In this document: positions 1-64,000 of the stretch, piece by piece
Position numbering within the stretch: the stretch's first letter is position 1
How the letters are laid out: each line of letters begins with the position of its first letter
Assembly: GCF_001718415.1 (NCBI RefSeq)
Contig: NZ_CP013377.1
Location: forward strand, 1,178,001-1,242,000
Source: Burkholderia pseudomultivorans
GTDB taxonomy: Bacteria; Pseudomonadota; Gammaproteobacteria; Burkholderiales; Burkholderiaceae
DNA: 64,000 bases
Direction of reading: 5' to 3'
Made by a program: the position numbers and the translations under genes
The notes under the pieces: model-generated
Database searches by the model: none
What the model saw: the letters and a program-made list of their open reading frames with translations, nothing else
Told to the model about the DNA's origin: nothing

Positions 1-203
1 GCAAGGCATCGATCGTCTACTTTGTCGTTTATTTTGCCTGCGGTATTTTCCTGAACCGTACGGTGCTGCGAAATCTGATCACGTTTCATCCGGTCTATAA
101 CACGTTGCACAACGTATTCTCGACCAAAGTCCGCGCGCTCCTATTCTGGCCGATTTCCTATCTTGTGCTGATTGGCAAGATTGCGGTAGTCCGCGCGATC
201 TGA
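1..203 (+). CDS. 3' end of a hydrophobic membrane protein (partial)
   Basis: Only the last 66 codons or so are inside the window, ending at the TGA at 201-203. The visible residues are strongly hydrophobic: one segment near the window edge (ASIVYFVVYFACGIF) and one at the C-terminus (ALLFWPISYLVLIGKIAVV), separated by a short polar stretch. This suggests an inner-membrane protein or an enzyme with two C-terminal membrane segments. I do not recognise the family from this fragment. It converges on the SDR gene downstream. Confidence 0.6.
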   Translation, partial: KASIVYFVVYFACGIFLNRTVLRNLITFHPVYNTLHNVFSTKVRALLFWPISYLVLIGKIAVVRAI

Positions 204-285
204 GCAGGCGCTGCCGGACGCGGCGCGGCCGCGCATCCGATCCCGCGATGTCGACGCTCGACAACGCGTCCGGGTGGTGAATCAC

Positions 286-306
286 GGGCGCGGTCGTGCC
301 GCGCCC
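286..306. terminator. GC-rich hairpin between convergent genes
   Basis: A perfect 8-bp stem (GGGCGCGG at 286-293, CCGCGCCC at 299-306) with a 5-nt loop lies between the convergent stop codons at 203 and 313. There is no long U tract on either strand, so it is a candidate bidirectional terminator rather than a certain one. Confidence 0.45.
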
Positions 307-312
307 GCAAAC

Positions 313-1071
313 CTACCCCCGTCCCACAAAAGGCATCGCAGTCGCCATGATCGTCATGTTCAGGATGTTCGCGTCGAGCGGCAGGCTGGCCATCTGCACG
401 ACCGCGTTCGCGACATGCGCGACGTCCATGCGCGGTTCCGGCGCCATGCTGCCATCCGCCTGCGGCACGCCTTGCGTCATGCGTTCCGTGAGCGGCGTCG
501 CCGCGTTGCCGATGTCGATCTGACCGCAGGCGATGTTGTAAGCGCGGCCGTCCAGCGCCAGCGACCGGGTGATTCCGGTCACCGCGTGCTTGGTGGCCGT
601 GTACGCGATCGTCTCGGGGCGCGGCGAGTACGCCGAGATCGAACCGTTGTTGATGATCCGGCCGCCTTGCGGCGTCTGCGCCTTCATGATGCGCCAGGCC
701 GCTCGCGCGCAGAGGAACACGCCGGTCAGGTTGGTCGCGACCACGGCGTTCCAGACGTCGAGCTCGTATGCGTCGAGGGAAACGGGCGGCGCATTGCGTC
801 CGGCATTGTTGAAGAGCACGTCGAGCCGGCCGAACTGCTGCGCGATCTGCGCAAACGCGTGGTCGACCGATGCTTCGTCGGTGACGTCGGCGGGAAACAC
901 GTGCGCGTCGCCGCCCGCGGCGCGAATCGCTTCCTGCGTTTCTCGCAACGACGCTTCCGTACGCCCGATCAGCGCGACGGTGAATCCCGCGCCGGCGAGC
1001 GCGACGGCCGCTGCGCGGCCGATGCCGGATCCGGCGCCCGTGACGGCTGCGAATTGCTTCGAGACAGACAT
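313..1071 (-). CDS. SDR-family NAD(P)-dependent dehydrogenase/reductase
   Basis: A 252-residue classical short-chain dehydrogenase. The Rossmann motif TGAGSGIG is at residues 11-18, NNAG at 88-91, catalytic Ser144, and YxxxK with Tyr157 and Lys161. The start ATG at 1071 was chosen because the longer open frame upstream has no SDR character and an AGGAAA-like ribosome site lies just 5' of it. SDRs oxidise or reduce alcohol/ketone substrates in the cytoplasm; the substrate cannot be read from the sequence. It follows a LysR gene on the same strand, which itself diverges from an aromatic-type flavin monooxygenase, so a role in the same catabolic step is a reasonable inference. Confidence 0.9.
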
Positions 1072-1168
1072 GGCTTGATTTCCTGCGGGTTGAAGGGGCA
1101 CAGCGCAGACGCGCGAGCGATGTCGTCGCGGGGTTTCGTCGCCCGTGCACGCGACATCGTACACGCGC

Positions 1169-2113
1169 CTATTTCTTTCGCGCCGGTGCGGATTTCCGCT
1201 GCCGCGCGCCGGTGTCCGCAAACAGCTCGACCACGACGTCCCGCAGCCAGCGGTTGCCCTCGTCCTGGTTGACCCGCGCATGCCACAGCATATGGATTGG
1301 CGCGCCGGGCAGCATCACCGGCAGCGCGCGCCAGCCTAGCGAAAACGGCGCCGCCAACTGCAGCGCGAGATGCTCCGGCACCGTCGCGATCAGGTCGGTG
1401 CGTTGCAGGATATAGCCGACGCTCATGAAATGCGGCACCGTCAGCCGCACGTTGCGCGTCACGCGACGCCGCTTCAGCCATTCGTCCACCTGTCCGTGGC
1501 CGGTTCCGGCCGACACCACGACCAGATGCCCGGCGTCGCGCCACGCGTCGAGCGTGAGCGGCGCGGCCTCGAGCGGATGGCCGCGCCGAAACAGGCACAC
1601 ATACCGTTGATCGAACAGCCGGCGCTGATAGAAGCCGCCCTGCAGTTGCGGCAGCAGCCCGATCGCGAGGTCGACGCGGCCCTCGGCCATTTCGTCGCTG
1701 AGGTTCACGCTGGTGTTGCGCACCGTGTTCAGCACGATGCCGGGCGCCGCCTGCGCGAGGCGTTCCAGCAACGCGGGCAGGAACACGACTTCGCCGATAT
1801 CGGTCATGCCGATCGTGATCGTGCGCGCGGCGTGCTGCGGGTCGAATCCGGTCTCGGGATTGAGCGCGGCGTGCAGCGTCGCGAGCGCGTGCGAAACGGG
1901 TTCGGCCAGACGCAGCGCGAACGGCGTCGGCACGACGCCGCCCGGCCCGCGCACGAACAGCGGATCGCCGAGCCGCCGGCGCAGCTTCGCGAGCGCGTTG
2001 CTGACGCCCGGCTGGCTCATGTTCATCTGCTCGGCGACGGTCGACACGCGCCGTTCCTGCATCAGCCGCTGGAACAGCAACAGCAGGTTGAGGTCGAGAT
2101 CGCTCAGTTCCAT
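1169..2113 (-). CDS. LysR-family transcriptional regulator
   Basis: 314 residues. The N-terminal winged helix starts with [20 protein letters not shown], then the helix-turn-helix segment [20 protein letters not shown] at about residues 31-50, then a co-inducer-binding domain. The N-terminus is of the NodD/NahR/SyrM type, a subgroup that often controls aromatic catabolism. It is divergent from the monooxygenase at 2279 and has the SDR gene 97 bp downstream, so it probably controls both and itself from the 165-bp divergent region. Confidence 0.93.
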
Positions 2114-2136
2114 GGGTTGACGTGGCTCCAGATTAT

Positions 2137-2152
2137 TTCATTCAGTGATGAA
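2137..2152. promoter_or_regulatory. candidate LysR-type operator
   Basis: The divergent region between the LysR gene and the monooxygenase contains TTCAT-N6-ATGAA, a 5+5 inverted repeat of the size LysR proteins use. It sits in a locally AT-rich stretch. The match is only suggestive. Confidence 0.35.
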
Positions 2153-2278
2153 GCGGATTCATTCCATTTTATTGTGGGATGAGAACCCGCTCCCGACAAT
2201 ACCGATACGGCGCCTGCATTCGGCACGACCGCCGCGCCCCCGCGGACCCCTAACCTGAATATCGGAGACACCTTCATC

Positions 2279-3493
2279 ATGCAGACGAATCTGACGATCG
2301 CGATCGTCGGCGCCGGCATCGGCGGCCTGACGCTGGCGCTCGCGCTGCGCGAGCACGGCATCGACGCGCAGCTCTACGAACAGACCAGCGAGTTGCGCGA
2401 GGTCGGCGCGGCCGTCGCGCTGTCGGCCAACGCGACGCGCTTCTACGAACGCATGGGATTGCGTCCGCAGTTCGACGCGGTGTGCGCGGAGATTCCGGCC
2501 CTCGTCTATCGCGACGGACGCAGCGGCGCGGTAATCGGCCATCATCGCGGCGAGCCGAGCTATCGCAGGCAATTCGGCGGCGCGTACTGGGGCGTCCATC
2601 GCGCCGATCTGCAAGCCGTACTGTCGAAGGCGGTCGGTCTCGACTGCATCCATCTCGGCCATCGTCTCGTCGATCTCGCGCAGCATCCGGACCGCGTCAC
2701 GCTGAGCTTCGACAACGGCCGGCGCGTCGAGGCGGATCTCGTGATCGGCGCGGACGGCGCGCGCTCGATCACGCGGCGCTGGATGCTCGGCTACGACGAC
2801 GTGCTGTATTCGGGCTGCTCGGGTTTTCGCGGCGTGGTGCCGGCCGGGCGCATGGACCTGCTGCCGGACCCCGAGACCATCCAGTTCTGGGTCGGGCCGC
2901 ACGGGCATCTGCTGCACTATCCGATCGGCGACAACGGCGACCAGAACTTCCTGCTGGTCGAGCGGCATCCGTCGCCGTGGCCGTCGCGCGACTGGGTGAT
3001 GCCGGCAGAGGAGGGCGAGCAGTTGCGCCTGTTCCGGGACTGGCACCCGGCGGTGGTGCAGATGATTACCGCCGTGCCCATCAGCCAGCGCTGGGGCCTG
3101 TTCCATCGGCCGCCGCTCGGTCGCTGGAGCCGCGGGCGCGTGACGCTGATCGGCGATGCCGCGCATGCGCTGGTGCCGCACCACGGGCAGGGCGCGAACC
3201 AGTCGATCGAGGACGCGGTCGTGCTGGCGGCGCAACTGGCGAAGGCGGGGCCCGGCAACTGGCGCGAAGCGCAGGAAGCGTACGAGCGCCTGCGCCGCGG
3301 TCGTACGCGCAAGGTGCAGTACGCATCGATCTCCGCCGCCGACGTGCTGCATCTGCCCGACGGGCCCGCCGCGCAGGCGCGCAATGCGCGTCTCGCCGAG
3401 CGCGATCGCGTGCTGCATCACCTCGACTGGATTCACGATTTCGACGCGCTCGAACAGGAGCCGAGCGAGCGGCAGGGCGGGACGTGGCTGTGA
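2279..3493 (+). CDS. FAD-dependent aromatic-type monooxygenase
   Basis: 404 residues, the usual length of single-component flavoprotein hydroxylases of the salicylate / 3-hydroxybenzoate hydroxylase group. It has GxGxxG (GAGIGG, residues 11-16) for the ADP part of FAD, the DG motif (GADGA, 157-161) for FAD/NAD(P)H, and the GD motif (GDAAHAL from 292) for the ribityl chain. These enzymes insert one oxygen atom into an activated aromatic or similar ring using NAD(P)H. It diverges from a LysR regulator and lies close to an SDR. I cannot assign the substrate: it does not obviously match NicC or PobA. Confidence 0.9.
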   Translation: MQTNLTIAIVGAGIGGLTLALALREHGIDAQLYEQTSELREVGAAVALSANATRFYERMGLRPQFDAVCAEIPALVYRDGRSGAVIGHHRGEPSYRRQFGGAYWGVHRADLQAVLSKAVGLDCIHLGHRLVDLAQHPDRVTLSFDNGRRVEADLVIGADGARSITRRWMLGYDDVLYSGCSGFRGVVPAGRMDLLPDPETIQFWVGPHGHLLHYPIGDNGDQNFLLVERHPSPWPSRDWVMPAEEGEQLRLFRDWHPAVVQMITAVPISQRWGLFHRPPLGRWSRGRVTLIGDAAHALVPHHGQGANQSIEDAVVLAAQLAKAGPGNWREAQEAYERLRRGRTRKVQYASISAADVLHLPDGPAAQARNARLAERDRVLHHLDWIHDFDALEQEPSERQGGTWL

Positions 3494-3637
3494 GCCGGGC
3501 AGACGCGAAATCCGCACCGTGACCGCGCGGTGTGCTGCGGCGGCTGGCCGCCAGTTGCACGCGTCGCGCGCCGACGGCCGATCGGCATTATCCGGATCGG
3601 CCACCCGGCGTACGGCCGCGCGACGTCCGGCACGATG

Positions 3638-3663
3638 AAAAACGGGCGGCCAGGGCCGCCCGT
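3638..3663 (-). terminator. rho-independent terminator of the esterase gene
   Basis: On the minus strand the esterase stop codon (3667-3665) is followed at once by a 9-bp perfect GC stem (3663-3655 with 3650-3642, 4-nt loop) and then a run of T (complement of 3641-3638). This is a classical intrinsic terminator. Confidence 0.8.
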
Positions 3664-3664
3664 C

Positions 3665-4594
3665 TCACTTCACGCACTCCAGCGCATACTTCAAGCCCTG
3701 CCCGAGCAGCCCGCGCCACACCTCCCACGTATGCCCGCCGTCGACGATGCGCAGCTCGGCCGCATTCTGCGCGCGCCGCAAATGCGTATACAGCACGCTC
3801 GACTCGGCCTGTATCGTCAGGTCGTCGTCGCCCGCCGCGATGAACATCGGCACGCGCCACGTGCGCGCGAAATAGCCGCGCAGCAGCGCCGGATAGTTCA
3901 GTTCGTGCCACACGCGCGAATCGAACTGCCGGTCGCCGAACACGCCGACATAGCGCGCGGCCGAATTGAGCGGCGGCTCGTTCGCGTAGATCGCGGGACT
4001 CAACAGCATCGCGCCGCAGAACAGCCCCGGCTCGAGCAGCGAAAAGCGCAGCGCGCCGAAGCCGCCCATCGACACGCCGCCGATCGCGCGGCCCGCGCGC
4101 TGGTTCGACACCGCGAAGTGCGCTTCGACTTCGGGCAGCAGGTCGTTGAGGAACGCGCTCTGCATCTTCTCCTTGCGGTCGACGTACCAGTCGGTGCCGC
4201 CCTGCGGCATCACGATCACGACGGGCGGGATCTCGTGACGCTCGATCAGCGTGTCGGCCGTGGCCTGCAGCCGGCCCTGCGTGATCCAGTCGTTCGCGTT
4301 GCCGGCATTGCCGTGCAGCAGGTACATCACCGGGTAGCGCGCGCCTTCGGGGTTGTAGCCCGGCGGCAGGTAGACCGTGTACGACCAGTCGCGCTGCAGC
4401 GCCGCCGAACGGAACGTGCGCATCACGATGCTGCTGCCCGGATTGACGGCCGGTGCGGCCAACGCGGCGGGCGCGGGCTGTGCGGCCGTGGCGGCCGATC
4501 CCGGCGACAGGGCCGGGGCGGCCGGCGTGGCTTGCGCGGCGGCGACGGCGCCGGCGGTCAGGGCAAGGGCGAGCGGAAGGGCGAGTCGGCGCAT
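3665..4594 (-). CDS. secreted alpha/beta-hydrolase esterase (EstA/Fes-like)
   Basis: 309 residues with a signal peptide (MRRLALPLALALTAGAVAAA), an Ala/Pro-rich linker and an alpha/beta-hydrolase domain of the putative esterase (esterase D / enterochelin esterase) family. The nucleophile elbow is GVSMGG with Ser175; the oxyanion-side motif MYLLHGNAGNANDW is near residues 90-103, and a GGHTWEVWR motif near the C-terminus supplies the His. This family hydrolyses carboxyl esters, including feruloyl and acetyl esters of polysaccharides. It lies 58 bp downstream of an opgC-like gene on the same strand, probably as its operon partner. Confidence 0.88.
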   Translation of the reverse strand: MRRLALPLALALTAGAVAAAQATPAAPALSPGSAATAAQPAPAALAAPAVNPGSSIVMRTFRSAALQRDWSYTVYLPPGYNPEGARYPVMYLLHGNAGNANDWITQGRLQATADTLIERHEIPPVVIVMPQGGTDWYVDRKEKMQSAFLNDLLPEVEAHFAVSNQRAGRAIGGVSMGGFGALRFSLLEPGLFCGAMLLSPAIYANEPPLNSAARYVGVFGDRQFDSRVWHELNYPALLRGYFARTWRVPMFIAAGDDDLTIQAESSVLYTHLRRAQNAAELRIVDGGHTWEVWRGLLGQGLKYALECVK

Positions 4595-4652
4595 GTCGAA
4601 TCGTTTCAGAAGGATCGCCTATCGTAGCAGCGGCGCATGACGGCGCGGTGCG

Positions 4653-5750
4653 TCATCGCCGCGCGCGGAACGGCAGCCGCGCGATCAGCGGTGCGTACAG
4701 TTTCGCGACGAGATACAGCAGGCCGATCGCGACCACGTCGGCGGTCAGCCCGAGCGGCACGTCGAGGTAGCCGTCGGTCGCCTGGTACAGCAGCGAATCG
4801 ACCGCGAGCGAGATGGCGGTGCCCGCGACGAAGCACAGCAGGCCCTGCCGGCCGATCGTGCCGATCCACGGCATCGCGTGCGCGACCTTCTTCATCCAGC
4901 CGAGGTGCACGAGCTTGGCCGCGAGCCACGCGATCGCGAGGAAGTTCGCGAGCCGCAGCGCACCGAGGTTCTGCTTGATCGACGGATCGGTCGGGAACGG
5001 CTCGACGCGCAGCCGGTAGTACGCGCCGGCCGCGACGATCGCGAGCGCGGCGGCCGTCAGCAGCCAGCCCTGCGGCTTCGGCGCGAGCGTCTGGTAGACG
5101 GGCTGGCAGCGCGAAATCACGCCGAGCACGAACAGGAACTGCCAGGCGAACGGGTTGAAATCCCACGGCGCGCCTTCGACGGTCGGCAGGAAGCGCGCAG
5201 CGTGCGGCGCGGCGTACCACAGCGAGCCGCTGAACGCGAGCAGCAGCCACGGCTGCGTGCGCGCGAGCGGCAGCGCCAGCGGCGCGAGCAGCGCGAAGAA
5301 CGCGTACATCGGCAGCACCGACGCGAGGTAGGGCTGGCGGCGGAACAGCAGGATGTCGCGCAGCGCGGCGAGCGGTTTCTGGAGCAGGCCGTCGAGATCG
5401 TTGGTCGGCATGTTCGGGCCGTCGATCGCGAACGCGTTCAGCACGGCCGTGATCAGCAGCATCAGGCCGGCGGTCACGAGAAACGCGCGGTAGATCTCGA
5501 ACGCGCGCCGGATGAAGCGCTGGCGCGCGGCGGCTTCGTCGTGGCGCTCGGCGAGCGAGTTGTACGCGATCGCGGTCGCGAAGCCGCCGAGAAACACGAA
5601 CACCTCGGCGGCGTCGCACAGCGCGTACGCATGCAGCGTCACGCGGGACAGGATGCTGCCGCCGATATGGTCGACGACGATGACGAGCAGCACGAGGCCG
5701 CGGAAGAAATCGAGCTCCGCGTAGCGGCCGGCACGGGCCGGGGCGGTCAT
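4653..5750 (-). CDS. OpgC-family membrane protein
   Basis: 365 residues, mostly transmembrane. It opens with RYAELDFFRGLVLLVIVVDH, the signature start of the OpgC/acyltransferase-3-like family, followed by about ten hydrophobic segments. OpgC adds succinyl groups to osmoregulated periplasmic glucans in related bacteria. Here the gene is not next to opgGH, so the acceptor is unknown; the downstream secreted esterase suggests a shared envelope glycan or ester substrate. That link is inference. Confidence 0.85.
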   Translation of the reverse strand: MTAPARAGRYAELDFFRGLVLLVIVVDHIGGSILSRVTLHAYALCDAAEVFVFLGGFATAIAYNSLAERHDEAAARQRFIRRAFEIYRAFLVTAGLMLLITAVLNAFAIDGPNMPTNDLDGLLQKPLAALRDILLFRRQPYLASVLPMYAFFALLAPLALPLARTQPWLLLAFSGSLWYAAPHAARFLPTVEGAPWDFNPFAWQFLFVLGVISRCQPVYQTLAPKPQGWLLTAAALAIVAAGAYYRLRVEPFPTDPSIKQNLGALRLANFLAIAWLAAKLVHLGWMKKVAHAMPWIGTIGRQGLLCFVAGTAISLAVDSLLYQATDGYLDVPLGLTADVVAIGLLYLVAKLYAPLIARLPFRARR

Positions 5751-6137
5751 CGGGCCGCCTCCCGCCGGGGGCCGCGGGCGCGACGGGCACCCGCCGCGCG
5801 TGAATCGGGGTAAAGCATGACTGCGTGAAGAAATGACGAATGGATGCGCATTGTGCCACCGATGCGACGGATCCCGGGTTTACGCCGATGGCGAGCCGGC
5901 CCGCCGCGGCCGCCAAGGCAGTCGGGGCCGCCGCGCAGGCGACGCAGTTGGGAGGGCGCAACGCTTTGCGCGCCGTTCGCCCGCCCCGATGGACGGACGA
6001 TTTGCGACGTGACACCATTTTGTCCGCGCGGCCGCACACCGCGTCGTCCGCGCTGCGGGCCAACCATGCAACACCCTAAAAGTCCAAACAATTCGCCGGG
6101 CGCGCGCCTGCCCGGCACCCGGCTCCGGAGATCCGAC
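5751..6137. other. divergent intergenic region, opgC-like / porin
   Basis: 387 bp without a credible gene. It must carry the porin promoter and leader and probably the promoter of the opgC-like operon. The porin ATG is preceded by CCGGAG at about 6126. No operator-like repeat stood out. Confidence 0.5.
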
Positions 6138-7292
6138 ATGAGGAAGCACGTCTTTTTTGCCGCCGCGCTCGCAGCATTCGCCGCGCCGGCTTTCGCGCAG
6201 GACAGCGTGACGCTGTACGGCCTGATCGACGAGGGCTTCAACTACACGAACAACGTCAACGTGAACGGGGTCGGAAAGGCGAATTACCAGCTCGCGAGCG
6301 GCTATGCGCAGGGCAGCCGCTGGGGCCTGAAGGGCAGCGAGGACCTCGGCGGCGGCCTGAAGGCGATCTTCACGCTGGAAAGCGGTTTCGACGTGAACAA
6401 CGGCCGGCTCGGCCAGGGCGGCCGCATGTTCGGCCGTCAGGCATTCGTCGGGCTCGCCGATTCCCGTTTCGGCACGCTGACCTTCGGCCGCCAGTACGAC
6501 TCGGTGGTCGACTACCTGGCGCCGCTGACCGCGAACGGCAACTGGGGCGGCACGCTGTTCTCGCATCCGTTCGACAACGACAACACCGACAACTCGTTCC
6601 GCGTCAACAACACGGTCAAGTACGCGAGCCGCGACTGGAACGGGCTCTCCTTCGGCGGCACCTACAGCTTCAGCAACAGCACCGGCTTCTCGAACAACCG
6701 CCAGTACAGTGTCGGCGCGCAGTATTCGCTGGCCGGGCTGCAGGTCGCGGCGGCCTATCTGCAGGCGAACAACCCGGGCGCCGGCAGCGCGGGCGCGATC
6801 GCGGCCGACGACGCGAACTTCGTCGCCGACCGCCTGCGGATCTTCGGCGGCGGCATCAACTACACGTTCGGCCCGGCGACGGTCGGCTTCGTCTATACGA
6901 AGGCCGACGTGAAGAATCCGGTGTCGACCGTTTACCTGCCGGCCTCGACGTTCGAGGGCCTCGGGCTGACGGCGACGAAGTTCCAGAACTTCGAGGTCAA
7001 CGGCAAGTACCAGCTCACGCCCGATTTCTTCCTCGGCGCGCAGTACGTGTATACGGACGGCAAGTTCGATGCGGCGGCCGGCTCGTTCAAGCCGAAGTAC
7101 CACACGGTCGGCCTGATGGCCGACTACAGCCTGTCCAAGCGCACCGACGTCTACCTGCAGGGCGCGTGGCAGAAGGCCGCCGGCGACAAGACGGGCACGG
7201 CGGCCGATGGCGGCTATGTGGTCGGGACCGACGGACCGTCGTCGTCGTCGAACCAGTTCTCGGTGCGCGCCGCGATCCGTCACAAGTTCTGA
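6138..7292 (+). CDS. Gram-negative general porin (OmpC/Omp38-like)
   Basis: 384 residues. The signal peptide ends AFA-Q (cleavage after residue 20), and the mature protein begins QDSVTLYGLIDEGFNYT, the standard start of beta-proteobacterial trimeric porins. The body is beta-barrel-like with alternating aromatic residues, GFDVNNG and TFGRQ motifs, and a terminal Phe (RHKF) that serves as the BAM recognition signal. It should form a 16-strand outer-membrane channel for small hydrophilic solutes. ATG 6138 was chosen over an upstream in-frame ATG because the signal peptide begins there. It converges with the LysR gene downstream. Confidence 0.95.
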   Translation: MRKHVFFAAALAAFAAPAFAQDSVTLYGLIDEGFNYTNNVNVNGVGKANYQLASGYAQGSRWGLKGSEDLGGGLKAIFTLESGFDVNNGRLGQGGRMFGRQAFVGLADSRFGTLTFGRQYDSVVDYLAPLTANGNWGGTLFSHPFDNDNTDNSFRVNNTVKYASRDWNGLSFGGTYSFSNSTGFSNNRQYSVGAQYSLAGLQVAAAYLQANNPGAGSAGAIAADDANFVADRLRIFGGGINYTFGPATVGFVYTKADVKNPVSTVYLPASTFEGLGLTATKFQNFEVNGKYQLTPDFFLGAQYVYTDGKFDAAAGSFKPKYHTVGLMADYSLSKRTDVYLQGAWQKAAGDKTGTAADGGYVVGTDGPSSSSNQFSVRAAIRHKF

Positions 7293-7344
7293 GCGGCAGC
7301 TGCGCGGCGGCGCGCGGGCGGTGGGCGGTTCGGTCCGGCCCGCG

Positions 7345-8256
7345 TCAGCCTGCGCCGCTCAAGTCGCCGAGCGTCTCGGCGAGCCAGTCGACGAAGATCC
7401 GCACGCGCGGCGCGAGATGGCGCCCGTACGGAAACACCACCGACACCGGCAGCGGCGCCGCATTCCATTCCGGCAGCACTTCGACGAGCGAGCCGTCCGC
7501 GAGCAGCGGGGCGAGCCCGTCGCGCGGCGCCTGGATCAGCCCGAGGCCGGCGACGCAGCACGCGAGATACGCGTGCGAGCTGCTGACCGACACGACGCTG
7601 CGCATCTTCACCGTATGCAGCTCGCCGCTGTCCATGTCCGCATATTCCCAGTCCAGCTCGCGGCCCGTGCGGCTCGAGAAATAGCCGACCGCGACATGGT
7701 CGGGCAGGTCGTCCGGCGAACGCGGCGTGCCGTGGCGCGCGAGATAGGCGGGCGACGCGCAATTGATCTGCGCCATCTCGCCGACGCGCCGCGCCACCAG
7801 CGACGTATCTGACAGCGCGCCGACGCGCACCGCGCAGTCGATGCCGTCCGCGACCAGATCGACGAAGCGGTCGGTCGTGCTCATCACGACGCGCAGGTCG
7901 GGAAAGCGCGCGTGGAACGCCGGCAGCGCCGGAATCACGCGGGTCAGCGCGAAACGCTCGGGCAGGTCGACGCGGATCACGCCGCGCGGCGACGCGCCGG
8001 CTTCCTCGAACAGCGTCTCGGCATCGTCGAGATCGGCGAGCAGCCGCTCGCAGCGCTCGTAGTAGGTCGCGCCTTCGGCCGTCAGCCCGACGCGCCGCGT
8101 CGTCCGTTGCAGCAGGCGCACCTTCAGATGCTTTTCCAGATACTGGACCGCGTTGCTGACGGTCGGGCGCGGCAGTTGCAACTGCTCGGCCGCCTTCGTG
8201 AAGCTGCCCAGACGGGCGACGCGCGCAAAGATGCGCATTGCATGCAGATGATCCAT
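7345..8256 (-). CDS. LysR-family transcriptional regulator
   Basis: 303 residues. The N-terminus MDHLHAMRIFARVARLGSFT is typical of the large DsdC/CrgA-like LysR subgroup, with the helix-turn-helix LQLPRPTVSNAVQYLEKHLK and then TTRRVGLTAEG. It is divergent from the aldo-keto reductase gene across 140 bp, the usual arrangement of a LysR regulator and its target. Confidence 0.93.
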   Translation of the reverse strand: MDHLHAMRIFARVARLGSFTKAAEQLQLPRPTVSNAVQYLEKHLKVRLLQRTTRRVGLTAEGATYYERCERLLADLDDAETLFEEAGASPRGVIRVDLPERFALTRVIPALPAFHARFPDLRVVMSTTDRFVDLVADGIDCAVRVGALSDTSLVARRVGEMAQINCASPAYLARHGTPRSPDDLPDHVAVGYFSSRTGRELDWEYADMDSGELHTVKMRSVVSVSSSHAYLACCVAGLGLIQAPRDGLAPLLADGSLVEVLPEWNAAPLPVSVVFPYGRHLAPRVRIFVDWLAETLGDLSGAG

Positions 8257-8396
8257 GCGTGACGGAACCCCGGCGGATTGAGACAGGCTCCATTGTTAAT
8301 CAGCGTTGAATGGTTTGGTGGCCTGTTGCGTGTTTATCGTGCAGCGCGATGCGCGCAGAATCCCGTCCATCCACCGACCATATGAGGGAAACGGAC

Positions 8397-9407
8397 ATGA
8401 ATAAGCGTCAACTGGGCCGCACCGGCCCGCAGGTCTCGGCGATCGGGCTCGGCTGCATGGGGATGTCGGACTTCTACGGGTCGGCCGACCGCGACGAAAG
8501 CATCGCGACGCTGCACGCGGCGCTCGATAACGGCATCACGCTGCTCGACACGGGCGATTTCTACGGAATGGGCGACAACGAGATGCTGATTCGCGACGCA
8601 CTGCGCGGAAGGACGCGCGACCAGGTGCTGATCAGCGTGAAGTTCGGCGCGCTGCGCGATCCGGCCGGCGGGTTCGCCGGCTACGACGCGCGACCCGTGG
8701 CGATCCGCAACTTCGTCGCGTATTCGCTGAAGCGGCTCGGCACCGACCATATCGACATCTACCGGCCGGCGCGCGTCGATCCGGCGGTGCCGATCGAGGA
8801 CACGGTCGGTGCGATCGCCGATCTGGTGAAGGCCGGATATGTGCGCCATATCGGGCTGTCGGAGGCCGGCGCGGACACGATCCGGCGCGCGGCGGCCGTC
8901 GCGCCGATCGCCGACCTGCAGATCGAATACTCGCTGCTGTCGCGCGGGATCGAGGCCGACATCCTGCCGGCCTGCCGCGAACTCGGGATCGGCGTGACCG
9001 CGTACGGCGTGCTGTCGCGCGGGCTGCTGGGCGGCCAATGGAAGGCGCGGCAGGGCGAGCGCGACTTCCGCGCGGCCAGCCCGCGTTTTCAGGGCGAGAA
9101 CCTCGCGCACAACCTGGCGCTCGTCGACGCACTGCGGGCCATCGCCGACGAACGCGGCCGCACGCCGGCGCAGGTGGCGATCGCGTGGGCGCTGTCGCGC
9201 GGCGACGACATCGTGCCGCTGGTCGGCGCCCGCAAGCGCACGCAGCTTCAGGACGCGTTGCAGGCGGCTGAGATGCAACTAACGGTCAGTGATATCGCGC
9301 GCATCGAAGCGGCGGTTCCCGCCGGGGCGGCTGCCGGCGACCGTTATCCGGCCGCACAGATGGCGCATCTCGACAGCGAGCAGGGACGGGGGGCGCACCA
9401 GGGCTGA
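8397..9407 (+). CDS. aldo/keto reductase
   Basis: 336 residues, TIM-barrel aldo-keto reductase. It has the LGLGCMGMS motif near residues 17-24, the Asp/Tyr pair in [14 protein letters not shown] (Asp51/Asp54, Tyr56) and Lys82 (SVKFG). The catalytic His expected in YxxHRxDP is absent: the sequence reads [11 protein letters not shown] with Ala125 at that place. This variant is known to me as a recurring clade rather than a unique mutation. The start at 8397 has GAGGGAA upstream. NADPH-dependent carbonyl reduction is the family role; the substrate is unknown. Probably controlled by the divergent LysR. Confidence 0.92.
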
Positions 9408-9418
9408 GCGGTGCGCCC

Positions 9419-9439
9419 GGCGGGCGGTCCCCGCCCGCC
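9419..9439 (+). terminator. GC hairpin after the aldo-keto reductase gene
   Basis: A perfect 9-bp stem (9419-9427 with 9431-9439) with a 3-nt loop begins 12 bp after the stop codon. There is no U tract, so termination may need Rho. Confidence 0.45.
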
Positions 9440-9531
9440 GCGCCCTAGCCAGACTCAGGCAAAACCAGATGGCGGGCGGCGCGCGGGCGGCGCACCATCG
9501 GCGCCGTGTTCAACCGGACGGAACGCCCGCC

Positions 9532-10272
9532 ATGCAAATTCATACGTTGACGATCATCGCGCTGGTGTTCCTGCTCGCCGGCGCGGTCAAGGGCATGATC
9601 GGCCTCGGCCTGCCGACGATCGCAATGGGGCTGCTGACGCTCGCGATGCCGCCGTCGGCCGCGGCCAGCCTGCTGCTGGTGCCGTCGTTCATCACCAATA
9701 TCTGGCAATTGTGGCTCGGTCCGTCGTTCGGGCCGCTGCTGCGCCGGCTGTGGCCGCTGATCGCGGGGCTGACGATCGGCACGCTGACGGGCGGCCTGCC
9801 CGCGCTCGCGGCCGGCAGCGCGTGGACGCATGCGGCGCTCGGCGTCGTGCTGATCCTGTACGGTCTGTGGGGTCTCGCGGCCGCGCGCTTGCCGGCGCCG
9901 GGCCGGCACGAGACGTGGCTGTCGGCCGTGGTCGGCTATCTGACCGGCGTGGTGACGGCCGCGACCGGCGTGTTCGTCGTGCCTGCCGTGCCCTATCTGC
10001 AGGCGCTGCGGCTCTCGAAGGACGATTTGATCCAGGCGCTCGGGCTGTCGTTTACGGCGTCGACGATCGCGCTCGGCTTGCAGTTGCGCGTGTCGGGCGC
10101 GCTGCAGACCGTCGACCTCGGCGTGTCGGCGCTTGCGCTGGTGCCGGCGCTGGCGGGCATGGCCGGCGGCCAGTATGCGCGGCGCGTGATGAGCGAAAAG
10201 ACCTTCAAGCGCTGCTTCTTCGTCGGGTTGATCGCGCTCGGTGCGTATATGGCGGTTTCCGGGCTGCGATAG
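9532..10272 (+). CDS. TauE/SafE-family sulfite/organo-anion exporter
   Basis: 246 residues with about eight hydrophobic segments. The internally duplicated TauE/SafE signature is visible: GMIGLGLPTIAMGLL in the first half and TGVVTAATGVFVVPAVPYLQ in the second. These inner-membrane proteins export sulfite, sulfoacetate or related anions. There is no sulfonate catabolism gene nearby, so the substrate is open. It lies 124 bp after the aldo-keto reductase and may be read through from it. Confidence 0.9.
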   Translation: MQIHTLTIIALVFLLAGAVKGMIGLGLPTIAMGLLTLAMPPSAAASLLLVPSFITNIWQLWLGPSFGPLLRRLWPLIAGLTIGTLTGGLPALAAGSAWTHAALGVVLILYGLWGLAAARLPAPGRHETWLSAVVGYLTGVVTAATGVFVVPAVPYLQALRLSKDDLIQALGLSFTASTIALGLQLRVSGALQTVDLGVSALALVPALAGMAGGQYARRVMSEKTFKRCFFVGLIALGAYMAVSGLR

Positions 10273-10367
10273 GCCGCTCGCGGCGAGCACGCCGCCGTCA
10301 CTGCTGCCACCGAAAGCCCGCATCGACAATCGGCTTCCGGCGGCATGACGGAACGGCGTGCTTCCGC

Positions 10368-12533
10368 TCAGGCGGGATCCGCGTACTTCAGCGTCCATCC
10401 GAACGAGCGGCTGGCTCCCGAGCCGAGCGCAAACGGCCGGGTCGTGCACGCAAAGTTCGAATGCAGCTGGCCGATCGGCGTCGTCGACAGCGGATTCGTC
10501 GCGCCGTTCACGGTGTCGAAAGCCGACAGCGCGCAGCTGTCGAAGCCCGATGCCGCGTAGCCGGTCGCGATGCCGTTCGCATACCTGACGGACATCCCGT
10601 CGCCGTTGACCTGCGTGGCCGCGAAGTCCGCGAACGACGTGAAGTCCGTTTCGACCGACAGCGTGCCGGCGAGCGTGCCCGAGCTCAGCGTGTCGCTGCG
10701 CGAGATCGTGCCGTGATCGAACGTCAGCACCGTATGCGCCTGCAGGTCGAGGTCCGTCGTGTAGGCGGCGTTCTTCGTCGCGAGCCGGAATTTCGCCGTA
10801 TCGAACGACACGATCACCTGGGTGCCGGTCTGCTGCACGTTCAGGTTCTTGTAGTACGTGACGGGAATGTAGGTCTTGCCGTTGTACGAGACCTGCGGCA
10901 CCAGCAGCGCATAGCCGAGATCGGTCGTGCCGTAGGACAGCTTGTCGGAGAACGGCACCGGATAGTACGGCGTGTACGAGTTGTAGTCGGGCGCCTGGCT
11001 CAGATTCAGGTTGATCACGCGCCGGCCGTCGCGCACGGTGAGCAGCGCCGCGCTGTACGGATGCGCGGTGTCGCCGGGCTGGTTGTACCAGGTGAGCGTG
11101 TAGCGCGGCAGTGCATCGAGCCATGCGCCGTAGTCCGCATCGGCCATCGGCGCCTTGCCGCCGAAGCCGAGCTTGTTCCACCACGCGTTCACGTACAGGT
11201 ACTGGTGCAGCAGGCTGAAGTTCTCGCCCATCACGCGCGGCTTGCCGCGATACGCGTCGGTGCCGCGCCCCTTGACCCACATGTTTACCGACGGCGTCGG
11301 CAGCGATGGGTCGTACCAGTACGTGTCGAAGCGGTGCGCGGCCTTGTAGATGAACGCGTAGGCGATCTGCTTTTCCTGGTCGGTCAGCACGCCTGCATTG
11401 GCTGCCGCGGTCAGCACTTCCATGAAGGCGGAGTCGCCGTACGGGCCGATCGAGCGGCCGTAGTTGAAGCCCTGGCCGTCCGTGTTCAGCTGCGGCAGGA
11501 TCAGGTCGACCGACTTGCGCAGATAGCCCTTCAGCTCGGGCGTGAGATTCGCTGCGTTGTCCATTTCGAAGGTGCGCTCGACGACTTCGCCGATCAGCAG
11601 CGTGCTGTAGCGGTCGAAGCGGGCCTTGTCGTAGTACGTCGTGTGCGTGTTCGATGCCTCGTCGGAGAAGCCGCCCGACGAATCGTTGCGGATATGGTTC
11701 GTGAGCGTGTACAGCAGCGCGTCGCGCGCGCCCATCGTCGCGACGGCCGGATCGGTCGCCGACGCGAACGACGGATTGCTCCAGCCGAGCTTCTGCCGCA
11801 GCCCGGCGATCCCGTACGACACCGCATAGTAGTTCTGGGCGGTGTTGAGCGACGCGATGTCGATCGGCGTGCCGGCGGCCGGGCACGTGTTGGTCTTGCC
11901 GCTCGCGTCCGGGCCGAACATGTCGCAGAACGTGAGCCGGCGCTGCAGCGTCGCGAGCATCGCGTCGCTGAACACTTCGTTGAGCATGCCGTGCGCCTTC
12001 AGGTTGTTCAGCGCGACGAGATAGTAGTACTCGCCCCAGGACGTATTCGCATACGTGTAGTTGGCGCCCGACTGCGCCATCATCGCGGTCGTGATCTGCT
12101 GGTAGGTCGCGAGATAGCTCGCGTATTGCGGGTCGCCCTTCGACTTCATGTCGATCAGGATGTACGACAGGCCGAGCGCGAGCTTGCCGGGCAGGAATTT
12201 GTCGCCGGTGTTCGTGTCGAGCACGTGGACCGGCGTGCCGTCGCCGAGATCCATCACGACCTGCGTGAAGTCGGGCGACTTGCGGATCAGGTCGAACAGC
12301 GCGCGCATCTGGCCCATCATCGTGACGGGGATGTCGGCGCCGGCCGGCACGCTGGTGTCGGGCGCGCCATAGACGAGCGCCTGCAGCGAGTTGGCGGCGA
12401 GTGCGGGCGTCGACGGCGATGAAGGCGAGGGCGGCTGCGTGTCGGTCACGTCGCTGCCGCCGCATGCGCTGACGAACAGGACGGAAAGGGCGCTGAGCGC
12501 GGCGCCGAGCGCGAATCTGCTGCGCGGATGCAT
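10368..12533 (-). CDS. large secreted lipoprotein, possible (alpha/alpha)-toroid polysaccharide-acting protein
   Basis: 721 residues. The signal peptide ends in a lipobox (VSAC, Cys24), followed by a Ser/Pro-rich linker. The body contains many aromatic motifs such as FNYGRSIGPYGDSAF, WDALPRYTLTWYNQPG-like stretches and YTPYYPVPFSDKLSYG, and a beta-rich C-terminal third. The helical N-terminal part with a YGRS motif followed by a beta-sandwich recalls polysaccharide lyases and DUF2264-like proteins, but I cannot name the family with confidence. ATG 12533 was chosen because the lipoprotein signal starts there. A perfect LacI-type palindrome lies 183 bp upstream, which fits sugar-dependent expression of a glycan-degrading lipoprotein. 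Confidence 0.75.
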   Translation of the reverse strand: MHPRSRFALGAALSALSVLFVSACGGSDVTDTQPPSPSSPSTPALAANSLQALVYGAPDTSVPAGADIPVTMMGQMRALFDLIRKSPDFTQVVMDLGDGTPVHVLDTNTGDKFLPGKLALGLSYILIDMKSKGDPQYASYLATYQQITTAMMAQSGANYTYANTSWGEYYYLVALNNLKAHGMLNEVFSDAMLATLQRRLTFCDMFGPDASGKTNTCPAAGTPIDIASLNTAQNYYAVSYGIAGLRQKLGWSNPSFASATDPAVATMGARDALLYTLTNHIRNDSSGGFSDEASNTHTTYYDKARFDRYSTLLIGEVVERTFEMDNAANLTPELKGYLRKSVDLILPQLNTDGQGFNYGRSIGPYGDSAFMEVLTAAANAGVLTDQEKQIAYAFIYKAAHRFDTYWYDPSLPTPSVNMWVKGRGTDAYRGKPRVMGENFSLLHQYLYVNAWWNKLGFGGKAPMADADYGAWLDALPRYTLTWYNQPGDTAHPYSAALLTVRDGRRVINLNLSQAPDYNSYTPYYPVPFSDKLSYGTTDLGYALLVPQVSYNGKTYIPVTYYKNLNVQQTGTQVIVSFDTAKFRLATKNAAYTTDLDLQAHTVLTFDHGTISRSDTLSSGTLAGTLSVETDFTSFADFAATQVNGDGMSVRYANGIATGYAASGFDSCALSAFDTVNGATNPLSTTPIGQLHSNFACTTRPFALGSGASRSFGWTLKYADPA

Positions 12534-13149
12534 TGTGGGGTGTCTCCGGTTTGAATAGTGGTGAGGACGGGCCGGTCCGACGCTGCCTCGCTCGACGCCC
12601 GTACCCGACTTCCGCCTTGCAACCCTGATCCCTGAAGGCGGACGCCTGAATCGCAACCCGAGCGGGCCGACGTTTTCCGGTGCGGGAGCGGTGGTTCGGG
12701 CCGCCGCCGTTGGCATTGGAAAACGTTTTCCAAATTTAGGCATCGACAGGCATGCTGTCAATGATCTTTCGTCAGGATGGTGGCGGGGGAAACCCGGATG
12801 GAAAAGAGACGAGGACCCCGGACTGGACCGGAAATGTGCGGTTTTCAGGCGTGTTTATTGCAGATATTTCCTTCCGGTGTTTGCGGTGAGCGGTGTGGAA
12901 GCGGCGGGAATCGGAGTGCAAGGAATGCGCGCTTTCTTCCGTTCGAAGAAGAAAACGTTATCCATAAGGGTCGCCGCGACAGATGTGCGTGACGATCGAC
13001 CCTGGAGGCGGCCGCCGTCGGTCGCACCGGAGCCGGTTAAGAGTACGAGTCGTCCACGAATCTAGAGCAGATGACGGCGTCAGTCAGAGCGAGCAAAGCG
13101 GCATGAAGATCGAGGCGGCGCTCGAAGCGAATCCGGGGTTTGCCCGGCT
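12534..13149. other. 616-bp gene-free region
   Basis: Between the start of the lipoprotein gene and the stop of the kinase gene I find no credible gene. It carries the LacI-type palindrome at 12716-12733 and, 38 bp closer to the lipoprotein gene, a half-site-like GTTTTCCG (about 12672-12679). The part from about 12780 on has lower GC, continuous with the lower-GC kinase gene. Confidence 0.55.
12716..12733. promoter_or_regulatory. perfect LacI/GalR-family operator palindrome
   Basis: TTGGAAAAC/GTTTTCCAA is a perfect 18-bp inverted repeat with the central CG typical of LacI/GalR-family operators. It stands 183 bp upstream of the lipoprotein start at 12533. No LacI-family gene is present in the window, so the regulator would act in trans. 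Confidence 0.7.
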
Positions 13150-14157
13150 TCATGAGTTGCGGTCATGAAAACTGGCGATGGACCTATCCGCGCCAAGAAT
13201 TCGCAACTCCAGATCGGATGCTCGTATACACAACTTCTCGAGACGATCAAATTGCTCGACCCACAACTCATCCGGCAGTCGACAATAGCGGACTAGGAAC
13301 TGCAACGACCGAAGCTCGTTACATATCACCAACCGCGCGATCTCGTGATTCTCGATGTACCGATCGGGCAAAACATGGCTGTATGCGTCAACCAGATCCG
13401 CCCACAAGGGACCAGGAGCTGGTTCCGGACCAAGTTCAAGCCACCAGGCTATTGTTGCCAGGTCGAACAATTGCGGCCCTGTGCCGCAATCGTCGAAATC
13501 AAACAAAGTAATGGTGCAATCGTGAAGGCGAAGATTATCCAGGCGAAAGTCTCCGTGACAGAATCCCCAGTAGTCGTACTCTTTAGCAGGAACCCTGAAC
13601 AAGCCTGGAAATGACTCGACCAATCTCGACACTACGTTGGCCGCTGCTGCGGAATGTGCAGAGACTTCGTCGAGAACACGTCGCCCCCATTCGACATTGG
13701 CGAGCGTGCGTGATGGAGCAAGCTGCGTCAGCCACGATTGCCGATGCAGCTCGGCGAGCGCCAGGCCTGCAGCGTGCATATCATTATGCGTCGGCGTTGG
13801 CACACGTCCTCGAGCCTCCGCAAACAGCACTGCGCTCCTTCGAATACCATCCGCAGTTATAAAGTCTCGCAAATATTGCTGATTTCGATTTTTGATTGGT
13901 AGAGATACTTTTAGAATCTCACTCGTCTGTATGGAATTGAGAACCTCAATTTCCGCCATAATGTCGGCGGGCGTCCGATCAAGTTCACGGTAGATTCTAA
14001 GAAAGTAATTGGCACCCGTGGTGGCCGCGATGCGAAACGTCCAATTCACGCCATGAACGACCTCATCGATGTGATCCACATCGATGTCATACTCGTCCGC
14101 CACGAACCTATGGACAAGTTCTATATGGCGAGATTTGTGATTTTGTTCTCGACTCAT
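13150..14157 (-). CDS. APH/choline-kinase-fold small-molecule phosphotransferase, lower GC
   Basis: 335 residues of the aminoglycoside phosphotransferase / homoserine kinase type II superfamily. The catalytic Brenner motif HGDFRLDN is at residues 201-208, with the Mg-binding DFDD at 220-223. The N-lobe (HGVNWTFRIAATTGANYFLRIY) fits the nucleotide-binding beta-sheet. Such proteins phosphorylate hydroxyl groups of small molecules, or act as stress kinases. Codon choice is clearly less GC-rich than in all neighbours, which suggests recent acquisition. It stands alone with gene-free DNA on both sides. I cannot say whether it confers antibiotic resistance. Confidence 0.85.
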   Translation of the reverse strand: MSREQNHKSRHIELVHRFVADEYDIDVDHIDEVVHGVNWTFRIAATTGANYFLRIYRELDRTPADIMAEIEVLNSIQTSEILKVSLPIKNRNQQYLRDFITADGIRRSAVLFAEARGRVPTPTHNDMHAAGLALAELHRQSWLTQLAPSRTLANVEWGRRVLDEVSAHSAAAANVVSRLVESFPGLFRVPAKEYDYWGFCHGDFRLDNLRLHDCTITLFDFDDCGTGPQLFDLATIAWWLELGPEPAPGPLWADLVDAYSHVLPDRYIENHEIARLVICNELRSLQFLVRYCRLPDELWVEQFDRLEKLCIRASDLELRILGADRSIASFHDRNS

Positions 14158-14307
14158 GATTGGTTGATCTCCCGATCAGATCGTTCAAGCGAGAGAAGAC
14201 ATGCAAGAGGTTATGACCCCGATCCCATGGAGTCGCCAGCGGAATGCCCGTCTGCAATACATACAAGATACCGTTCAGCGCCGCGCATCATCGACTGTGC
14301 GCCCCCG

Positions 14308-14703
14308 TTAGCCGCTCTGAAGCTGCCGCTCGATCGCACCCTTGTCGATGACCGACCAGACCTGGCGGATCTTCCCGTCGAGGAATTCGTAGAACACGTG
14401 CTCGCTGAACGCGATCCGCCTGCCGTCGACTGCGAGGCCCAGAAACGTCGCGCGCGGCGTGCAATCGAACCTGAGCCGGCACGCGACGCGCGGCGGCTCG
14501 CAGACGAGCCATTCGATCTCGAAGCGCAGATCGGGGATGTCGCGCACATCCTGCTCCAGCATCGCGCGATAGCCGGCGAGCCCGAGCGGGCGGTCGTTGT
14601 GGATCACGTCGGCCGCGACATGGCGGTCGAGCGCGGCCCAGTCCCGTCGGTTCAGGCAGTCGATATACGCGCGGTAGCGCGCGGCGAGATCGGTTCGAGT
14701 CAC
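14308..14703 (-). CDS. SnoaL/NTF2-like small protein
   Basis: 131 residues in the NTF2-like fold typical of SnoaL polyketide-cyclase-related proteins: an N-terminal helix (ARYRAYIDCLNRRDWAALDR), the conserved HNDRPLGLAGYRAML segment and a final strand region ending VWSVIDKGAIERQL. Members are small isomerases, hydrolases or ligand-binding proteins. No partner enzyme is obvious, so the function is unassigned. It precedes nothing on its own strand within 150 bp and follows the P-loop gene. Confidence 0.8.
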   Translation of the reverse strand: MTRTDLAARYRAYIDCLNRRDWAALDRHVAADVIHNDRPLGLAGYRAMLEQDVRDIPDLRFEIEWLVCEPPRVACRLRFDCTPRATFLGLAVDGRRIAFSEHVFYEFLDGKIRQVWSVIDKGAIERQLQSG

Positions 14704-14755
14704 GGCGATGTCTCCTCGTTCGGGCGACGGCGGCGCGAACGCCGCACCGCTGCCG

Positions 14756-15463
14756 CTACAGGTTCAGCGCATCGCGAATCCTGCGCTCATGGGCGGGCCA
14801 GTCGCGCGCGCCGTTTTCGATCGACAGCGTGTCGAGCGGCAGCCGGCCGAACAGCGTGTCGGTCAACTGCCGGTAGTCGCGGTACAGCGCGATCAGCCCG
14901 CCGAGGCCCACGTAGCCGCGCCGCACGCAGTACGGCGACGCCAGTTTCCAGTTCGTCTGGTACGCGACCCAGTCGTCGCCGCGCTCCGCGCAGACCGTGC
15001 GGATCGCCGCATCGATGTCGCGTTGCCAGAAATAGATGACGAGCGGCGCGAGCGGGGCGATGACGGCGGCCAGCTCGCCCACGTACGCATCGATGAACGC
15101 GGGGTCGGCTTCCATCAACAGCATGTTGGTCAGGTCGCCATGAAACAGCTGTCCGTCCAGCACGTGCAGCGCGCCGCTGCGCTGCACCGTGTCGGCGAAG
15201 GCGCGCCAGCGGGCGAGCGCACGCGCGGCGAGTTGCGCCGCGCTCGCATCGCGCCACGGCTCGAACCAATGCGCGAGTTCGTCGGTGGCGCGCACCGGAT
15301 GGGGATCGGTCCGCTCGTGGACCGCGACGGCGGCGCGTCCGGCCGCCTGCATTCGCGTCGCGATGAAGCGCATCGTGGTCGATTTGCCCGAGCCCATCAT
15401 GCCTTCGACGATCACCAGCCGGCGATCGGTGCGTGCGGACGAGGCGTTGGCGATGGCGGTCAT
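14756..15463 (-). CDS. P-loop ATP-binding protein, thymidylate-kinase-like
   Basis: 235 residues. A clear Walker A motif (GMMGSGKST, residues 21-29) follows a hydrophobic strand (RLVIVE). Further on are HERTDPHPV, LDGQLFHGDLTNMLLMEAD and a C-terminal helical part. The layout resembles nucleoside/nucleotide kinases, with FHGDLTN possibly playing the role of a lid or substrate loop. I do not recognise a named member. It is 52 bp upstream of the SnoaL-like gene on the same strand and 85 bp after the LysR stop, so the three may be co-transcribed. Confidence 0.75.
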   Translation of the reverse strand: MTAIANASSARTDRRLVIVEGMMGSGKSTTMRFIATRMQAAGRAAVAVHERTDPHPVRATDELAHWFEPWRDASAAQLAARALARWRAFADTVQRSGALHVLDGQLFHGDLTNMLLMEADPAFIDAYVGELAAVIAPLAPLVIYFWQRDIDAAIRTVCAERGDDWVAYQTNWKLASPYCVRRGYVGLGGLIALYRDYRQLTDTLFGRLPLDTLSIENGARDWPAHERRIRDALNL

Positions 15464-15547
15464 GTCGGGTTCGGAGCGCGGGTTCGAATGCGGCAGCTGG
15501 CAGTGTCGGGCAGGTGGAACGCAAGCACGCGGCGCGGCCGCGCGGGA

Positions 15548-16450
15548 TCAGCGCGGTTGCGTCGGCGCTTCCCCCGACAGGAACGCGACGAACTCGCGCG
15601 TGTATTTCGGCAGCGCGTCGAACGACCGCGCGCAGAGCGTCAGCTTCCGGTGGCTCCACGAATCGGACAGATCGACGAGCCGCACATCCATCGTCTGCAT
15701 CGCGCGCACGGCCGCATGTCGCGACACGATGCCGATGCCCACGCCGCTTTCGATCACGCGGCAGATCGCGTCGAAGCTCTTCAATTGCACACGATAGCGG
15801 ATCCGCTCGCCGAGCGCGCGCGCCTGGTCGGCGAGGTGGACCTGCAGCGCGCTGCCGTCGGTCAGGCCGATGAAGTCGGCATCGACGATCGCGTCGAACG
15901 CGACCTTGTCGCGCGACGCGAGCGGATGTCCGGCCGGCACGACGACGACCAGCCAGTCTTCGCGGAACGGCTTCTGCTCGAGCCCGCCGAGGCCGACCGA
16001 ATCGGCGACGATGCCGATCTCCGCGGTCTTGTTGCGGATCGCATGGACGATTTCCTGGCTCGAACGCTCCTCGACGCTGATCGACAGCTTCGGATGGTCG
16101 GGCAGGTACGCGGCGAGCGCATCGGGCAGGTATTCGCTGAGCGATGCGGTATTGCAGAGCAGCCGGATATGACCGCGCAGCCCCTGGCCGTATTGCTGCA
16201 GTTCGCCGCGCATGTGGTCGATCTGCTGCAGCACGGTGCGCGCATGGTGCTCGAGCGCTCGGCCGGCGTCGGTCGCCTGCGCGCCCGACTTGGTCCGGTG
16301 CAGCAGCGGCACGCCGAGCTCGTCCTCCATGCCGCGGATGCGTTCGCTCGCGGCCTGCAGCGTGATATGCGTGCGTTCGGCGCCGCTCGTGATCGTGCCG
16401 GCCTCGCAGATGTTCAGGAAGAGCCGCAGGTCGGTCAGGTCGAAGCGCAT
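15548..16450 (-). CDS. LysR-family transcriptional regulator
   Basis: 300 residues from ATG 16450 (MRFDLTDLRLFLNICEAGTI), which is the natural start of a LysR helix-turn-helix domain; the longer upstream frame adds a Pro/Arg-rich non-homologous extension. The helix-turn-helix region reads THITLQAASERIRGMEDELG, followed by a type-2 periplasmic-binding-like effector domain (IRLLCNTASLSEYLPDAL). It is divergent from the 36-residue membrane peptide gene. The target is unknown. Confidence 0.92.
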   Translation of the reverse strand: MRFDLTDLRLFLNICEAGTITSGAERTHITLQAASERIRGMEDELGVPLLHRTKSGAQATDAGRALEHHARTVLQQIDHMRGELQQYGQGLRGHIRLLCNTASLSEYLPDALAAYLPDHPKLSISVEERSSQEIVHAIRNKTAEIGIVADSVGLGGLEQKPFREDWLVVVVPAGHPLASRDKVAFDAIVDADFIGLTDGSALQVHLADQARALGERIRYRVQLKSFDAICRVIESGVGIGIVSRHAAVRAMQTMDVRLVDLSDSWSHRKLTLCARSFDALPKYTREFVAFLSGEAPTQPR

Positions 16451-16605
16451 GATGTCGGGGGCGCGATATCGTTGGAATGGCCGATAAGGTAGCAAAAACG
16501 GCGGCGTCAGGCTCAGGCACAGCCTGAGACCCGATTCGCCGCTTCCGCATTTTCGGGGCGCGATCGATGGCCGATCATGGCCGGACATCAATGGGGGAGA
16601 CTGTC

Positions 16606-16716
16606 ATGCCTGTCGATCCGTCCTGGGGCGTGTCTTTCAAGATCGCGCTGCATGTGTTTTTTCTCTGCGTCGGCATTGCGTGGGCCTGTTCGGAGCTGAT
16701 CGACTGGCTGCGCTGA
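16606..16716 (+). CDS. 36-residue single-span membrane peptide
   Basis: A short frame, MPVDPSWGVSFKIALHVFFL then CVGIAWACSELIDWLR, with one hydrophobic helix (about residues 10-29) flanked by charged ends. It has a strong ribosome site (GGGGGAGA, 5-6 nt before the ATG). An in-frame ATG at 16591 exists but overlaps that ribosome site. Third codon positions are GC-rich as in real genes here. Function unknown; small membrane peptides of this form often modulate a larger membrane protein. Confidence 0.6.
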   Translation: MPVDPSWGVSFKIALHVFFLCVGIAWACSELIDWLR

Positions 16717-16963
16717 GTGCGCCGGCCGGTCGCGCGTTCCGGTCCCGCCGGGAGAAGGCATCGCTTGGCGATGAGCGGGAAAATCGTGCCGGACTCGCGC
16801 GCGCAGCCTGTCATATTTGCTTGAATCGATCGCGGCAGCCGACGAAAATCGCCATCGGCGCGTCTTTCGTGATCGTTTGTCATCATTGTTTGCATCCGGT
16901 TACACGTCGGCCGTTCCGTTTTTGAGATGCTTGAAAGATTGTCAAACCGGAGCACGATCGACC

Positions 16964-17824
16964 ATGGAAAAGCGCGAGATCAACCGCCATGCGGCACGGC
17001 TGTCGAGCCTGCTCGCCGTGCTCGCAATGGCCGGTTGCGCAAGCACGCAGTCGGTTCCGCCGAGCGACACGCTGGCAGCGCAAGCGCCGTCGCCGACGAG
17101 GCCGTCCGCCGCCGCCCAGCCGGCGGCCGCACCGGCCGCGCCCGCCCCGGCGCCGATTCTCGTCGCGCACGACTATGTCGTGAAGCGCGGCGACACGCTG
17201 ACGGGCATCGCAAAGGCGAACGATTGCAGCATCGACGACCTGCGCCTGTGGAACAAGCTCGGCGCGCGCAGCAGGCTGCGCATCGGGCAGACGCTGCGCA
17301 TCGTCACGCAGGACACGCGGCAGGCGCCCGCCGCGCAGCCGACTGCCCCGGCCACCCCGGCCGCCGCGAGCGATGCGGCGGCGGCCGTTCAGCCGGGCGA
17401 ATCGACGGCGAGCGACCGAAAGGTCGTCCAGCAGACGAAGCGCCATGCGAGCGGCGTGGCGCTGGCGTGGCCCGCGCACGGCAAGATCGTCGACGGGTTC
17501 CGGCCGGGGCAGAACCGCGGGATCCAGATCGCGGGCCGGGCGGGCGACCCGGTGCGCGCCGCGGCCGACGGACGCGTGATGTACGCCGGCACGGGCCTGA
17601 ACGATTACGGCAGCCTGATCATCGTCCAGCACAACGCGGACTTCCTGACCGCCTATGCGCACAACCGCAAGCTGCTCGTGAAGACCGGCGACGTCGTGCA
17701 TCAGGGCGACGAGATCGCCGAGATGGGCGATCTCGACAATTCGCGCGTCGCGCTGCTGTTCGAGGTCCGGCGCGACGGCAAGCCCGTCAATCCGCTGCCG
17801 TACCTGCCGTCGTCGCGCGGCTAG
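16964..17824 (+). CDS. NlpD-like lipoprotein, LysM plus degenerate LytM (M23) domain
   Basis: 286 residues. The signal peptide ends in lipobox AMAGC (Cys25), followed by a Pro/Ala linker, a LysM domain (HDYVVKRGDTLTGIAKAND, about 66-112) that binds peptidoglycan glycan strands, a second linker and a C-terminal M23/LytM domain (about 165-280). The end, VNPLPYLPSSRG, matches the NlpD type. Catalytic metal ligands are missing: the usual HLHFEVR is ALLFEVR and the first His is absent. Like NlpD and EnvC it is therefore probably an activator of periplasmic N-acetylmuramoyl-L-alanine amidases at the septum rather than a hydrolase. The main nlpD is usually next to rpoS; this is likely a paralogue. 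Confidence 0.9.
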   Translation: MEKREINRHAARLSSLLAVLAMAGCASTQSVPPSDTLAAQAPSPTRPSAAAQPAAAPAAPAPAPILVAHDYVVKRGDTLTGIAKANDCSIDDLRLWNKLGARSRLRIGQTLRIVTQDTRQAPAAQPTAPATPAAASDAAAAVQPGESTASDRKVVQQTKRHASGVALAWPAHGKIVDGFRPGQNRGIQIAGRAGDPVRAAADGRVMYAGTGLNDYGSLIIVQHNADFLTAYAHNRKLLVKTGDVVHQGDEIAEMGDLDNSRVALLFEVRRDGKPVNPLPYLPSSRG

Positions 17825-18033
17825 AAGCGGGAACCGGCCCTCCGAGGCTGGAACGCAGGCACCGTCGCTGCTACGCTAGGGTCTGTTCACGCGGCCTCGC
17901 GAAAGCGGGCCGACAAGGCGTCTGCACGGTGCGCGGCGAGGGCCGCGCGGGCCGGCCGCCGGCGTGAACGGGCGCGCGTCGCCGACGCGCGCGTTGCTCG
18001 ATGCCACCGCTTCCGACCGAATACCATTCATCC

Positions 18034-18936
18034 ATGGATCATTCCTCGACACGCCGCTCGCTGTTGCTCGCCGCCGTCGCCGCGCCGTTCGTCGCCGCGT
18101 GCGCACCGGCTCCCGTCGCCGACCAAGGACGCGTTCATGCCGCGCAATCCGACCTCGCCGCGCTCGAAAAAGCGTCGAACGGCCGGCTCGGCGTCGCCGC
18201 GCTCGACACCTCGAACGGCGCGCGCGTCGCGCACCATGCGCGCGAGCGCTTCCCGCTGTGCGGCACGTACGCGGTCGTCGCGGCCGCGGCGGTGCTCGCG
18301 CGCGGCTCGCTCGACGCGACGCTGCTGCCGCGCCGCATCCTGTATCGCCGCTACGACGTCGTCGCCGGCTCGCCCGTCACGGAAAACCACGTCGACACCG
18401 GCATGACGATCGCGCAGCTGTGCGCGGCAATGCTGCAGTCCGGCGACAAGGGGGCGGGCAACCTGCTGATGGGCGTGCTCGGCGGCCCGCAGGCCGTCAC
18501 GTCGTTCGCGCACGAAAGCGGCGACACGACGTTCCGCCTCGATCACTGGGAGCCCGAGCTGAATGCGGCCGCGCCCGGCGACGAACGCGACACGTCGACG
18601 CCGGTCGCGATGGTCGACATGCTGCAGCGGCTGCTGCTCGGCGACACGCTGCTGCGCGAGCCGCAGCGCGCGCAGCTGATCGAGTGGATGGTCGGCGGCG
18701 CGCGCGGCGCGGCCGGCATCGCCGCGGGCGTGCCGCCCGGCTGGCGCGTCGCGGACAAGGCCGGCACGGGCCGCTACGGCACGACGAGCGACGTCGCGGT
18801 CGTGTGGCCGCCGTCGCGCGCGCCGCTCGTGATGGCCGTATCGTTTACGCAGCCGCGCGCCGATGCGGCCGCGCGTGCGGATGTCGTCGCGTCCGCCGCG
18901 CGCATCGTGGCGAACGCGCTCGCCACGACGGCCTGA
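18034..18936 (+). CDS. class A beta-lactamase homologue lacking the catalytic serine (pseudoenzyme)
   Basis: 300 residues, closely similar over its whole length to the PenA/PenB beta-lactamases of Burkholderia as I remember them. It has a Tat-like RRSLLL start with lipobox VAAC (Cys23), so a Tat-exported lipoprotein is likely. The active site is altered at five places: SxxK is CGTYA (Ser70 to Gly77 here, Lys73 to Ala80); SDN is GDK (Ser130 to Gly137, Asn132 to Lys139); KTG is KAG (Thr235 to Ala243). Glu166/Asn170 (WEPELN) and Lys234 are kept. The frame is intact and the codons normal, so this is a maintained protein without beta-lactamase chemistry, perhaps a beta-lactam or peptidoglycan sensor/binder. 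The LysR gene follows 94 bp later on the same strand. Confidence 0.9.
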   Translation: MDHSSTRRSLLLAAVAAPFVAACAPAPVADQGRVHAAQSDLAALEKASNGRLGVAALDTSNGARVAHHARERFPLCGTYAVVAAAAVLARGSLDATLLPRRILYRRYDVVAGSPVTENHVDTGMTIAQLCAAMLQSGDKGAGNLLMGVLGGPQAVTSFAHESGDTTFRLDHWEPELNAAAPGDERDTSTPVAMVDMLQRLLLGDTLLREPQRAQLIEWMVGGARGAAGIAAGVPPGWRVADKAGTGRYGTTSDVAVVWPPSRAPLVMAVSFTQPRADAAARADVVASAARIVANALATTA

Positions 18937-19030
18937 GCGCCGGCCTCGCGCAAAGCCGGCGTTTGCCTTATCGTGTCGGTCAGCGCACGCCGGTGCCGGC
19001 GCGCGATTCTTCCGCCCACTTCGCCTCGTC

Positions 19031-19903
19031 ATGCGCCGACTTCCGCCCCTGCACGCGCTGCAGATCTTCTCGATGGTGGCCCGCCACCGCAGCTTCACGC
19101 GCGCGGCCGAGCAACTGTGCATCACGCAGGGCGCGGTCAGCCGGCAGATCCAGACGCTCGAGGCGCACTACGGTTTTCCGCTGTTCCGCCGGCATGCGAA
19201 GGGCCTCACGCTGACGGCCGAGGGCGAGCAGCTGCTGCCGGTGGTCAACGAAAGCTTCGCGCGGATCGAGGACATTTCGCTGAAGCTCACGCGGCAGCGC
19301 ACCGATCTCGCGCTGAAGGTGCCGACCTGCGTGATGGGCTGGATGCTGCCGCGCATCATGCGCTTCCAGGGCGAGCATCCCGACCTGCATGTGCAGATCA
19401 CGACCGCATGGCAGCACGTCGTCGATTTTTCGAGCGAGCCGTTCGATGCGGCGATCGTCTACGGCACTTCGCCGGGTGCGGGCGTATTCGCGCTGCCGCT
19501 GTTCGACGAGCGGCTCACGCCGGTATGCGCGCCCGGGCTGAGGCAGGCGTCGCCGCTCGACGCGATCGACGATCTCGCGCGCCACACGCTGCTGCATCCG
19601 ACCCGCGACCATCGCGACTGGCGCGCATGGCTCGATCACGCAGGCGCGCGCACGATCGACGCCGAGCGCGGGCCGACCTTCGACACGCTCGATCTGGCGA
19701 CCAATGCGGCGATGCAGGGGTTCGGCGTCGCGATCGGCGACGTGACGCTGGTCGACGACGACGTCAGCGCGCGCCGGCTCGAACGGCCGTTCGACATCGT
19801 GCTCGAGACCGGCGCGCGCTACTTCTTCGTCTATCCGGAGCACAGCGCCAGCCAGCAGAAGATCCGCGCGTTCAGCGACTGGATCGCGCGCCACCGCGAC
19901 TGA
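19031..19903 (+). CDS. LysR-family regulator, GcvA/AmpR-like
   Basis: 290 residues starting MRRLPPLHALQIFSMVARHR, with the helix-turn-helix QLCITQGAVSRQIQTLEAHY and the RHAKGLTLTAEGEQLLPVV segment typical of the GcvA/AmpR/PenR branch. AmpR/PenR members regulate beta-lactamases in response to peptidoglycan fragments. Here the gene lies downstream of and co-directional with a beta-lactamase homologue, whereas ampR and penR are normally divergent. A functional link is therefore plausible but not shown. Confidence 0.9.
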   Translation: MRRLPPLHALQIFSMVARHRSFTRAAEQLCITQGAVSRQIQTLEAHYGFPLFRRHAKGLTLTAEGEQLLPVVNESFARIEDISLKLTRQRTDLALKVPTCVMGWMLPRIMRFQGEHPDLHVQITTAWQHVVDFSSEPFDAAIVYGTSPGAGVFALPLFDERLTPVCAPGLRQASPLDAIDDLARHTLLHPTRDHRDWRAWLDHAGARTIDAERGPTFDTLDLATNAAMQGFGVAIGDVTLVDDDVSARRLERPFDIVLETGARYFFVYPEHSASQQKIRAFSDWIARHRD

Positions 19904-19946
19904 CGCGGGCGCGCCGAACCGCTGCGCGGCGCGCGCCCGGCCGTCG

Positions 19947-20282
19947 TCACTGGTACGTGACGACGGCGATCATCGGCGCGCGATTGCGGCCCGGCCGGTC
20001 AGGTAAAACGATTGCGCGCGAAGCCTGGGTAAAGGTCGTGGTCCTGATCGCCTGCATGCTCGCCGCATCGACGAACGCGATCTGTCCGGTCGCCGGGCGC
20101 GGGCAGTCGGGGCGCACGTGCGCGGGCGCGGTATCGGGCGCGTCGAGCGCAAACGAGCAGGGCGGCTCGACGATCATGCCGGTGAAGTGAATGATGCCGG
20201 ACGCGCCGGCGGCAAACGACGCGGATGTGCCCAGAAGCGAGGCAGCCAGCACGAACGAGGCGGCGATCAGGCGATGCTTCAT
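19947..20282 (-). CDS. secreted type 1 pilin-like small protein
   Basis: 111 residues with a signal peptide (cleavage near SFA-AG, residue 24). The mature N-terminus GIIHFTGMIVEPPCSF closely resembles the start of chaperone-usher fimbrial subunits (G-x-I-x-F-x-G-x-I-V-E-x-x-C). A second Cys (RPDC) may pair with the first. At under 90 mature residues it is shorter than a typical pilin (about 150), and no chaperone or usher gene is nearby. It could be an orphan fimbria-related periplasmic protein. It converges with the LysR gene. Confidence 0.7.
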   Translation of the reverse strand: MKHRLIAASFVLAASLLGTSASFAAGASGIIHFTGMIVEPPCSFALDAPDTAPAHVRPDCPRPATGQIAFVDAASMQAIRTTTFTQASRAIVLPDRPGRNRAPMIAVVTYQ

Positions 20283-20616
20283 GACAGGCTCCAGAGAGGA
20301 AGCGCGTCGCAGCGGGGTCGCTCGAATGGCAGTCCGTCAACGCTGCGATGCTGAGTGCGTAAACGGCAGATCCATCGAACCTCTTGAATGAAAAATCCGA
20401 AATACCGGCGATAAGCAAATGACGTGGTGTTGCTTCAGACAATGTAGGCCGAATCTGCGCAACCGCAAGTCAGGGTATTGCCGGGTGGCATAGGCGTCCG
20501 GGCCCGACGTTAGTCGCGATCGTTGCGCGGGCAACGGCCTGTCGCGATCCGGAAAACAAAATGGCCGCTCACCAGGTGAGCGGCCATTCCTGCGTGGCAG
20601 CCGGCGGACCGGCTGC
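20283..20616. other. gene-free region upstream of the pilin-like gene
   Basis: 334 bp without a credible gene. The part near 20350-20480 is AT-richer and should hold the promoter of the pilin-like gene; the distal end holds the terminator of the glsB-like gene at 20552-20586. Confidence 0.5.
20552..20586 (-). terminator. rho-independent terminator of the GlsB-like gene
   Basis: A 13-bp perfect stem (20560-20572 with 20574-20586) is followed on the minus strand by TTTTGTTTTC (complement of 20559-20551). This is a textbook intrinsic terminator about 30 bp after the stop codon at 20617. Confidence 0.9.
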
Positions 20617-20871
20617 TCAGGCTGCGCGCTTGCGCACCGCGCCGACGATCACCAGCAGCACGATCGCGCCGACGATCGACGCGATCCAGCCCGCGCCCTG
20701 GCCGGGTGCATACCAGCCGGCGGCGCGGCCGACGTAGCCGGCAACCAGCGAGCCGACGACGCCGAGCACGGTCGTCATCAGGATGCCCATCTTGTCGTCG
20801 CCGGGCTTGAGCGCACGGGCGAGGAGGCCGACGATGAATCCGACCACCAGCATTTCGATGAATTGCAGCAT
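20617..20871 (-). CDS. GlsB/YeaQ/YmgE-family stress-response membrane protein
   Basis: 84 residues with the transglycosylase-associated-protein fold: three short hydrophobic helices and the Gly-rich signature LVAGYVGRAAGWYAPGQGAG. Members are inner-membrane proteins often induced by envelope, osmotic or general stress; the molecular function is not established. It is a single-gene unit with its own strong terminator and its own upstream region. Confidence 0.93.
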   Translation of the reverse strand: MLQFIEMLVVGFIVGLLARALKPGDDKMGILMTTVLGVVGSLVAGYVGRAAGWYAPGQGAGWIASIVGAIVLLVIVGAVRKRAA

Positions 20872-20994
20872 GAACGCCTCCCTGTCGATATCGCGTTGTT
20901 GAAGGAAACGAATGGACCCGCGCGCAACGCCAGGGTTCCGCGCGGCGCGGCGGACAGCGGGCCGAGTATCGCACGCCGCCGCGTCGGGAGGATG

Positions 20995-21786
20995 TCAGGC
21001 GGCCGGTGCGTCCGCGGCCGGTTCGAGCCGGCGATAGCCTTCGGTCGCGCGCAGCAGCGTGCGCGTGTAGTCGCGCGCGACCTGCCCCGCGCGCACGTCC
21101 TCGATGCGCAGCTGCTCGACGATCTCGCCGTGCTGCATTACCGCGACGCGCTGGCACAGGAAGCCGACCACCGCGAGATTGTGGCTGACGAGGATCATCG
21201 TCAGGTTGCGCTCGCGATGCAGCCGGCGCAGCAGGTTCAGGATCTCGGCCTGCACCGACACGTCGAGCGCCGAGGTCGGCTCGTCGAGCAGCAGCACGCG
21301 CGGCTCGACGATCAGCGCGCGTGCGATCGCGACGCGCTGCCGCTGGCCGCCCGACAACTGGTGCGGATAGCGGAAGCGGAAGGTCGGGCCGAGGCCGACC
21401 TCGGCCAGCGCGCGGGCGATGCGCGCGTCGGCGTCGCGCATGTCGGGGCGGTCCCTGCCGTGGATCGACAGCGGCTCGCGCAGCGTCTGGTCGACCGTGA
21501 AGCGCGGATGCAGCGAAGCGTACGGGTCCTGGAACACCATCTGCACGTGGCGGCGGAACGCGCGGTCGGGCGTGCCGCCGACCGGCCGGCCGTCGATCGA
21601 CAGGCGGCCGGACGCGAGCGGCACGAGGCCGGTCAGCGCGCGCAGCAGCGTCGATTTGCCGGAACCCGATTCGCCGACGAGGCCGAACACCTCGCCGTCG
21701 CGCACCGCGAAGCTCGCGTCGCGCACGGCGTCGACATGACCGGTGCGGGTCGGGAAACGGATCGATGCGTGATCGACGTCGATCAT
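20995..21786 (-). CDS. ddpF: dipeptide ABC importer, second ATPase (DdpF/DppF-like)
   Basis: 263 residues. Walker A is GESGSGKST, the Q-loop FQDPYASLHPR, the ABC signature LSGGQRQR and Walker [13 protein letters not shown]. The Y-A-S-L-H-P-R after the Q-loop is typical of the oligopeptide/nickel importer ATPase pairs. The gene starts by a 4-bp ATGA overlap with the stop of the first ATPase (21783-21786), so translation is coupled. It ends the seven-gene Ddp-like operon. The C-terminal oligopeptide-transporter extension is short. Confidence 0.92.
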   Translation of the reverse strand: MIDVDHASIRFPTRTGHVDAVRDASFAVRDGEVFGLVGESGSGKSTLLRALTGLVPLASGRLSIDGRPVGGTPDRAFRRHVQMVFQDPYASLHPRFTVDQTLREPLSIHGRDRPDMRDADARIARALAEVGLGPTFRFRYPHQLSGGQRQRVAIARALIVEPRVLLLDEPTSALDVSVQAEILNLLRRLHRERNLTMILVSHNLAVVGFLCQRVAVMQHGEIVEQLRIEDVRAGQVARDYTRTLLRATEGYRRLEPAADAPAA

Positions 21787-22703
21787 CGTGCGGCCTCCTG
21801 CTGAACGGGTGAGACCGGCGCGGTTGCGGCGGCGTCGAGCCACGCCGGATCGCGCCGCAGCACCGGCAGTTCGTCGGGCGGGTTCGCGAGCGGCGGGTTG
21901 GCCGCGAGCAGCCCGCGCGTATAGGGATGCGTCGCGTGGCGCAGGTCGCGCGCGGCGCAGGTCTCGACCACGCGGCCCGCATACATCACCGCGACGCGAT
22001 CGCAGAACGACGTCACGAGCGGCAGGTCGTGACTGATGAACATCAGGCCCGTGTTGTGCCGCGCGATCATCGCGTCGAGCACCGCAAGCACCTGCATCGA
22101 CACCGCGACGTCGAGCGCGGAGGTCGGCTCGTCGGCGATCAGCAGGCGCGGCCCCGTCGACACCATCATCGCGATCATCACGCGCTGGCCCATGCCACCC
22201 GACAGCTCGTGCGGATACGCATCGGCGACGCGCGCCGAGTCGCGGATCTGCACGGCCGCGAGCGCCTCGACGATCCGCTCGCGCAGCGCGCGGCCGCGCA
22301 GGCCCGGCTCGTGCAGCCGGAACGCCTCGCCCATCTGCTTCGCGACCGTCATCACCGGGTTCAGCGAATATTTCGGGTCCTGCAGGATCATGCCCATCTG
22401 GCTGCCGCACAGCCGCCGGCGCTCGCGCAGAGACATCGCGAGCAGGTCGTGGCCGGCGAAGCGCATCGTGCGCGCGGACCACTGCGCGGCGTCGGGCAGC
22501 AGGCCGAGCAGCGCGCGGCCCGTCAGCGACTTGCCGGAGCCCGATTCGCCGACGATGCCGAGCCGTTCTCCCGGCGCGAGCGTCAGCGACAGGTCGCGCA
22601 CCGCGTCGGCGACGACGCCGTCGTGGCCGCGAAAGCCGATCTTCAGGCCGTCGATCTCGCACAGCGGCGCGGCGGCGGAATGCATCGTCATGTCACGCTC
22701 CAT
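21783..22703 (-). CDS. ddpD: dipeptide ABC importer, first ATPase (DdpD/DppD-like)
   Basis: 306 residues. Walker A is GESGSGKSL, the Q-loop LQDPKYSLNPVMTV, the signature LSGGMGQR and Walker [13 protein letters not shown], with the C-terminal HPYTRGLLAANP motif characteristic of peptide-importer ATPases. Two starts are possible: ATG 22703, overlapping the permease stop by 11 bp, or ATG 22691 just after it. Both give coupled translation. It pairs with the next gene to form the nucleotide-binding heterodimer. Confidence 0.92.
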   Translation of the reverse strand: MERDMTMHSAAAPLCEIDGLKIGFRGHDGVVADAVRDLSLTLAPGERLGIVGESGSGKSLTGRALLGLLPDAAQWSARTMRFAGHDLLAMSLRERRRLCGSQMGMILQDPKYSLNPVMTVAKQMGEAFRLHEPGLRGRALRERIVEALAAVQIRDSARVADAYPHELSGGMGQRVMIAMMVSTGPRLLIADEPTSALDVAVSMQVLAVLDAMIARHNTGLMFISHDLPLVTSFCDRVAVMYAGRVVETCAARDLRHATHPYTRGLLAANPPLANPPDELPVLRRDPAWLDAAATAPVSPVQQEAAR

Positions 22704-23607
22704 GTCGCGGATCGAATACGTCGCGCAGCCCGTCGCCGAGCAGGTTGAATGCGAGGCTGACGAGCAGGATCGCTGCGCCGGGCAGCGTCGCGACCCACCA
22801 CGCGTCGAGCAGCACGTTGCGGCCCGACGCGACCATGAAGCCCCATTCGGGGCTCGGCGGCTGCGCGCCGAGGCCGAGGAAGCCGAGGCCGGCGACGGTC
22901 AGGATGATGCCGGCCATGTCGAGCGTCGCGCGCACGATCACCGACGACATGCACAGCGGCACGATGTAGCGCAGCAGGATGCGCGGGCCCGACGCGCCTT
23001 GCAGCCGCGCGGCGTGGATATAGTCGGCCTGCGCGATGCGGATCGTCTCCGCGCGCGCGAGCCGCGCATACGCGGGCCATGCGGTGATCGAGATCGCGAC
23101 GACCGCGTTGATCACGCCGGGGCCGAGCGCGGCCGCGAACGCGAGCGCCAGCACGATCTTCGGGAACGCGAGCGCGACGTCGGTGATGCGCATCAGCACG
23201 CTGTCGACGAATCCGCCGCAGTAGCCGGCCGTCGTGCCGATCAGCAGGCCGATCGGCACGACGATCACGACCACCAGCAGCGCGATGCCGAGCGTGAGGC
23301 GCGAGCCGCCGATCAGCCTCGACAGGATGTCGCGGCCGAGCTGGTCGGTGCCGAACCAGTGCGACGGCGAGCCGGGCGGCAGCAGCCGGTCGGACAGCAC
23401 CTGGCGCAGCGGATCGTGCGGCATGATCAGCGGGCCGACGATCGCAACCGCGACCAGCGCGACGAGGATCGCGAGCCCGAACAGGTTCAGCGGGTTCGCG
23501 GCGAAGCGGCGCCAGCGGCGATACGCGAGGCCGAACGCGGCCTGCGAACGCGAGGCGGGCGCATCGGACAGCAGCCACGCGCGCAGCGTGAGACGCTCGG
23601 CATTCAT
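22693..23607 (-). CDS. ddpC: dipeptide ABC importer permease (DdpC/DppC-like)
   Basis: 304 residues with an N-terminal OppC/DppC domain (WRRFAANPLNLFGLAILVAL) and six hydrophobic segments. The EAA-like cytoplasmic loop reads ARLQGASGPRILLRYIVP. HWFGTDQLGRDILSRLIGGS is the standard DppC motif ahead of the transport domain. It forms the membrane channel with the DppB-like gene 66 bp upstream. Confidence 0.92.
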   Translation of the reverse strand: MNAERLTLRAWLLSDAPASRSQAAFGLAYRRWRRFAANPLNLFGLAILVALVAVAIVGPLIMPHDPLRQVLSDRLLPPGSPSHWFGTDQLGRDILSRLIGGSRLTLGIALLVVVIVVPIGLLIGTTAGYCGGFVDSVLMRITDVALAFPKIVLALAFAAALGPGVINAVVAISITAWPAYARLARAETIRIAQADYIHAARLQGASGPRILLRYIVPLCMSSVIVRATLDMAGIILTVAGLGFLGLGAQPPSPEWGFMVASGRNVLLDAWWVATLPGAAILLVSLAFNLLGDGLRDVFDPRHGA

Positions 23608-23673
23608 GATTCGACGACCTTCGGCGTGGACGGGAAAGCAGGCAGAGATGAAGCGGTCATGTCGTCGCGGCCC

Positions 23674-24744
23674 TTATCGTGCACGCGGATCGAACACGCG
23701 ATACAGCGCGTCGGTCAGCAGGTTGACGGTGATGAACATCGCGCCGATCACGAGCGTCGCGCCGAGCACGGCGTTCATGTCGGCATTGAGCAGCGCGCCC
23801 GTGAGGTACGAGCCGAGCCCCGGCCATGCGAACACGATCTCCGTGAGCACCGAGCCTTCGAGCAGGTTGCTGTACGTGAGCGCGATCACGGTCAGCAGCG
23901 GGACCATGATGTTGCCGAACGCGTGCCGCCAGATCACGCGGCGCTCGGACAGACCCTTCGCGCGCGCGGTGACGATGTACTCCTGGCTCAACTGGTCGAG
24001 CATGAACGAGCGCGTCATCCGGCTCAGGTACGCGACCGAGTAGTAGCCGAGGATCGCGGCCGGCAGCGCGATATGCGACAGCGCGTTGCGCAGCACGTCC
24101 CATTCGCCGGCGAGCGCCGCGTCGATCAGCAGGCTGCCTGTGTGCGTATCGACCATCCCGTCGTATGCGGGGTCGATCCGGCCGGGGCCGCCCACCCAGT
24201 GCAGCTTCGCGTAGAACAGCAGCAATCCCATCAGCCCGAGCCAGAACACCGGCACCGAGCTGCCGATCAGCCCGACGAAACGCGCGACGTGGTCGATCGG
24301 CCGGTTGTGCTTCACCGCGGCCACGACGCCGAGCGGCACGCCGACCGCGATGCCGATCAGCGTCGCGATCGTCGCCAGTTCGAGCGTGGCCGGAAACACG
24401 CGCTTGATGTCGTCGAGCACCGGGTTCGCCGTCAGCAGCGAGACGCCGAAATTGCCGTGCAGCACGTCGCGCGCGTAGATCAGGAACTGCGTCAGCAGCG
24501 GCTTGTCGAGCCCGAGCGCGATGCGCTCGGCCGCATACGCCTCGGCCGAAGCGCGATCGCCGAGGATCGCCAGCACCGGATCGATCGGCACCTTGCGGCC
24601 GATCACGAAGGTCAGCGCGAGCAGCCCCGTGAACGTGACGGCGAGCGTGAGCGCCCAGCGCAGCACGCGCAGCGTCCAGCGCACGGCCGGACGCCGCGCG
24701 GGCAGCGTGCGCAGCGCTTCGAGGGAGGAGGCGGGAGTCGACAT
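23674..24744 (-). CDS. ddpB: dipeptide ABC importer permease (DdpB/DppB-like)
   Basis: 356 residues, DppB family. It has a first transmembrane helix (LTLAVTFTGLLALTFVIGRK), a periplasmic stretch with ERIALGLDKPLLTQFLIYAR, five further helices and the EAA loop YIVTARAKGLSERRVIWRHA. The N-terminal cytoplasmic extension (about 35 residues) is longer than in E. coli DppB. It starts 10 bp after the binding-protein gene. Confidence 0.92.
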   Translation of the reverse strand: MSTPASSLEALRTLPARRPAVRWTLRVLRWALTLAVTFTGLLALTFVIGRKVPIDPVLAILGDRASAEAYAAERIALGLDKPLLTQFLIYARDVLHGNFGVSLLTANPVLDDIKRVFPATLELATIATLIGIAVGVPLGVVAAVKHNRPIDHVARFVGLIGSSVPVFWLGLMGLLLFYAKLHWVGGPGRIDPAYDGMVDTHTGSLLIDAALAGEWDVLRNALSHIALPAAILGYYSVAYLSRMTRSFMLDQLSQEYIVTARAKGLSERRVIWRHAFGNIMVPLLTVIALTYSNLLEGSVLTEIVFAWPGLGSYLTGALLNADMNAVLGATLVIGAMFITVNLLTDALYRVFDPRAR

Positions 24745-24754
24745 GCGGCGAGTC

Positions 24755-26356
24755 TTATTGCTTCTTCAGGTTGCGGTACGACACGAGATCGTTGATCGGG
24801 CCGACCTCGAGCCCGCTGACGCCGGGCCGCGTCGCGACCTGCGCGACTTTCTCGAACATGATCACGAACGGCGAGTGCGCGAGCACTTCCTTCTGCATCG
24901 CCTGGTACAGCTGCGCGCGTTTCGCGGCAGTCGGCTCGGCGAGCGCGGCGTCGGTTTCCTTCGTCAGTTGCGGGATATCCCAGCTGTTGCGCCAGGCCAG
25001 CATTTTATAACTCGACTTGTCGGAATTGTCGGGGTTCCATGCAAAACCCTGCGCGTTGCTGTGCGGGTCGATGTAGTCGGCCGACCATTCGCCGATGTAG
25101 ATGTCGTGCTGGCGTGCACGATATTTCGCGAGCGTCTGCTTGTTGTCGCCGGGGATCAGCTGCACCTTGATGCCGGCCTGCGCGAAGTTCGCCTGCACGG
25201 CCTGTGCGATCTCCGTGTACGGATAGTCGTTGCGCACGTCCATCGTCACGGAAAAGCCGTTTGGCACGCCGGCCTTCGCGAGCAGCGCCTTCGCCTTCGC
25301 GACGTCGAGCTTGTACGGGTTCGTGTTCAGCGCGCCGAGGAAGCCTTCCGGCAGGAAGGCCTGGTGCACCTTGTAGGTCGTCTTCACGACGTTGTGCTGG
25401 ATCCCCGCATAGTCGACCAGCCACTTCAGCGCTTCCTGCACGTCGGGCTTCGCGAGCGTCGGGTTCTTCGTGTTGAGGCCGAGGTAGAGCAGCGTCGCCT
25501 GCGGCGACGCGGTGACCTTCGCCTTGCCGGACTTCACGACGGCGGCGAGATCGTCGGGGCTCAGGTCGCGCGCCGCATCGACGTCGCCGTTTTCCAGCAG
25601 CAGGCGCTGGCTCGCGGCTTCGGGCACGTGGCGCAGCACGATGCGCTTCATCGCGAGCGGCAGCCGGTAGCCGTCGAAGCGCTGCAGCACGACGCTGTCG
25701 CCGGCCGTCCATTTGACGAGCTTGTAGCCGCCGGAGCCGGCCTCGTTGGTCTTCAGCCACGCGTTGCCGTAATCGTTGCCCTGCTGGTGCGACAGCAGCA
25801 GCTTCCGGTCGACCACCGACGCCGGCCACGAGCCGAGCACGTTCAGCACGAAGGTCGGCGCGTATTTGCGATCGGTCGTCACCGACACCGTCAGGTCGTC
25901 GATTTTCTTCACGTTCGCGGCCACGTTCGCCTTGGTCAGGCCGATGCCGGTCAGCACCGCGGCCGGGCCCTTGTCGAGCAGCACCGCGCGCTGGATCGAC
26001 CACGCGACGTCGTCGGCCGTCAGCGGGTTGCCCGAATGGAACTTGAGGCCGGGCCGCAGCTTGAACGTGTAGGTCAGGCCGTCGGGGCTGACCGTCCACG
26101 ACTGCGCGACGTCGCCGTTGAATTTCGACGGATCGCGCAGGTCGACGCGCACGAGCCGGTCGTACGTGTTCGCGACGTATTCCTCCGGCACCAGTTCGTA
26201 GATCTCGCCCGGGTCGAGCGTCGTGAATTCGTCGAGCAGCGTCGCCATCACGAACATGTCTTTCGGCGTTTCCGCGTGCGCGGCGGCAAACGGCACGGCG
26301 GCGAGCACGGACGCGGCGGACAGGGCCGCGACGAGCCGGGAGGTCAGGACATTCAT
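24755..26356 (-). CDS. ddpA: periplasmic dipeptide-binding protein (DdpA/DppA-like, SBP family 5)
   Basis: 533 residues with a Sec signal peptide ending near AHA-E. Family 5 signatures include FTTLDPGEIYELVPEEY, LRPGLKFHSGNPLTADDVAW, LLENGDVDAARDLSPDDLA and GEWSADYIDPHSNAQGF. ATG 26356 was chosen because the signal peptide begins there; the open frame continues far upstream over the dipeptidase gene but without homology. It delivers D-Ala-D-Ala-like or other dipeptides to the permease pair. A closely similar protein, roughly 70% identical by eye, is encoded at 32794-34383. Confidence 0.93.
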   Translation of the reverse strand: MNVLTSRLVAALSAASVLAAVPFAAAHAETPKDMFVMATLLDEFTTLDPGEIYELVPEEYVANTYDRLVRVDLRDPSKFNGDVAQSWTVSPDGLTYTFKLRPGLKFHSGNPLTADDVAWSIQRAVLLDKGPAAVLTGIGLTKANVAANVKKIDDLTVSVTTDRKYAPTFVLNVLGSWPASVVDRKLLLSHQQGNDYGNAWLKTNEAGSGGYKLVKWTAGDSVVLQRFDGYRLPLAMKRIVLRHVPEAASQRLLLENGDVDAARDLSPDDLAAVVKSGKAKVTASPQATLLYLGLNTKNPTLAKPDVQEALKWLVDYAGIQHNVVKTTYKVHQAFLPEGFLGALNTNPYKLDVAKAKALLAKAGVPNGFSVTMDVRNDYPYTEIAQAVQANFAQAGIKVQLIPGDNKQTLAKYRARQHDIYIGEWSADYIDPHSNAQGFAWNPDNSDKSSYKMLAWRNSWDIPQLTKETDAALAEPTAAKRAQLYQAMQKEVLAHSPFVIMFEKVAQVATRPGVSGLEVGPINDLVSYRNLKKQ

Positions 26357-26403
26357 GGGGACTCCATCGGTTGTCGAACGTGAACGGAAAGGCGAAGCGT
26401 GCA

Positions 26404-26991
26404 TCACATCAGGCGCCACGGGCCGCTCGCCGCGTTGTCGATCTGCGGCAGCGCGCGCGAGCCGGGCAGTTCGTAATGCCACCACTCGCTGTCGATGTGC
26501 GCGAAGCCGGCCGCGAGCATCACGCCGAGCAGCAGCAGGCGGTTGCGTTGCACGGTGTCGGGCAGCCCCGTGTGGAAATGACCGGACGCGGCGACCATCT
26601 CGTCGAAGCCGGTGCCCATGTCGAGCGGCTCGCCGTTTGCGCCGACGAGCGTCAGGTCGAGCGCGGTGCCGCGGCTGTGATTCGAGCCGCGACCGAGATC
26701 CGCGACGAAGTTCGGATCGGGCAGGAAGTCCCACAGCACCTGCTGCGCCTGCGGCGGCCGGTACGCATCGTAGATGCGCAACGTGAGGCCGGCCTGCGCG
26801 GCGATCCCGACCGCGCGGCGCAGCGCGGCCTCGGCCGGTTCGAGCAGCAGGCAGTGCGCGCGGCGATAGATCGGCTTGCCGGTCAGGTTGCGGTCGGTCG
26901 CGTAGACGAGGTCGATGTCGACGCCGTGCGTGGCGGGCGTGATTTCGACGAGGCGGTGAGAAGTCATCGGCGGTTCGGTGGGCACGGGCAT
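26404..26991 (-). CDS. ddpX: D-alanyl-D-alanine dipeptidase (VanX/DdpX-like)
   Basis: 195 residues of the VanX (M15D) zinc peptidase family. Zinc ligands and catalytic residues are visible: HSRGTALD (His105, Asp112), SEWWHYE (Glu169 as general base, His172 as ligand) and the transition-state Arg78 in YDAYRPP. No signal peptide, so it acts in the cytoplasm on imported dipeptide, as E. coli DdpX does. It begins directly after the RpiR stop (TGA-ATG) and is followed 47 bp later by the binding protein, so uptake and hydrolysis are co-expressed. Any vancomycin meaning is unlikely in a Gram-negative; use of D-Ala as nutrient is more plausible. Confidence 0.92.
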   Translation of the reverse strand: MPVPTEPPMTSHRLVEITPATHGVDIDLVYATDRNLTGKPIYRRAHCLLLEPAEAALRRAVGIAAQAGLTLRIYDAYRPPQAQQVLWDFLPDPNFVADLGRGSNHSRGTALDLTLVGANGEPLDMGTGFDEMVAASGHFHTGLPDTVQRNRLLLLGVMLAAGFAHIDSEWWHYELPGSRALPQIDNAASGPWRLM

Positions 26992-27858
26992 TCAGGATTC
27001 GAACTGGTCGAAGGTGTGCTGCAGTTCGCGGTTGCGCGCGACGCGCCGGTCGATCGCGGGGCCGAGGCGGTCGATCACGGCGCTGATCAGCAGGTTGAAC
27101 AGGCAGGTGAGCGGCGCGAGCGAGTCCCAGAATTGTCCGACGTCGGTTTTCACTTGCAGCAGGTCGGCCGGCCATTCGCGCGCCCACGGGCAATAGAGGT
27201 CGGTGACCAGCGCGAACGGCTGGCCGTACCGGGCGGCGGCCTCGCAATAGCGCCGCGCACTGCGCGAATACGCGCGCGTGTCGGTGACGATGCAGTACGG
27301 CCGCTCGAACCCGGAATTCAGCGAGTCGACGTACGAGCCCGACTGGCCGTCGGAATAGAACACGTGCGGCCGCACGTATTCGAGATAGCTGCTGAACGCA
27401 TTGCTGATACCGCGCGTCGACTGGATACCGAGGATGAACACGGCATCGGCATGCGCGATGCGGTCGGCGACCTGGGCGAACACCGGGCCTTCGGCCAGCC
27501 GGTACACGTGGCGGATCGCGTCGAGTTCGCGTTCGAGCGACGACGCGAGCGCGCGTTCGGCGCCGGCCGACGGCGCGCCGGCAGTGCGGCGGTATTCGTC
27601 GAGGCGATCGGTGATCATCCACGGGCGGTCGCCGCCGCCGCGCAGTTCGCGCTTCAGGTCGTCGAGGTTGCGATAGCCGACGCTGCGCAGGAAGCGTCCG
27701 ACCGAGATGCCGCTGGTGCCGGCCTGCTGCGCGATCTGGTCGGCGGTTTCGAGTCCGAGCCGGTCGAGGTTCGCGAGCATGTAGCTCGCGATGCGCTTCG
27801 CGGTCGGCGTCAGTTCGGCAAAGCGGGATTCGACGGTGCGGGCGAACGTGCAGGTCAT
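26992..27858 (-). CDS. MurR/RpiR-family transcriptional regulator
   Basis: 288 residues. The N-terminal RpiR helix-turn-helix (FAELTPTAKRIASYMLANLD, then AQQAGTSGISVGRFLRSVGY) is followed by a SIS domain (VFILGIQSTRGISNAFSSYL) that normally binds phosphorylated sugars or related ligands. It is the first gene of the dipeptide operon and is divergent from hipBA over 236 bp. MurR senses MurNAc-6-phosphate in E. coli; a peptidoglycan-derived ligand here is an attractive inference but not proven. Confidence 0.92.
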   Translation of the reverse strand: MTCTFARTVESRFAELTPTAKRIASYMLANLDRLGLETADQIAQQAGTSGISVGRFLRSVGYRNLDDLKRELRGGGDRPWMITDRLDEYRRTAGAPSAGAERALASSLERELDAIRHVYRLAEGPVFAQVADRIAHADAVFILGIQSTRGISNAFSSYLEYVRPHVFYSDGQSGSYVDSLNSGFERPYCIVTDTRAYSRSARRYCEAAARYGQPFALVTDLYCPWAREWPADLLQVKTDVGQFWDSLAPLTCLFNLLISAVIDRLGPAIDRRVARNRELQHTFDQFES

Positions 27859-27862
27859 CGAC

Positions 27863-27907
27863 TGTTAGAACGCTGTCGTCCTGGGATCGGATGTCACTCA
27901 TCTAACA
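27863..27907. promoter_or_regulatory. widely spaced inverted repeat upstream of the RpiR operon
   Basis: TGTTAGA (27863-27869) and TCTAACA (27901-27907) form an exact 7-bp inverted repeat with a 31-nt spacer directly upstream of the RpiR start at 27858. It could be a pair of operator half-sites for autoregulation. The evidence is only the symmetry and place. Confidence 0.3.
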
Positions 27908-28018
27908 AAACCAAAATCATTCGCGCCAGAGGATAAAAACTATTGGTTGGCGCAGGTGATAGCGCGCGGGTGGCGGGGAATGGAGCGGGATTTATTTGTA
28001 TTGCAATTAAATCACGTT

Positions 28019-28061
28019 TATTCCTGTGGTGAATAATTTGCATTTATTCGCCACAGGAATA
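28019..28061. promoter_or_regulatory. long inverted repeat, likely HipB operator
   Basis: Two 18-nt arms (28019-28036 and 28044-28061) are complementary at 17 of 18 positions across a 7-nt spacer. The inner half reads CTGTGGTGAATAA and TTATTCGCCACAG. The repeat ends 32 bp before the hipB start, sits in AT-rich DNA with promoter-like composition, and resembles the dyad operators to which HipB-type antitoxins bind. E. coli HipB recognises TATCC-N8-GGATA; here the outer arms carry TATTCC and GGAATA. Confidence 0.7.
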
Positions 28062-28093
28062 TACTGCGGTGATTCTGTCCAGGAATCCGTGCC

Positions 28094-28342
28094 GTGAACT
28101 TCATCGTCAACACCCCTGCCCAGTTGGGCGAAATCCTGTCGTCCGCGCGCCAGGCCAAGGGCATGACGCAGGCCGAAGCCGCCGCCCGGGCCGGAATCAG
28201 CCAGCCGCGCCTGTCGGCGCTCGAAACCACGCGTACCGAGAGCCTGTCGTTGAACCAGCTGCTTGCGTTGACTGCACTGTATGGCCTCGAACTCGGCGTT
28301 CGCACGAAGGGGGACAGCGGCGCGAGCGGCGCGGAGTGGTAG
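28094..28342 (+). CDS. hipB: HipB-like antitoxin / XRE-family repressor
   Basis: 82 residues, nearly all one XRE helix-turn-helix (LGEILSSARQAKGMTQAEAA, then AGISQPRLSALET), with an extra N-terminal strand (NFIVNTPAQ) typical of HipB for dimerisation. The GTG start at 28094 has AGGAA 9 nt upstream. It lies 3 bp before hipA. HipB neutralises HipA by direct binding and, with it, represses the operon at the upstream dyad. Confidence 0.92.
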   Translation: MNFIVNTPAQLGEILSSARQAKGMTQAEAAARAGISQPRLSALETTRTESLSLNQLLALTALYGLELGVRTKGDSGASGAEW

Positions 28343-28345
28343 GCG

Positions 28346-29680
28346 ATGGGGCGCAAATCCGCGACGCGCGCGCTATCGATCTGGACCAACGGGCTGCGTG
28401 TCGGGACCTGGCGGATCCCGGTGCGCGGCGACATGGAACTGATCTACGACGCCGGCTGGAAGCAGTCTGCGATCGGGCGCCCGTTGTCGCTGTCGCTGCC
28501 GTTCGGCGTCGGCGATGCGCCGTTGCGTGGGGAGCGCGTCGGTTACTACTTCGACAATCTGCTGCCTGACAGCGACGTCATTCGCCGCCGCCTCGCGGCC
28601 CGTTTCGGTACGGCGACGATCGCGCCGTTCGATTTGCTGGCCGCGCTCGGCCGCGATTGCGTCGGCGCGGTGCAACTGCTCGGCGAAGACGAGTCGCCGG
28701 CCGGCCATGACCGGATCGACGGCACGCCGTTATCGGACGACGAGGTCGCCCGCGTGCTCGACCAGGCGACGGGTGTGGCCGCCGGCGCGGCCGATGACGA
28801 CGACTTCCGCCTGTCGCTGGCCGGCGCACAGGAAAAGACCGCGCTGCTGTTTCACGAAGGGCGATGGATGCGCCCGCATGGCGCGACGCCGACCACGCAT
28901 ATCCTCAAGTTGCCGCTCGGGCTTGTCGGCAACAAGCGCGCCGATCTCACGATGTCGGTCGAGAACGAGTGGCTGTGTCTCGCGATTCTGCGCGCATTCG
29001 GCTTGCCGGCGGCCGATGCGCGGATCGTGCATTTCGGCGCGCACAAGGTGCTGTCGGTCGCGCGCTTCGACCGTGCGCTGCATCGCGACGGCGCATCGCT
29101 GCTGCGCTTGCCGCAGGAAGATTTTTGCCAGGCGCTCGGCGTGCCGCCTCACCTCAAATACGAGTCGCACGGCGGCCCGGGCGTCCCCGATCTGGTCGGC
29201 CTGCTGCGCCGTTCGGAAGCGGCGCAAGCGGATCTCGATACGCTGTTCGCCGCGCTGGTCGTGTTCTGGATGCTTGCAGCGCCGGACGGGCATGCGAAGA
29301 ACTTCAGCCTGCGCCTGCTGCCCGGCGGCCGGTTTCGCCTCACGCCGCTCTACGACGTGATGTCGATCTGGCCGGTGGAGGGCGACGGCGCGAACCAGTG
29401 GTCGTGGCACAAGGCGAAACTGGCGATGGCCGTTCACGGCAAGCGCAAGCATTACGCGATGCGGGATATGACGCGTCGGCACTTCAGCGTGATGGCCGAA
29501 CAGTGCCTGCTCGGCGATATCGCGACACCGATCGTCGAGCGGCTGGTGGCCGCGACGCCGCGCGTGATCGATTCGGTCGGCTCCGCGTTGCCGCCGGGGT
29601 TTCCCGCGCGGCTCGCGGAGCGCATCTTCGGCGGATTGCGCTTCGCCGCACAGCGGCTCGACGAAACGCCGCTGGCGTGA
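28346..29680 (+). CDS. hipA: HipA-like serine/threonine kinase toxin
   Basis: 444 residues, full length for HipA. An N-terminal Couple_hipA domain is followed by the kinase core. Key elements: the Ser-loop LSLAGAQEK with Ser157 in the place of the autophosphorylated Ser150, Lys188 (HILK), catalytic Asp314 and Asn319 in PDGHAKNFS, and Asp337 in YDVMS. All catalytic residues are present, so it should be active. The characterised HipA phosphorylates glutamyl-tRNA synthetase, blocking translation and promoting persistence. It overlaps no other gene and is followed by 400 bp of gene-free DNA. Confidence 0.94.
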   Translation: MGRKSATRALSIWTNGLRVGTWRIPVRGDMELIYDAGWKQSAIGRPLSLSLPFGVGDAPLRGERVGYYFDNLLPDSDVIRRRLAARFGTATIAPFDLLAALGRDCVGAVQLLGEDESPAGHDRIDGTPLSDDEVARVLDQATGVAAGAADDDDFRLSLAGAQEKTALLFHEGRWMRPHGATPTTHILKLPLGLVGNKRADLTMSVENEWLCLAILRAFGLPAADARIVHFGAHKVLSVARFDRALHRDGASLLRLPQEDFCQALGVPPHLKYESHGGPGVPDLVGLLRRSEAAQADLDTLFAALVVFWMLAAPDGHAKNFSLRLLPGGRFRLTPLYDVMSIWPVEGDGANQWSWHKAKLAMAVHGKRKHYAMRDMTRRHFSVMAEQCLLGDIATPIVERLVAATPRVIDSVGSALPPGFPARLAERIFGGLRFAAQRLDETPLA

Positions 29681-30082
29681 GCCGCAACGCGGCGCGGCCG
29701 GACCGGGCGGGGCCGGCAGTTCGACGCGCCCCCCGGTTTGATACATACGTTCGGTAATCCGAATCGATCGGCCGGCATCCTGCATCGCGTGTCCGGTAGT
29801 TTCCGTTGTACTTGTCTCCGATCCAGGACATCGCAACCGCGTGCCGCCGCGCGTCCATATCGCCCGTCCGGCCCGGCAACCGCGGCGCAATCGCGCGGCA
29901 CCGCAACACTTACAAAATTAAAGACGATCAGATTAAATCATCAAGTCAGGTTAATAATTCATTTAATTTTTCCTGCAATTTGACTTTTACTTGCGTGACG
30001 GAATGTTCGATTTTCGATTATTCGAGAAAAGGCATCTGTTCCGTAACGGGAATTCGATTAATTGCAGGAATGGAGAAAAACC
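29681..30082. other. 402-bp leader/intergenic region before the oxalate decarboxylase gene
   Basis: No credible gene. From about 29910 to 30080 the composition shifts to strongly AT-rich, unlike most of the window; this should hold the promoter and a long 5' leader of the oxdC-mntH unit. TTGACT at 29980-29985 could be a -35 element but no convincing -10 follows. A purine-rich ribosome site (GGAATGGAGAAAAA) precedes ATG 30083. Confidence 0.5.
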
Positions 30083-31339
30083 ATGACCAGTCTGTCTCGT
30101 CGCAAGATGCTTGCGAATACGGCCGGCGCGATCGCCGCCGCCGGTCTTGCCGTATCGGCGAAGGCCGCGTCGTTCGGCAACCCCGATCGTCCGCCGGAGG
30201 GCGCGGCCAATGCACTCAATCGCCAGAGCCTGACCGAGCCGGGGCCGAAAAACCCGGCATTGGCGAATCAGTTTCCGTCCTTTCAGGATCCGCCGGCCAC
30301 CGATATCAACGGGATGCCCTTATTCTGGGCATCGTTCAATAATGCCCATAAACGCATTCAAAATGGCGGCTGGGCGCGCGAAGTCACGCAGGACGATTTT
30401 GCGATTTCGGAAACCATTTCAGGCGTGAACATGCGCCTGACGCGCGGCGGCATTCGCGAACTGCATTGGCACCAGCAGGCCGAGTGGGCGATCATGCTCG
30501 ACGGTCGCTGCCGGATCACGGTGCTCGACGAGCTGGGGCGGCCGTCGGTGCAGGACGTGAAGACCGGCGATCTCTGGTATTTCCCGCCCGGCCTGCCGCA
30601 TTCGCTGCAGGGCCTCGGCGCCGACGGCGCCGAATTCCTGCTCGCATTCGATAACGGCCGCGCGTCGGAATTCAATACGCTGCTGCTGACCGACTGGGTC
30701 GCGCATACGCCGCCTGACGTGCTGGCGCTCAACTTCGGCGTGCCGGCCGACGCGTTCAGCAACATCCCGCTCGACAATCTGTGGATCTTCCAGGGCGACG
30801 ATCCGGGGCCGCTCGCGGAGGCGCAGCGCGCGTCGGCGGCGTCGGCCGGCACGCCGCCGCAGCCGTTCGTCTTCTCGCTCGGCGACATGAAGCCGGTCCG
30901 CAAGACGCGCGGCGGCGAAGTGCGGATCGCGGACAGCACCAACTTCAACGTGTCGAGGACTGTCGCGGCGGCGCTCGTCACCGTGCATCCAGGCGGCATG
31001 CGCGAGCTGCACTGGCATCCGAACGCGGACGAATGGCAGTACTACCTGCAGGGCGAAGCGCGGATGACCGTGTTCGACACCGGGCCGAAGGCGCAGACCG
31101 CCGACTTTCGCGCGGGCGACGTCGGCTACGTGAAGAAGAGCCTCGGGCACTACGTGCAGAACACCGGCAAGACCGACCTGGTGTTCCTCGAGATCTTCAA
31201 GACCGACCGCTATGCGGAAGTATCGCTGTCCGACTGGCTCGCGCATACGCCGCCGAAGCTCGTCGAAGCGCACCTGAAGGTCGCGCCGGAGGTGATCGCG
31301 CAGTTTCCCCGCAACCGTCCCGACGTCGTGCCGCTGTAA
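30083..31339 (+). CDS. oxdC: bicupin oxalate decarboxylase
   Basis: 418 residues. A Tat-like N-terminus (SRRKMLANTAGAIAAAGLAV) suggests export as a folded, metal-loaded enzyme. Cupin 1 has ELHWHQQAEW (His128, His130, Glu134) and His173; cupin 2 has ELHWHPNADEW. The cupin-1 lid is SEFNT (195-199), in the place of B. subtilis SENST. The lid Glu196, which separates decarboxylases from oxalate oxidases, is kept. It converts oxalate to formate and CO2 using Mn, consuming acid. ATG 30083 is preferred over 30062 by its ribosome site and the Tat signal. A Mn transporter gene follows 87 bp later. Confidence 0.93.
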   Translation: MTSLSRRKMLANTAGAIAAAGLAVSAKAASFGNPDRPPEGAANALNRQSLTEPGPKNPALANQFPSFQDPPATDINGMPLFWASFNNAHKRIQNGGWAREVTQDDFAISETISGVNMRLTRGGIRELHWHQQAEWAIMLDGRCRITVLDELGRPSVQDVKTGDLWYFPPGLPHSLQGLGADGAEFLLAFDNGRASEFNTLLLTDWVAHTPPDVLALNFGVPADAFSNIPLDNLWIFQGDDPGPLAEAQRASAASAGTPPQPFVFSLGDMKPVRKTRGGEVRIADSTNFNVSRTVAAALVTVHPGGMRELHWHPNADEWQYYLQGEARMTVFDTGPKAQTADFRAGDVGYVKKSLGHYVQNTGKTDLVFLEIFKTDRYAEVSLSDWLAHTPPKLVEAHLKVAPEVIAQFPRNRPDVVPL

Positions 31340-31426
31340 CGCCGCCACCGCCGCGGGCCGCCGGCGGCATGCCGGCCGCGGCGCCCGTTTCCGCGCAAGC
31401 CGTTCCCATCGGAAAGGAACCCGACC

Positions 31427-32734
31427 ATGCTTCCCGTCACCAGCAAAACCGCCGGCGGCTTCACGCTGCCGGGCCTGTCCACCGAGCGCGCCTGCGGCGC
31501 GGCGCGCGCCGCGCTGGAAGGGCGGCGCACCGGCCTTGCCGCGCTGCTGCCGTTCGTCGGCCCGGCCGTGATCGCGTCGATCGGCTATATGGATCCCGGC
31601 AATTTCGCGACCAATATCCAGGCCGGCGCCGCGTATGGCTATCGGCTGCTGTGGGTCGTGTGCGCCGCGAACGCGATCGCGATGCTGTTCCAGGCGATGT
31701 CGGCAAAGCTCGGCATCGTCACCGGCCGCAACCTGGCCGAGCTGTGCCGCGACCATTTCCCCGCGCCGGTGGTGTGGGGCATGTGGATCGCGTCGGAGAT
31801 CGCCGCGATGGCGACCGATCTCGCCGAATTCCTCGGCGGCGCGCTCGCGTTCGGGCTGCTGTGTCACCTGTCGCTGTTCGCGGGCATGATCGCGACCGCG
31901 CTCGCGACCTGCGCGATCCTCGCGCTCGAGAAGCGCGGTTTCCGGCCGCTGGAAGCCGCGATCGCGGCGCTGGTCGGCGTGATCGGCGCGTGTTATCTCG
32001 GCGAACTGCTGATCGCGCCGCCGGACTGGCAGTCGGCCGCGTTCCACCTGGTGGTCCCGCAGATCCCGGATCACGCGGCGCTCGCGATCGCGGTCGGCAT
32101 CATCGGCGCGACGATCATGCCGCACACGCTGTATCTGCACTCGGGCCTCACGCAGGACCGCACCGCGCCGCGCGACGACCGGGAGCGGCAGCGGCTCGTG
32201 CGCTTCTCGAATCGCGAGGTCGTCGTCGCGCTCGGGCTGGCCGGGTTCGTGAACATCGCGATGGTGATGATGGCGTCGTCGGCGTTCCACCTGAGCGCGC
32301 CGGGCATGACCGACATCGGCGATGCGTATCACACGCTGATCCCGGTGTTCGGGCCGGCGGCCGGCGTATTGTTTCTCGTCGCGCTGCTGACGTCGGGCGT
32401 GTCGAGCTCGGTGGTCGGCACGATGGCCGGGCAGGTCGTGATGCAGGGCTTCATCCGGCGCCGCCTGTCGGTGTGGGTGCGGCGCGCGGTAACCATCGTG
32501 CCTGCATTCGCGGTGGTCGCGCTCGGCTGCGACGTCACGCGCGCGATGCTCGTGAGCCAGGTCGTGCTGAGCTTCGTGCTGCCGATGCCGATGATCGCGC
32601 TGCTGATGCTGTCGGCGCGCCGCGACGTGATGGGCGCCTATGCGATGCGGATGCCGCTGCGGATCGTCGCCGGTGCGGCGACGGTCGTGATCGTCGGGTT
32701 GAACGCGTACCTGGTGTGGGCTGCGTTCAACTGA
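31427..32734 (+). CDS. mntH: NRAMP-family Mn(II)/Fe(II) transporter
   Basis: 435 residues with about 11 transmembrane segments. Metal-binding motifs are DPGN (56-59, in SIGYMDPGNFATN) on helix 1 and MPH (231-233, in IMPHTLYLHS) on helix 6, the two conserved NRAMP metal sites. It imports Mn2+ with protons. It has a good ribosome site (GGAAAGGAA) and lies downstream of and co-directional with the Mn-dependent oxalate decarboxylase, so metal supply and the metalloenzyme are probably co-expressed. It converges with the following gene. Confidence 0.95.
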   Translation: MLPVTSKTAGGFTLPGLSTERACGAARAALEGRRTGLAALLPFVGPAVIASIGYMDPGNFATNIQAGAAYGYRLLWVVCAANAIAMLFQAMSAKLGIVTGRNLAELCRDHFPAPVVWGMWIASEIAAMATDLAEFLGGALAFGLLCHLSLFAGMIATALATCAILALEKRGFRPLEAAIAALVGVIGACYLGELLIAPPDWQSAAFHLVVPQIPDHAALAIAVGIIGATIMPHTLYLHSGLTQDRTAPRDDRERQRLVRFSNREVVVALGLAGFVNIAMVMMASSAFHLSAPGMTDIGDAYHTLIPVFGPAAGVLFLVALLTSGVSSSVVGTMAGQVVMQGFIRRRLSVWVRRAVTIVPAFAVVALGCDVTRAMLVSQVVLSFVLPMPMIALLMLSARRDVMGAYAMRMPLRIVAGAATVVIVGLNAYLVWAAFN

Positions 32735-32747
32735 ACCGATTCATTGA

Positions 32748-32782
32748 ACCGATCCGGCAGCGCGCGCCGCCGCCGGATCGGT
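32748..32782. terminator. hairpin between convergent mntH and binding-protein genes
   Basis: An 11-bp perfect stem (ACCGATCCGGC at 32748-32758 with its complement at 32772-32782) and a 13-nt loop lie between the two stop codons. There is no U tract; candidate bidirectional terminator. Confidence 0.5.
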
Positions 32783-32793
32783 CATCCCGCGCG

Positions 32794-34383
32794 TTACTTG
32801 CTCAAGGTCCGATACGAAACCAGATCGTTGATCGGCCCGATCTCCGGCCCCGTCGTGCCCGGCCGCGTCGCGACCTGCACGACCTTCTCGAACATGATGA
32901 TGAACGGCGAGTTCGCGAGCACGGCCTTCTGCAGCGCCTCGTAACGCTGCGCGCGCTTCGCCGGCGACGGCTCGACGAGCGCGGCCTCGGTGTCCTTCGT
33001 CAGTTGCGGGATGTCCCAGCTGTTGCGCCATGCGAGCATCTTCGTGGTCGACTGGTCCGAGTTGTCCGGATTCCATGCGAAGCCGCGCGCGTTGCTGTTC
33101 GGGTCCATGTAGTCGGGCGACCATTCGCCGATGAAGATGTCGTGCTGGCGCGCGCGGTACTTGCCGATCGCCTGCTTCGCGTCGCCGGCGATCAGCTTCA
33201 CGCGGATCCCGCCTTGCGCGAAATTCGCCTGCAGCGCCTGCGCGATCTCGATGTACGGATAGTCGTTCGGCATGTCCATCGTCACGTCGAAGCCGTTCGG
33301 CAGCCCGGCCTTGGCGAGCAGCGCCTTCGCTTTGGCGACGTCCTGCCTGTACGGCCGTGCATTGAGCGTGCCGAGGAAACCTTCGGGCAGGAAGGTCTGG
33401 TGCACCTTGTACGTCGTGCTGACGATATTGCGCTGGATGCCGTCGTAGTCGACGAGCCACTTCATCGCCTGCTGCACCTCGGGCTTCGCGAGGTTCGGGT
33501 TCTTCGTGTTGAGGCTCAGGTACAGCAGCGCGGACACCGACCATGAGGCGACCTTGATCTTGCCGGCCTTCGTCAGCGCCGCGAGGCTGTCCGGGCTCAG
33601 GTTGCGCGCGGCGTCGACGTCGCCGTTCTCGAGCAGCAGCCGCTGCGCGGACGCTTCGGGCACATGGCGCAGCACGACGCGCTTCATCGGGTACGGCGTT
33701 CGGTATTTCTCGAAACGCTGCAGCACGATGCTCTCGTTCGGCGACCACTTGACGAGCTGGTACGGACCGGAGCCCGCATCGTTGGTCTTCAGCCAGCCGC
33801 TGCCGAAATCGTTGCCCTGCTGGTGCGACAGCAGCAGCTTCTTGTCGAACACCGACGCCGGGCACGCGCTCAGCACGTTGAGCACGAAGCTCGGTGCGTA
33901 CTTGCGGTCGGTTTCGAGCACGACGGTCTGCGGATCGAGCGCGCGGACCTTCTGCATCACGTTGGCCTTCGTGAGCCCGAGATCGGCGAGCACGCCGGCC
34001 GGACCCTTGTCGAGCAGGACGGTGCGCTGCAACGACCATGCGACGTCGTCGGCGGTCACCGGGTTGCCGGAGTGGAACGTGAGGCCGGGGCGCAGCTTGA
34101 ACGTGTAGGTGACGCCGTCCGCGCCGACCGTCCACGACTGTGCGATCTGTCCATTGAAGCGCGTCGGGTCCTTCAGGTCGACGCGCACGAGCCGTTCGTA
34201 GGTGTTCGCGACATATTCGGACGGCACCAGTTCGTAAATGCCGCTCGGGTCGAGCGTCGTGAATTCGCCGAGCTGGGTGGCGACGACGAAGATGCCGGGC
34301 GGCGTCGCGGCCTGTGCCGGCAGCGCCGGAACGAGGGCGACGAGCGCGGCGCTGACGAACAGCCGGGACAGCAGTTGCTTCAT
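32794..34383 (-). CDS. second dipeptide-type ABC binding protein (paralogue of ddpA)
   Basis: 529 residues with a signal peptide ending AQA-A. Family 5 solute-binding protein that aligns without large gaps to the protein at 24755-26356, sharing long exact blocks such as EYVANTY, LLLSHQQGND, GFAWNPDNSD and MLAWRNSWDIPQLTK. No permease or ATPase gene is near, so it probably delivers ligand to the importer encoded at 20995-24744, widening its substrate range. Its own promoter must lie upstream of 34383. Confidence 0.93.
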   Translation of the reverse strand: MKQLLSRLFVSAALVALVPALPAQAATPPGIFVVATQLGEFTTLDPSGIYELVPSEYVANTYERLVRVDLKDPTRFNGQIAQSWTVGADGVTYTFKLRPGLTFHSGNPVTADDVAWSLQRTVLLDKGPAGVLADLGLTKANVMQKVRALDPQTVVLETDRKYAPSFVLNVLSACPASVFDKKLLLSHQQGNDFGSGWLKTNDAGSGPYQLVKWSPNESIVLQRFEKYRTPYPMKRVVLRHVPEASAQRLLLENGDVDAARNLSPDSLAALTKAGKIKVASWSVSALLYLSLNTKNPNLAKPEVQQAMKWLVDYDGIQRNIVSTTYKVHQTFLPEGFLGTLNARPYRQDVAKAKALLAKAGLPNGFDVTMDMPNDYPYIEIAQALQANFAQGGIRVKLIAGDAKQAIGKYRARQHDIFIGEWSPDYMDPNSNARGFAWNPDNSDQSTTKMLAWRNSWDIPQLTKDTEAALVEPSPAKRAQRYEALQKAVLANSPFIIMFEKVVQVATRPGTTGPEIGPINDLVSYRTLSK

Positions 34384-34497
34384 GCGGAGGCTCCATCGAA
34401 AGGGAATCGTGGGTGCGATTCTCTCATCGACGGCCGTCCGGATGAAAATAACCGGCGCGCGCGGGGCCGGCGCGGCGCGAATGCGCCCGGGCGGCCG

Positions 34498-34830
34498 TCA
34501 GATCACGCAGCGCGCGATCGCGAAGCGCATCGCTTCCTCGGCCGGCTCGCTGCCCGAGCCGCGTACGACCTTGACGACCGAGCCGTTGCCGGACGGCGTG
34601 AGCGTGACGAAATACGCGCGCGAGCCGACGGTAATGTCGGTCACGCCGTTGTGCTGCGACTGCTCGGTGCCCGACAGCCGGCTGTCGAGGCAGTTGGCGA
34701 TCGCGTGGGCCGGACGCTGCGACGACACGTAGATCATCGGCGCCGCGCCGGACGCGGCGGACTCGGACGAAGGAGCCGAACCGCAGGCAGCGAGCAGGGC
34801 GGCGGGAAGGAGCAGCAGGAATCGTTTCAT
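34498..34830 (-). CDS. small lipoprotein of unknown function
   Basis: 110 residues. The signal peptide ends in lipobox LLAAC (Cys16), followed by a Ser/Ala linker and a compact domain with two Cys (NCLDSRLSGTEQ and ARCVI at the end) that could form a disulfide. The residues around VTLTPSGNGSVVKVVRG suggest a beta-rich domain. I do not recognise a characterised family; similar small lipoproteins are common in Burkholderia. It has a good signal sequence and normal codon usage. Confidence 0.8.
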   Translation of the reverse strand: MKRFLLLLPAALLAACGSAPSSESAASGAAPMIYVSSQRPAHAIANCLDSRLSGTEQSQHNGVTDITVGSRAYFVTLTPSGNGSVVKVVRGSGSEPAEEAMRFAIARCVI

Positions 34831-35004
34831 GGTCGGATCGTCGTGTCTCTCGTGTCGAGGCTGGGGCGCGGGGTAGGCGAAACGCGAAGCTTCGCGACGA
34901 AACCGCGGCGAATCGCGCCGTTTTTGACGGGCGACGCGGGCGGTTGACGACGAAGTATACCCGCAGCATCCGACACGGATTGCGGGCTGAAACGATTCGA
35001 TACA

Positions 35005-35037
35005 ACAAGCACCCGCTGCCGCACCGGGCAGCGGGTG
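35005..35037 (-). terminator. rho-independent terminator after the 35088-35417 gene
   Basis: An 11-bp perfect stem (35010-35020 with 35027-35037, 6-nt loop) is followed on the minus strand by CTTGTTGTA, moderately T-rich. It lies about 50 bp after the stop at 35088. Confidence 0.65.
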
Positions 35038-35087
35038 TTCAGGCGATGGCGACTGGGCGCGGGTATCGGCGGGTTTGTCGTGAACGC

Positions 35088-35417
35088 TTATTGACCGATC
35101 CGGTTGCCGACCGCGTTTTCCTGCCGGTTCAGCACGTGCTGTTCGCTCTTGGTGATGTGGCCGCGATCCTGCGCGGCCATGTCCCGCTCTTCCTGGCGGA
35201 TCTTGCGGTCGTCACGGTGCAGGCGCGCGGCCTGCGCGTGCGACATCTCGCCCTCCCTCACTTCGTGATGGATGCGGCGATTCTGGTTCGCGAGGCGCTG
35301 GTTGACCTCTTCGCGGCGCGGATGCGCCTGCTGCCACGGCGTGTCGGCGAAGGCGGTGCCGGTCAGCACCGACATCAGGGTGGCGGCGATCGCGAAATGG
35401 CGGGTAAGGGCTCGCAT
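35088..35417 (-). CDS. secreted charged helical protein of unknown function
   Basis: 109 residues with a signal peptide (cleavage near AFA-D, residue 24). The mature part is highly charged and helical, rich in Arg, Glu, Gln, His and Asn (EEVNQRLANQNRRIHHEVRE, then KLxRxDRxIRxEER-like spacing), with no Cys. The heptad-like pattern suggests a coiled coil. I have seen similar proteins widely in Burkholderia but know no assigned function. Its upstream region (35418-35560) and own terminator make it a single-gene unit. Confidence 0.8.
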   Translation of the reverse strand: MRALTRHFAIAATLMSVLTGTAFADTPWQQAHPRREEVNQRLANQNRRIHHEVREGEMSHAQAARLHRDDRKIRQEERDMAAQDRGHITKSEQHVLNRQENAVGNRIGQ

Positions 35418-35560
35418 GATGTTTCTCCTGTCGTTGCGCGTCCGGATCGTGGACGCTTGACGAAAAAACGCGCTGCCCGCGCCGCCTGTTGACGCTCGAT
35501 CTGTATCGATTGCAAGCGTTTATTACGTCTGCCGATTGGCGGACGCGGCCGGGCGCCGGA

Positions 35561-37120
35561 TCAGTGCGCGCCCGCCGCCGCGGCATTCGCGTCGCCGTCG
35601 GCCGAGCGCGCGGGCTTCGTGATCCAGATCAGCGGAATGATCGCGATGAAGATGATCGCCGACACGTAGAAGATGTCGTTCAGCCCCATCACGGCCGCCT
35701 GCGAATCGACCGACGCATTGAAGAACGCGAACGCCGAATCGGGGCTCAGGTGCAGCAGCGTGCGCAGCGCGTCGACCTGTTGCGAGAACACCGGGTTGTC
35801 GACGCTCGCCTGTTCGGTGAGCCGCGTGTGGTGCAGGATCGTGCGGTCGTTCCACGCATTGCTGATCAGCGACGTGCCGACCGCGCCGCAGAACGTGCGA
35901 CCGAAATTCGACAGGCCCGCCGCGGCCGGGATTTTTTCCGGCGGCAGTCCCGACAGGATGATCGACGTCAGCGGCACGAAGAACATCGCCATCGGGATGC
36001 CCTGCAGCAGCGTGGGCAGCACCAGGTCCCAGTGCGACACGTCGGCATAGAACGTGGTGCGCATCATGAACACGGCGGCGAAGCCGACGAATGCGAGCGT
36101 CGCGATATAGCGCGGATCGGTGCGCGGCAGGATGCGCCCCATGACCGGCGTGAGCACGATTGCGAAGATCCCGAGCGGCGCGGTCGCGAGCCCCGAGTCG
36201 ATCGCGCGGTAGCCGAGGTAGCCCTGCATCCATTGCGGCAGCAGCACGAGCGTGCCGAAGAACATCCCGTACGCGACCGAGATCGCGATCGTGCCGCCCG
36301 CGAAGTTGCGCTGCGTGAAGAGGCGCAGGTCGACGATCGGGTTCTTCTCGGTGAGCTCCCATACGAGGAAGAATGCGAAGCCGACCAGCGCGACGATGCC
36401 GAGCGCGACGACCATGGGCGAATTGAACCAGTCGAGGTCCTTGCCCTTGTCGAGCATGATCTGCAGCGATGCGACCCAGATCACGAGCAGCACGAGTCCG
36501 ACCGTGTCGATCGGCAGCCGGCGCGAGGCCGATTCGCGATCGCGGAACACGAGCCACGTGACCGCCGCCGCGAAGAAGCCGACCGGAATGTTGATGTAGA
36601 AGATCCACGACCAGTTGTAGTCGTAGGTGATCCAGCCGCCCAGCGACGGGCCTGCGATCGGGCCGACCAGCGCCGTCATCGACCATAGCGCGAGCGCGCT
36701 CGACGATTTCTGCCGCGGCCATGCACCGAGCAGCAGCGCCTGCGACAGCGGCGCGAGCGGGCCCGCAACCGCACCCTGCAGGATCCGGGCGGCGAGCAGC
36801 ATCGGCAGGTTCGGCGCGATCCCGCACAGCCACGATGCGAACACGAACAGCAGGATCGACGCGACGAACAGCCGGACCTGGCCGAAGCGCTGCGTGAGCC
36901 AGCCCGTCAGCGGAATCGACACCGCGTTCGCCGCTGCGAAGATCGTGATCACCCACGTGCCTTCGTCGACCGACACGCCGAGATCGCCCGAGATCGTCGG
37001 GATCGCGACGTTCGCGATCGACGAGTCGAGCACGTTCATGAACATCGCGAGCGACACCGCGATCGTGCCGATCGCGAGCCGGCCGCCCGACAACGGGCCT
37101 GGGGAGGACGGAGAGGACAT
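35561..37120 (-). CDS. DHA2-family (EmrB/QacA) multidrug exporter
   Basis: 519 residues with 14 predicted membrane segments. Motif C-like and motif A-like sequences of DHA2 transporters are present (MNVLDSSIANVAIPTISGDL near the N-terminus, LTQRFGQVRLF after TM2). It is a proton-driven exporter of the EmrB type, but no EmrA/HlyD adaptor gene is adjacent, so it may act alone or with a distant partner. ATG 37120 was chosen because the frame upstream is Pro/Arg-rich without homology. A LysR gene follows upstream on the same strand, 384 bp away. Confidence 0.93.
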   Translation of the reverse strand: MSSPSSPGPLSGGRLAIGTIAVSLAMFMNVLDSSIANVAIPTISGDLGVSVDEGTWVITIFAAANAVSIPLTGWLTQRFGQVRLFVASILLFVFASWLCGIAPNLPMLLAARILQGAVAGPLAPLSQALLLGAWPRQKSSSALALWSMTALVGPIAGPSLGGWITYDYNWSWIFYINIPVGFFAAAVTWLVFRDRESASRRLPIDTVGLVLLVIWVASLQIMLDKGKDLDWFNSPMVVALGIVALVGFAFFLVWELTEKNPIVDLRLFTQRNFAGGTIAISVAYGMFFGTLVLLPQWMQGYLGYRAIDSGLATAPLGIFAIVLTPVMGRILPRTDPRYIATLAFVGFAAVFMMRTTFYADVSHWDLVLPTLLQGIPMAMFFVPLTSIILSGLPPEKIPAAAGLSNFGRTFCGAVGTSLISNAWNDRTILHHTRLTEQASVDNPVFSQQVDALRTLLHLSPDSAFAFFNASVDSQAAVMGLNDIFYVSAIIFIAIIPLIWITKPARSADGDANAAAAGAH

Positions 37121-37503
37121 GCGGTTCCTGCGTGAAGAAGGGGGATCGTGGCGGCGCGCACGCGTCTCCGCGACCGCGCAGGCGCGTACGCGCGACGCCT
37201 GCGCGGTTGCGCCGCGAAACGGACGGAAACCCGCCGCGCGCGATGTGCGCCCCGTCGGCGGGGCACCGCGTGCAGCAGGCGGCTGGATCGGATGCACGAA
37301 GCCGTGAGCGGCCTCGGAACGGCGGGAGGGCGGCGGTCAGGAAGGCGCGACGCGCATGACGCGTCTGCGGGCGGCGCTCAGGCGGCCGCGGTCGTGGTCG
37401 TTTTGCATCGACACAGGCTAATGATGCGGCGCGCGACCATCAACTGGCCCCGGCTCATCAATCGATTGCGCCGTGCGCAATAATCGGCCCGCGAACCGGA
37501 CGC
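37121..37503. other. gene-free region between exporter and LysR gene
   Basis: 383 bp with no credible gene on either strand; frames through it are Arg-rich artefacts of high GC. It should contain the promoter of the exporter gene. No clear repeat or operator was found. Confidence 0.45.
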
Positions 37504-38406
37504 TCACGGCGCGGCGCGCCATCCGGTGAACACCTCCGCGAGGAAATCGACGAAGGCGCGCACCTTGCTGTCGAGCGTCGCGCGCCGCGGGTAGAGCACG
37601 TGCAGCTCGACGTCGTCGCTGCGGTGCCAGTCGGGCAGCACGATTTCGAGTTCGTTCCGTTCGAGCCGACGGCCCGTGTAGTGCGTCGAGATCAACGCGA
37701 TACCGCCGCCGCTCGCGGCCTGGCGCAACACCGTCACCGATTCGTTCGTGATCAGTACCGGCCGCACCGGCACGTCGGCCACTTCGCCGGCCACGTTGGT
37801 GAGCCGCAGCGTCAGGCCCGGCGCGTCGCGTCCGACCAGCAGCAGGTCGTGCTGCGCGAGGTCGTGCGGCGTGCACGGCCGGCCGACGCGATCGAGATAG
37901 GCGGGACTCGCCGCGAGCTTCGCCTGCGACCAGCCGAGCGAGCGCGCGACGTAGCTGGAATCGGTCAGCACGCCCGCGCGCAGGGCGACGTCGAAGCCGT
38001 GCTCGACCAGGTCGAGCGGGTTGTTGTCGTAGATCAGCACGAGCTGGACCAGCGGATAGCGCCGGCGAAACTCGGCGAGCGCCGGCTCCAGTTCGAAGAG
38101 GCCGATCGAGTAGGGCACCAGCACGCGCAGCGTGCCTTCCGGCGCGGTGCGCAGCGCGCGGGCCTGGCGATCGGCGTCGAGCAGGATTTCCTCGGCGCGC
38201 AGGCAGCGCTCGTAGTAGTCGCGCCCGGCCTCGGTAACGGACACGCGGCGCGTGGTGCGGTACAGCAGCTGCACGCCGAGGTCGTCTTCGAGCTGCTTGA
38301 CCTTGCGGCTCACGCGGCTGAGCGGCATGTCGAGGAGCGTGGCGGCGGCGGTGAAGCTGCCGCGTTCCACCACGCGCAGGAAGATCCGGATGCTGTCGAA
38401 GTCCAT
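37504..38406 (-). CDS. LysR-family transcriptional regulator
   Basis: 300 residues starting MDFDSIRIFLRVVERGSFTA with the helix-turn-helix LDMPLSRVSRKVKQLEDDLG and TTRRVSVTEAGRDYYERC, the CrgA/AaeR-type subgroup. It is divergent from the FUSC efflux gene across 145 bp. In the E. coli aae system a LysR protein controls an FUSC-domain efflux pump for aromatic acids, so a similar control is a reasonable inference here. Confidence 0.93.
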   Translation of the reverse strand: MDFDSIRIFLRVVERGSFTAAATLLDMPLSRVSRKVKQLEDDLGVQLLYRTTRRVSVTEAGRDYYERCLRAEEILLDADRQARALRTAPEGTLRVLVPYSIGLFELEPALAEFRRRYPLVQLVLIYDNNPLDLVEHGFDVALRAGVLTDSSYVARSLGWSQAKLAASPAYLDRVGRPCTPHDLAQHDLLLVGRDAPGLTLRLTNVAGEVADVPVRPVLITNESVTVLRQAASGGGIALISTHYTGRRLERNELEIVLPDWHRSDDVELHVLYPRRATLDSKVRAFVDFLAEVFTGWRAAP

Positions 38407-38551
38407 GAAAAATGCCTGAAGGGTCGGCCTCCGCGCATCTTAGCGTTCCCGCGGCGATTCCTGTCGGTCGCGCCGATTATCCTGCCAGGTGCAATAACGC
38501 ATCCCGCCGGGGCGTCTTAGTGGCCGAGCCGCGCAATCGTATGCTCGCCGC

Positions 38552-40591
38552 ATGAAATTCGCGCTCCCCAACCTGCCGCCGTTCGCGGCCGTCCGTACCG
38601 CGCTGCGCGACGCATGCCCGACGCTGCCGCCCGGCGCGCTCGGCTTCGCGCTGCGCAATACGGCCGCCTCGCTGCTTGCCCTCTATATCGCGTTCCGGAT
38701 GAATCTCGACGACCCGAAATGGGCCGCGTCGACCGTCTGGATCGTGGCGCAAGGCAGCCGCGGAATGGGGCTGTCGAAGAGTCAGTACCGGATTCTCGGC
38801 ACCGCGGTCGGTGCGGTGGTCGCGCTCGTGCTGACCGGCGCGTTCGCGCAGACGCCCGAACTGTTCGTGCCGGCGCTCGCGGGATGGATCGGTCTGTGCG
38901 CGGGCGTCGCGACCTTTCTGCGGAATTTTCGCGCGTACGCGGCGGTGCTGGCGGGCTACACGGCGGCCATCATCGCGATGGACGCGGTGTCCGCGCCGCT
39001 GCACGCGTTCGACATCGCCACCGCGCGGTTCCTGTACGTGGTGGTCGGCATCCTGTGCGGCGCGGCGTTCGAGACGGTGTTCGCTCCGGGCTCGCCGCTG
39101 CGCGACGTGCGCGCGCGGTTCGCGAACTATCTGCGGCACGCGGCCGCCGTCGGCGCGGGCGCGCTGCGCCGCGAGCCGAACGGCGCGGCCGTGCATCGGC
39201 TGTTCGCCGACGCGCTCGAGCTCGACACGGCGGCCGAGTATGCGGCCGCGGGCGCGCCGCCGGTGCGCAACGCGATCGGCCATCTGCGCACCGCGGTGCT
39301 GGGCGTGCTGTCCGCGCAGGCCGCGGGGCAGGCGCTGCGCGAGCATGCGGCGCGCAGCGGCGGCGAGCCGGAGCCGCTGGTTGCCGATGCCGCGCGCGTG
39401 CTCGACGGCGTGGCCGCATCGGCCGAGGCGGGGCCGGAGATGTCGGCGCTGCGCACGCGCGTAAACGACGCGTTGCGCGCCGAAGCCGCCGAGCCGGTCG
39501 GTTCGGACCCGTCGCGCCTGCTCACGCTCGACCGGCTCGCGGCGGTGCTCGCCGGGTTCGAGCGCGCGTTTGCGGGCAAGACGCTGATCGACCGGGAGCA
39601 GCGGCCGACGTCGCGCGTCCGCTATGCGTACCATCGGGACGCGGTGCTTGCGTGGCACAACGGCATTCGCGCATTCGTCGCGGTGCTGGCCGCGGCGGCG
39701 ATCTGGATCGTCAGCGCGTGGCCGTCGGGCGGCGGTTTCGTCGCGATCACGGGCGTGGTCTGCGCGCTGTTCTCGACGCGCCCGAATTCGGTAAGCGCCA
39801 CCGTCGGCTTCCTGAAAGGGGCAGCCTGCGCGGCGGTCGCGGGCGCGCTCTGCAATTTCGTGCTGCTGCCGGCGGTGTCGGGTTTCGAGATGCTCGCCTA
39901 CATCCTCGGCGTGTTCATGATCGGCACCGGGATCGCGATGCGCAATCCGCGCACGGCCGGTATCGGCAGCGGCTTCTCGATCTTCTTCTGGAATTTCACG
40001 TCGCCGGACAATACCGCGCGCATCGGCGACGCCGCATTCCTGAACTCGGCGCTCGCGACGCTGCTCGGCATCGCATTCGGCGCGCTGGTGTTCGCACTGG
40101 TGTTTCCCGGCGACCCCGGCGGGAGCCGGCGTCGCATGCATCGCGCCGTGCGCCGCGATCTCGCGAGCCTGGCCCGCGATCCGCACAAGTGGCGCGAGAG
40201 CGCATGGCTGAGCCGCACGGCCGACCGTCTCGCGCGCGCGTTCGGCTTCGCGGGCAGCTTGCCGCAGGCCGTCATCGAGCGTGATCTGCGCGACCTGCTC
40301 GCGACCTGGACGATTGGCGACAGCCTGCTGGCGCTGGCCGCACTGGCGGCGCGCGAACCGGCCGCGCGCCGGGCCGTGGCGGTGGTGCGGGGGCGGATCG
40401 GGCGGCAGGAGTTCGCCCGGATCGAACGAGCCTGCGACGCAGCGGCCCGCGCGCTGCGACGGCGCGTGGCCGATCTCGACAGCGACGACGGGCGCGTGCT
40501 GCTGTCCGGCGTCGTGCTGCTGCGGACGATCGCAGACGCGGTCGCTGCGCACGGCGAGTTCCTGTGCGATCGACGTGATCGACGCGATTGA
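38552..40591 (+). CDS. FUSC-family inner-membrane efflux protein (AaeB/YccS-like)
   Basis: 679 residues with two blocks of membrane helices (about residues 30-170 and 370-520) separated by long cytoplasmic helical regions, the FUSC/aromatic acid exporter layout. The duplicated block motif is visible as LYIAFRMNLDDPKWAASTVWIV and AIWIVSAWPSGGGFVAITGV. Members export aromatic carboxylic acids or fusaric acid, usually with an HlyD-type adaptor, which is missing here. It converges with the bestrophin gene 24 bp away. Confidence 0.9.
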   Translation: MKFALPNLPPFAAVRTALRDACPTLPPGALGFALRNTAASLLALYIAFRMNLDDPKWAASTVWIVAQGSRGMGLSKSQYRILGTAVGAVVALVLTGAFAQTPELFVPALAGWIGLCAGVATFLRNFRAYAAVLAGYTAAIIAMDAVSAPLHAFDIATARFLYVVVGILCGAAFETVFAPGSPLRDVRARFANYLRHAAAVGAGALRREPNGAAVHRLFADALELDTAAEYAAAGAPPVRNAIGHLRTAVLGVLSAQAAGQALREHAARSGGEPEPLVADAARVLDGVAASAEAGPEMSALRTRVNDALRAEAAEPVGSDPSRLLTLDRLAAVLAGFERAFAGKTLIDREQRPTSRVRYAYHRDAVLAWHNGIRAFVAVLAAAAIWIVSAWPSGGGFVAITGVVCALFSTRPNSVSATVGFLKGAACAAVAGALCNFVLLPAVSGFEMLAYILGVFMIGTGIAMRNPRTAGIGSGFSIFFWNFTSPDNTARIGDAAFLNSALATLLGIAFGALVFALVFPGDPGGSRRRMHRAVRRDLASLARDPHKWRESAWLSRTADRLARAFGFAGSLPQAVIERDLRDLLATWTIGDSLLALAALAAREPAARRAVAVVRGRIGRQEFARIERACDAAARALRRRVADLDSDDGRVLLSGVVLLRTIADAVAAHGEFLCDRRDRRD

Positions 40592-40615
40592 CGCGAACCA
40601 GGCGACCCAGGCGCC

Positions 40616-41536
40616 TTAGCTGAGCCGATACGCCTTGCCGGGCATCACTTCCGCCGGCAGCGGCTCGCGGTTCAGTTCGAGCAGCGTGCGCTCGATCTGC
40701 CGCGTGATCGCATCGAGCGCGAGATGGTTCGGCCCGTCGCCGAACGGCTCGGCGATCGCATGCGCGATCGCGTCGAGCGCGATCAGCGTGTAAGCGACGA
40801 ACACGGTGACGAACGGCGTCGCCGCGCCGATCGAATCGACGAGGCCGAACGGCAGCAGTACGCAGTACGCGTAGATGGTCCGGTGCAGCAGCACGTCGTA
40901 CGAGAACGGGATCGGCGTCGACGCGATGCGCTCGCAGCCGCTGACCATCGACACGAGATCGTCGAGGCGCGCATCGAGCATCCACAATCGCGTGTCGGCG
41001 AGGCGGCCCGCGTCGGCGCGCGCCGCGAAGGTCGCGCGCAGTTCGTGCACGATCGCGACGGGACGAAACCGCGCGGCGGCGATGCGCGCGTGGGTCGCGT
41101 CGTCGAGCAGCGGGCGCAGGTCGTCGACCGGATCGGTGCCGCGCAACTGGTGCTTGAGCGCATGGACGAACGCGATGACCGTGCGCACGAACGCGCGTCG
41201 CTCGCGTGCGTCGGGCGGAACCGCGCCGTAGCAGAGCGCCTGCGACGTCAGCGTGCGCGCGGCGGTCAGCACGCCGCCCCACAGCTGCCGCGCCTCGCGG
41301 TAGCGGTCGTAGCTCGCGTTGTTGCGAAACCCCGCGAAGATCGCGAGCGTCAGGCCGATCAGCGTGAACGGCGTCGGGTTCAGCGGCACCTTCTCGCCGA
41401 GCACGCGGCCGCCGCCCCAGACCGCGACCAGGCTGATGACGAGCGTCAGCACGAGCTGCGGCAGGATCGTCGGCAGCACCGAGCCGTTCCAGACCAGCAG
41501 CATGCGCAGCCAGTGCTCGCGCGGGCGAACGATCAT
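40616..41536 (-). CDS. bestrophin-family membrane protein (YneE-like)
   Basis: 306 residues of the bacterial bestrophin/UPF0187 family. It has the conserved N-terminal block (VRPREHWLRMLLVWNGSVLP, then FTLIGLTLAIFAGFRNNASYDRYREAR), two hydrophobic hairpins and the C-terminal YCVLLPFGLVDSIG region. Bacterial homologues form pentameric ion channels. It lies 12 bp after the upstream molybdoenzyme gene on the same strand, so the two may be co-transcribed. The physiological ion and role are unknown. Confidence 0.9.
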   Translation of the reverse strand: MIVRPREHWLRMLLVWNGSVLPTILPQLVLTLVISLVAVWGGGRVLGEKVPLNPTPFTLIGLTLAIFAGFRNNASYDRYREARQLWGGVLTAARTLTSQALCYGAVPPDARERRAFVRTVIAFVHALKHQLRGTDPVDDLRPLLDDATHARIAAARFRPVAIVHELRATFAARADAGRLADTRLWMLDARLDDLVSMVSGCERIASTPIPFSYDVLLHRTIYAYCVLLPFGLVDSIGAATPFVTVFVAYTLIALDAIAHAIAEPFGDGPNHLALDAITRQIERTLLELNREPLPAEVMPGKAYRLS

Positions 41537-41548
41537 CGCGGCGCTCCG

Positions 41549-43873
41549 TCAGGCGGCGATCGAGGCCGGCGCGGCCGCGCGATGCAGCAGCACCGGGATC
41601 GACTTCGAGGTCGGCGTGTTGCACACGTCGCCGACGCTGTCGAGCGGCACCAGCGGGTTCGTTTCCGGGTAGTACGCGCCGATGCAGCCGCGCGGGATGT
41701 CGTATTCGACGAGCAGGAAGCCGTCCGCGCGCCGCTCGATGCCGTCGTGCCACACGGTTTCCATGTCCACCCATTCGCCGGCCTTCAGCCCCAGCATCGC
41801 GAGATCGTCGCGGTTCGCGAACACCACGCGGCGCTGCCCGAACACGCCGCGATAGCGGTCGTCGAGCCCGTACACGGTCGTGTTGTACTGGTCGTGCGAG
41901 CGTGTGGTCATCAGCGTCATCAGGCGCTCGCCGTGCAGCGCGCGGGCGCGCTGGATCGGCGTGTCGGTCGGCAGCGCATGCGCGATGAAGTTCGCCTTGC
42001 CGGTCGGCGTCAGCCATTCGCGGTCGCGCGACGCGACCCGCAGGTGGAAGCCGCCCGGCCGCGCGATGCGCGCGTTGTAGTCGTAGAAGCCGTCGAGGGT
42101 CGCCTCGATCGCGTCGCGGATCTTCGCGTAGTCGTCCTTGTACGCGAGCCAGTCGATCTTGTCGCTGCCGAACAGCGCGTGGCCTAGGTGCGCGACGATC
42201 GCCGGTTCCGACATCAGGTTCGGCGACGCCGGCTTGTTCATCCCGTACGACACGTGCACCATGCTCATCGAGTCCTCGACCGTCACGCCTTGCGGCACGT
42301 TGTCCTGCAGGTCGATCTCGGTGCGGCCGAGCGTCGGCAGGATCAGCGCGTCGCGGCCGTGCACGAGGTGGCTGCGGTTGAGCTTGGTCGTGATGTGCAC
42401 GGTGAGGTCGCAGCGGCGCATGCCTTCCCAGGTGCGCGGCGTGTCGGGCGTCGCCATCGCGAAGTTGCCGCCCAGGCCGATCAGCACCTTCACGCGGCCT
42501 TCGAGCATCGCCTCGATCGTCTCGACGACGTCGTAGCCGTGATGGCGCGGCGGCTCGAAGTCGAACACGCGGCCGAGCCGGTCGAGGAAGGCCTGCGTCG
42601 GCTTTTCCTCGATGCCGACCGTGCGGTTGCCCTGCACGTTCGAGTGGCCGCGCACCGGGCACAGGCCCGCGCCGGGGCGGCCGATGTTGCCGCGCATCAG
42701 CATCAGGTTGGTCAGCATCTGCACGGTCGCGACCGAATGCTTGTGCTGCGTGATGCCCATCCCCCAGGTCGCGATCACGCGTTCGCTGCGTGCGTAGCGT
42801 TGCGCGAGGCCGTCGATCTGCTCGTACGGCACGCCGCTCTCGGCGGTCAGCGCGGCCCAGCTTTCGCGGCGCAGATCGTCGGCGAATGCGTCGAAGCCGG
42901 CCGTGTGCTCGTCGATGAACGCGATGTCGAGTACGCGCGATGCGCCGGCGGCGCGCGCGGCGTCGTCGAGTTCGAGCACGCGTTTCGCGATGCCCTTGAT
43001 CAGCGCGAAATCGCCGCCGATGGTCGGCTGGATGAACGTCGATGCGATCCGGGTGCCCGACATCGTCAGCATTTCGAGCGGGCTTTGCGGATCGGCGAAG
43101 CGCTCGAGCCCGCGTTCCTTCAGCGGGTTGATCGACACGATCGTCGCGCCGCGCTTAGCGCATTCGCGCAGCTCGCCGAGCATGCGCGGATGGTTGGTCG
43201 CCGGGTTCTGGCCGAAGATCAGCAGCGTGTCTGCGTGCTCGAAATCGTCGAGCGTGACGGTGCCCTTGCCGACGCCGACCGACGCCGGCAGCCCGCGGCT
43301 GGTCGCCTCGTGGCACATGTTCGAGCAGTCGGGGAAATTGTTCGTGCCGTACCGCCGCACCAGCAACTGATACAGGAACGCCGCTTCGTTGCTCGCGCGG
43401 CCCGACGTGTAGAACGCGGCCTGGTTCGGGTCGGGCAGCGCGCGCAGGTGGCGCGCGATCAGCGCGAACGCCTCGTCCCACGCGATCGGCACGTAGCGGT
43501 CGGTCTGCGCGTCGTACACCATCGGATCGGTGAGCCGGCCGTGCTGCTCGAGTTCGAAGTCCGACTGTTCGAGCAGCTCGGTTACCGTGTGCGCGGCGAA
43601 GAACGCGGGCGTCACGCGCTTGCTGGTCGCTTCGGCCGCGACGGCCTTCACGCCGTTCTCGCAGAATTCGAAGGTCGACGCGTGCTGGCGATCGGGCCAT
43701 GCGCAGCCGGGGCAGTCGAAGCCGTCCGGCTGGTTCTGGCGCAGCAGCGTGCGGTAGTTGCCGCCGGCGACCTTTTCCTTGATCAGGTTGATCGTGACGG
43801 CTTTCAGCGCGCCCCAGCCAGCGGCGGGATGGGTATAGGGCTCGATGCGCGCGGTGGCGGATTTCTTTTTCAT
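41549..43873 (-). CDS. FdhF/YdeP-family molybdopterin oxidoreductase
   Basis: 774 residues, the usual size of the YdeP/FdhF-like family. N-terminal residues include GFDCPGCAWPD, too few Cys for a full [4Fe-4S] site of the formate dehydrogenase type; the molybdopterin-binding blocks follow (GRASNEAAF, FGQNPATNHPRMLGELRECAKRGA, GNIGRPGAGLCPVRGHSNVQG) and a C-terminal dinucleotide domain. No electron-transfer subunit is adjacent. In E. coli YdeP contributes to acid resistance, mechanism unclear. ATG 43873 was chosen from KKKSATARIEPYTHPAAGW, the conserved start. Divergent from the MocR gene. Confidence 0.9.
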   Translation of the reverse strand: MKKKSATARIEPYTHPAAGWGALKAVTINLIKEKVAGGNYRTLLRQNQPDGFDCPGCAWPDRQHASTFEFCENGVKAVAAEATSKRVTPAFFAAHTVTELLEQSDFELEQHGRLTDPMVYDAQTDRYVPIAWDEAFALIARHLRALPDPNQAAFYTSGRASNEAAFLYQLLVRRYGTNNFPDCSNMCHEATSRGLPASVGVGKGTVTLDDFEHADTLLIFGQNPATNHPRMLGELRECAKRGATIVSINPLKERGLERFADPQSPLEMLTMSGTRIASTFIQPTIGGDFALIKGIAKRVLELDDAARAAGASRVLDIAFIDEHTAGFDAFADDLRRESWAALTAESGVPYEQIDGLAQRYARSERVIATWGMGITQHKHSVATVQMLTNLMLMRGNIGRPGAGLCPVRGHSNVQGNRTVGIEEKPTQAFLDRLGRVFDFEPPRHHGYDVVETIEAMLEGRVKVLIGLGGNFAMATPDTPRTWEGMRRCDLTVHITTKLNRSHLVHGRDALILPTLGRTEIDLQDNVPQGVTVEDSMSMVHVSYGMNKPASPNLMSEPAIVAHLGHALFGSDKIDWLAYKDDYAKIRDAIEATLDGFYDYNARIARPGGFHLRVASRDREWLTPTGKANFIAHALPTDTPIQRARALHGERLMTLMTTRSHDQYNTTVYGLDDRYRGVFGQRRVVFANRDDLAMLGLKAGEWVDMETVWHDGIERRADGFLLVEYDIPRGCIGAYYPETNPLVPLDSVGDVCNTPTSKSIPVLLHRAAAPASIAA

Positions 43874-43931
43874 GATGCTGCGTGAGTCGGGATCGATGGG
43901 TGCAGAGTACGTGGGGCGCCCCGGCGGCTGT

Positions 43932-43948
43932 GTGTACACCTGTTCACT
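43932..43948. promoter_or_regulatory. candidate MocR operator: tandem repeat with palindrome
   Basis: Between the molybdoenzyme and MocR genes, GTGTACAC (43932-43939) is a perfect palindrome, and TGTACACC/TGTTCACT (43933-43940 and 43941-43948) form adjacent imperfect direct repeats. MocR/PdxR regulators commonly bind direct repeats in the divergent promoter. The surrounding stretch is AT-rich. Confidence 0.4.
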
Positions 43949-44028
43949 TCAAAAAAGAGTACAGTTTCGCCAACTTGCACAGTGCGGATCGCAACTGTGT
44001 TGCTGAAAGGTATTTGAAGGGGAGGCGG

Positions 44029-45450
44029 GTGAAGCGTTACGAACAACTGGCCGACGAGCTTCACGCGCAGATCGAGCGCGGCGTGTACCGGCCCGGCGAG
44101 CGGATTCCGTCGGTGCGTCAGGCGAGCCGGCAGCAGCAGCTCAGCGTGACGACCGTGCTGCGCGCGTATCTCGTGCTGGAAAGTCGCGGCCTGATCGAAA
44201 GCCGGCCGCAGTCCGGCTATTTCGTGCGCGCGCGGACGGCGGAGCCGGCCGGGGCCGAACTGCACGCGTCGGCGCCGGCCGCCGAGCCGTCGGCGGTGGA
44301 CGTGAGCCGGCTCGTGCTGTCGACGCTGCGCTCGATCGCGCGCGACGACGCGGTGCCGCTCGGTTCGCCGTATCCCGATGCGTCGCAGTTTCCGGTGCAG
44401 AAGCTCGCGCGCTATGCACAGACAATCGGGCGCCGCCGCACGCGCTGGGGCGTGATCGACGACCTGCCGCCCGGCAACCTCGAACTGATCCGCCAGATCG
44501 CGCGCCGCTACGCGGAGCGCGGGATCGCGGTCGAGCCCGGCGAGATCGTGATGACGATCGGCGCGACCGAGGCGATCAACCTGTGCCTGCAGGCCGTCGC
44601 GAAGCCGGGCGACACGATCGCGGTCGAATCGCCGACGTTCTATGCGATGCTGCACGCGATCGAGCGGCTGGGCATGCGCGCGCTCGAAGTCGCGACGCAT
44701 CCGGTCGACGGCATCGATCTCGATGCGCTCGAACGGATCCTCGAACGCGAGCGCATCGCCGCGTGCATGGTGATGCCGAACTTCCAGAATCCGCTCGGCT
44801 TCCAGATGTCCGATGCGCGCAAGCGCGCGCTCGTCGAACTGCTCGCGAAGCATGGCGTGCCGGCGATCGAGAGCGACGTCTATCACGAGCTGCACTACGG
44901 CGAGGCGACGCCGAGCGCGCTGAAATCGTTCGACCGCGACGGGCTGGTGCTGCACTGCGCGTCGTTCACGAAGAGCCTGTCGCCGCGCTACCGGATCGGC
45001 TGGGCGATGCCGGGGCGCTATCGCGACCAGGTCGAGAAGCTGAAATTCCTGAACACGCTCGCGACGCCGGCGATCGAGCAACTGGCGATCGCGGAGTATC
45101 TGAAGCACGACGGCTACGATTTCCATCTGCGACGGATGCGCAAGCAGTATGCGCAGCAGGCGAGCCTGATGAGCGCGATGGTGCGGCGGTTCTTTCCGGA
45201 GGGCACGCGGCTGTCGCAGCCGCAGGGCGGCTACGTGCTGTGGGTCGAGCTGCCGCGGCAGGTCGACGCGATGAAGCTGTACGGGCTCGCGCTCGCGCAG
45301 CGGATCACGGTCGGGCCCGGGCACATGTTCTCGGCGAGCGGCGATTACCGGCACTTCATCCGGCTCAACTACAGCTATCCGTGGTCGCGGCAGATCGAGG
45401 ATGCGCTGAAGGTGCTGGGGCGGCTCGCGGTGGAGTGTGCGGGCGGGTGA
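44029..45450 (+). CDS. MocR-type GntR regulator with aminotransferase domain
   Basis: 473 residues from GTG 44029, which has a strong ribosome site (GGGGAGG) and begins the GntR domain (KRYEQLADELHAQIERGVYR); upstream in-frame sequence has no homology. The winged helix covers about residues 1-75; after a linker an aminotransferase class I domain follows with PLP-binding Lys315 (SFTKSLSP) and the NFQNPLGFQM and RYRIGW motifs. MocR proteins use PLP or its adducts as effector. It is divergent from the molybdoenzyme gene, its likely target along with itself. Confidence 0.93.
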   Translation: MKRYEQLADELHAQIERGVYRPGERIPSVRQASRQQQLSVTTVLRAYLVLESRGLIESRPQSGYFVRARTAEPAGAELHASAPAAEPSAVDVSRLVLSTLRSIARDDAVPLGSPYPDASQFPVQKLARYAQTIGRRRTRWGVIDDLPPGNLELIRQIARRYAERGIAVEPGEIVMTIGATEAINLCLQAVAKPGDTIAVESPTFYAMLHAIERLGMRALEVATHPVDGIDLDALERILERERIAACMVMPNFQNPLGFQMSDARKRALVELLAKHGVPAIESDVYHELHYGEATPSALKSFDRDGLVLHCASFTKSLSPRYRIGWAMPGRYRDQVEKLKFLNTLATPAIEQLAIAEYLKHDGYDFHLRRMRKQYAQQASLMSAMVRRFFPEGTRLSQPQGGYVLWVELPRQVDAMKLYGLALAQRITVGPGHMFSASGDYRHFIRLNYSYPWSRQIEDALKVLGRLAVECAGG

Positions 45451-45556
45451 GGGGGGCCGTGGCCGATGAATCGTCTTGCCCCGCCTCAACGCGATCCGCT
45501 GCGTACCCGCGCTCGATGCGGATCGTCATGCAACGCCTTCCGCACCCCGCCACGAA

Positions 45557-46816
45557 TTACTTCGCGTGCGCGCCTTGCGCCTCGAGCCGCGCCGCATCCG
45601 CACGCGGCACCGCAGCCGTCATCTGCCGCATGTCGAACCCCGACGGATGCTGGTACACGCGCAGCCCGAACTCCGGCAGCACCGCGATCAGATGGTCGAA
45701 CAGGTCGGCCTGGATGGTCTCGTAGTCGACCCACGTCGTCGTGTCGGTAAAGCAGTACAGTTCGAGCGGAATGCCCTCGGCGGTGAGCGGCAGTTGCCGC
45801 GCCATGCAGGTCATGTCGCGGCGGATCCGCGGATGCCACTGCAAATAGTTCGCGACGTACGCGCGGAACGTGCCGAGGTTCGTCAGCTGACGGCGATTGG
45901 CCGGACAATCGCCGGCGCTGCCAAGCGCGCCGTTCCATTGCGTGATCGCGTCGACCTTGTCCTCGAGGTAATCCTTCAGCAGCGTCAGGCGTTCGAGCCG
46001 TTCGATCTCGTCGTTGCCGAGAAAGCGCACGCTGGTCGCGTCGATGAACAGTGCGCGCTTGATGCGGCGGCCGCCCGCTTCGGTCATCCCGCGCCAGTTC
46101 TGGTAGCTCTCGGTGATCAGCTTCCAGGTCGGCACGGTGATGATCGTGTGATCGAAGTTCGCGACCTTGACGGTGTTCAGCGTGATGTCGATCACGGTGC
46201 CGTCCGCGCCGGCCGACGGCATCGTGATCCAGTCGCCGATCCGCAGCATGTCGTTCGACGACAGCTGCACGCCCGCCACGAGGCCGAGCAGCGTGTCCTT
46301 GAAGATCAGCATCAGCACCGCCGACATCGCGCCGATGCCCGACAGCAGCAGGCCGATCTGCTTGCCGGTCGCGTCGCCGATCACGACCAGCGCGGCGGTG
46401 ATGAACATCACGAGCTTGACGAGCTGCATCGCGCCTTTCAGCGACAGGCGCGGCTGGTCGCGCCGGCTCGCGCGGTAGGTGTGCTCCAGCGCGGACAGCG
46501 TGGCGCTGATCGTCATCGTGACGAGGAACACGATCAGCGCGAACAGCACCTTGTCGGCGGCCAGCGCGGCGGCGTCCGGAATGCCGGGCACCGCGCCGAG
46601 CCCGAGCTTGATCACGACGAACGGGACGATGCGGTTCAGCCATTTGAACGCGCCGAACTCGAACAGCGCGTCGTCGACGCGCGTGGCCGACAGCCGCGCG
46701 AGCCGCGCGACGACGCGAAACAGCAGGAAATGGACGGCCGCGGTGACGGCGCCGGCGGCGGCGAGCAGGACGAGGGTGCCGACGAGCGGCGCAAACCAGG
46801 TTTCGTGCAGGGTCAT
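45557..46816 (-). CDS. MscS-family mechanosensitive channel (YbdG-like)
   Basis: 419 residues with five hydrophobic segments, then the MscS pore helix and beta domain: GKQIGLLLSGIGAMSAVLML followed by FKDTLLGLVAGVQLSSNDMLRIGDWI, and a cytoplasmic alpha/beta part containing IITVPTWKLITESYQNWRGM. The extended soluble domain with KRALFIDATSVRFL is typical of the YbdG/YnaI-like type. It releases solutes upon hypo-osmotic shock. ATG 46816 was chosen because it immediately precedes the first membrane helix; an upstream extension has no homology. Confidence 0.92.
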   Translation of the reverse strand: MTLHETWFAPLVGTLVLLAAAGAVTAAVHFLLFRVVARLARLSATRVDDALFEFGAFKWLNRIVPFVVIKLGLGAVPGIPDAAALAADKVLFALIVFLVTMTISATLSALEHTYRASRRDQPRLSLKGAMQLVKLVMFITAALVVIGDATGKQIGLLLSGIGAMSAVLMLIFKDTLLGLVAGVQLSSNDMLRIGDWITMPSAGADGTVIDITLNTVKVANFDHTIITVPTWKLITESYQNWRGMTEAGGRRIKRALFIDATSVRFLGNDEIERLERLTLLKDYLEDKVDAITQWNGALGSAGDCPANRRQLTNLGTFRAYVANYLQWHPRIRRDMTCMARQLPLTAEGIPLELYCFTDTTTWVDYETIQADLFDHLIAVLPEFGLRVYQHPSGFDMRQMTAAVPRADAARLEAQGAHAK

Positions 46817-47025
46817 AAGGGCAGGCGGGATCCTTCTTGTGCGTTGAATCGGCGCCGCGATGCGGCGCGTGCCCGATGAAGGGCATCTGAAAGGGACCAC
46901 GATTGTGCCATCGGGTTCCGGGTGCGTGCAGCGACGTCGGGCCGGCCGCGATGGACGGCCGCACTTGCCATCCGATGCCTGCCCGGGGCACGATGCGCGA
47001 ACGACTTCGCCGCTCTTCACCACGC

Positions 47026-48744
47026 ATGCCCGATTCCAGTACCCGCCCGTCGCCAGGCATACGCCTGCTGAAAGGGATTCTCCCGGTCCGCCGCGCGGCG
47101 GCGATTCGCGACATCTTTGCGGGCTTCTCTCTCGCGTCGATGGACATTCCGCAAGTGCTCGGCTATGCGCGCATTGCCGGGATGCCGGCCGTCACGGGCC
47201 TTTACACGGTGTTCCTGCCGCTCGTTGCGTTCGCCGTGTTCGGCGCGTCGCGTCACCTGGTGGTCGCCGCCGATTCGGCGACCGCGACCATTTTCGCGAG
47301 CCGCCTGTCGTCGATGGCGCCGGCCGGCAGCGCCGACTATGCGGCGCTGGCCGGCATGGTCGCACTGCTGACCGCCGCGATGCTGCTGCTCGCGCGCCTC
47401 TTCAAGCTCGGCTTTCTTGCCGATTTCCTGTCGCGCACGGTGCTGGTGGGGTTTCTCGCGGGCGTCGGCGTACAGGTGTCGATCGCGATGCTCGGCGACA
47501 TGCTCGGGCTGGCCGTGCCGTATCCGGCTTCGCGCAGCGTCGCGCAATTCGACTATGTCGTCACGCATCTCGCGCAGCTGCATCGGCCGACCTTCGCGCT
47601 CGCCGCGCTCGTGGTCGTCGCGATCCTCGCCTGCAAGCGCTTCGTGCCGCGCTTTCCGATGCCGATGATCGCGGTCGCGGGCAGCATCGCGGCGAGCCAT
47701 GCATTCGGCTTTTCCGCGCACGGCATTGCCGTGCTCGGCCCCGTCGCGGGCGGGCTGCCGCCGTTGCGCTGGCCGTCCGTCACGTGGCAGCAGTTTCTCG
47801 ATCTGGTGCCGGTCGCCGCGTCGTGCTTCGTGATGATCATTGCGCAAAGCGCGGCGGCGGCGCGCGTGTTCGCGCAGCAGTACGGCGAGGACGTCGACAC
47901 CAATGCCGACATCCTCGGGCTCGCGGCCGCGAATGCGGCGGCCGCGGTCGGCGGCGCGTTCGTCGTCAACGGCAGCCCGACGCAGACCGCGATGGCCGAC
48001 GGCGCGGGCGTGCGCAGCCAGGTCGGACATCTCGCGTTCGCGGCCGTCGTGGCGATCGTGCTGCTGTTCCTGAGCCCGATGCTGCAGTATCTGCCGCACG
48101 CGGTGCTGGCCGGCATCGTGTTGACGATCGCGCTGGGGCTGATCAACGTGCGCAGCCTCGCCGCGATCCGTAGCGAAAGCCCCGGCGAATTCACGCTCGC
48201 ACTCGTGACGGCCACGGCCGTCGTGACGGTCGGCGTCGAGCACGGCATTCTGCTCGCGGTCGCGCTGTCGCTGATGCGGCATGTGCGCCACAGCTACCAG
48301 CCGCATACGATGGTGCTCGAGCCCGCCGCCGGCAACGGACGCTGGCTGCCGGTGCCCGCGCGGCCCGGCGCGATGACCGCGCCCGGGCTGATCGTCTACC
48401 GGTTCGGCTCCGACCTGTTCTTCGCGAACGACCACCGGTTTGCGGCCGAGGTCAGCGAACTCGTCGACGCGGCGCCGGAACCGCTGCGCTGGTTCATCGT
48501 CGACGCGGGCGCAATCACCGATCTCGACTATTCGGCCGCGCGGACGCTGACCGATCTCGTCCGCGGCCTGCATGCGCGGCGCATCGGCGTGCTGTTCGGG
48601 CGCGTCAACCGCTACCTGCATGCGGACATGGATCGTCACCGCATCACCGACGTCGTCGGCGCATCGTGCATCTTCCCGACGCTGCACCAGGCGCTGGAGG
48701 CTGCCGGCGTGAAGTCCGCGCCGCAGGAGCCGGGCGTCGTGTAG
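47026..48744 (+). CDS. SulP-family anion transporter with STAS domain
   Basis: 572 residues if started at 47026; ATG 46993 in the same frame is also possible, and neither has a strong ribosome site. The SulP membrane domain (GFSLASMDIPQVLGYARIAG is the family signature on TM1) spans about residues 25-420, with the C-terminal STAS domain at about 440-560 (VDAGAITDLDYSAARTLTDL). These transporters import sulfate, bicarbonate or dicarboxylates; the substrate cannot be read here. It is divergent from the MscS gene and converges with an MFS exporter gene. Confidence 0.92.
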   Translation: MPDSSTRPSPGIRLLKGILPVRRAAAIRDIFAGFSLASMDIPQVLGYARIAGMPAVTGLYTVFLPLVAFAVFGASRHLVVAADSATATIFASRLSSMAPAGSADYAALAGMVALLTAAMLLLARLFKLGFLADFLSRTVLVGFLAGVGVQVSIAMLGDMLGLAVPYPASRSVAQFDYVVTHLAQLHRPTFALAALVVVAILACKRFVPRFPMPMIAVAGSIAASHAFGFSAHGIAVLGPVAGGLPPLRWPSVTWQQFLDLVPVAASCFVMIIAQSAAAARVFAQQYGEDVDTNADILGLAAANAAAAVGGAFVVNGSPTQTAMADGAGVRSQVGHLAFAAVVAIVLLFLSPMLQYLPHAVLAGIVLTIALGLINVRSLAAIRSESPGEFTLALVTATAVVTVGVEHGILLAVALSLMRHVRHSYQPHTMVLEPAAGNGRWLPVPARPGAMTAPGLIVYRFGSDLFFANDHRFAAEVSELVDAAPEPLRWFIVDAGAITDLDYSAARTLTDLVRGLHARRIGVLFGRVNRYLHADMDRHRITDVVGASCIFPTLHQALEAAGVKSAPQEPGVV

Positions 48745-48832
48745 CGCGTAGCGGCGCTAGGCGGCCGCGCGCAGGCGCGCGAAGCCGTTGCGCAGGTGAC
48801 GGGCCAGTTCGGTTGCGGCGCGGCCGGCGCGT

Positions 48833-50287
48833 TCAGCGCGAGCCGCTTGACGCCGGTGCCGCGCGACGCCCGCCCGCGCCGGCCGACCACAACGGCAAGC
48901 GAAGCGCGGTAACGAAACTCGACGCGTGCAGCATGCACAGCAGGCCGAACGCCCAGGCATAAGCGGTCCCGTGCGCGCTGCCGCCCGCTGCGTGATCGGC
49001 CTGCAGCCGCCATGCGAGAAACAGCGTGCAGAGCGTCGTAAACGTCGGGCCGCCGAGGCGCTGCACGATATTGAGCGACGTGGTCGCCATCGGCAGGTCG
49101 CGGCGTTCGACCGATGCATAAGCGGCGGTAATCGACGGTGCGCCGATCTCGCTCTGTCCCATCCCGCGCAGGAACAGCGCGGGCACCAGCACGACGGGAT
49201 CGTAGCCGTGCAGCGCCAGATACGCGAACGGCAGCGTCGCGACCAGCGCGAGCAGCGCGCCGGCGGCAGCGACCCGCCGCACGCCGAAGCGGCCCGTCAG
49301 CGCGCCCATCGACGGATAGGTGACGAGCATGCCGAGGCCCATCGGCGCGAGCAGCCAGCCCATCTCGCCGGGCGAGCGGCCGCACGCCTGGATCAGGAAC
49401 ACCGGGATCAGCATCTGGCCGGCGAACAGCGCACCGTTCGACAGGAACTGCGTCGAGGCCGCCGCGCCGAACACCTTGCGGCGAAACAGCGCGAGATCGA
49501 GCAGCGCCCGATCGCCCTTGCGCGTTTCGACGCGCAGGAAAGTCGCCAGCAGCAGCGCCGCGCCTGCGAGCGCCGCGATGCCGGACGCCTTGTCGATGCG
49601 CTCGACGCCGTACAGGAACAGCACGAGCCCAGGCGACAACAGCGACAGCCCGATCCAGTCGAGCTCGCGCCGCTGCGTCTCTTCGCGATCGCCGGGCAGG
49701 AACCAGGCGGCCAGCGCGAGCGCCAGAACGCCGACCGGCAGGTTTACGAGAAACAGCCAGCGCCACGACGTGTGCTGGAGGATCGCGCCGGCGACGACCG
49801 GACCGAGGATCGGCGCGAGCAGCACGGGCACGGCCGCGTAGCCGATCACGCGCGCCATCTGCTGGCCCGCGACGCGCGCGATCATCATCTGCGCCATCGG
49901 CGCGAGCAGTCCGCCGCTCATGCCCTGCAACACGCGAAATGCAATCAGCGACGGCGCGGACCACGCGAGCCCGCACAGCGCGGACGTCAGCGTGAACGCG
50001 GAGAAACACCACAGGTACAGCGCCTTCGCGCCGATCCGGTCGACGAGCCAGCCGCTCAGCGGCAGCACCAGCGTGAGCGCGAGCAGGTAGCCGCTCGTCA
50101 CCCACTGGATCGTCGAGAGGCTCGTGTGCAGATCCGTCGCGAGGCTCGACAGCGACACGTTGACGATCGTCGCGTCGAGCTGCGACAGCAGCGAGCCGAG
50201 CATCGCGACCGCGCTGACCTTCCAGATCGACGGGTCGAGCCGGCCCATCGCGCGGGCCGGTGCGGGTCGCGAACGTTCGTCGCTCAC
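48833..50287 (-). CDS. DHA2-family (EmrB/QacA) MFS multidrug exporter
   Basis: 484 residues with about 14 membrane segments and DHA2 motifs (LSQLDATIVNVSLSSLATDL, SGWLVDRIGAKALYLW). It starts within the stop codon of the isochorismatase-like gene (ATGA overlap 50284-50287), so the two are translationally coupled and lie in one operon behind a MarR gene. This order is typical for an inducible exporter of a phenolic or antimicrobial compound. Confidence 0.93.
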   Translation of the reverse strand: MSDERSRPAPARAMGRLDPSIWKVSAVAMLGSLLSQLDATIVNVSLSSLATDLHTSLSTIQWVTSGYLLALTLVLPLSGWLVDRIGAKALYLWCFSAFTLTSALCGLAWSAPSLIAFRVLQGMSGGLLAPMAQMMIARVAGQQMARVIGYAAVPVLLAPILGPVVAGAILQHTSWRWLFLVNLPVGVLALALAAWFLPGDREETQRRELDWIGLSLLSPGLVLFLYGVERIDKASGIAALAGAALLLATFLRVETRKGDRALLDLALFRRKVFGAAASTQFLSNGALFAGQMLIPVFLIQACGRSPGEMGWLLAPMGLGMLVTYPSMGALTGRFGVRRVAAAGALLALVATLPFAYLALHGYDPVVLVPALFLRGMGQSEIGAPSITAAYASVERRDLPMATTSLNIVQRLGGPTFTTLCTLFLAWRLQADHAAGGSAHGTAYAWAFGLLCMLHASSFVTALRLPLWSAGAGGRRAAPASSGSR

Positions 50288-50847
50288 GCGCCGCGCCGGT
50301 CGAGCAGCGCGACGATGTCCCCCGCCGAACCCGTCTCGCCGAGGCGCGGGAACACGCGCTCGACGCTGTTCGCGTGGGCGTCCGCGTTGAGGTCGGTCAT
50401 CGCATCGACGGCGAGCGTCACGTTGTAGCCGAGTTCGTGCGCGTGCCGCGCGGTCGATTCGACGCCGATGCTCGTCGCGACGCCGGCCAGCACGATCTGC
50501 GTGACGCCGGCCGCCTTCAGGTGTGCGTCGAGATCGGTGCCGGTGAATGCGCCCCAGGTCTTTTTCGTGACCAGATGGTCGCCGGGCTGCTGGCCCAGTT
50601 CGGCGATGAGTTCGGTCCAGTCGGGCGGCAGCGCGTCGAGGCGAACCGACTGCTGCGTGCGGCCCGGTGCGCCGCCCGCGACGTTGACGAGCACGACCGG
50701 CAGGTCGCGGCTGCGGAATGCGTCGAGCAGTTCGCGGGTGCGCTCGATCACGCCGCCGACCGGATGCGTGGTGGGCAGTGCGACGATGCCTTTCTGCAGG
50801 TCGATGACGACCAGCGCCGTATTCGTGTCGAGACGGGTTGCGCTCAT
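50284..50847 (-). CDS. isochorismatase-fold hydrolase with Cys-to-Gly active site
   Basis: 187 residues of the cysteine-hydrolase/isochorismatase superfamily. Asp16 (VVIDLQKG) and Lys95/96 (TKKTWGAF) of the catalytic triad are present, but the nucleophile position in GVATSIGVESTAR is Gly128 instead of Cys. Amidases of this fold need the Cys, whereas vinyl-ether hydrolases such as isochorismatase (EntB, PhzD) do not. The protein is thus more likely an isochorismatase-like hydrolase or a non-amidase. It is the middle gene of the MarR-hydrolase-MFS operon. Confidence 0.9.
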   Translation of the reverse strand: MSATRLDTNTALVVIDLQKGIVALPTTHPVGGVIERTRELLDAFRSRDLPVVLVNVAGGAPGRTQQSVRLDALPPDWTELIAELGQQPGDHLVTKKTWGAFTGTDLDAHLKAAGVTQIVLAGVATSIGVESTARHAHELGYNVTLAVDAMTDLNADAHANSVERVFPRLGETGSAGDIVALLDRRGA

Positions 50848-50923
50848 GATGGGGACTCCATGGAAGGGACGGTGGACGGGAAGGGCGCGCGCACGGATGC
50901 GGCGGCGTTGCGGCGCGCCGGAC

Positions 50924-51367
50924 TCACTTGTCGCCGATTCGCCGGATCAGCGGGATCGCGGCGGCGAGCGTGCGGATTTCTTCGGGATCGAGCTTCTCGA
51001 TCGCGGCGCCGAGCCAGCGGTGCTTCGCGGCGCTGCGCTTGCGGCGCGCCTCGAGGCCGGCCGCGGTCAGCAGGAACAGGATCTGGCGACCGTCGGTCGG
51101 ATGCGGCTCGCGCTCGACGAGACCTTCCTCTTCGAGGCTCGCGAGGATCGCCTTCATCGATTGCGGCTTCATCGACTCGGCGCGGGCGAGATCGGCGGTC
51201 GTCATCGGGCCGTTCGATTCGAGCCGCGCGAGCGCGCTCGTCTGCGACATGCCGAGCCCGTCGGACGCGACTTCGGAGCGCAGCCGGCGGATCAGTTGGC
51301 CGACGGCGAGGGCCAGGTCGGTGGCGACGGCGTCGGCGGCGAGGTTCGGTTTGCGGGCGGCGTTCAT
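50924..51367 (-). CDS. MarR-family transcriptional regulator
   Basis: 147 residues. A winged helix-turn-helix with the MarR pattern (MTTADLARAESMKPQSMKAI, then LEEEGLVEREPHPTDGRQIL) is flanked by dimerisation helices. MarR proteins usually repress their own operon until they bind a phenolic or other ligand. A 28-bp perfect palindrome lies 20 bp upstream of its start (51387-51414), and the hydrolase and exporter genes follow 76 bp downstream on the same strand. Confidence 0.94.
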   Translation of the reverse strand: MNAARKPNLAADAVATDLALAVGQLIRRLRSEVASDGLGMSQTSALARLESNGPMTTADLARAESMKPQSMKAILASLEEEGLVEREPHPTDGRQILFLLTAAGLEARRKRSAAKHRWLGAAIEKLDPEEIRTLAAAIPLIRRIGDK

Positions 51368-51386
51368 GGAGCGGATCTTAGGATAA

Positions 51387-51414
51387 GACAGTTAAACTTG
51401 CAAGTTTAACTGTC
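51387..51414. promoter_or_regulatory. 28-bp perfect palindrome, MarR operator
   Basis: Each arm is GACAGTTAAACTTG (51387-51400) with its exact complement at 51401-51414, no spacer. It is AT-rich in a GC-rich context and lies 20 bp upstream of the MarR start, where it would overlap the promoter. The size and symmetry fit MarR dimer operators. Confidence 0.85.
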
Positions 51415-51563
51415 GAGTTGGGTGGCGGAGACGGATGCGTTTCGCCACGAAAGCATGGGGTGGACAGGCCGGCTCAGCGATTGAATCGGTCGGGGCGACG
51501 GGCGGCGGACAGACGCCGACCCGTCGACGATTGCAGCGGCAGCGGGCGGCGCGCGCGTCGCGT

Positions 51564-51812
51564 TCAGCAGGATTCGCTGCCGCGATCGGGCGGCGCGAGC
51601 GGCACGACCTCGCTGTTTCTCGGCGTGGCGGCTTCATGCAGCAAGTCGCCGAGATACTGCGCGAGTTCTTCGGCGGCGAGCGTGGACGGGATATGCAGGT
51701 CGGCCGGCCGCCGCTTGCCTTCGACGCCGAGATCGAACACGGCCCAGCGGTCGTTTCGGCGGACGACGGCGAGACGGCGTCCGAATGCGTTGAAGCGGTA
51801 TTCGTCCGGCAT
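51564..51812 (-). CDS. conserved hypothetical protein (82 residues)
   Basis: Starts MPDEYRFNAFGRRLAVVRRN and continues DRWAVFDLGVEGKRRPADLH, then IPSTLAAEELAQYLGDLLHE. The N-terminal half looks like a small beta-sheet, the C-terminal half an amphipathic helix ending in ATPRNSEVVPL. I recognise it as a small protein recurrent in Burkholderia (DUF7661-like, from memory) without known function. It begins 41 bp after the D,D-endopeptidase gene on the same strand, so it may be co-transcribed with it. Confidence 0.75.
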   Translation of the reverse strand: MPDEYRFNAFGRRLAVVRRNDRWAVFDLGVEGKRRPADLHIPSTLAAEELAQYLGDLLHEAATPRNSEVVPLAPPDRGSESC

Positions 51813-51853
51813 CGCATTGCTCCCGAAGATGAATGTGCCGGCCGTCTGCGCGC

Positions 51854-52948
51854 TTACTGGATCGAGCAGGCCAGCCAGCGATGTATCTTGATCGCATCGC
51901 TCGAGACGCCGGCGCGCGTCGGTGCGCCGAGCAGCACGACGGTCGTGCGGCGACCCTTCACGCGCATGCGCATCACGACGCCGTGACCCGATTCGTTGAT
52001 GAAGCCGGTTTTCTGCAGGCGGATCGGCAGGCGGCGATAGCGGACCAGCGGATCGGAATTCACATACAGCAGCTCGCCGTCGCCGGGGCGCACGGTGGTG
52101 GACGTGTCGGTCGAGAAGTAGCGGATCAGCGGATCCTGGGCGGCCGCGCCGACGAGCCGCGCGAGATCCTCGGCCGTCGACACGTTGTGCGGCGACAGCC
52201 CGGTCGGCTCCCTGAAATGCGTGTGGCGCATGCCGAGCCGGCGTGCCTCGCGATTCATCGCCTTGACGAACGCGGTGCGGCCGCCCGGATAGTCGCGGCT
52301 CAGCGCGGCGGCCGCGCGATTCTCCGACGACATCAGCGCGATATGGAACATGTCGCGGCGCGACAGTTCCGAGCCGACCTGCAGGCGCGAACCGGTGAAC
52401 TTGATCGTGTCGCGATCGTGCGCGGTGACGCGCAGCACGCCGTTCAGCGGCCGATCGGCATCGCGCGCGACGACCGCCGTCATCAGTTTCGAGATCGATG
52501 CGATCGGCCGCACCGTGCGCGAGTTCCGGGCCAGCAGCGGCGTGCCGGAATCGACGTCGAGCACGTAAGTGGCGCGCGAATGGAGCGACCTGACCGCACG
52601 CGGGTTGTAGCCGCAGCTCGCGAGCAGGCGCGGTTTCGTGGCGGGATGGGGGCGGGCCGCCGTCGTGCGCTTCGCGCGACGCTGCTGCGGCGCCGGCGCC
52701 GCGTGGCGCTTGACGGCATGGTGCTTCACGCGCGGGCGGCGATGCTTGACGGCTTTTTTCTTGCGCTGGGCAGGCTTTTTCTTGACGGTTTTCTTGGCCG
52801 CCTTCGCATGCGGCTCGGCATGCGCGGCGCGCTGGGGCGGGTGGCGTTGCGCGGACGATGCATTCGTCGCGAACGCGAGCATCAGGATCGACAACGCGAC
52901 GAGCAGGGTGGTCCGGGCGAGAGTCAGGCGCGCGATGAGGCCGGTCAA
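51854..52948 (-). CDS. pbpG: D-alanyl-D-alanine endopeptidase, S11 family (PbpG/PBP7-like)
   Basis: 364 residues with a signal peptide or anchor (about 1-33). The penicillin-binding active-site motifs are SISK (Ser151, Lys154), SSEN (Ser208, Asn210) and KTG (313-315), in the spacing of PBP7. It cleaves D-Ala-mDAP cross-links in peptidoglycan. Unusual is the stretch of about 70 residues between the signal and the domain (35-105), extremely rich in Lys, Arg, His, Ala and Pro (for example KKTVKKKPAQRKKK). Such a basic linker could bind anionic wall polymers or DNA-like polyanions; this is inference. Confidence 0.93.
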   Translation of the reverse strand: MTGLIARLTLARTTLLVALSILMLAFATNASSAQRHPPQRAAHAEPHAKAAKKTVKKKPAQRKKKAVKHRRPRVKHHAVKRHAAPAPQQRRAKRTTAARPHPATKPRLLASCGYNPRAVRSLHSRATYVLDVDSGTPLLARNSRTVRPIASISKLMTAVVARDADRPLNGVLRVTAHDRDTIKFTGSRLQVGSELSRRDMFHIALMSSENRAAAALSRDYPGGRTAFVKAMNREARRLGMRHTHFREPTGLSPHNVSTAEDLARLVGAAAQDPLIRYFSTDTSTTVRPGDGELLYVNSDPLVRYRRLPIRLQKTGFINESGHGVVMRMRVKGRRTTVVLLGAPTRAGVSSDAIKIHRWLACSIQ

Positions 52949-53515
52949 GCGAAAGTCTCCTTTTCACGCGCGACGAGGCAGCGTGGCATGGTTGAGCGGT
53001 CAGGGGGTGCGGAAAATTATACGGTCGATCGCGCGGCGATGACGATGGAAAGCGGGAAAAGATGCGATATTTCGCGGATTTCGGGCGTTTTTACTGTCGT
53101 GCGGATGAGGCGGGCGGCGCAATGCGGGCCAACGCCCGCGCGATGCGGAGGAGTGCGACGCGATCGCGGGGCGATCGCGCGGCCGGCTTCAGCGCGGCCA
53201 GTTCCGCCGCGACACGACCGCGAAGCTGATCGCGATCGAACCGGTGACGGGGCGTGGCGGCGCGTCGTTCATAGCGTCGATCGCGTCGCCGAAGCGGAAG
53301 CGGTGGCGGCCGTCGACACGCCCTGCGCGTTCGGTGCGGCGTTTTGGCGCAGGCGTATCGGTCGCCGCGACGGCGGCGCACGATGTCTCGGTCGGGCATT
53401 CACATACGGGATCCAGCGACATGGCGGGCGGTTCCGGAAAGGGCATGCCCGTATTGAACGTCATGCAATTCAATCAGTAAAATGAATATTTCGGTCGTTT
53501 CGATTCCCTTCGAGA
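52949..53515. other. largely gene-free region before LysR, with one doubtful ORF
   Basis: 567 bp between the endopeptidase gene and the LysR start. It contains the promoter regions of both genes and, on the minus strand, one doubtful small frame (53189-53464). Nothing else is convincing. Confidence 0.4.
53189..53464 (-). CDS. doubtful small hypothetical protein
   Basis: A 91-codon frame (MTFNTGMPFPEPPAMSLDPV, three Cys in the first third) with about 80% G/C at third codon positions, slightly below the neighbours. No signal, domain or ribosome site is clear. It starts 51 bp from the divergent LysR gene, the place where a LysR target would be expected, which is the only reason it is listed. 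Confidence 0.25.
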   Translation of the reverse strand: MTFNTGMPFPEPPAMSLDPVCECPTETSCAAVAATDTPAPKRRTERAGRVDGRHRFRFGDAIDAMNDAPPRPVTGSIAISFAVVSRRNWPR

Positions 53516-54403
53516 ATGGAACTGAAGCTGCTGAGAACGTTTCTGACCGTCACCGAGCTGTGCCATTTCAGCCGGGCGGCCGATGCGCTGCACATGAGCC
53601 AGCCGGCGCTGAGCAAGCAGATCGGCGCACTCGAAGCGAGCCTCGGCGGCAAGCTGTTCGAGCGCGGGCGGCATGGCGCGGAACTGACGCCGTTCGGCGA
53701 GCGCTTCCTGCCCGATGCGCAGGCGCTGGTGCGCGACGCGGACGAGATCCTGGCGCGCGCACGCGAAGCGACCAGCGGCCAGCGCGGGCATCTGCGGCTC
53801 GGCATCTGCCTGTCGGTGCTGACGCTGGTGCCGCGGCTCGTCGCGGAGTTTCGCCGGCTGAATCCGGGCATCGCGGTCACGCTGAGCGACCTGTCGTCCG
53901 CCGAGCAGACGCGCCGGCTGCGCGCGGGCAAGCTCGAGGCCGGTTTCCTGCGCCTGCCGTCCGACGACGGGCTGTCGTCGTTCAAGGTGATCGACGAAGG
54001 GCTGGCGCTGGCGGTGCCGCCGCATCTGGGCCTCACGCGCGTGCCGGCCGATCTCGATACGCTCAACGCGCTCGGCTTCATCGCACTGCAGCGCGCACGC
54101 GGCCCGGGCCTTGCCGCGCAGATCGACCGCTGGTGCGTCGAGCGCCGGTTCGTGCCGCACGTGACGCAGCAGGCCGAGGATGTGCAGTCGGTGCTGACCT
54201 CGGTCGCGGCCGGCGTCGGCGTCGCATTCATCCCGTCGCGTGCGCAATACCTGCTGCGCGATGCGACGGTGCTGCCGCTCGGCGGCAAGGAGGCGAAATG
54301 GCGCGTGGGGCTCGCGTGGCTGTCCGGCCGCGACGATCCGGTCACGACGCGTTTCGTGACGTTCATGCGCGCCGCGCTGAAAGCGCCAGGCAGGCGCGCG
54401 TGA
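53516..54403 (+). CDS. LysR-family transcriptional regulator
   Basis: 295 residues beginning MELKLLRTFLTVTELCHFSR, with the helix-turn-helix LHMSQPALSKQIGALEASLG and RHGAELTPFGERFLPDA. The effector domain (GHLRLGICLSVLTLVPRLVA) places it near the BenM/CatM/CynR group. The divergent side has no convincing target gene, and a small winged-helix protein follows downstream. Confidence 0.92.
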   Translation: MELKLLRTFLTVTELCHFSRAADALHMSQPALSKQIGALEASLGGKLFERGRHGAELTPFGERFLPDAQALVRDADEILARAREATSGQRGHLRLGICLSVLTLVPRLVAEFRRLNPGIAVTLSDLSSAEQTRRLRAGKLEAGFLRLPSDDGLSSFKVIDEGLALAVPPHLGLTRVPADLDTLNALGFIALQRARGPGLAAQIDRWCVERRFVPHVTQQAEDVQSVLTSVAAGVGVAFIPSRAQYLLRDATVLPLGGKEAKWRVGLAWLSGRDDPVTTRFVTFMRAALKAPGRRA

Positions 54404-54487
54404 ACGACGCGGTATAGTGTCCGCGACCGGCGCACGGTGCGCGGTCGCATGCCGGACGATGTCCCGGTCCTGCCGAAACCCGAAGCC

Positions 54488-54775
54488 ATGACGACTCCCG
54501 AATCCGACCAATCCCCGCTCGACCCCGCGCTCGTCGCGACGCTCGCGACCCTGAACGACGCCGCGAGCGATCCGGCCGGCAAGCCGTGGTCGCTGCCGAA
54601 GATCGCGAAGCGCGCGCAGCTGCCGATGAGCACGCTGCGCCGCGTGCTGACGCAGCTCGACGCGGCCGGCCTCACCGCGACGACATTGAACGAGGACGGC
54701 ACCGGCAGCGCCGCGCTGACCGACGAAGGGTGCGCGGTGTGCGCGCAATTGTTCGGCGCGAACGACGCCCGCTGA
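54488..54775 (+). CDS. small winged-helix protein
   Basis: 95 residues. An N-terminal acidic leader is followed by a winged helix-turn-helix (KIAKRAQLPMSTLRRVLTQL, then DAAGLTATTLNEDGTGSAAL) resembling the DNA-binding part of IclR/MarR-type regulators, with no ligand domain. It could regulate locally or be a stand-alone DNA-binding protein. ATG 54488 was chosen on length and composition; ATG 54437 and 54452 in frame are possible. It lies 84 bp after the LysR gene. Confidence 0.75.
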   Translation: MTTPESDQSPLDPALVATLATLNDAASDPAGKPWSLPKIAKRAQLPMSTLRRVLTQLDAAGLTATTLNEDGTGSAALTDEGCAVCAQLFGANDAR

Positions 54776-54802
54776 AGGAAACGGGCCGCCGAGGCGACCC
54801 GT
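54776..54802 (-). terminator. candidate terminator of mgtA
   Basis: An imperfect stem (ACGGG/CCCGT plus CGCC/GGCG with one mismatch, 54781-54802) is followed on the minus strand by TTTCCTTC. It lies 65 bp after the mgtA stop and between convergent genes. Confidence 0.4.
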
Positions 54803-54867
54803 CGATGCTTCGATGCGCGATGCCGGCGCGTCACTGTTGCGCGGTGACGGCCGTCATCGCCAGAGGC

Positions 54868-57630
54868 TCAGAACCACTGCCGGTAGCGGCGCACGTAGAT
54901 CGTCTTGACGATCTGCGCGAGCAGGATGTAGCCGACCATCGTCGCGCCGAGCCACAGCCAGTAGCTGCCCGGCAGGTGCATGAAGCCGAGCGCGTCCGCG
55001 AACGGCGAGAACGGCAGCCAGCAGCCGATCGCGATCGCCGTGAACGTCGACAGCAGCACCGGCAGCGACGCCGTGCTCTGCAGGAACGGGATCTTCTGCG
55101 TGCGCAGCAGGTGCACGACGAGCGTCTGCGACACGAGGCTCTCGATGAACCAGCCCGAATTCATCACGATCTGGCCGCCCGAGCCGCCGTGCAGGTGATA
55201 CAGCGCGCCCGCGCCGAACGCCGACCACATCAGCAGGTACGTCGTGATGTCGAAGACCGACGACGTCGGCCCGACCCACAGCATGAAGCGGCCGATGTTG
55301 CCGGCTTCCCACTTGCGCGGCTGCTTCAGGAACTCGGGGTCCATCCGGTCCCACGGCAGCAGCATCTGCGACGTGTCGTAGATCAGGTTCAAGACCAGCA
55401 GCTGCGTCGCGAGCATCGGCTCCCACGGCAGGAACGCGCTGGCGACCAGCACCGAGAACACGTTGCCGAAGTTCGAGCTCGCGGTCATGTTCAGGTACTT
55501 GAGGATGTTGCCGAACGTCTCGCGGCCCTTGATCACGCCTTCCTCGAGCACCATCAGGCTCTTTTCGAGCAGGATGATGTCGGCGGTTTCCTTGGCGATG
55601 TCGGCGCCGCTGTCGACCGAGATGCCGACGTCGGCGTCGCGCAGCGCGGGCGCGTCGTTGATGCCGTCGCCGAGGAAGCCGACCGTGTGGCCGTTCGCCT
55701 GCAGCGCCTTGACGATGCGCGCCTTCTGCAGCGGCGTGAGCTTCGCGAACACGGTCGTGCGCTCGACGACCCGCGCGAGCGTTGCGTCGTCGAGCGCCTC
55801 GATTTCCGTGCCGAGCATCGGCTTGCCCGGTTCGAGGCCGACCTGGCGGCAGACCTTGATCGTGACGGTCGGGTTGTCGCCCGTCAGCACCTTCACCGCG
55901 ACACCGTTCTCGCGCAGCGCGGCGAGCGCCGGCGCGGCCGATTCCTTCGGCGGATCGAGGAAGGTCAGGAAGCCGCGCACGACGAGGTCGCGCTCGTCGG
56001 CGGTGCGGTACTGCTCGCGTTCGTCGCCGCGCGCGATCGTGCGCGTCGCGAGCACGAGCACGCGGAAGCCGTCCTCGTTGTACGCGTTCGCCTGTTCGAG
56101 CAGCCGTTTGCGCGCGACGAAGTCGAGCGGGCGCACGCCGTCCTCGTCCTGCACGTGCGTGGACACCGCCAGCATTTCCTCGACCGCGCCCTTGCAGATC
56201 AGCAGGTGCGCGCCGCGCGCATCCTCGACGACGACCGACAGGCGGCGCCGCACGAAGTCGAACGGCAGTTCGTCGATCTTTCGGTAGCCGTGCGGCTTCG
56301 CGCGCTCGCCGATCTCGTCGGCGCGCGCGACGATCGCGATGTCGATCAGGTTCTTCTGGCCGCTCTGGTGGAAGCTGTTCAGCCAGCCGAGGCGCATGAT
56401 CTCCTCGTTCCGGTGGCCGGACAGGTCGAGATGGTGTTCGAGGATGATCCGGTCCTGCGTCAGCGTGCCGGTCTTGTCGGTGCACAGCACGTCCATCGCG
56501 CCGAAGTTCTGCACCGAGTTCAGCCGCTTGACGACGACCTTGCGGCGCGCCATCGCGACCGCGCCGCGCGCGAGGTTCGCGCTGACGATCATCGGCAGCA
56601 TCTCGGGCGTGAGGCCGACGGCCACCGCGAGCGCGAACGTGAGCGCACTCAGCCAGTCGCCCTTGGTCAGCCCGTTGATCAGGAACACGACCGGCACCAT
56701 CACGAACATGAACCGGATCAGCAGCCAGCTCACGCTCGACACGCCGCGATCGAAACTCGTCTCGATGCGCTTGTGGCTCACGACGTTGCGCGCGAGCGAG
56801 CCGAAGTAGGTGTCCTCGCCCGTCGCGACGACGACGGCCGTCGCGGTGCCGCTGACGACGTTGGTGCCCATGAAGCACACGTTCTCGAGATCGAGCAGCG
56901 AAGCCGATGCGTCGTTCGCCGCGCCGGCCGCGCGCGTGCTCGCGGATTTGCCGGCGACCGCGCCGAGCGTGTCGTACTTCTCGACGGGCAGCGCTTCGCC
57001 GGTCAGCACGGCCTGGCTGATGAACAGGTCGCGCGACGACAGCAGGCGCACGTCGGCGGGGATCATGTCGCCGGCCGACAGATGCACGATGTCGCCGGCC
57101 ACGACCTCGCGCATCGGCACCTCGCGGCGCGCCGGCTCGGCCGTGTCGGTCACCGCGCGCTGCACGGTGGCCGTGGTGCGGACCATCGCCTTCAGCTTCT
57201 CGGCCGCGCGCAGCGAGCGGAATTCCTGCACGAAGCGCAGCAGTGCGCTGATCGTGACCATCGTCAGCAGGATCGTCATGCCGACGTAGTCGCGATCGTC
57301 GGGCGCTGCAAAGTAGACGTCGGTGCAGAAGCTGATCGCGGCCAGCACCAGCAGCACGTAGACGAACGGGTTGTGGAACGACATCAGCAGCTGGCGCGAC
57401 CAGTGCGGCGGCTTGTCGTGTGCGATCTCGTTCGGGCCGTCGCGCAGCAGGCGGTCGGCGGCCTGCTCGCAGGTGAGGCCGCGCGTGCTGGTGTGCAGCG
57501 ATTTCAGCGTGTCGTCGAGCGGGCGGGCGGCTTCCTGGGCGGCGCGCATCAGGCGCGGTTCGTGCTGCTGCCCGGCGCCGGTCTTGATGAAGCCGCGCTG
57601 TTTCTTGTGCGAAGTATTTCGTTGTGTCAT
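54868..57630 (-). CDS. mgtA: magnesium-translocating P-type ATPase (MgtA/MgtB)
   Basis: 920 residues. P3B-type ATPase with the phosphorylation motif CTDKTGTLT, the actuator motif LTGEALPVEK, the hinge GDGINDAPALRDADVGISV and ten membrane helices, the last six at the C-terminus. The membrane-site sequence NFGNVFSVLVASAFLPWEPM is characteristic of MgtA. It imports Mg2+ when external Mg is scarce. ATG 57630 has AGGAG upstream. A 52-codon leader ORF (57677-57835) and hairpins at 58012-58061 precede it, implying control after transcription start, as in Salmonella mgtA. Confidence 0.95.
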   Translation of the reverse strand: MTQRNTSHKKQRGFIKTGAGQQHEPRLMRAAQEAARPLDDTLKSLHTSTRGLTCEQAADRLLRDGPNEIAHDKPPHWSRQLLMSFHNPFVYVLLVLAAISFCTDVYFAAPDDRDYVGMTILLTMVTISALLRFVQEFRSLRAAEKLKAMVRTTATVQRAVTDTAEPARREVPMREVVAGDIVHLSAGDMIPADVRLLSSRDLFISQAVLTGEALPVEKYDTLGAVAGKSASTRAAGAANDASASLLDLENVCFMGTNVVSGTATAVVVATGEDTYFGSLARNVVSHKRIETSFDRGVSSVSWLLIRFMFVMVPVVFLINGLTKGDWLSALTFALAVAVGLTPEMLPMIVSANLARGAVAMARRKVVVKRLNSVQNFGAMDVLCTDKTGTLTQDRIILEHHLDLSGHRNEEIMRLGWLNSFHQSGQKNLIDIAIVARADEIGERAKPHGYRKIDELPFDFVRRRLSVVVEDARGAHLLICKGAVEEMLAVSTHVQDEDGVRPLDFVARKRLLEQANAYNEDGFRVLVLATRTIARGDEREQYRTADERDLVVRGFLTFLDPPKESAAPALAALRENGVAVKVLTGDNPTVTIKVCRQVGLEPGKPMLGTEIEALDDATLARVVERTTVFAKLTPLQKARIVKALQANGHTVGFLGDGINDAPALRDADVGISVDSGADIAKETADIILLEKSLMVLEEGVIKGRETFGNILKYLNMTASSNFGNVFSVLVASAFLPWEPMLATQLLVLNLIYDTSQMLLPWDRMDPEFLKQPRKWEAGNIGRFMLWVGPTSSVFDITTYLLMWSAFGAGALYHLHGGSGGQIVMNSGWFIESLVSQTLVVHLLRTQKIPFLQSTASLPVLLSTFTAIAIGCWLPFSPFADALGFMHLPGSYWLWLGATMVGYILLAQIVKTIYVRRYRQWF

Positions 57631-57676
57631 GGGTCGCTCCTGGCGCGCGAGTCGGCGGGCGGGAGCGGCCGCGACG

Positions 57677-57835
57677 CTATCGACGCATGCGCGCATCCCG
57701 CCGCGTCGCGTCGCGCGCGATCGGCTGTGGATCGGTGAAGTTGGGCGGGCTCGCCGGCGCGCGCCGTGCGGTCGGGCGATCGATGCGCAGCGTCGCACCG
57801 GCGAGCGGTAATCGACTACTGTCGTCTGGGTTCAT
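57677..57835 (-). CDS. putative mgtA leader peptide (MgtL-like)
   Basis: A 52-residue frame starting MNPDDSSRLPLAGATLRIDR, Pro- and Arg-rich, with a perfect AGGAG ribosome site 5 nt before the ATG and ending 46 bp before mgtA. The start resembles Salmonella/E. coli MgtL ([17 protein letters not shown]), a leader whose proline codons couple Mg2+ or proline shortage to mgtA transcription. The first codons include AGT AGT CGA TTA, rare in this GC-rich genome. The similarity is by eye and the length differs (52 versus 17), so the assignment is an inference. Confidence 0.6.
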   Translation of the reverse strand: MNPDDSSRLPLAGATLRIDRPTARRAPASPPNFTDPQPIARDATRRDARMRR

Positions 57836-58302
57836 CGGTACTCCTGTCGGTTGCGGGTCGACGGCGCGGGCAGACGGCGCGCGCAACGCGGCGCGCGGCC
57901 GGACGGCACGCGAACGGAACATGCACGCAGCCAGCGCTGCGCGCAGCACGAACGCACGCGCACGAAGGCCATCGCGTGTCGTTCGGCAATATCGAAAATT
58001 CGGCGGGAATCCGGCCTGTTCAGGCCGAAAGGACGCCGCATCCTGCTTCCCGGGATGCGGCAGAAGACGAGGCTCTGCGCGTTTTCCTCAGGCAGCAGTC
58101 AAGTTGGTCGAGCACCAACTACAACTCGCATCGGTGTTCACAGAACACTCCAGATAATCAGACGGGGGCGATGGTAAGGGCTCGTCGTGCGAAGCGTCAA
58201 GCCTTTTGTCGGTGCGGCTTCGCTTGATGCGCCCGGCGTGGTGCCGAGCCGCCGCGCGCACGCCGGTCGACGTACGCGCGGCAGTACTTACTGCGCTTCG
58301 CG
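57836..58302. other. structured leader region upstream of mgtA and tail of the protease gene
   Basis: 467 bp without a credible protein gene. On the minus strand it holds the likely mgtA promoter and leader, including two hairpins (58012-58027: 7-bp stem; 58035-58061: 9-bp stem with 9-nt loop). Both could also serve termination of the protease transcript, which comes from the same direction about 240 bp earlier. Confidence 0.5.
58012..58061 (-). other. two consecutive hairpins in the mgtA leader
   Basis: In minus-strand order, GCCGCATCC pairs perfectly with GGATGCGGC (58061-58053 and 58043-58035), then CGGCCTG with CAGGCCG (58027-58021 and 58018-58012, 2-nt loop). They precede the leader ORF by about 180 nt. 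I compared the region with the M-box Mg riboswitch as I know it and saw no match. Confidence 0.5.
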
Positions 58303-59949
58303 TTACTGCGACGCCGACGCGACCGCCGAACCGGCGTCGAGGATGCCCGAGCCTGCCGGCAGTGCGGTGCATGCGGTGCCGGCCGCCAGTTTCGCCGCGC
58401 GCGTGCCGCCTTGCAGCTTCTGCTGGATTTGCGCAGGCGTGAGGTTGCCGTTCATCGCGAGCATCAGCGCGACGACACCCGACACCTGCGGCGTCGCGAA
58501 GCTCGTGCCGTTGTCGGTGTCGTAGGTGTCGGCGCCGGGCGTCGTCGTGCCCGCGTTCGACGTCGACAGGATGTTGACGCCCGGCGCGCTGAGCGACACG
58601 TCGGTGCCGAAGTTGCTGAACGATGCGCGCCGGCCGGTCGCGTCGGTGGCGCCGACGCTGATCACGCCGCGGCAGTTCGCGGGCTGGTCCTGTCCGGTCG
58701 ACAGGCCGTCGTTGCCGGCCGCGACGACCACGGTCACGCCCTTCGCGGTTACGTCGTCGATCGCCTGCTGGAACGTCGTGCTGCATGCGCCGACGCCGCC
58801 GAGACTCAGGTTGATGACCTTCGCGGGCGTCGGATTGTTCGGCACGCCGTTCACGGGAATGCCGGCCGCCCAGCGCATCGCGTCGGCGATGTCGCTGGTG
58901 GTGCCGCCGCACTTGCCGAGCACGCGCACCGGCAGGATCCGGCCGAGCCACGACACGCCGGCGATGCCGGTGCCGTTGTTGGCGTTGGCGCCGACCACGC
59001 CCATCACGCGCGTGCCGTGCCAGGTGCTGGCATTCGGCTCGGCCGCGCAGTGATAGAACGGTCCGCTCGGATTGTCGATTTCCTGCTGCGTGACCCAGTC
59101 GCCCGGGTCGGTCGCGTCGGGGCCGCGCGTCAGGCTGTTGTTGCTGGTACTCGCGCTGGAGATGAAGCTGTAGCCCGGCAGCAGGTTGGCCCTGAGGTCG
59201 GCGTGCGGGCGATAGCCGGTGTCGAGCACGGCCGTGACGACGGCCGGCGAACCCTTGGTGAGGTTCCATGCGGGCGGCATGTCGATGCCGGCGGTCGGGT
59301 CGAACAGATACCACTGCTGGCTGTAGTCGGGATCGCTCGGCGTGTCGCGCACCTTCATCGGATGATCCGGTTCCGCGTAGTCGACGTCGGCGTCGGCCGC
59401 GAATGCCTGCGCGAGCGCGGTCGCGTCGGTGGCCGCGATGCGCTGGCCGAGCGACAGCACGGCCGCGCCGTTCGAGACGGTGCGCTCGACCTGCACGTTC
59501 AGCGCCGCGGGCGCGACGCCGCTCGCGTATGCGCGCGCGGTCGCGGTCGGCGCGCTCCAGCGCGTCATCGAGCGCTGGATCACCGCGTCGAATCGCGATG
59601 CGGTGTCGACGGCCGCCATCGCGTGCGTGGCGGTCGACGTCTTCAGCCTGACGATCAGGTGATCGATCGGCGGTTCGGTCGGCGCGACGGTCTGCGCAGC
59701 CATCTGCACGGCCGCCTGCTGTGTCGCGCACGCATTGCTGCTCGACGAGGCGGGCGGTGTCGTCGGGGTCGTCGGCGCCGGCGACGGCGTCGGCGCGGGA
59801 GAGGCGTTGGACGAAGACGGGCTGCTGCCGTCGCCGCCTCCGCCGCCGCAGCCGGCGAGCGGCAGCAGGACGGCGGCGGACAGCACGCCGGCGAGCATGT
59901 GCGCATGGCGGGCGCGGGCCGAGGCGAAGTTGAAACGTTTGGCGCTCAT
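58303..59949 (-). CDS. subtilisin-like serine protease lipoprotein (S8)
   Basis: 548 residues. The signal peptide ends in LLPLAGC (Cys34), followed by a Gly/Ser/Pro linker, an I9-like prodomain region and the S8 catalytic domain. The triad is Asp243 (TAVLDTGYRP), His311 (STWHGTRVMG) and Ser483 (NGTSFATPQVSG). A C-terminal part with VALMLAMNGNLTPAQIQQKL completes it. As an outer-membrane or surface lipoprotein it may process surface or host proteins. ATG 59949 was chosen over ATG 60132 because the lipoprotein signal follows it. Confidence 0.92.
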   Translation of the reverse strand: MSAKRFNFASARARHAHMLAGVLSAAVLLPLAGCGGGGGDGSSPSSSNASPAPTPSPAPTTPTTPPASSSSNACATQQAAVQMAAQTVAPTEPPIDHLIVRLKTSTATHAMAAVDTASRFDAVIQRSMTRWSAPTATARAYASGVAPAALNVQVERTVSNGAAVLSLGQRIAATDATALAQAFAADADVDYAEPDHPMKVRDTPSDPDYSQQWYLFDPTAGIDMPPAWNLTKGSPAVVTAVLDTGYRPHADLRANLLPGYSFISSASTSNNSLTRGPDATDPGDWVTQQEIDNPSGPFYHCAAEPNASTWHGTRVMGVVGANANNGTGIAGVSWLGRILPVRVLGKCGGTTSDIADAMRWAAGIPVNGVPNNPTPAKVINLSLGGVGACSTTFQQAIDDVTAKGVTVVVAAGNDGLSTGQDQPANCRGVISVGATDATGRRASFSNFGTDVSLSAPGVNILSTSNAGTTTPGADTYDTDNGTSFATPQVSGVVALMLAMNGNLTPAQIQQKLQGGTRAAKLAAGTACTALPAGSGILDAGSAVASASQ

Positions 59950-60372
59950 GGTGGAGTTCAATCCTCGTAGATAGTCGTCGTGCCGGCGGAGGCGCGGGGC
60001 CGGCCGAGACCGGCCCCGGTCGTTTTTGTCTGACGGTAGCGGCGCGCTTGCTGCGACGCGCCATGCTGTGGGTAACGGCCGCCGCGACGCCTTCTTGAGG
60101 GGATCGACGGAGAAATAAACCGGGTCGCGCAAACGATTACGCCGCCGCGATGCAGCATGAACGCGCGTATGGAACGACTGGCACAGACGGGCGCCTGCGG
60201 GCGCATGCGGCCCGTCGGGCGAGACGCGCGGCGCGCAGGCGTTTTCGCGGTACGGAAAAGCGCGGCGCGCGGGCGAGGGGGGGGGGAAGGTTCCTTACGC
60301 TTTCCCTGATGCGACGCGAATTTTGTCGGGCGTAGGATCGCGATTCGATCAACGTTTCTTCAGGAGAAAAGC
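59950..60372. other. divergent intergenic region with a G10 tract
   Basis: 423 bp with no credible gene. It should carry promoters for the S8 protease and the Glu/Asp-binding protein genes. A run of ten G (60277-60286) lies 87 bp upstream of the binding-protein start, and TTCAGGAGAAAAGC is the ribosome site for 60373. Confidence 0.5.
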
Positions 60373-61269
60373 ATGGATCGCCGCATTCGTTGGCTGGCAG
60401 TCGCGCTGTCCTGCGCGCTGGCGGGCGCCGCGCACGCGCAGGCGCTCACCGGCACGCTGAAGAAGATCAAGGACACGGGCGTCGTGTCGCTGGGCATCCG
60501 CGAATCGTCGGTGCCGTTCTCGTATTCGGACAATCAGCAGAAGAACATCGGCTATTCGCGCGACATCGCGGCGCGCATCATCGAGCAGCTGAAGACCGAA
60601 CTGAACCTGCCGGGCCTCGCGGTGAAGGAGATTCCGATCACGTCGCAGAACCGGATCCCGCTGCTGCAGAACGGCACGATCGACTTCGAATGCGGATCGA
60701 CGACCAACACGCTCGAACGGCAGAAACAGGCGGCGTTCTCGAACAGCATCTTCCTCTATGGCATTCGTTTCAGCACACGCAAGGATTCGGGCGTGAAGGA
60801 CTTCGCGGATCTCGCGGGCAAGACCGTCGCGACGACGGCCGGCACGTCGGACGAGCGCCTGCTGCGCAAGCTGAACGAGGAGAAGGGAATGAACATGACG
60901 ATCATCAGCGCGAAGGACCATGCCGAAGCGTTCATGAACGTCACGACGGGACGCGCGGTCGCGTTCGTGATGGACGAGCCGCTGCTGTACGGCGAGATCG
61001 CGAAGGACCGCAATCCGGGCGCCTACACGGTGACGGGCACGCCGCTCGTGCACGAAAACTATGCATGCATGATGCGCAGGGACGATCCGGCGTTCAAGCA
61101 CGTCGTCGACGGCGTGATCGCGAAGATGCAGACCTCGGGCGACGCGGAGAAGCTGTACGACCGCTGGTTCATGCAGCCGATTCCGCCGAAGGGTGTGAGC
61201 CTCAACTATCCGCTGTCGCCGGAGATGAAGCAGCTGTTCAGGAATCCGACCGACCAGGCGCAGTACTGA
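60373..61269 (+). CDS. GltI-like glutamate/aspartate-type ABC binding protein
   Basis: 298 residues with a signal peptide (cleavage near AHA-Q, residue 22). Family 3 solute-binding protein, closest in style to GltI: GTLKKIKDTGVVSLGIRESS, PFSYSDNQQKNIGYSRDI, DFECGSTTNTLERQK and WFMQPIPPKGVSLNYPLS near the end. It should bind acidic amino acids in the periplasm. It is terminated by a strong hairpin at 61344-61373, so it is a separate unit from the transporter genes downstream, although it may use that permease/ATPase. Confidence 0.92.
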   Translation: MDRRIRWLAVALSCALAGAAHAQALTGTLKKIKDTGVVSLGIRESSVPFSYSDNQQKNIGYSRDIAARIIEQLKTELNLPGLAVKEIPITSQNRIPLLQNGTIDFECGSTTNTLERQKQAAFSNSIFLYGIRFSTRKDSGVKDFADLAGKTVATTAGTSDERLLRKLNEEKGMNMTIISAKDHAEAFMNVTTGRAVAFVMDEPLLYGEIAKDRNPGAYTVTGTPLVHENYACMMRRDDPAFKHVVDGVIAKMQTSGDAEKLYDRWFMQPIPPKGVSLNYPLSPEMKQLFRNPTDQAQY

Positions 61270-61343
61270 CGAAAACCGCCACTCGCCGTCTGTCCCTTCG
61301 CACTGGCCACATCGCGCCGTTGGACGGCGTACCCGCACCGCAT

Positions 61344-61373
61344 CGGCGATCCACCCGGATCGCCGTTTTTTTT
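61344..61373 (+). terminator. rho-independent terminator
   Basis: A 9-bp perfect stem (CGGCGATCC at 61344-61352 and its complement at 61357-61365, 4-nt loop) is followed by eight T (61366-61373). This is a textbook intrinsic terminator 75 bp after the binding-protein stop. The rest of 61270-61588 is gene-free. Confidence 0.92.
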
Positions 61374-61478
61374 GTTCCCCGAAAACCGCGTCCCGCATGC
61401 GATCGCGCCCAGCCCTTCACGTAAATTCCCGCGTAAACCCGGATTCAGATTTCAATTTGAACTGGTCAGAATCGGCCG

Positions 61479-61495
61479 AAATTGTTCAACAATTT
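61479..61495. promoter_or_regulatory. palindrome upstream of the second binding-protein operon
   Basis: AAATTGTT-C-AACAATTT (61479-61486 and 61488-61495) is an exact 8-bp inverted repeat, extending imperfectly to CCGAA/TTCGG outside. It lies about 94 bp upstream of ATG 61589 in AT-rich DNA. It could be an operator for the importer operon. Confidence 0.4.
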
Positions 61496-61588
61496 TCGGT
61501 CGAAAATCTCGCGAAGCCGCATGCAGCGGCGCGCGGGAGCCGTTGCGGGTTTTCCGCGCGAGTGCCGAAAAACCTCAGGAGCCACGCC

Positions 61589-62431
61589 ATGTCCGGTCAG
61601 TCTTCGCTTCGACGTTTCATCCGCGGCGCGCTCGTGCCGCTGGCTTGTGCATGCTCGCTCGCGTCTGCTGCGCCGTTGCAGACGGTGAAGCCGGGCACGC
61701 TGCTGATCGGCTCCGATCTCACCTATCCGCCCTATGCGTATCTCGACGGCGGCAAGCCGGCCGGCTTCGACGCCGAGTTCTCGCGCATGCTGGCGAGCCA
61801 CCTGAAGCTCGACCCGGTGTTTCTCGACACGCGCTTCCCCGACCTGATCCTCGGGATGAAGGCGCGCCGCTTCGACGTCGTCGCCTCGGCGCTGTATGTG
61901 ACGCCCGACCGCGTGAAGCAGGTCGACTTCGTGCCGTACCTGAAGACGGGCGCGTCGCTGCTGGTCGCGAAGGGCAGCGCGTATTGGCCGAAAGCGCCGC
62001 AGGACCTGTGCGGCAAGCGGGTCGGCACGATCAAGGGCGCATCGTGGACGCCGAAGCTGCGCGCGGTGTCGGACGGCGCGTGCAAGGCGGCCGGGCGCGG
62101 CGAAATCGCGATCCTCGAGTTCCCGACCTCGCCGGAAGCGACGTCCGCACTGATGTCGAAGGCGGTCGACGTGCAGATCGAGGACGCGGCCGTCGCGCAG
62201 GGCATTCCGAAGCAGACGAACGGACGCATCGAGCTCAGCTCGACCGCGCTGCTGTATCCGATCGTGATCGGGCTGGGCGTGACCAAGGGCGATGGCGGAT
62301 TGCAGCACGCGCTGGAAGGCGCGCTCGACGATGCGAAGCGCAGCGGCGAGTACGGCAGCCTCGTGAAGAAATACGGATTGCAGGAACCGACGCAGGCCGA
62401 CGTCGCGACAGCACTCGGTACTGCGAAGTAA
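61589..62431 (+). CDS. amino-acid ABC transporter substrate-binding protein
   Basis: 280 residues with a signal peptide (cleavage near ASA-A, residue 26). Family 3 solute-binding protein: TLLIGSDLTYPPYAYLDGGK and PAGFDAEFSRMLASHLKLDP, then VVASALYVTPDRVKQVDFVP. It lacks obvious specificity markers; polar amino acids or related amines are plausible. ATG 61589 with CAGGAG upstream was chosen because the signal peptide starts there. It is followed 93 bp later by a fused permease/ATPase, forming a complete importer. Confidence 0.92.
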   Translation: MSGQSSLRRFIRGALVPLACACSLASAAPLQTVKPGTLLIGSDLTYPPYAYLDGGKPAGFDAEFSRMLASHLKLDPVFLDTRFPDLILGMKARRFDVVASALYVTPDRVKQVDFVPYLKTGASLLVAKGSAYWPKAPQDLCGKRVGTIKGASWTPKLRAVSDGACKAAGRGEIAILEFPTSPEATSALMSKAVDVQIEDAAVAQGIPKQTNGRIELSSTALLYPIVIGLGVTKGDGGLQHALEGALDDAKRSGEYGSLVKKYGLQEPTQADVATALGTAK

Positions 62432-62524
62432 TCGCGACGACGTGACGACTGCACCGCGCCGATGCGCGGGTTAGCCCGATGCGCGCCGCGCGGCCGCTTC
62501 ATCATTCCGGTTGAGGAGTCTTCG

Positions 62525-64000
62525 ATGCAGTTCGACTGGCACTACGCGTTGCAGCTGTTGTGGGACAAGGATTTCTGGCGCGCCTGCGTCGTCGTGGTCA
62601 AGCTCAGCGTGTCCGCGTGGCTGCTTGGCGTGCTGCTCGGCTTTCCGGTCGCGCTGGCGAGGCAGTCGCATCACGCGGCGCTGAAACGGGTCGCGGCCGT
62701 GTACATCTGGTTCTTTCGCAGCCTGCCGCTGCTCGTGCTGCTCGTGTTCATCTACAACCTGCCGCAGGTGTTTCCGGCGACCAGCGCGGTGCTGTCCGAC
62801 CCGTTCACGGCCGGCCTGATCGCGATGGTACTGAGCGAGACCGCGTATTTCGCGGAGATCCATCGCGGCGGGATCCTGTCGGTGCCGCGCGGTCAGCTCG
62901 AGGCCGGCCGCGCGCTCGGCATCCGCTTCACCGGGATCCAGCGGATGATCGTGATGCCGCAGGCGATCCGCATCGCGCTGCCGGCGCTCGCGAACGAGTT
63001 CATCACGATCGTGAAGCTGACCTCGCTGGTGTCGGTGATCTCGCTCGCCGAGATCCTGCTCGTCGGACAGCGGCTGTACACGCAGAATTTCCTCGTGTTC
63101 GAAACGATGCTGGCCGTCGCGTTCTATTACGTGCTGATCGTCACGGTGTTCAGCCGCCTGCTCGCCTATCTCGAACGGCATCTCGACGTCAGCCGCCGCA
63201 CGCCGGCGCAGGCCGGGCCCGCGAGCGTCACGCTGCCGCAGTCGGCGCCGGCTGTCGCGCCGCGCCCGCGCGCGAACGCCGAGTTCGCACTGCGGATCAA
63301 GGGCGTGCAGCAGCGCTACGGCCGTCACGAAGTGCTGAAGGACATCCATCTCGACGTCGCGCCCGGCCAGGTCGTGTCGATCATCGGCCCGTCGGGTTCG
63401 GGCAAGACCTCGCTGATCCGCACCATCAACGGGCTCGCGCCGGTGAACGCGGGCGAGATCGACCTGTACGGCGCGCCGTTCATTCGCGCGGCGGGCTCGC
63501 ATCCGCCGCGCGTGCCGCACGATCGCATTCTCGACATCGGCATGGTGTTCCAGAGCTTCAACCTGTTCCCGCATCGCACCGCGCTGCAGAACGTGATGAT
63601 GGCGCCGTGCTATCACCGGCAGGCCGATACCGACGCGATCCGGCTGCAGGCGCTGGCGCTGCTGTCGAAGGTCGGAATGCTCGAGCATGCGAACAAGTAT
63701 CCGCATCAGTTGTCGGGCGGCCAGCAGCAGCGCGTCGCGATCGCGCGTGCGCTGGCCACGCGGCCGTCGATCATGCTGTTCGACGAACCGACGTCGGCGC
63801 TGGATCCGGAGCTCGTCGGCGAAGTGCTGAAGGTGGTCGAGACGTTGGCGAAGGAGGGCATGACGATGATCATCGTCACGCACGAGATGAACTTCGCGTT
63901 CAAGGTGTCGGACCGGATCGTCTTCATGGAAAACGGCCGGATCCTCTACGACGTGCCGCCCGAGCGGATTCGCGGCAGCGCCGACGCGCGCGTGAAGGAT
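62525..64000 (+). CDS. fused amino-acid ABC permease and ATP-binding protein (runs off window)
   Basis: One continuous frame of at least 492 codons with a GAGGAG ribosome site. Residues 1-225 form a HisMQ/GlnP-type permease (five hydrophobic segments; EAA loop [20 protein letters not shown]). After a Pro/Ala-rich linker (about 226-258) an ABC ATPase follows: Walker A GPSGSGKT (288-295), the Q-loop [17 protein letters not shown], signature LSGGQQQR and Walker [12 protein letters not shown], then the H-loop VTHEM. I checked the reading frame through the linker and it has no stop or shift. The C-terminus lies beyond 64000. It works with the binding protein directly upstream. Confidence 0.93.

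What the first reader, a model, noticed from the sequence alone, without database searches (positions are those of the whole stretch)
18034..18936. Intact class A beta-lactamase homologue with five active-site substitutions
The protein aligns end to end with Burkholderia PenA-type beta-lactamases as I know them, including the Tat-lipoprotein signal, but Ser70, Lys73, Ser130, Asn132 and Thr235 are replaced by Gly77, Ala80, Gly137, Lys139 and Ala243. Glu166, Asn170, Lys234 and the fold-defining segments are kept, the frame is open and codon use is normal. This pattern suggests selection for binding, not hydrolysis: a lipoprotein pseudoenzyme that might sense or sequester beta-lactams or muropeptides. 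A GcvA/AmpR-like LysR gene follows.
Basis: partly seen in the sequence, partly recalled or inferred. Interest (0 to 1): 0.75.

Follow-up and report, generated by a model that had tools for sequence, protein, structure and literature searches.

The report
PenA*: conserved dead beta-lactamase lipoprotein
This gene encodes a protein with the shape of an antibiotic-destroying enzyme but without its catalytic residues; it is already known as PenA*, and here it looks more strictly kept than the working enzyme, with a newly fixed stretch outside the old active-site motifs that hints at a new job.

Summary
Observation confirmed, but already in print: the protein at 18034-18936 is PenA*, the inactive Burkholderia cepacia-complex homologue of B. 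pseudomallei PenA (PMC7157819: no nitrocefin hydrolysis; role unknown). Added here: orthologues in 53 of 65 genus genomes, none with an internal stop, one clade (25 rows). Nine other genomes have a full-motif PEN gene at the same nlpD1 locus; two have none there. PenA* is under stronger purifying selection than the full-motif PenB of the same genomes (omega 0.087 against 0.121, 14 genomes). Constraint has moved: residues 93-107 (Ambler 86-100) are the most conserved 15-residue window in PenA* (rank 1 of 242) and almost the least in PenB (rank 240); RRY at 98-100 is in 57 of 57 PenA* rows and 0 of 162 Ser70-bearing relatives. Synonymous change there is ordinary. Best reading: a lipoprotein pseudoenzyme repurposed for binding through a new surface beside the old cleft. 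Beta-lactam binding is not supported but not excluded; decay is contradicted.

The parts
18034..18936 (+). penA* (class A beta-lactamase-fold pseudoenzyme lipoprotein, 300 aa)
   Evidence: Foldseek top hits 5ihv (88% id) and 5hx9 (84% id)
18034..18102 (+). Tat (RR at residues 7-8) lipoprotein signal, lipobox VAAC, Cys23, +2 residue Ala
   Evidence: pattern (recalled consensus) in 57 of 57 PenA* rows, +2 residue T29/A15/S13
18262..18273 (+). G77-T-Y-A80 in place of S70-x-x-K73
18310..18354 (+). residues 93-107 (Ambler 86-100), newly constrained segment ending RRY
   Evidence: rank 1 of 242 windows in PenA*, 240 of 242 in PenB; RRY 57 of 57 against 0 of 162; ordinary synonymous change
18367..18369 (+). 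Gly112 at Ambler 105 (Tyr or Trp in 51 of 53 PenB)
18442..18450 (+). G137-D-K139 in place of S130-D-N132
18550..18564 (+). E173-P-E-L-N177, retained omega-loop motif 166-170
   Evidence: E 53 of 53, N 52 of 53
18715..18717 (+). Gly228 at Ambler 220 (Arg in 159 of 162 Ser70-bearing relatives)
18757..18765 (+). K242-A-G244, drifting remnant of KTG 234-236
16964..17824 (+). nlpD1: LysM plus LytM/M23-fold protein, amidase-activator type
   Evidence: Pfam PF01476 and PF01551; found beside PenA* in 52 of 53 orthologue genomes, the other locus ends 388 bases upstream
19031..19903 (+). GcvA-like LysR regulator, not PenR
   Evidence: found in 53 of 53 orthologue genomes

Best explanation
The gene is PenA*, the positional orthologue of the chromosomal PenA of the B. 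pseudomallei group, in a block nlpD1-penA-lysR. SHOWN: the PenA* proteins form one clade without the catalytic residues; each of the 53 genomes that has it also carries a separate full-motif PEN gene (PenB); and it is held under strong protein-level purifying selection with its Tat-lipoprotein signal intact. INFERRED: the catalytic residues were lost once; after PenB took over hydrolysis, PenA* was repurposed as a non-catalytic, outer-membrane-anchored binding module that uses the intact class A fold as a scaffold and a newly fixed segment (Ambler 86-100: L86, L96, R98, R99, Y100, with R63) as its contact surface, probably for another envelope protein. The partner is unknown; NlpD1 or its amidase is a candidate only.
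For: One clade, support 100/99 (25 PenA* rows of 93). The nlpD1 locus carries a full-motif PEN gene in 9 other genomes. With motif columns masked, 13 PenA* rows and those 9 form one side of a branch, support 98/90. Omega 0.087 against 0.121 for PenB, 0.138 for nlpD1 and 0.045 for the LysR (14 genomes each, chosen from 43 for divergence); NG86 sum ratio 0.205 against 0.320, PenA* higher in 84 of 903 genome pairs. Segment 93-107: mean entropy 0.118 (rank 1 of 242) against 0.756 (rank 240) in PenB of the same 53 genomes; RRY 57/57 against 0/162. Positions 86, 96 and 100, mostly polar, small or charged in relatives, are Leu, Leu and Tyr in 57 of 57; control clades gave 0 (PenB) and 2 (nlpD1-locus PEN) signature sites against 6. 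Synonymous change there is ordinary (rank 79 of 249, 44 genomes). Fold intact: AF2 mean pLDDT 87.3; 5ihv TMt 0.96.
Against: No partner or phenotype is known. PMC7157819: the B. ubonensis PenA deletion left MICs unchanged (its authors add that MICs without end points are hard to read). PMC10412643 (passages): none of the other 20 beta-lactamase-fold proteins mattered for fitness of K56-2 in the conditions tested; I could not check that PenA* is among them. Two genomes (G025, G052) keep nlpD1 and the LysR with no bla gene between, so it is not essential to that block. Window 93-107 was picked after seeing the data. The six substituted catalytic positions alone are not significantly more conserved than random sites (P 0.17). 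A PenA*+PenB grouping is not rejected (p-AU 0.132). Surface exposure of 86-100 was not computed. Mean site entropy over the whole mature part is the same as PenB's (0.434 and 0.436), so the stricter selection shows in omega, not in that measure.
Confidence: 0.55

Rival explanations
1. PenA* binds beta-lactams or muropeptides non-covalently in the old cleft and senses or sequesters them.
For: Fold and omega loop kept: E166 53/53, N170 52/53. A set of 14 nucleophile-zone and omega-loop sites is conserved (mean H 0.107, P 0.0019). An engineered S70G CTX-M-9 has been crystallised with benzylpenicillin (title of 3huo), so losing Ser70 alone does not abolish binding.
Against: Positions 70, 73, 105, 130, 132 and 220 are all replaced, and 234, 235 and 237 drift. 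The most conserved window is elsewhere. PenA* is not induced by the beta-lactams tested and its deletion did not change MICs in B. ubonensis (PMC7157819).
Confidence: 0.12
2. A new catalytic activity built on E166, K132 and the retained omega loop.
For: E166 invariant 53/53; K132 in 50/53 and Arg in 2 of the other 3.
Against: 132 is Gln in one orthologue and 70/73 are small residues; B. ubonensis PenA* showed no nitrocefin activity from E. coli periplasm (PMC7157819). I saw no report of another substrate in the text read.
Confidence: 0.1
3. Partner of the neighbouring NlpD1: PenA* modulates amidase activation (a special case of the best explanation).
For: nlpD1 adjacent in 52 of 53 genomes; [quoted passage not shown] pseudomallei (PMC6045580, passages).
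Against: The adjacency is shared with a full-motif PEN gene in 9 other genomes, so gene order is not evidence of a link specific to PenA*. nlpD1 persists without any bla beside it in 2 genomes.
Confidence: 0.15
4. A decaying gene not yet lost, or kept only for transcription of its neighbours.
For: Catalytic loss; KTG drift.
Against: No internal stop in 53 of 53; omega 0.087, lower than PenB; a protein-level constrained segment with ordinary synonymous change.
Confidence: 0.03

Closest known systems
PenA* of Burkholderia cepacia complex bacteria (Somprasong et al. 2020, PMC7157819; it credits Becka et al. 2018 for noting it first in B. multivorans, a paper not held here)
   Same: Beside nlpD1; same missing SXXK, SDN and Y/W105; same retained EXXLN; same noncanonical K(T/R/A)G; same Tat plus lipobox; separate PenB.
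   Different: Nothing essential; this is that protein in a further species. I saw no mention of its R220 loss, dN/dS or the 86-100 signature in the sections read.
PDB 5IHV (B. ambifaria) and 5HX9 (B. vietnamiensis); 'inactive beta-lactamase group, GKN subgroup' of PMC12073871
   Same: 88% and 84% identical over the aligned part; both GTYA and GDK.
   Different: Species only.
B. pseudomallei/B. thailandensis PenA (PenI, PenL, PEN-Bpc) and PenN
   Same: Same nlpD1 locus, same Tat-lipoprotein layout (9 of 9), same fold.
   Different: Those have SxxK, SDN and KTG (9 of 9); PenA* scores 357.7 on the PEN-Bpc model, below its cut-off of 580.
PenB with PenR
   Same: Class A fold; same genome (G000:C1:776045-776872).
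   Different: Full motifs (53 of 53 PenB), separate locus, divergent PenR (649 bits against a cut-off of 625 in the window's genome).

Membership tests
PenA* (Bcc inactive PenA) | gene next to nlpD1 | tested here: met
PenA* (Bcc inactive PenA) | lacks 70SXXK73, 130SDN132 and Y/W105; keeps 166EXXLN170 | tested here: met
PenA* (Bcc inactive PenA) | Tat signal, lipobox, +2 residue not Asp | tested here: met
PenA* (Bcc inactive PenA) | separate PenB with divergent PenR in the same genome | tested here: met
PenA* (Bcc inactive PenA) | no beta-lactamase activity, not inducible | not testable with these tools
   reported for B. ubonensis in PMC7157819
class A beta-lactamase (as an enzyme) | class A fold | tested here: met
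class A beta-lactamase (as an enzyme) | S70xxK73 | tested here: not met
   GTYA
class A beta-lactamase (as an enzyme) | S130DN132 | tested here: not met
   GDK
class A beta-lactamase (as an enzyme) | E166 and N170 | tested here: met
class A beta-lactamase (as an enzyme) | K234-T/S-G | tested here: not met
   KAG
PEN-Bpc PenA | NCBIfam blaPEN-Bpc curated cut-off (580) | tested here: not met
   357.7 bits
PEN-Bpc PenA | position beside nlpD1 | tested here: met
decaying pseudogene | broken frames or omega near 1 among orthologues | tested here: not met
beta-lactam sensor of BlaR1/MecR1 type (recalled) | acylatable serine in SxxK | tested here: not met

The most novel reading that the evidence does not exclude
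A resistance enzyme was converted wholesale into a non-catalytic envelope-protein receptor: once PenB relieved it of hydrolysis, PenA* fixed a new contact surface (R63 plus Ambler 86-100) next to the loop that BLIP-type inhibitor proteins grip on class A enzymes, and now works as a lipoprotein regulator of a peptidoglycan enzyme or its activator. The move of constraint from the KTG strand to this segment is the fingerprint.
Probability: 0.2. Interest if true: 0.65.

Novelty: already known. Interest (0 to 1): 0.38.

Why it matters
PMC7157819 states as an open question why Bcc bacteria maintain PenA*. The data here make it testable: selection acts on the protein, more strictly (by omega) than on the full-motif paralogue, and points to particular residues outside the old motifs. 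It also matters for annotation: the protein scores 292.1 bits on NCBIfam's generic class A beta-lactamase model, above its cut-off of 200, and orthologues are indeed named 'class A beta-lactamase' in public sources, so a dead homologue can be counted as a resistance enzyme.

Tried and rejected
Pseudogene decay: contradicted by open frames and omega. DNA-level constraint on segment 93-107: not supported, synonymous change is ordinary. PenR-type regulation by the adjacent LysR: the gene scores far below the PenR cut-off; PMC6045580 also reports that deleting the two flanking LysR genes in B. pseudomallei altered neither penA expression nor susceptibility (passage). A terminator/attenuator between nlpD1 and penA*: none in the gap by pattern scan (2 terminator-like sites in 16600-20000, both outside the gap; shuffles give 1.5); folding the gap gives z -1.36, which decides nothing. 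A more basic protein: not so, median pI 6.49 against 8.79 for PenB. PenA*-like proteins outside Burkholderia: in a sample of 349 family genomes, 34 genomes of other genera had a match at E 1e-75, none above 58% identity; I read the motifs of 7 of those 34, all full-motif. Literature: searches; I saw no dN/dS or 86-100 signature for PenA* in the listings or in the parts of papers that I read, but supplements could not be read and Becka 2018 is not held.

Full report
WHAT IS THERE. Window 18034-18936 (+) encodes a 300-aa protein. It matches Pfam Beta-lactamase2 (117 bits) and NCBIfam's generic class A model (292.1 bits, cut-off 200), and falls below the cut-offs of the five PEN models shown (best PEN-Bpc 357.7 against 580). 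Upstream lies nlpD1 (LysM plus M23/LytM domains, 16964-17824); downstream a GcvA-like LysR gene (19031-19903). The same genome has a full-motif PEN gene elsewhere (G000:C1:776045-776872, 53% identity) with a divergent neighbour that passes the PenR model (649 against 625).

IT IS KNOWN. PDB holds two orthologues, 5ihv and 5hx9. PMC12073871 (passages and section 17) lists 5IHV as an inactive beta-lactamase. PMC7157819 (sections 3, 4, 8, 9, 10 and the first part of 13; passages) names the protein PenA*, reports its motifs in five Bcc species, and for B. ubonensis reports that it is not induced, gives no ampicillin growth or nitrocefin hydrolysis in E. coli, and that its deletion leaves MICs unchanged. 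Its authors say they do not yet know why it is maintained. [quoted passage not shown] pseudomallei.

DISTRIBUTION AND ORIGIN. Of the 120 proteins listed (1637 found; P0001-P0027, P0027 partial) lack S70, K73, S130 and N132; the other 93 have S70, K73 and S130, one of them with Ser at 132. Of 65 genus genomes, 53 carry a PenA* orthologue at 68% identity or more, none with an internal stop. nlpD1 was found beside it in 52 of 53 (the other locus ends 388 bases upstream) and the LysR in 53 of 53. All 53 also carry a full-motif PEN gene elsewhere. Of the 12 genomes without PenA*, 9 have a full-motif PEN gene beside nlpD1 (L154-L162), 6 of them with the LysR gene and 3 (L160-L162) without it; L159 passes the PenN model and L156 the PEN-Bpc model (the other seven were not run). 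Two (G025, G052) have nlpD1 directly beside the LysR with no bla gene between, and a full-motif PEN gene elsewhere next to a divergent gene whose best NCBIfam match is PenR (527 and 532 bits, below the cut-off of 625). One (G057, 82% complete) cannot be judged. So in 64 judged genomes a full-motif gene at the nlpD1 locus and a second PEN gene elsewhere (50% identity or more) were never found together; this rests on a handful of events, not 64. G014 has in addition a distant class A relative (40% identity), as do three PenA* genomes. PenA* is one clade on a 93-row tree (25 PenA* rows, 100/99). With 23 motif columns masked, 13 PenA* rows and the nine nlpD1-locus genes lie on one side of a branch (98/90); grouping PenA* with PenB instead is 9.5 log units worse but not rejected (p-AU 0.132). 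On a LysR gene tree the 15 PenA* genomes included (of 53) form one group (100/100).

SELECTION. On a fixed tree of 14 genomes (chosen for divergence from 43 with all four genes), omega is 0.087 for PenA*, 0.121 for PenB, 0.138 for nlpD1 and 0.045 for the LysR. By counting over 903 pairs of 43 genomes, dN/dS is 0.205 for PenA* and 0.320 for PenB, and PenA* exceeds PenB in 84 pairs (the pairs are not independent). Mean site entropy of the mature part is equal in the two (0.434 and 0.436, 53 genomes each).

WHERE THE CONSTRAINT LIES. In PenB the six beta3 sites (234-238, 244) are invariant; in PenA* their mean entropy is 0.617 against 0.426 for all sites. The 14 sites of the nucleophile and omega zone are conserved as a set in PenA* (0.107, P 0.0019); the six substituted catalytic positions taken alone are not notable (0.228, P 0.17). 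The lowest-entropy window of PenA* is residues 93-107: rank 1 of 242, while in PenB from the same genomes it ranks 240. Its tail RRY (Ambler 98-100) occurs in 57 of 57 PenA* rows (53 genomes plus P0024-P0027, partly redundant) and in 0 of 162 Ser70-bearing rows (161 of them full-motif). With a strict rule (95% or more in the clade, 5% or less outside) PenA* has six signature sites, R63, G70, L86, L96, Y100 and G220; PenB has none and the nine nlpD1-locus genes two. Clustering of the non-catalytic signature sites gives P 0.029, 0.013 or 0.003 depending on the rule. Synonymous change in the segment is ordinary (0.178, mean 0.217, rank 79 of 249), so the constraint is on the protein. The window was chosen after looking, so the contrast with PenB is the evidence, not the rank alone. 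By Ambler number the segment runs up to residues 104-105, the protruding loop whose residue 104 BLIP contacts in TEM-1 (PMC8363833, passages); that it forms an exposed patch here is inference. The predicted fold is confident (mean pLDDT 87.3, residues 91-100 at 96) and matches class A enzymes.

MECHANISM. Shown: no catalytic motifs, one clade, the same locus as a full-motif enzyme gene in related species, a co-resident full-motif PEN paralogue, strong protein-level selection, intact lipoprotein export signals. Inferred: a binding module whose working surface has moved from the cleft to the 86-100 rim. Open: the partner. NlpD1 is a natural candidate, but gene adjacency is shared with the full-motif gene, and nlpD1 survives without any bla beside it in two genomes. 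Beta-lactam binding cannot be excluded, since an engineered S70G enzyme was crystallised with penicillin (title of 3huo), but replacement of 105, 130, 132 and 220 and the drifting KTG speak against it.

VERDICT. A correct and careful observation of something already described (PenA*); what is added here is the breadth, the selection measurement and the relocated constraint. Interest moderate.

Noticed in passing
L085/L172 (PenB of the window's genome, G000:C1:776045-776872), L108 and L103: Three of 53 PenB proteins (L085, L108, L103) have no cysteine at the lipobox, so PenB there may be soluble; PMC7157819 describes the lipobox as conserved in the proteins it examined. Four other rows failed my strict pattern for other reasons (three read NAC, one is called from an internal start).
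   Followed up: partly
L163, L164 (G025, G052): nlpD1 and the LysR gene lie about 118 bases apart by match coordinates, with no bla gene between; a full-motif PEN gene sits elsewhere beside a divergent PenR-like gene.
   Followed up: yes
L167, L168 (another genus of the family): A LytM-domain gene lies next to a full-motif PEN-like gene, so the nlpD1-bla pairing may predate Burkholderia; the gene tree does not group these two with the Burkholderia nlpD1-locus genes.
   Followed up: partly
window 18034-18936: The dead protein passes NCBIfam's generic class A beta-lactamase cut-off (292.1 against 200), an annotation trap.
   Followed up: yes
window 18001-18033: The frame is open to an upstream ATG at 18001, and by eye no clear ribosome-binding site precedes 18034; orthologues begin with the same M-x-x-S-x-x-RR start as the 18034 reading.
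   Followed up: no
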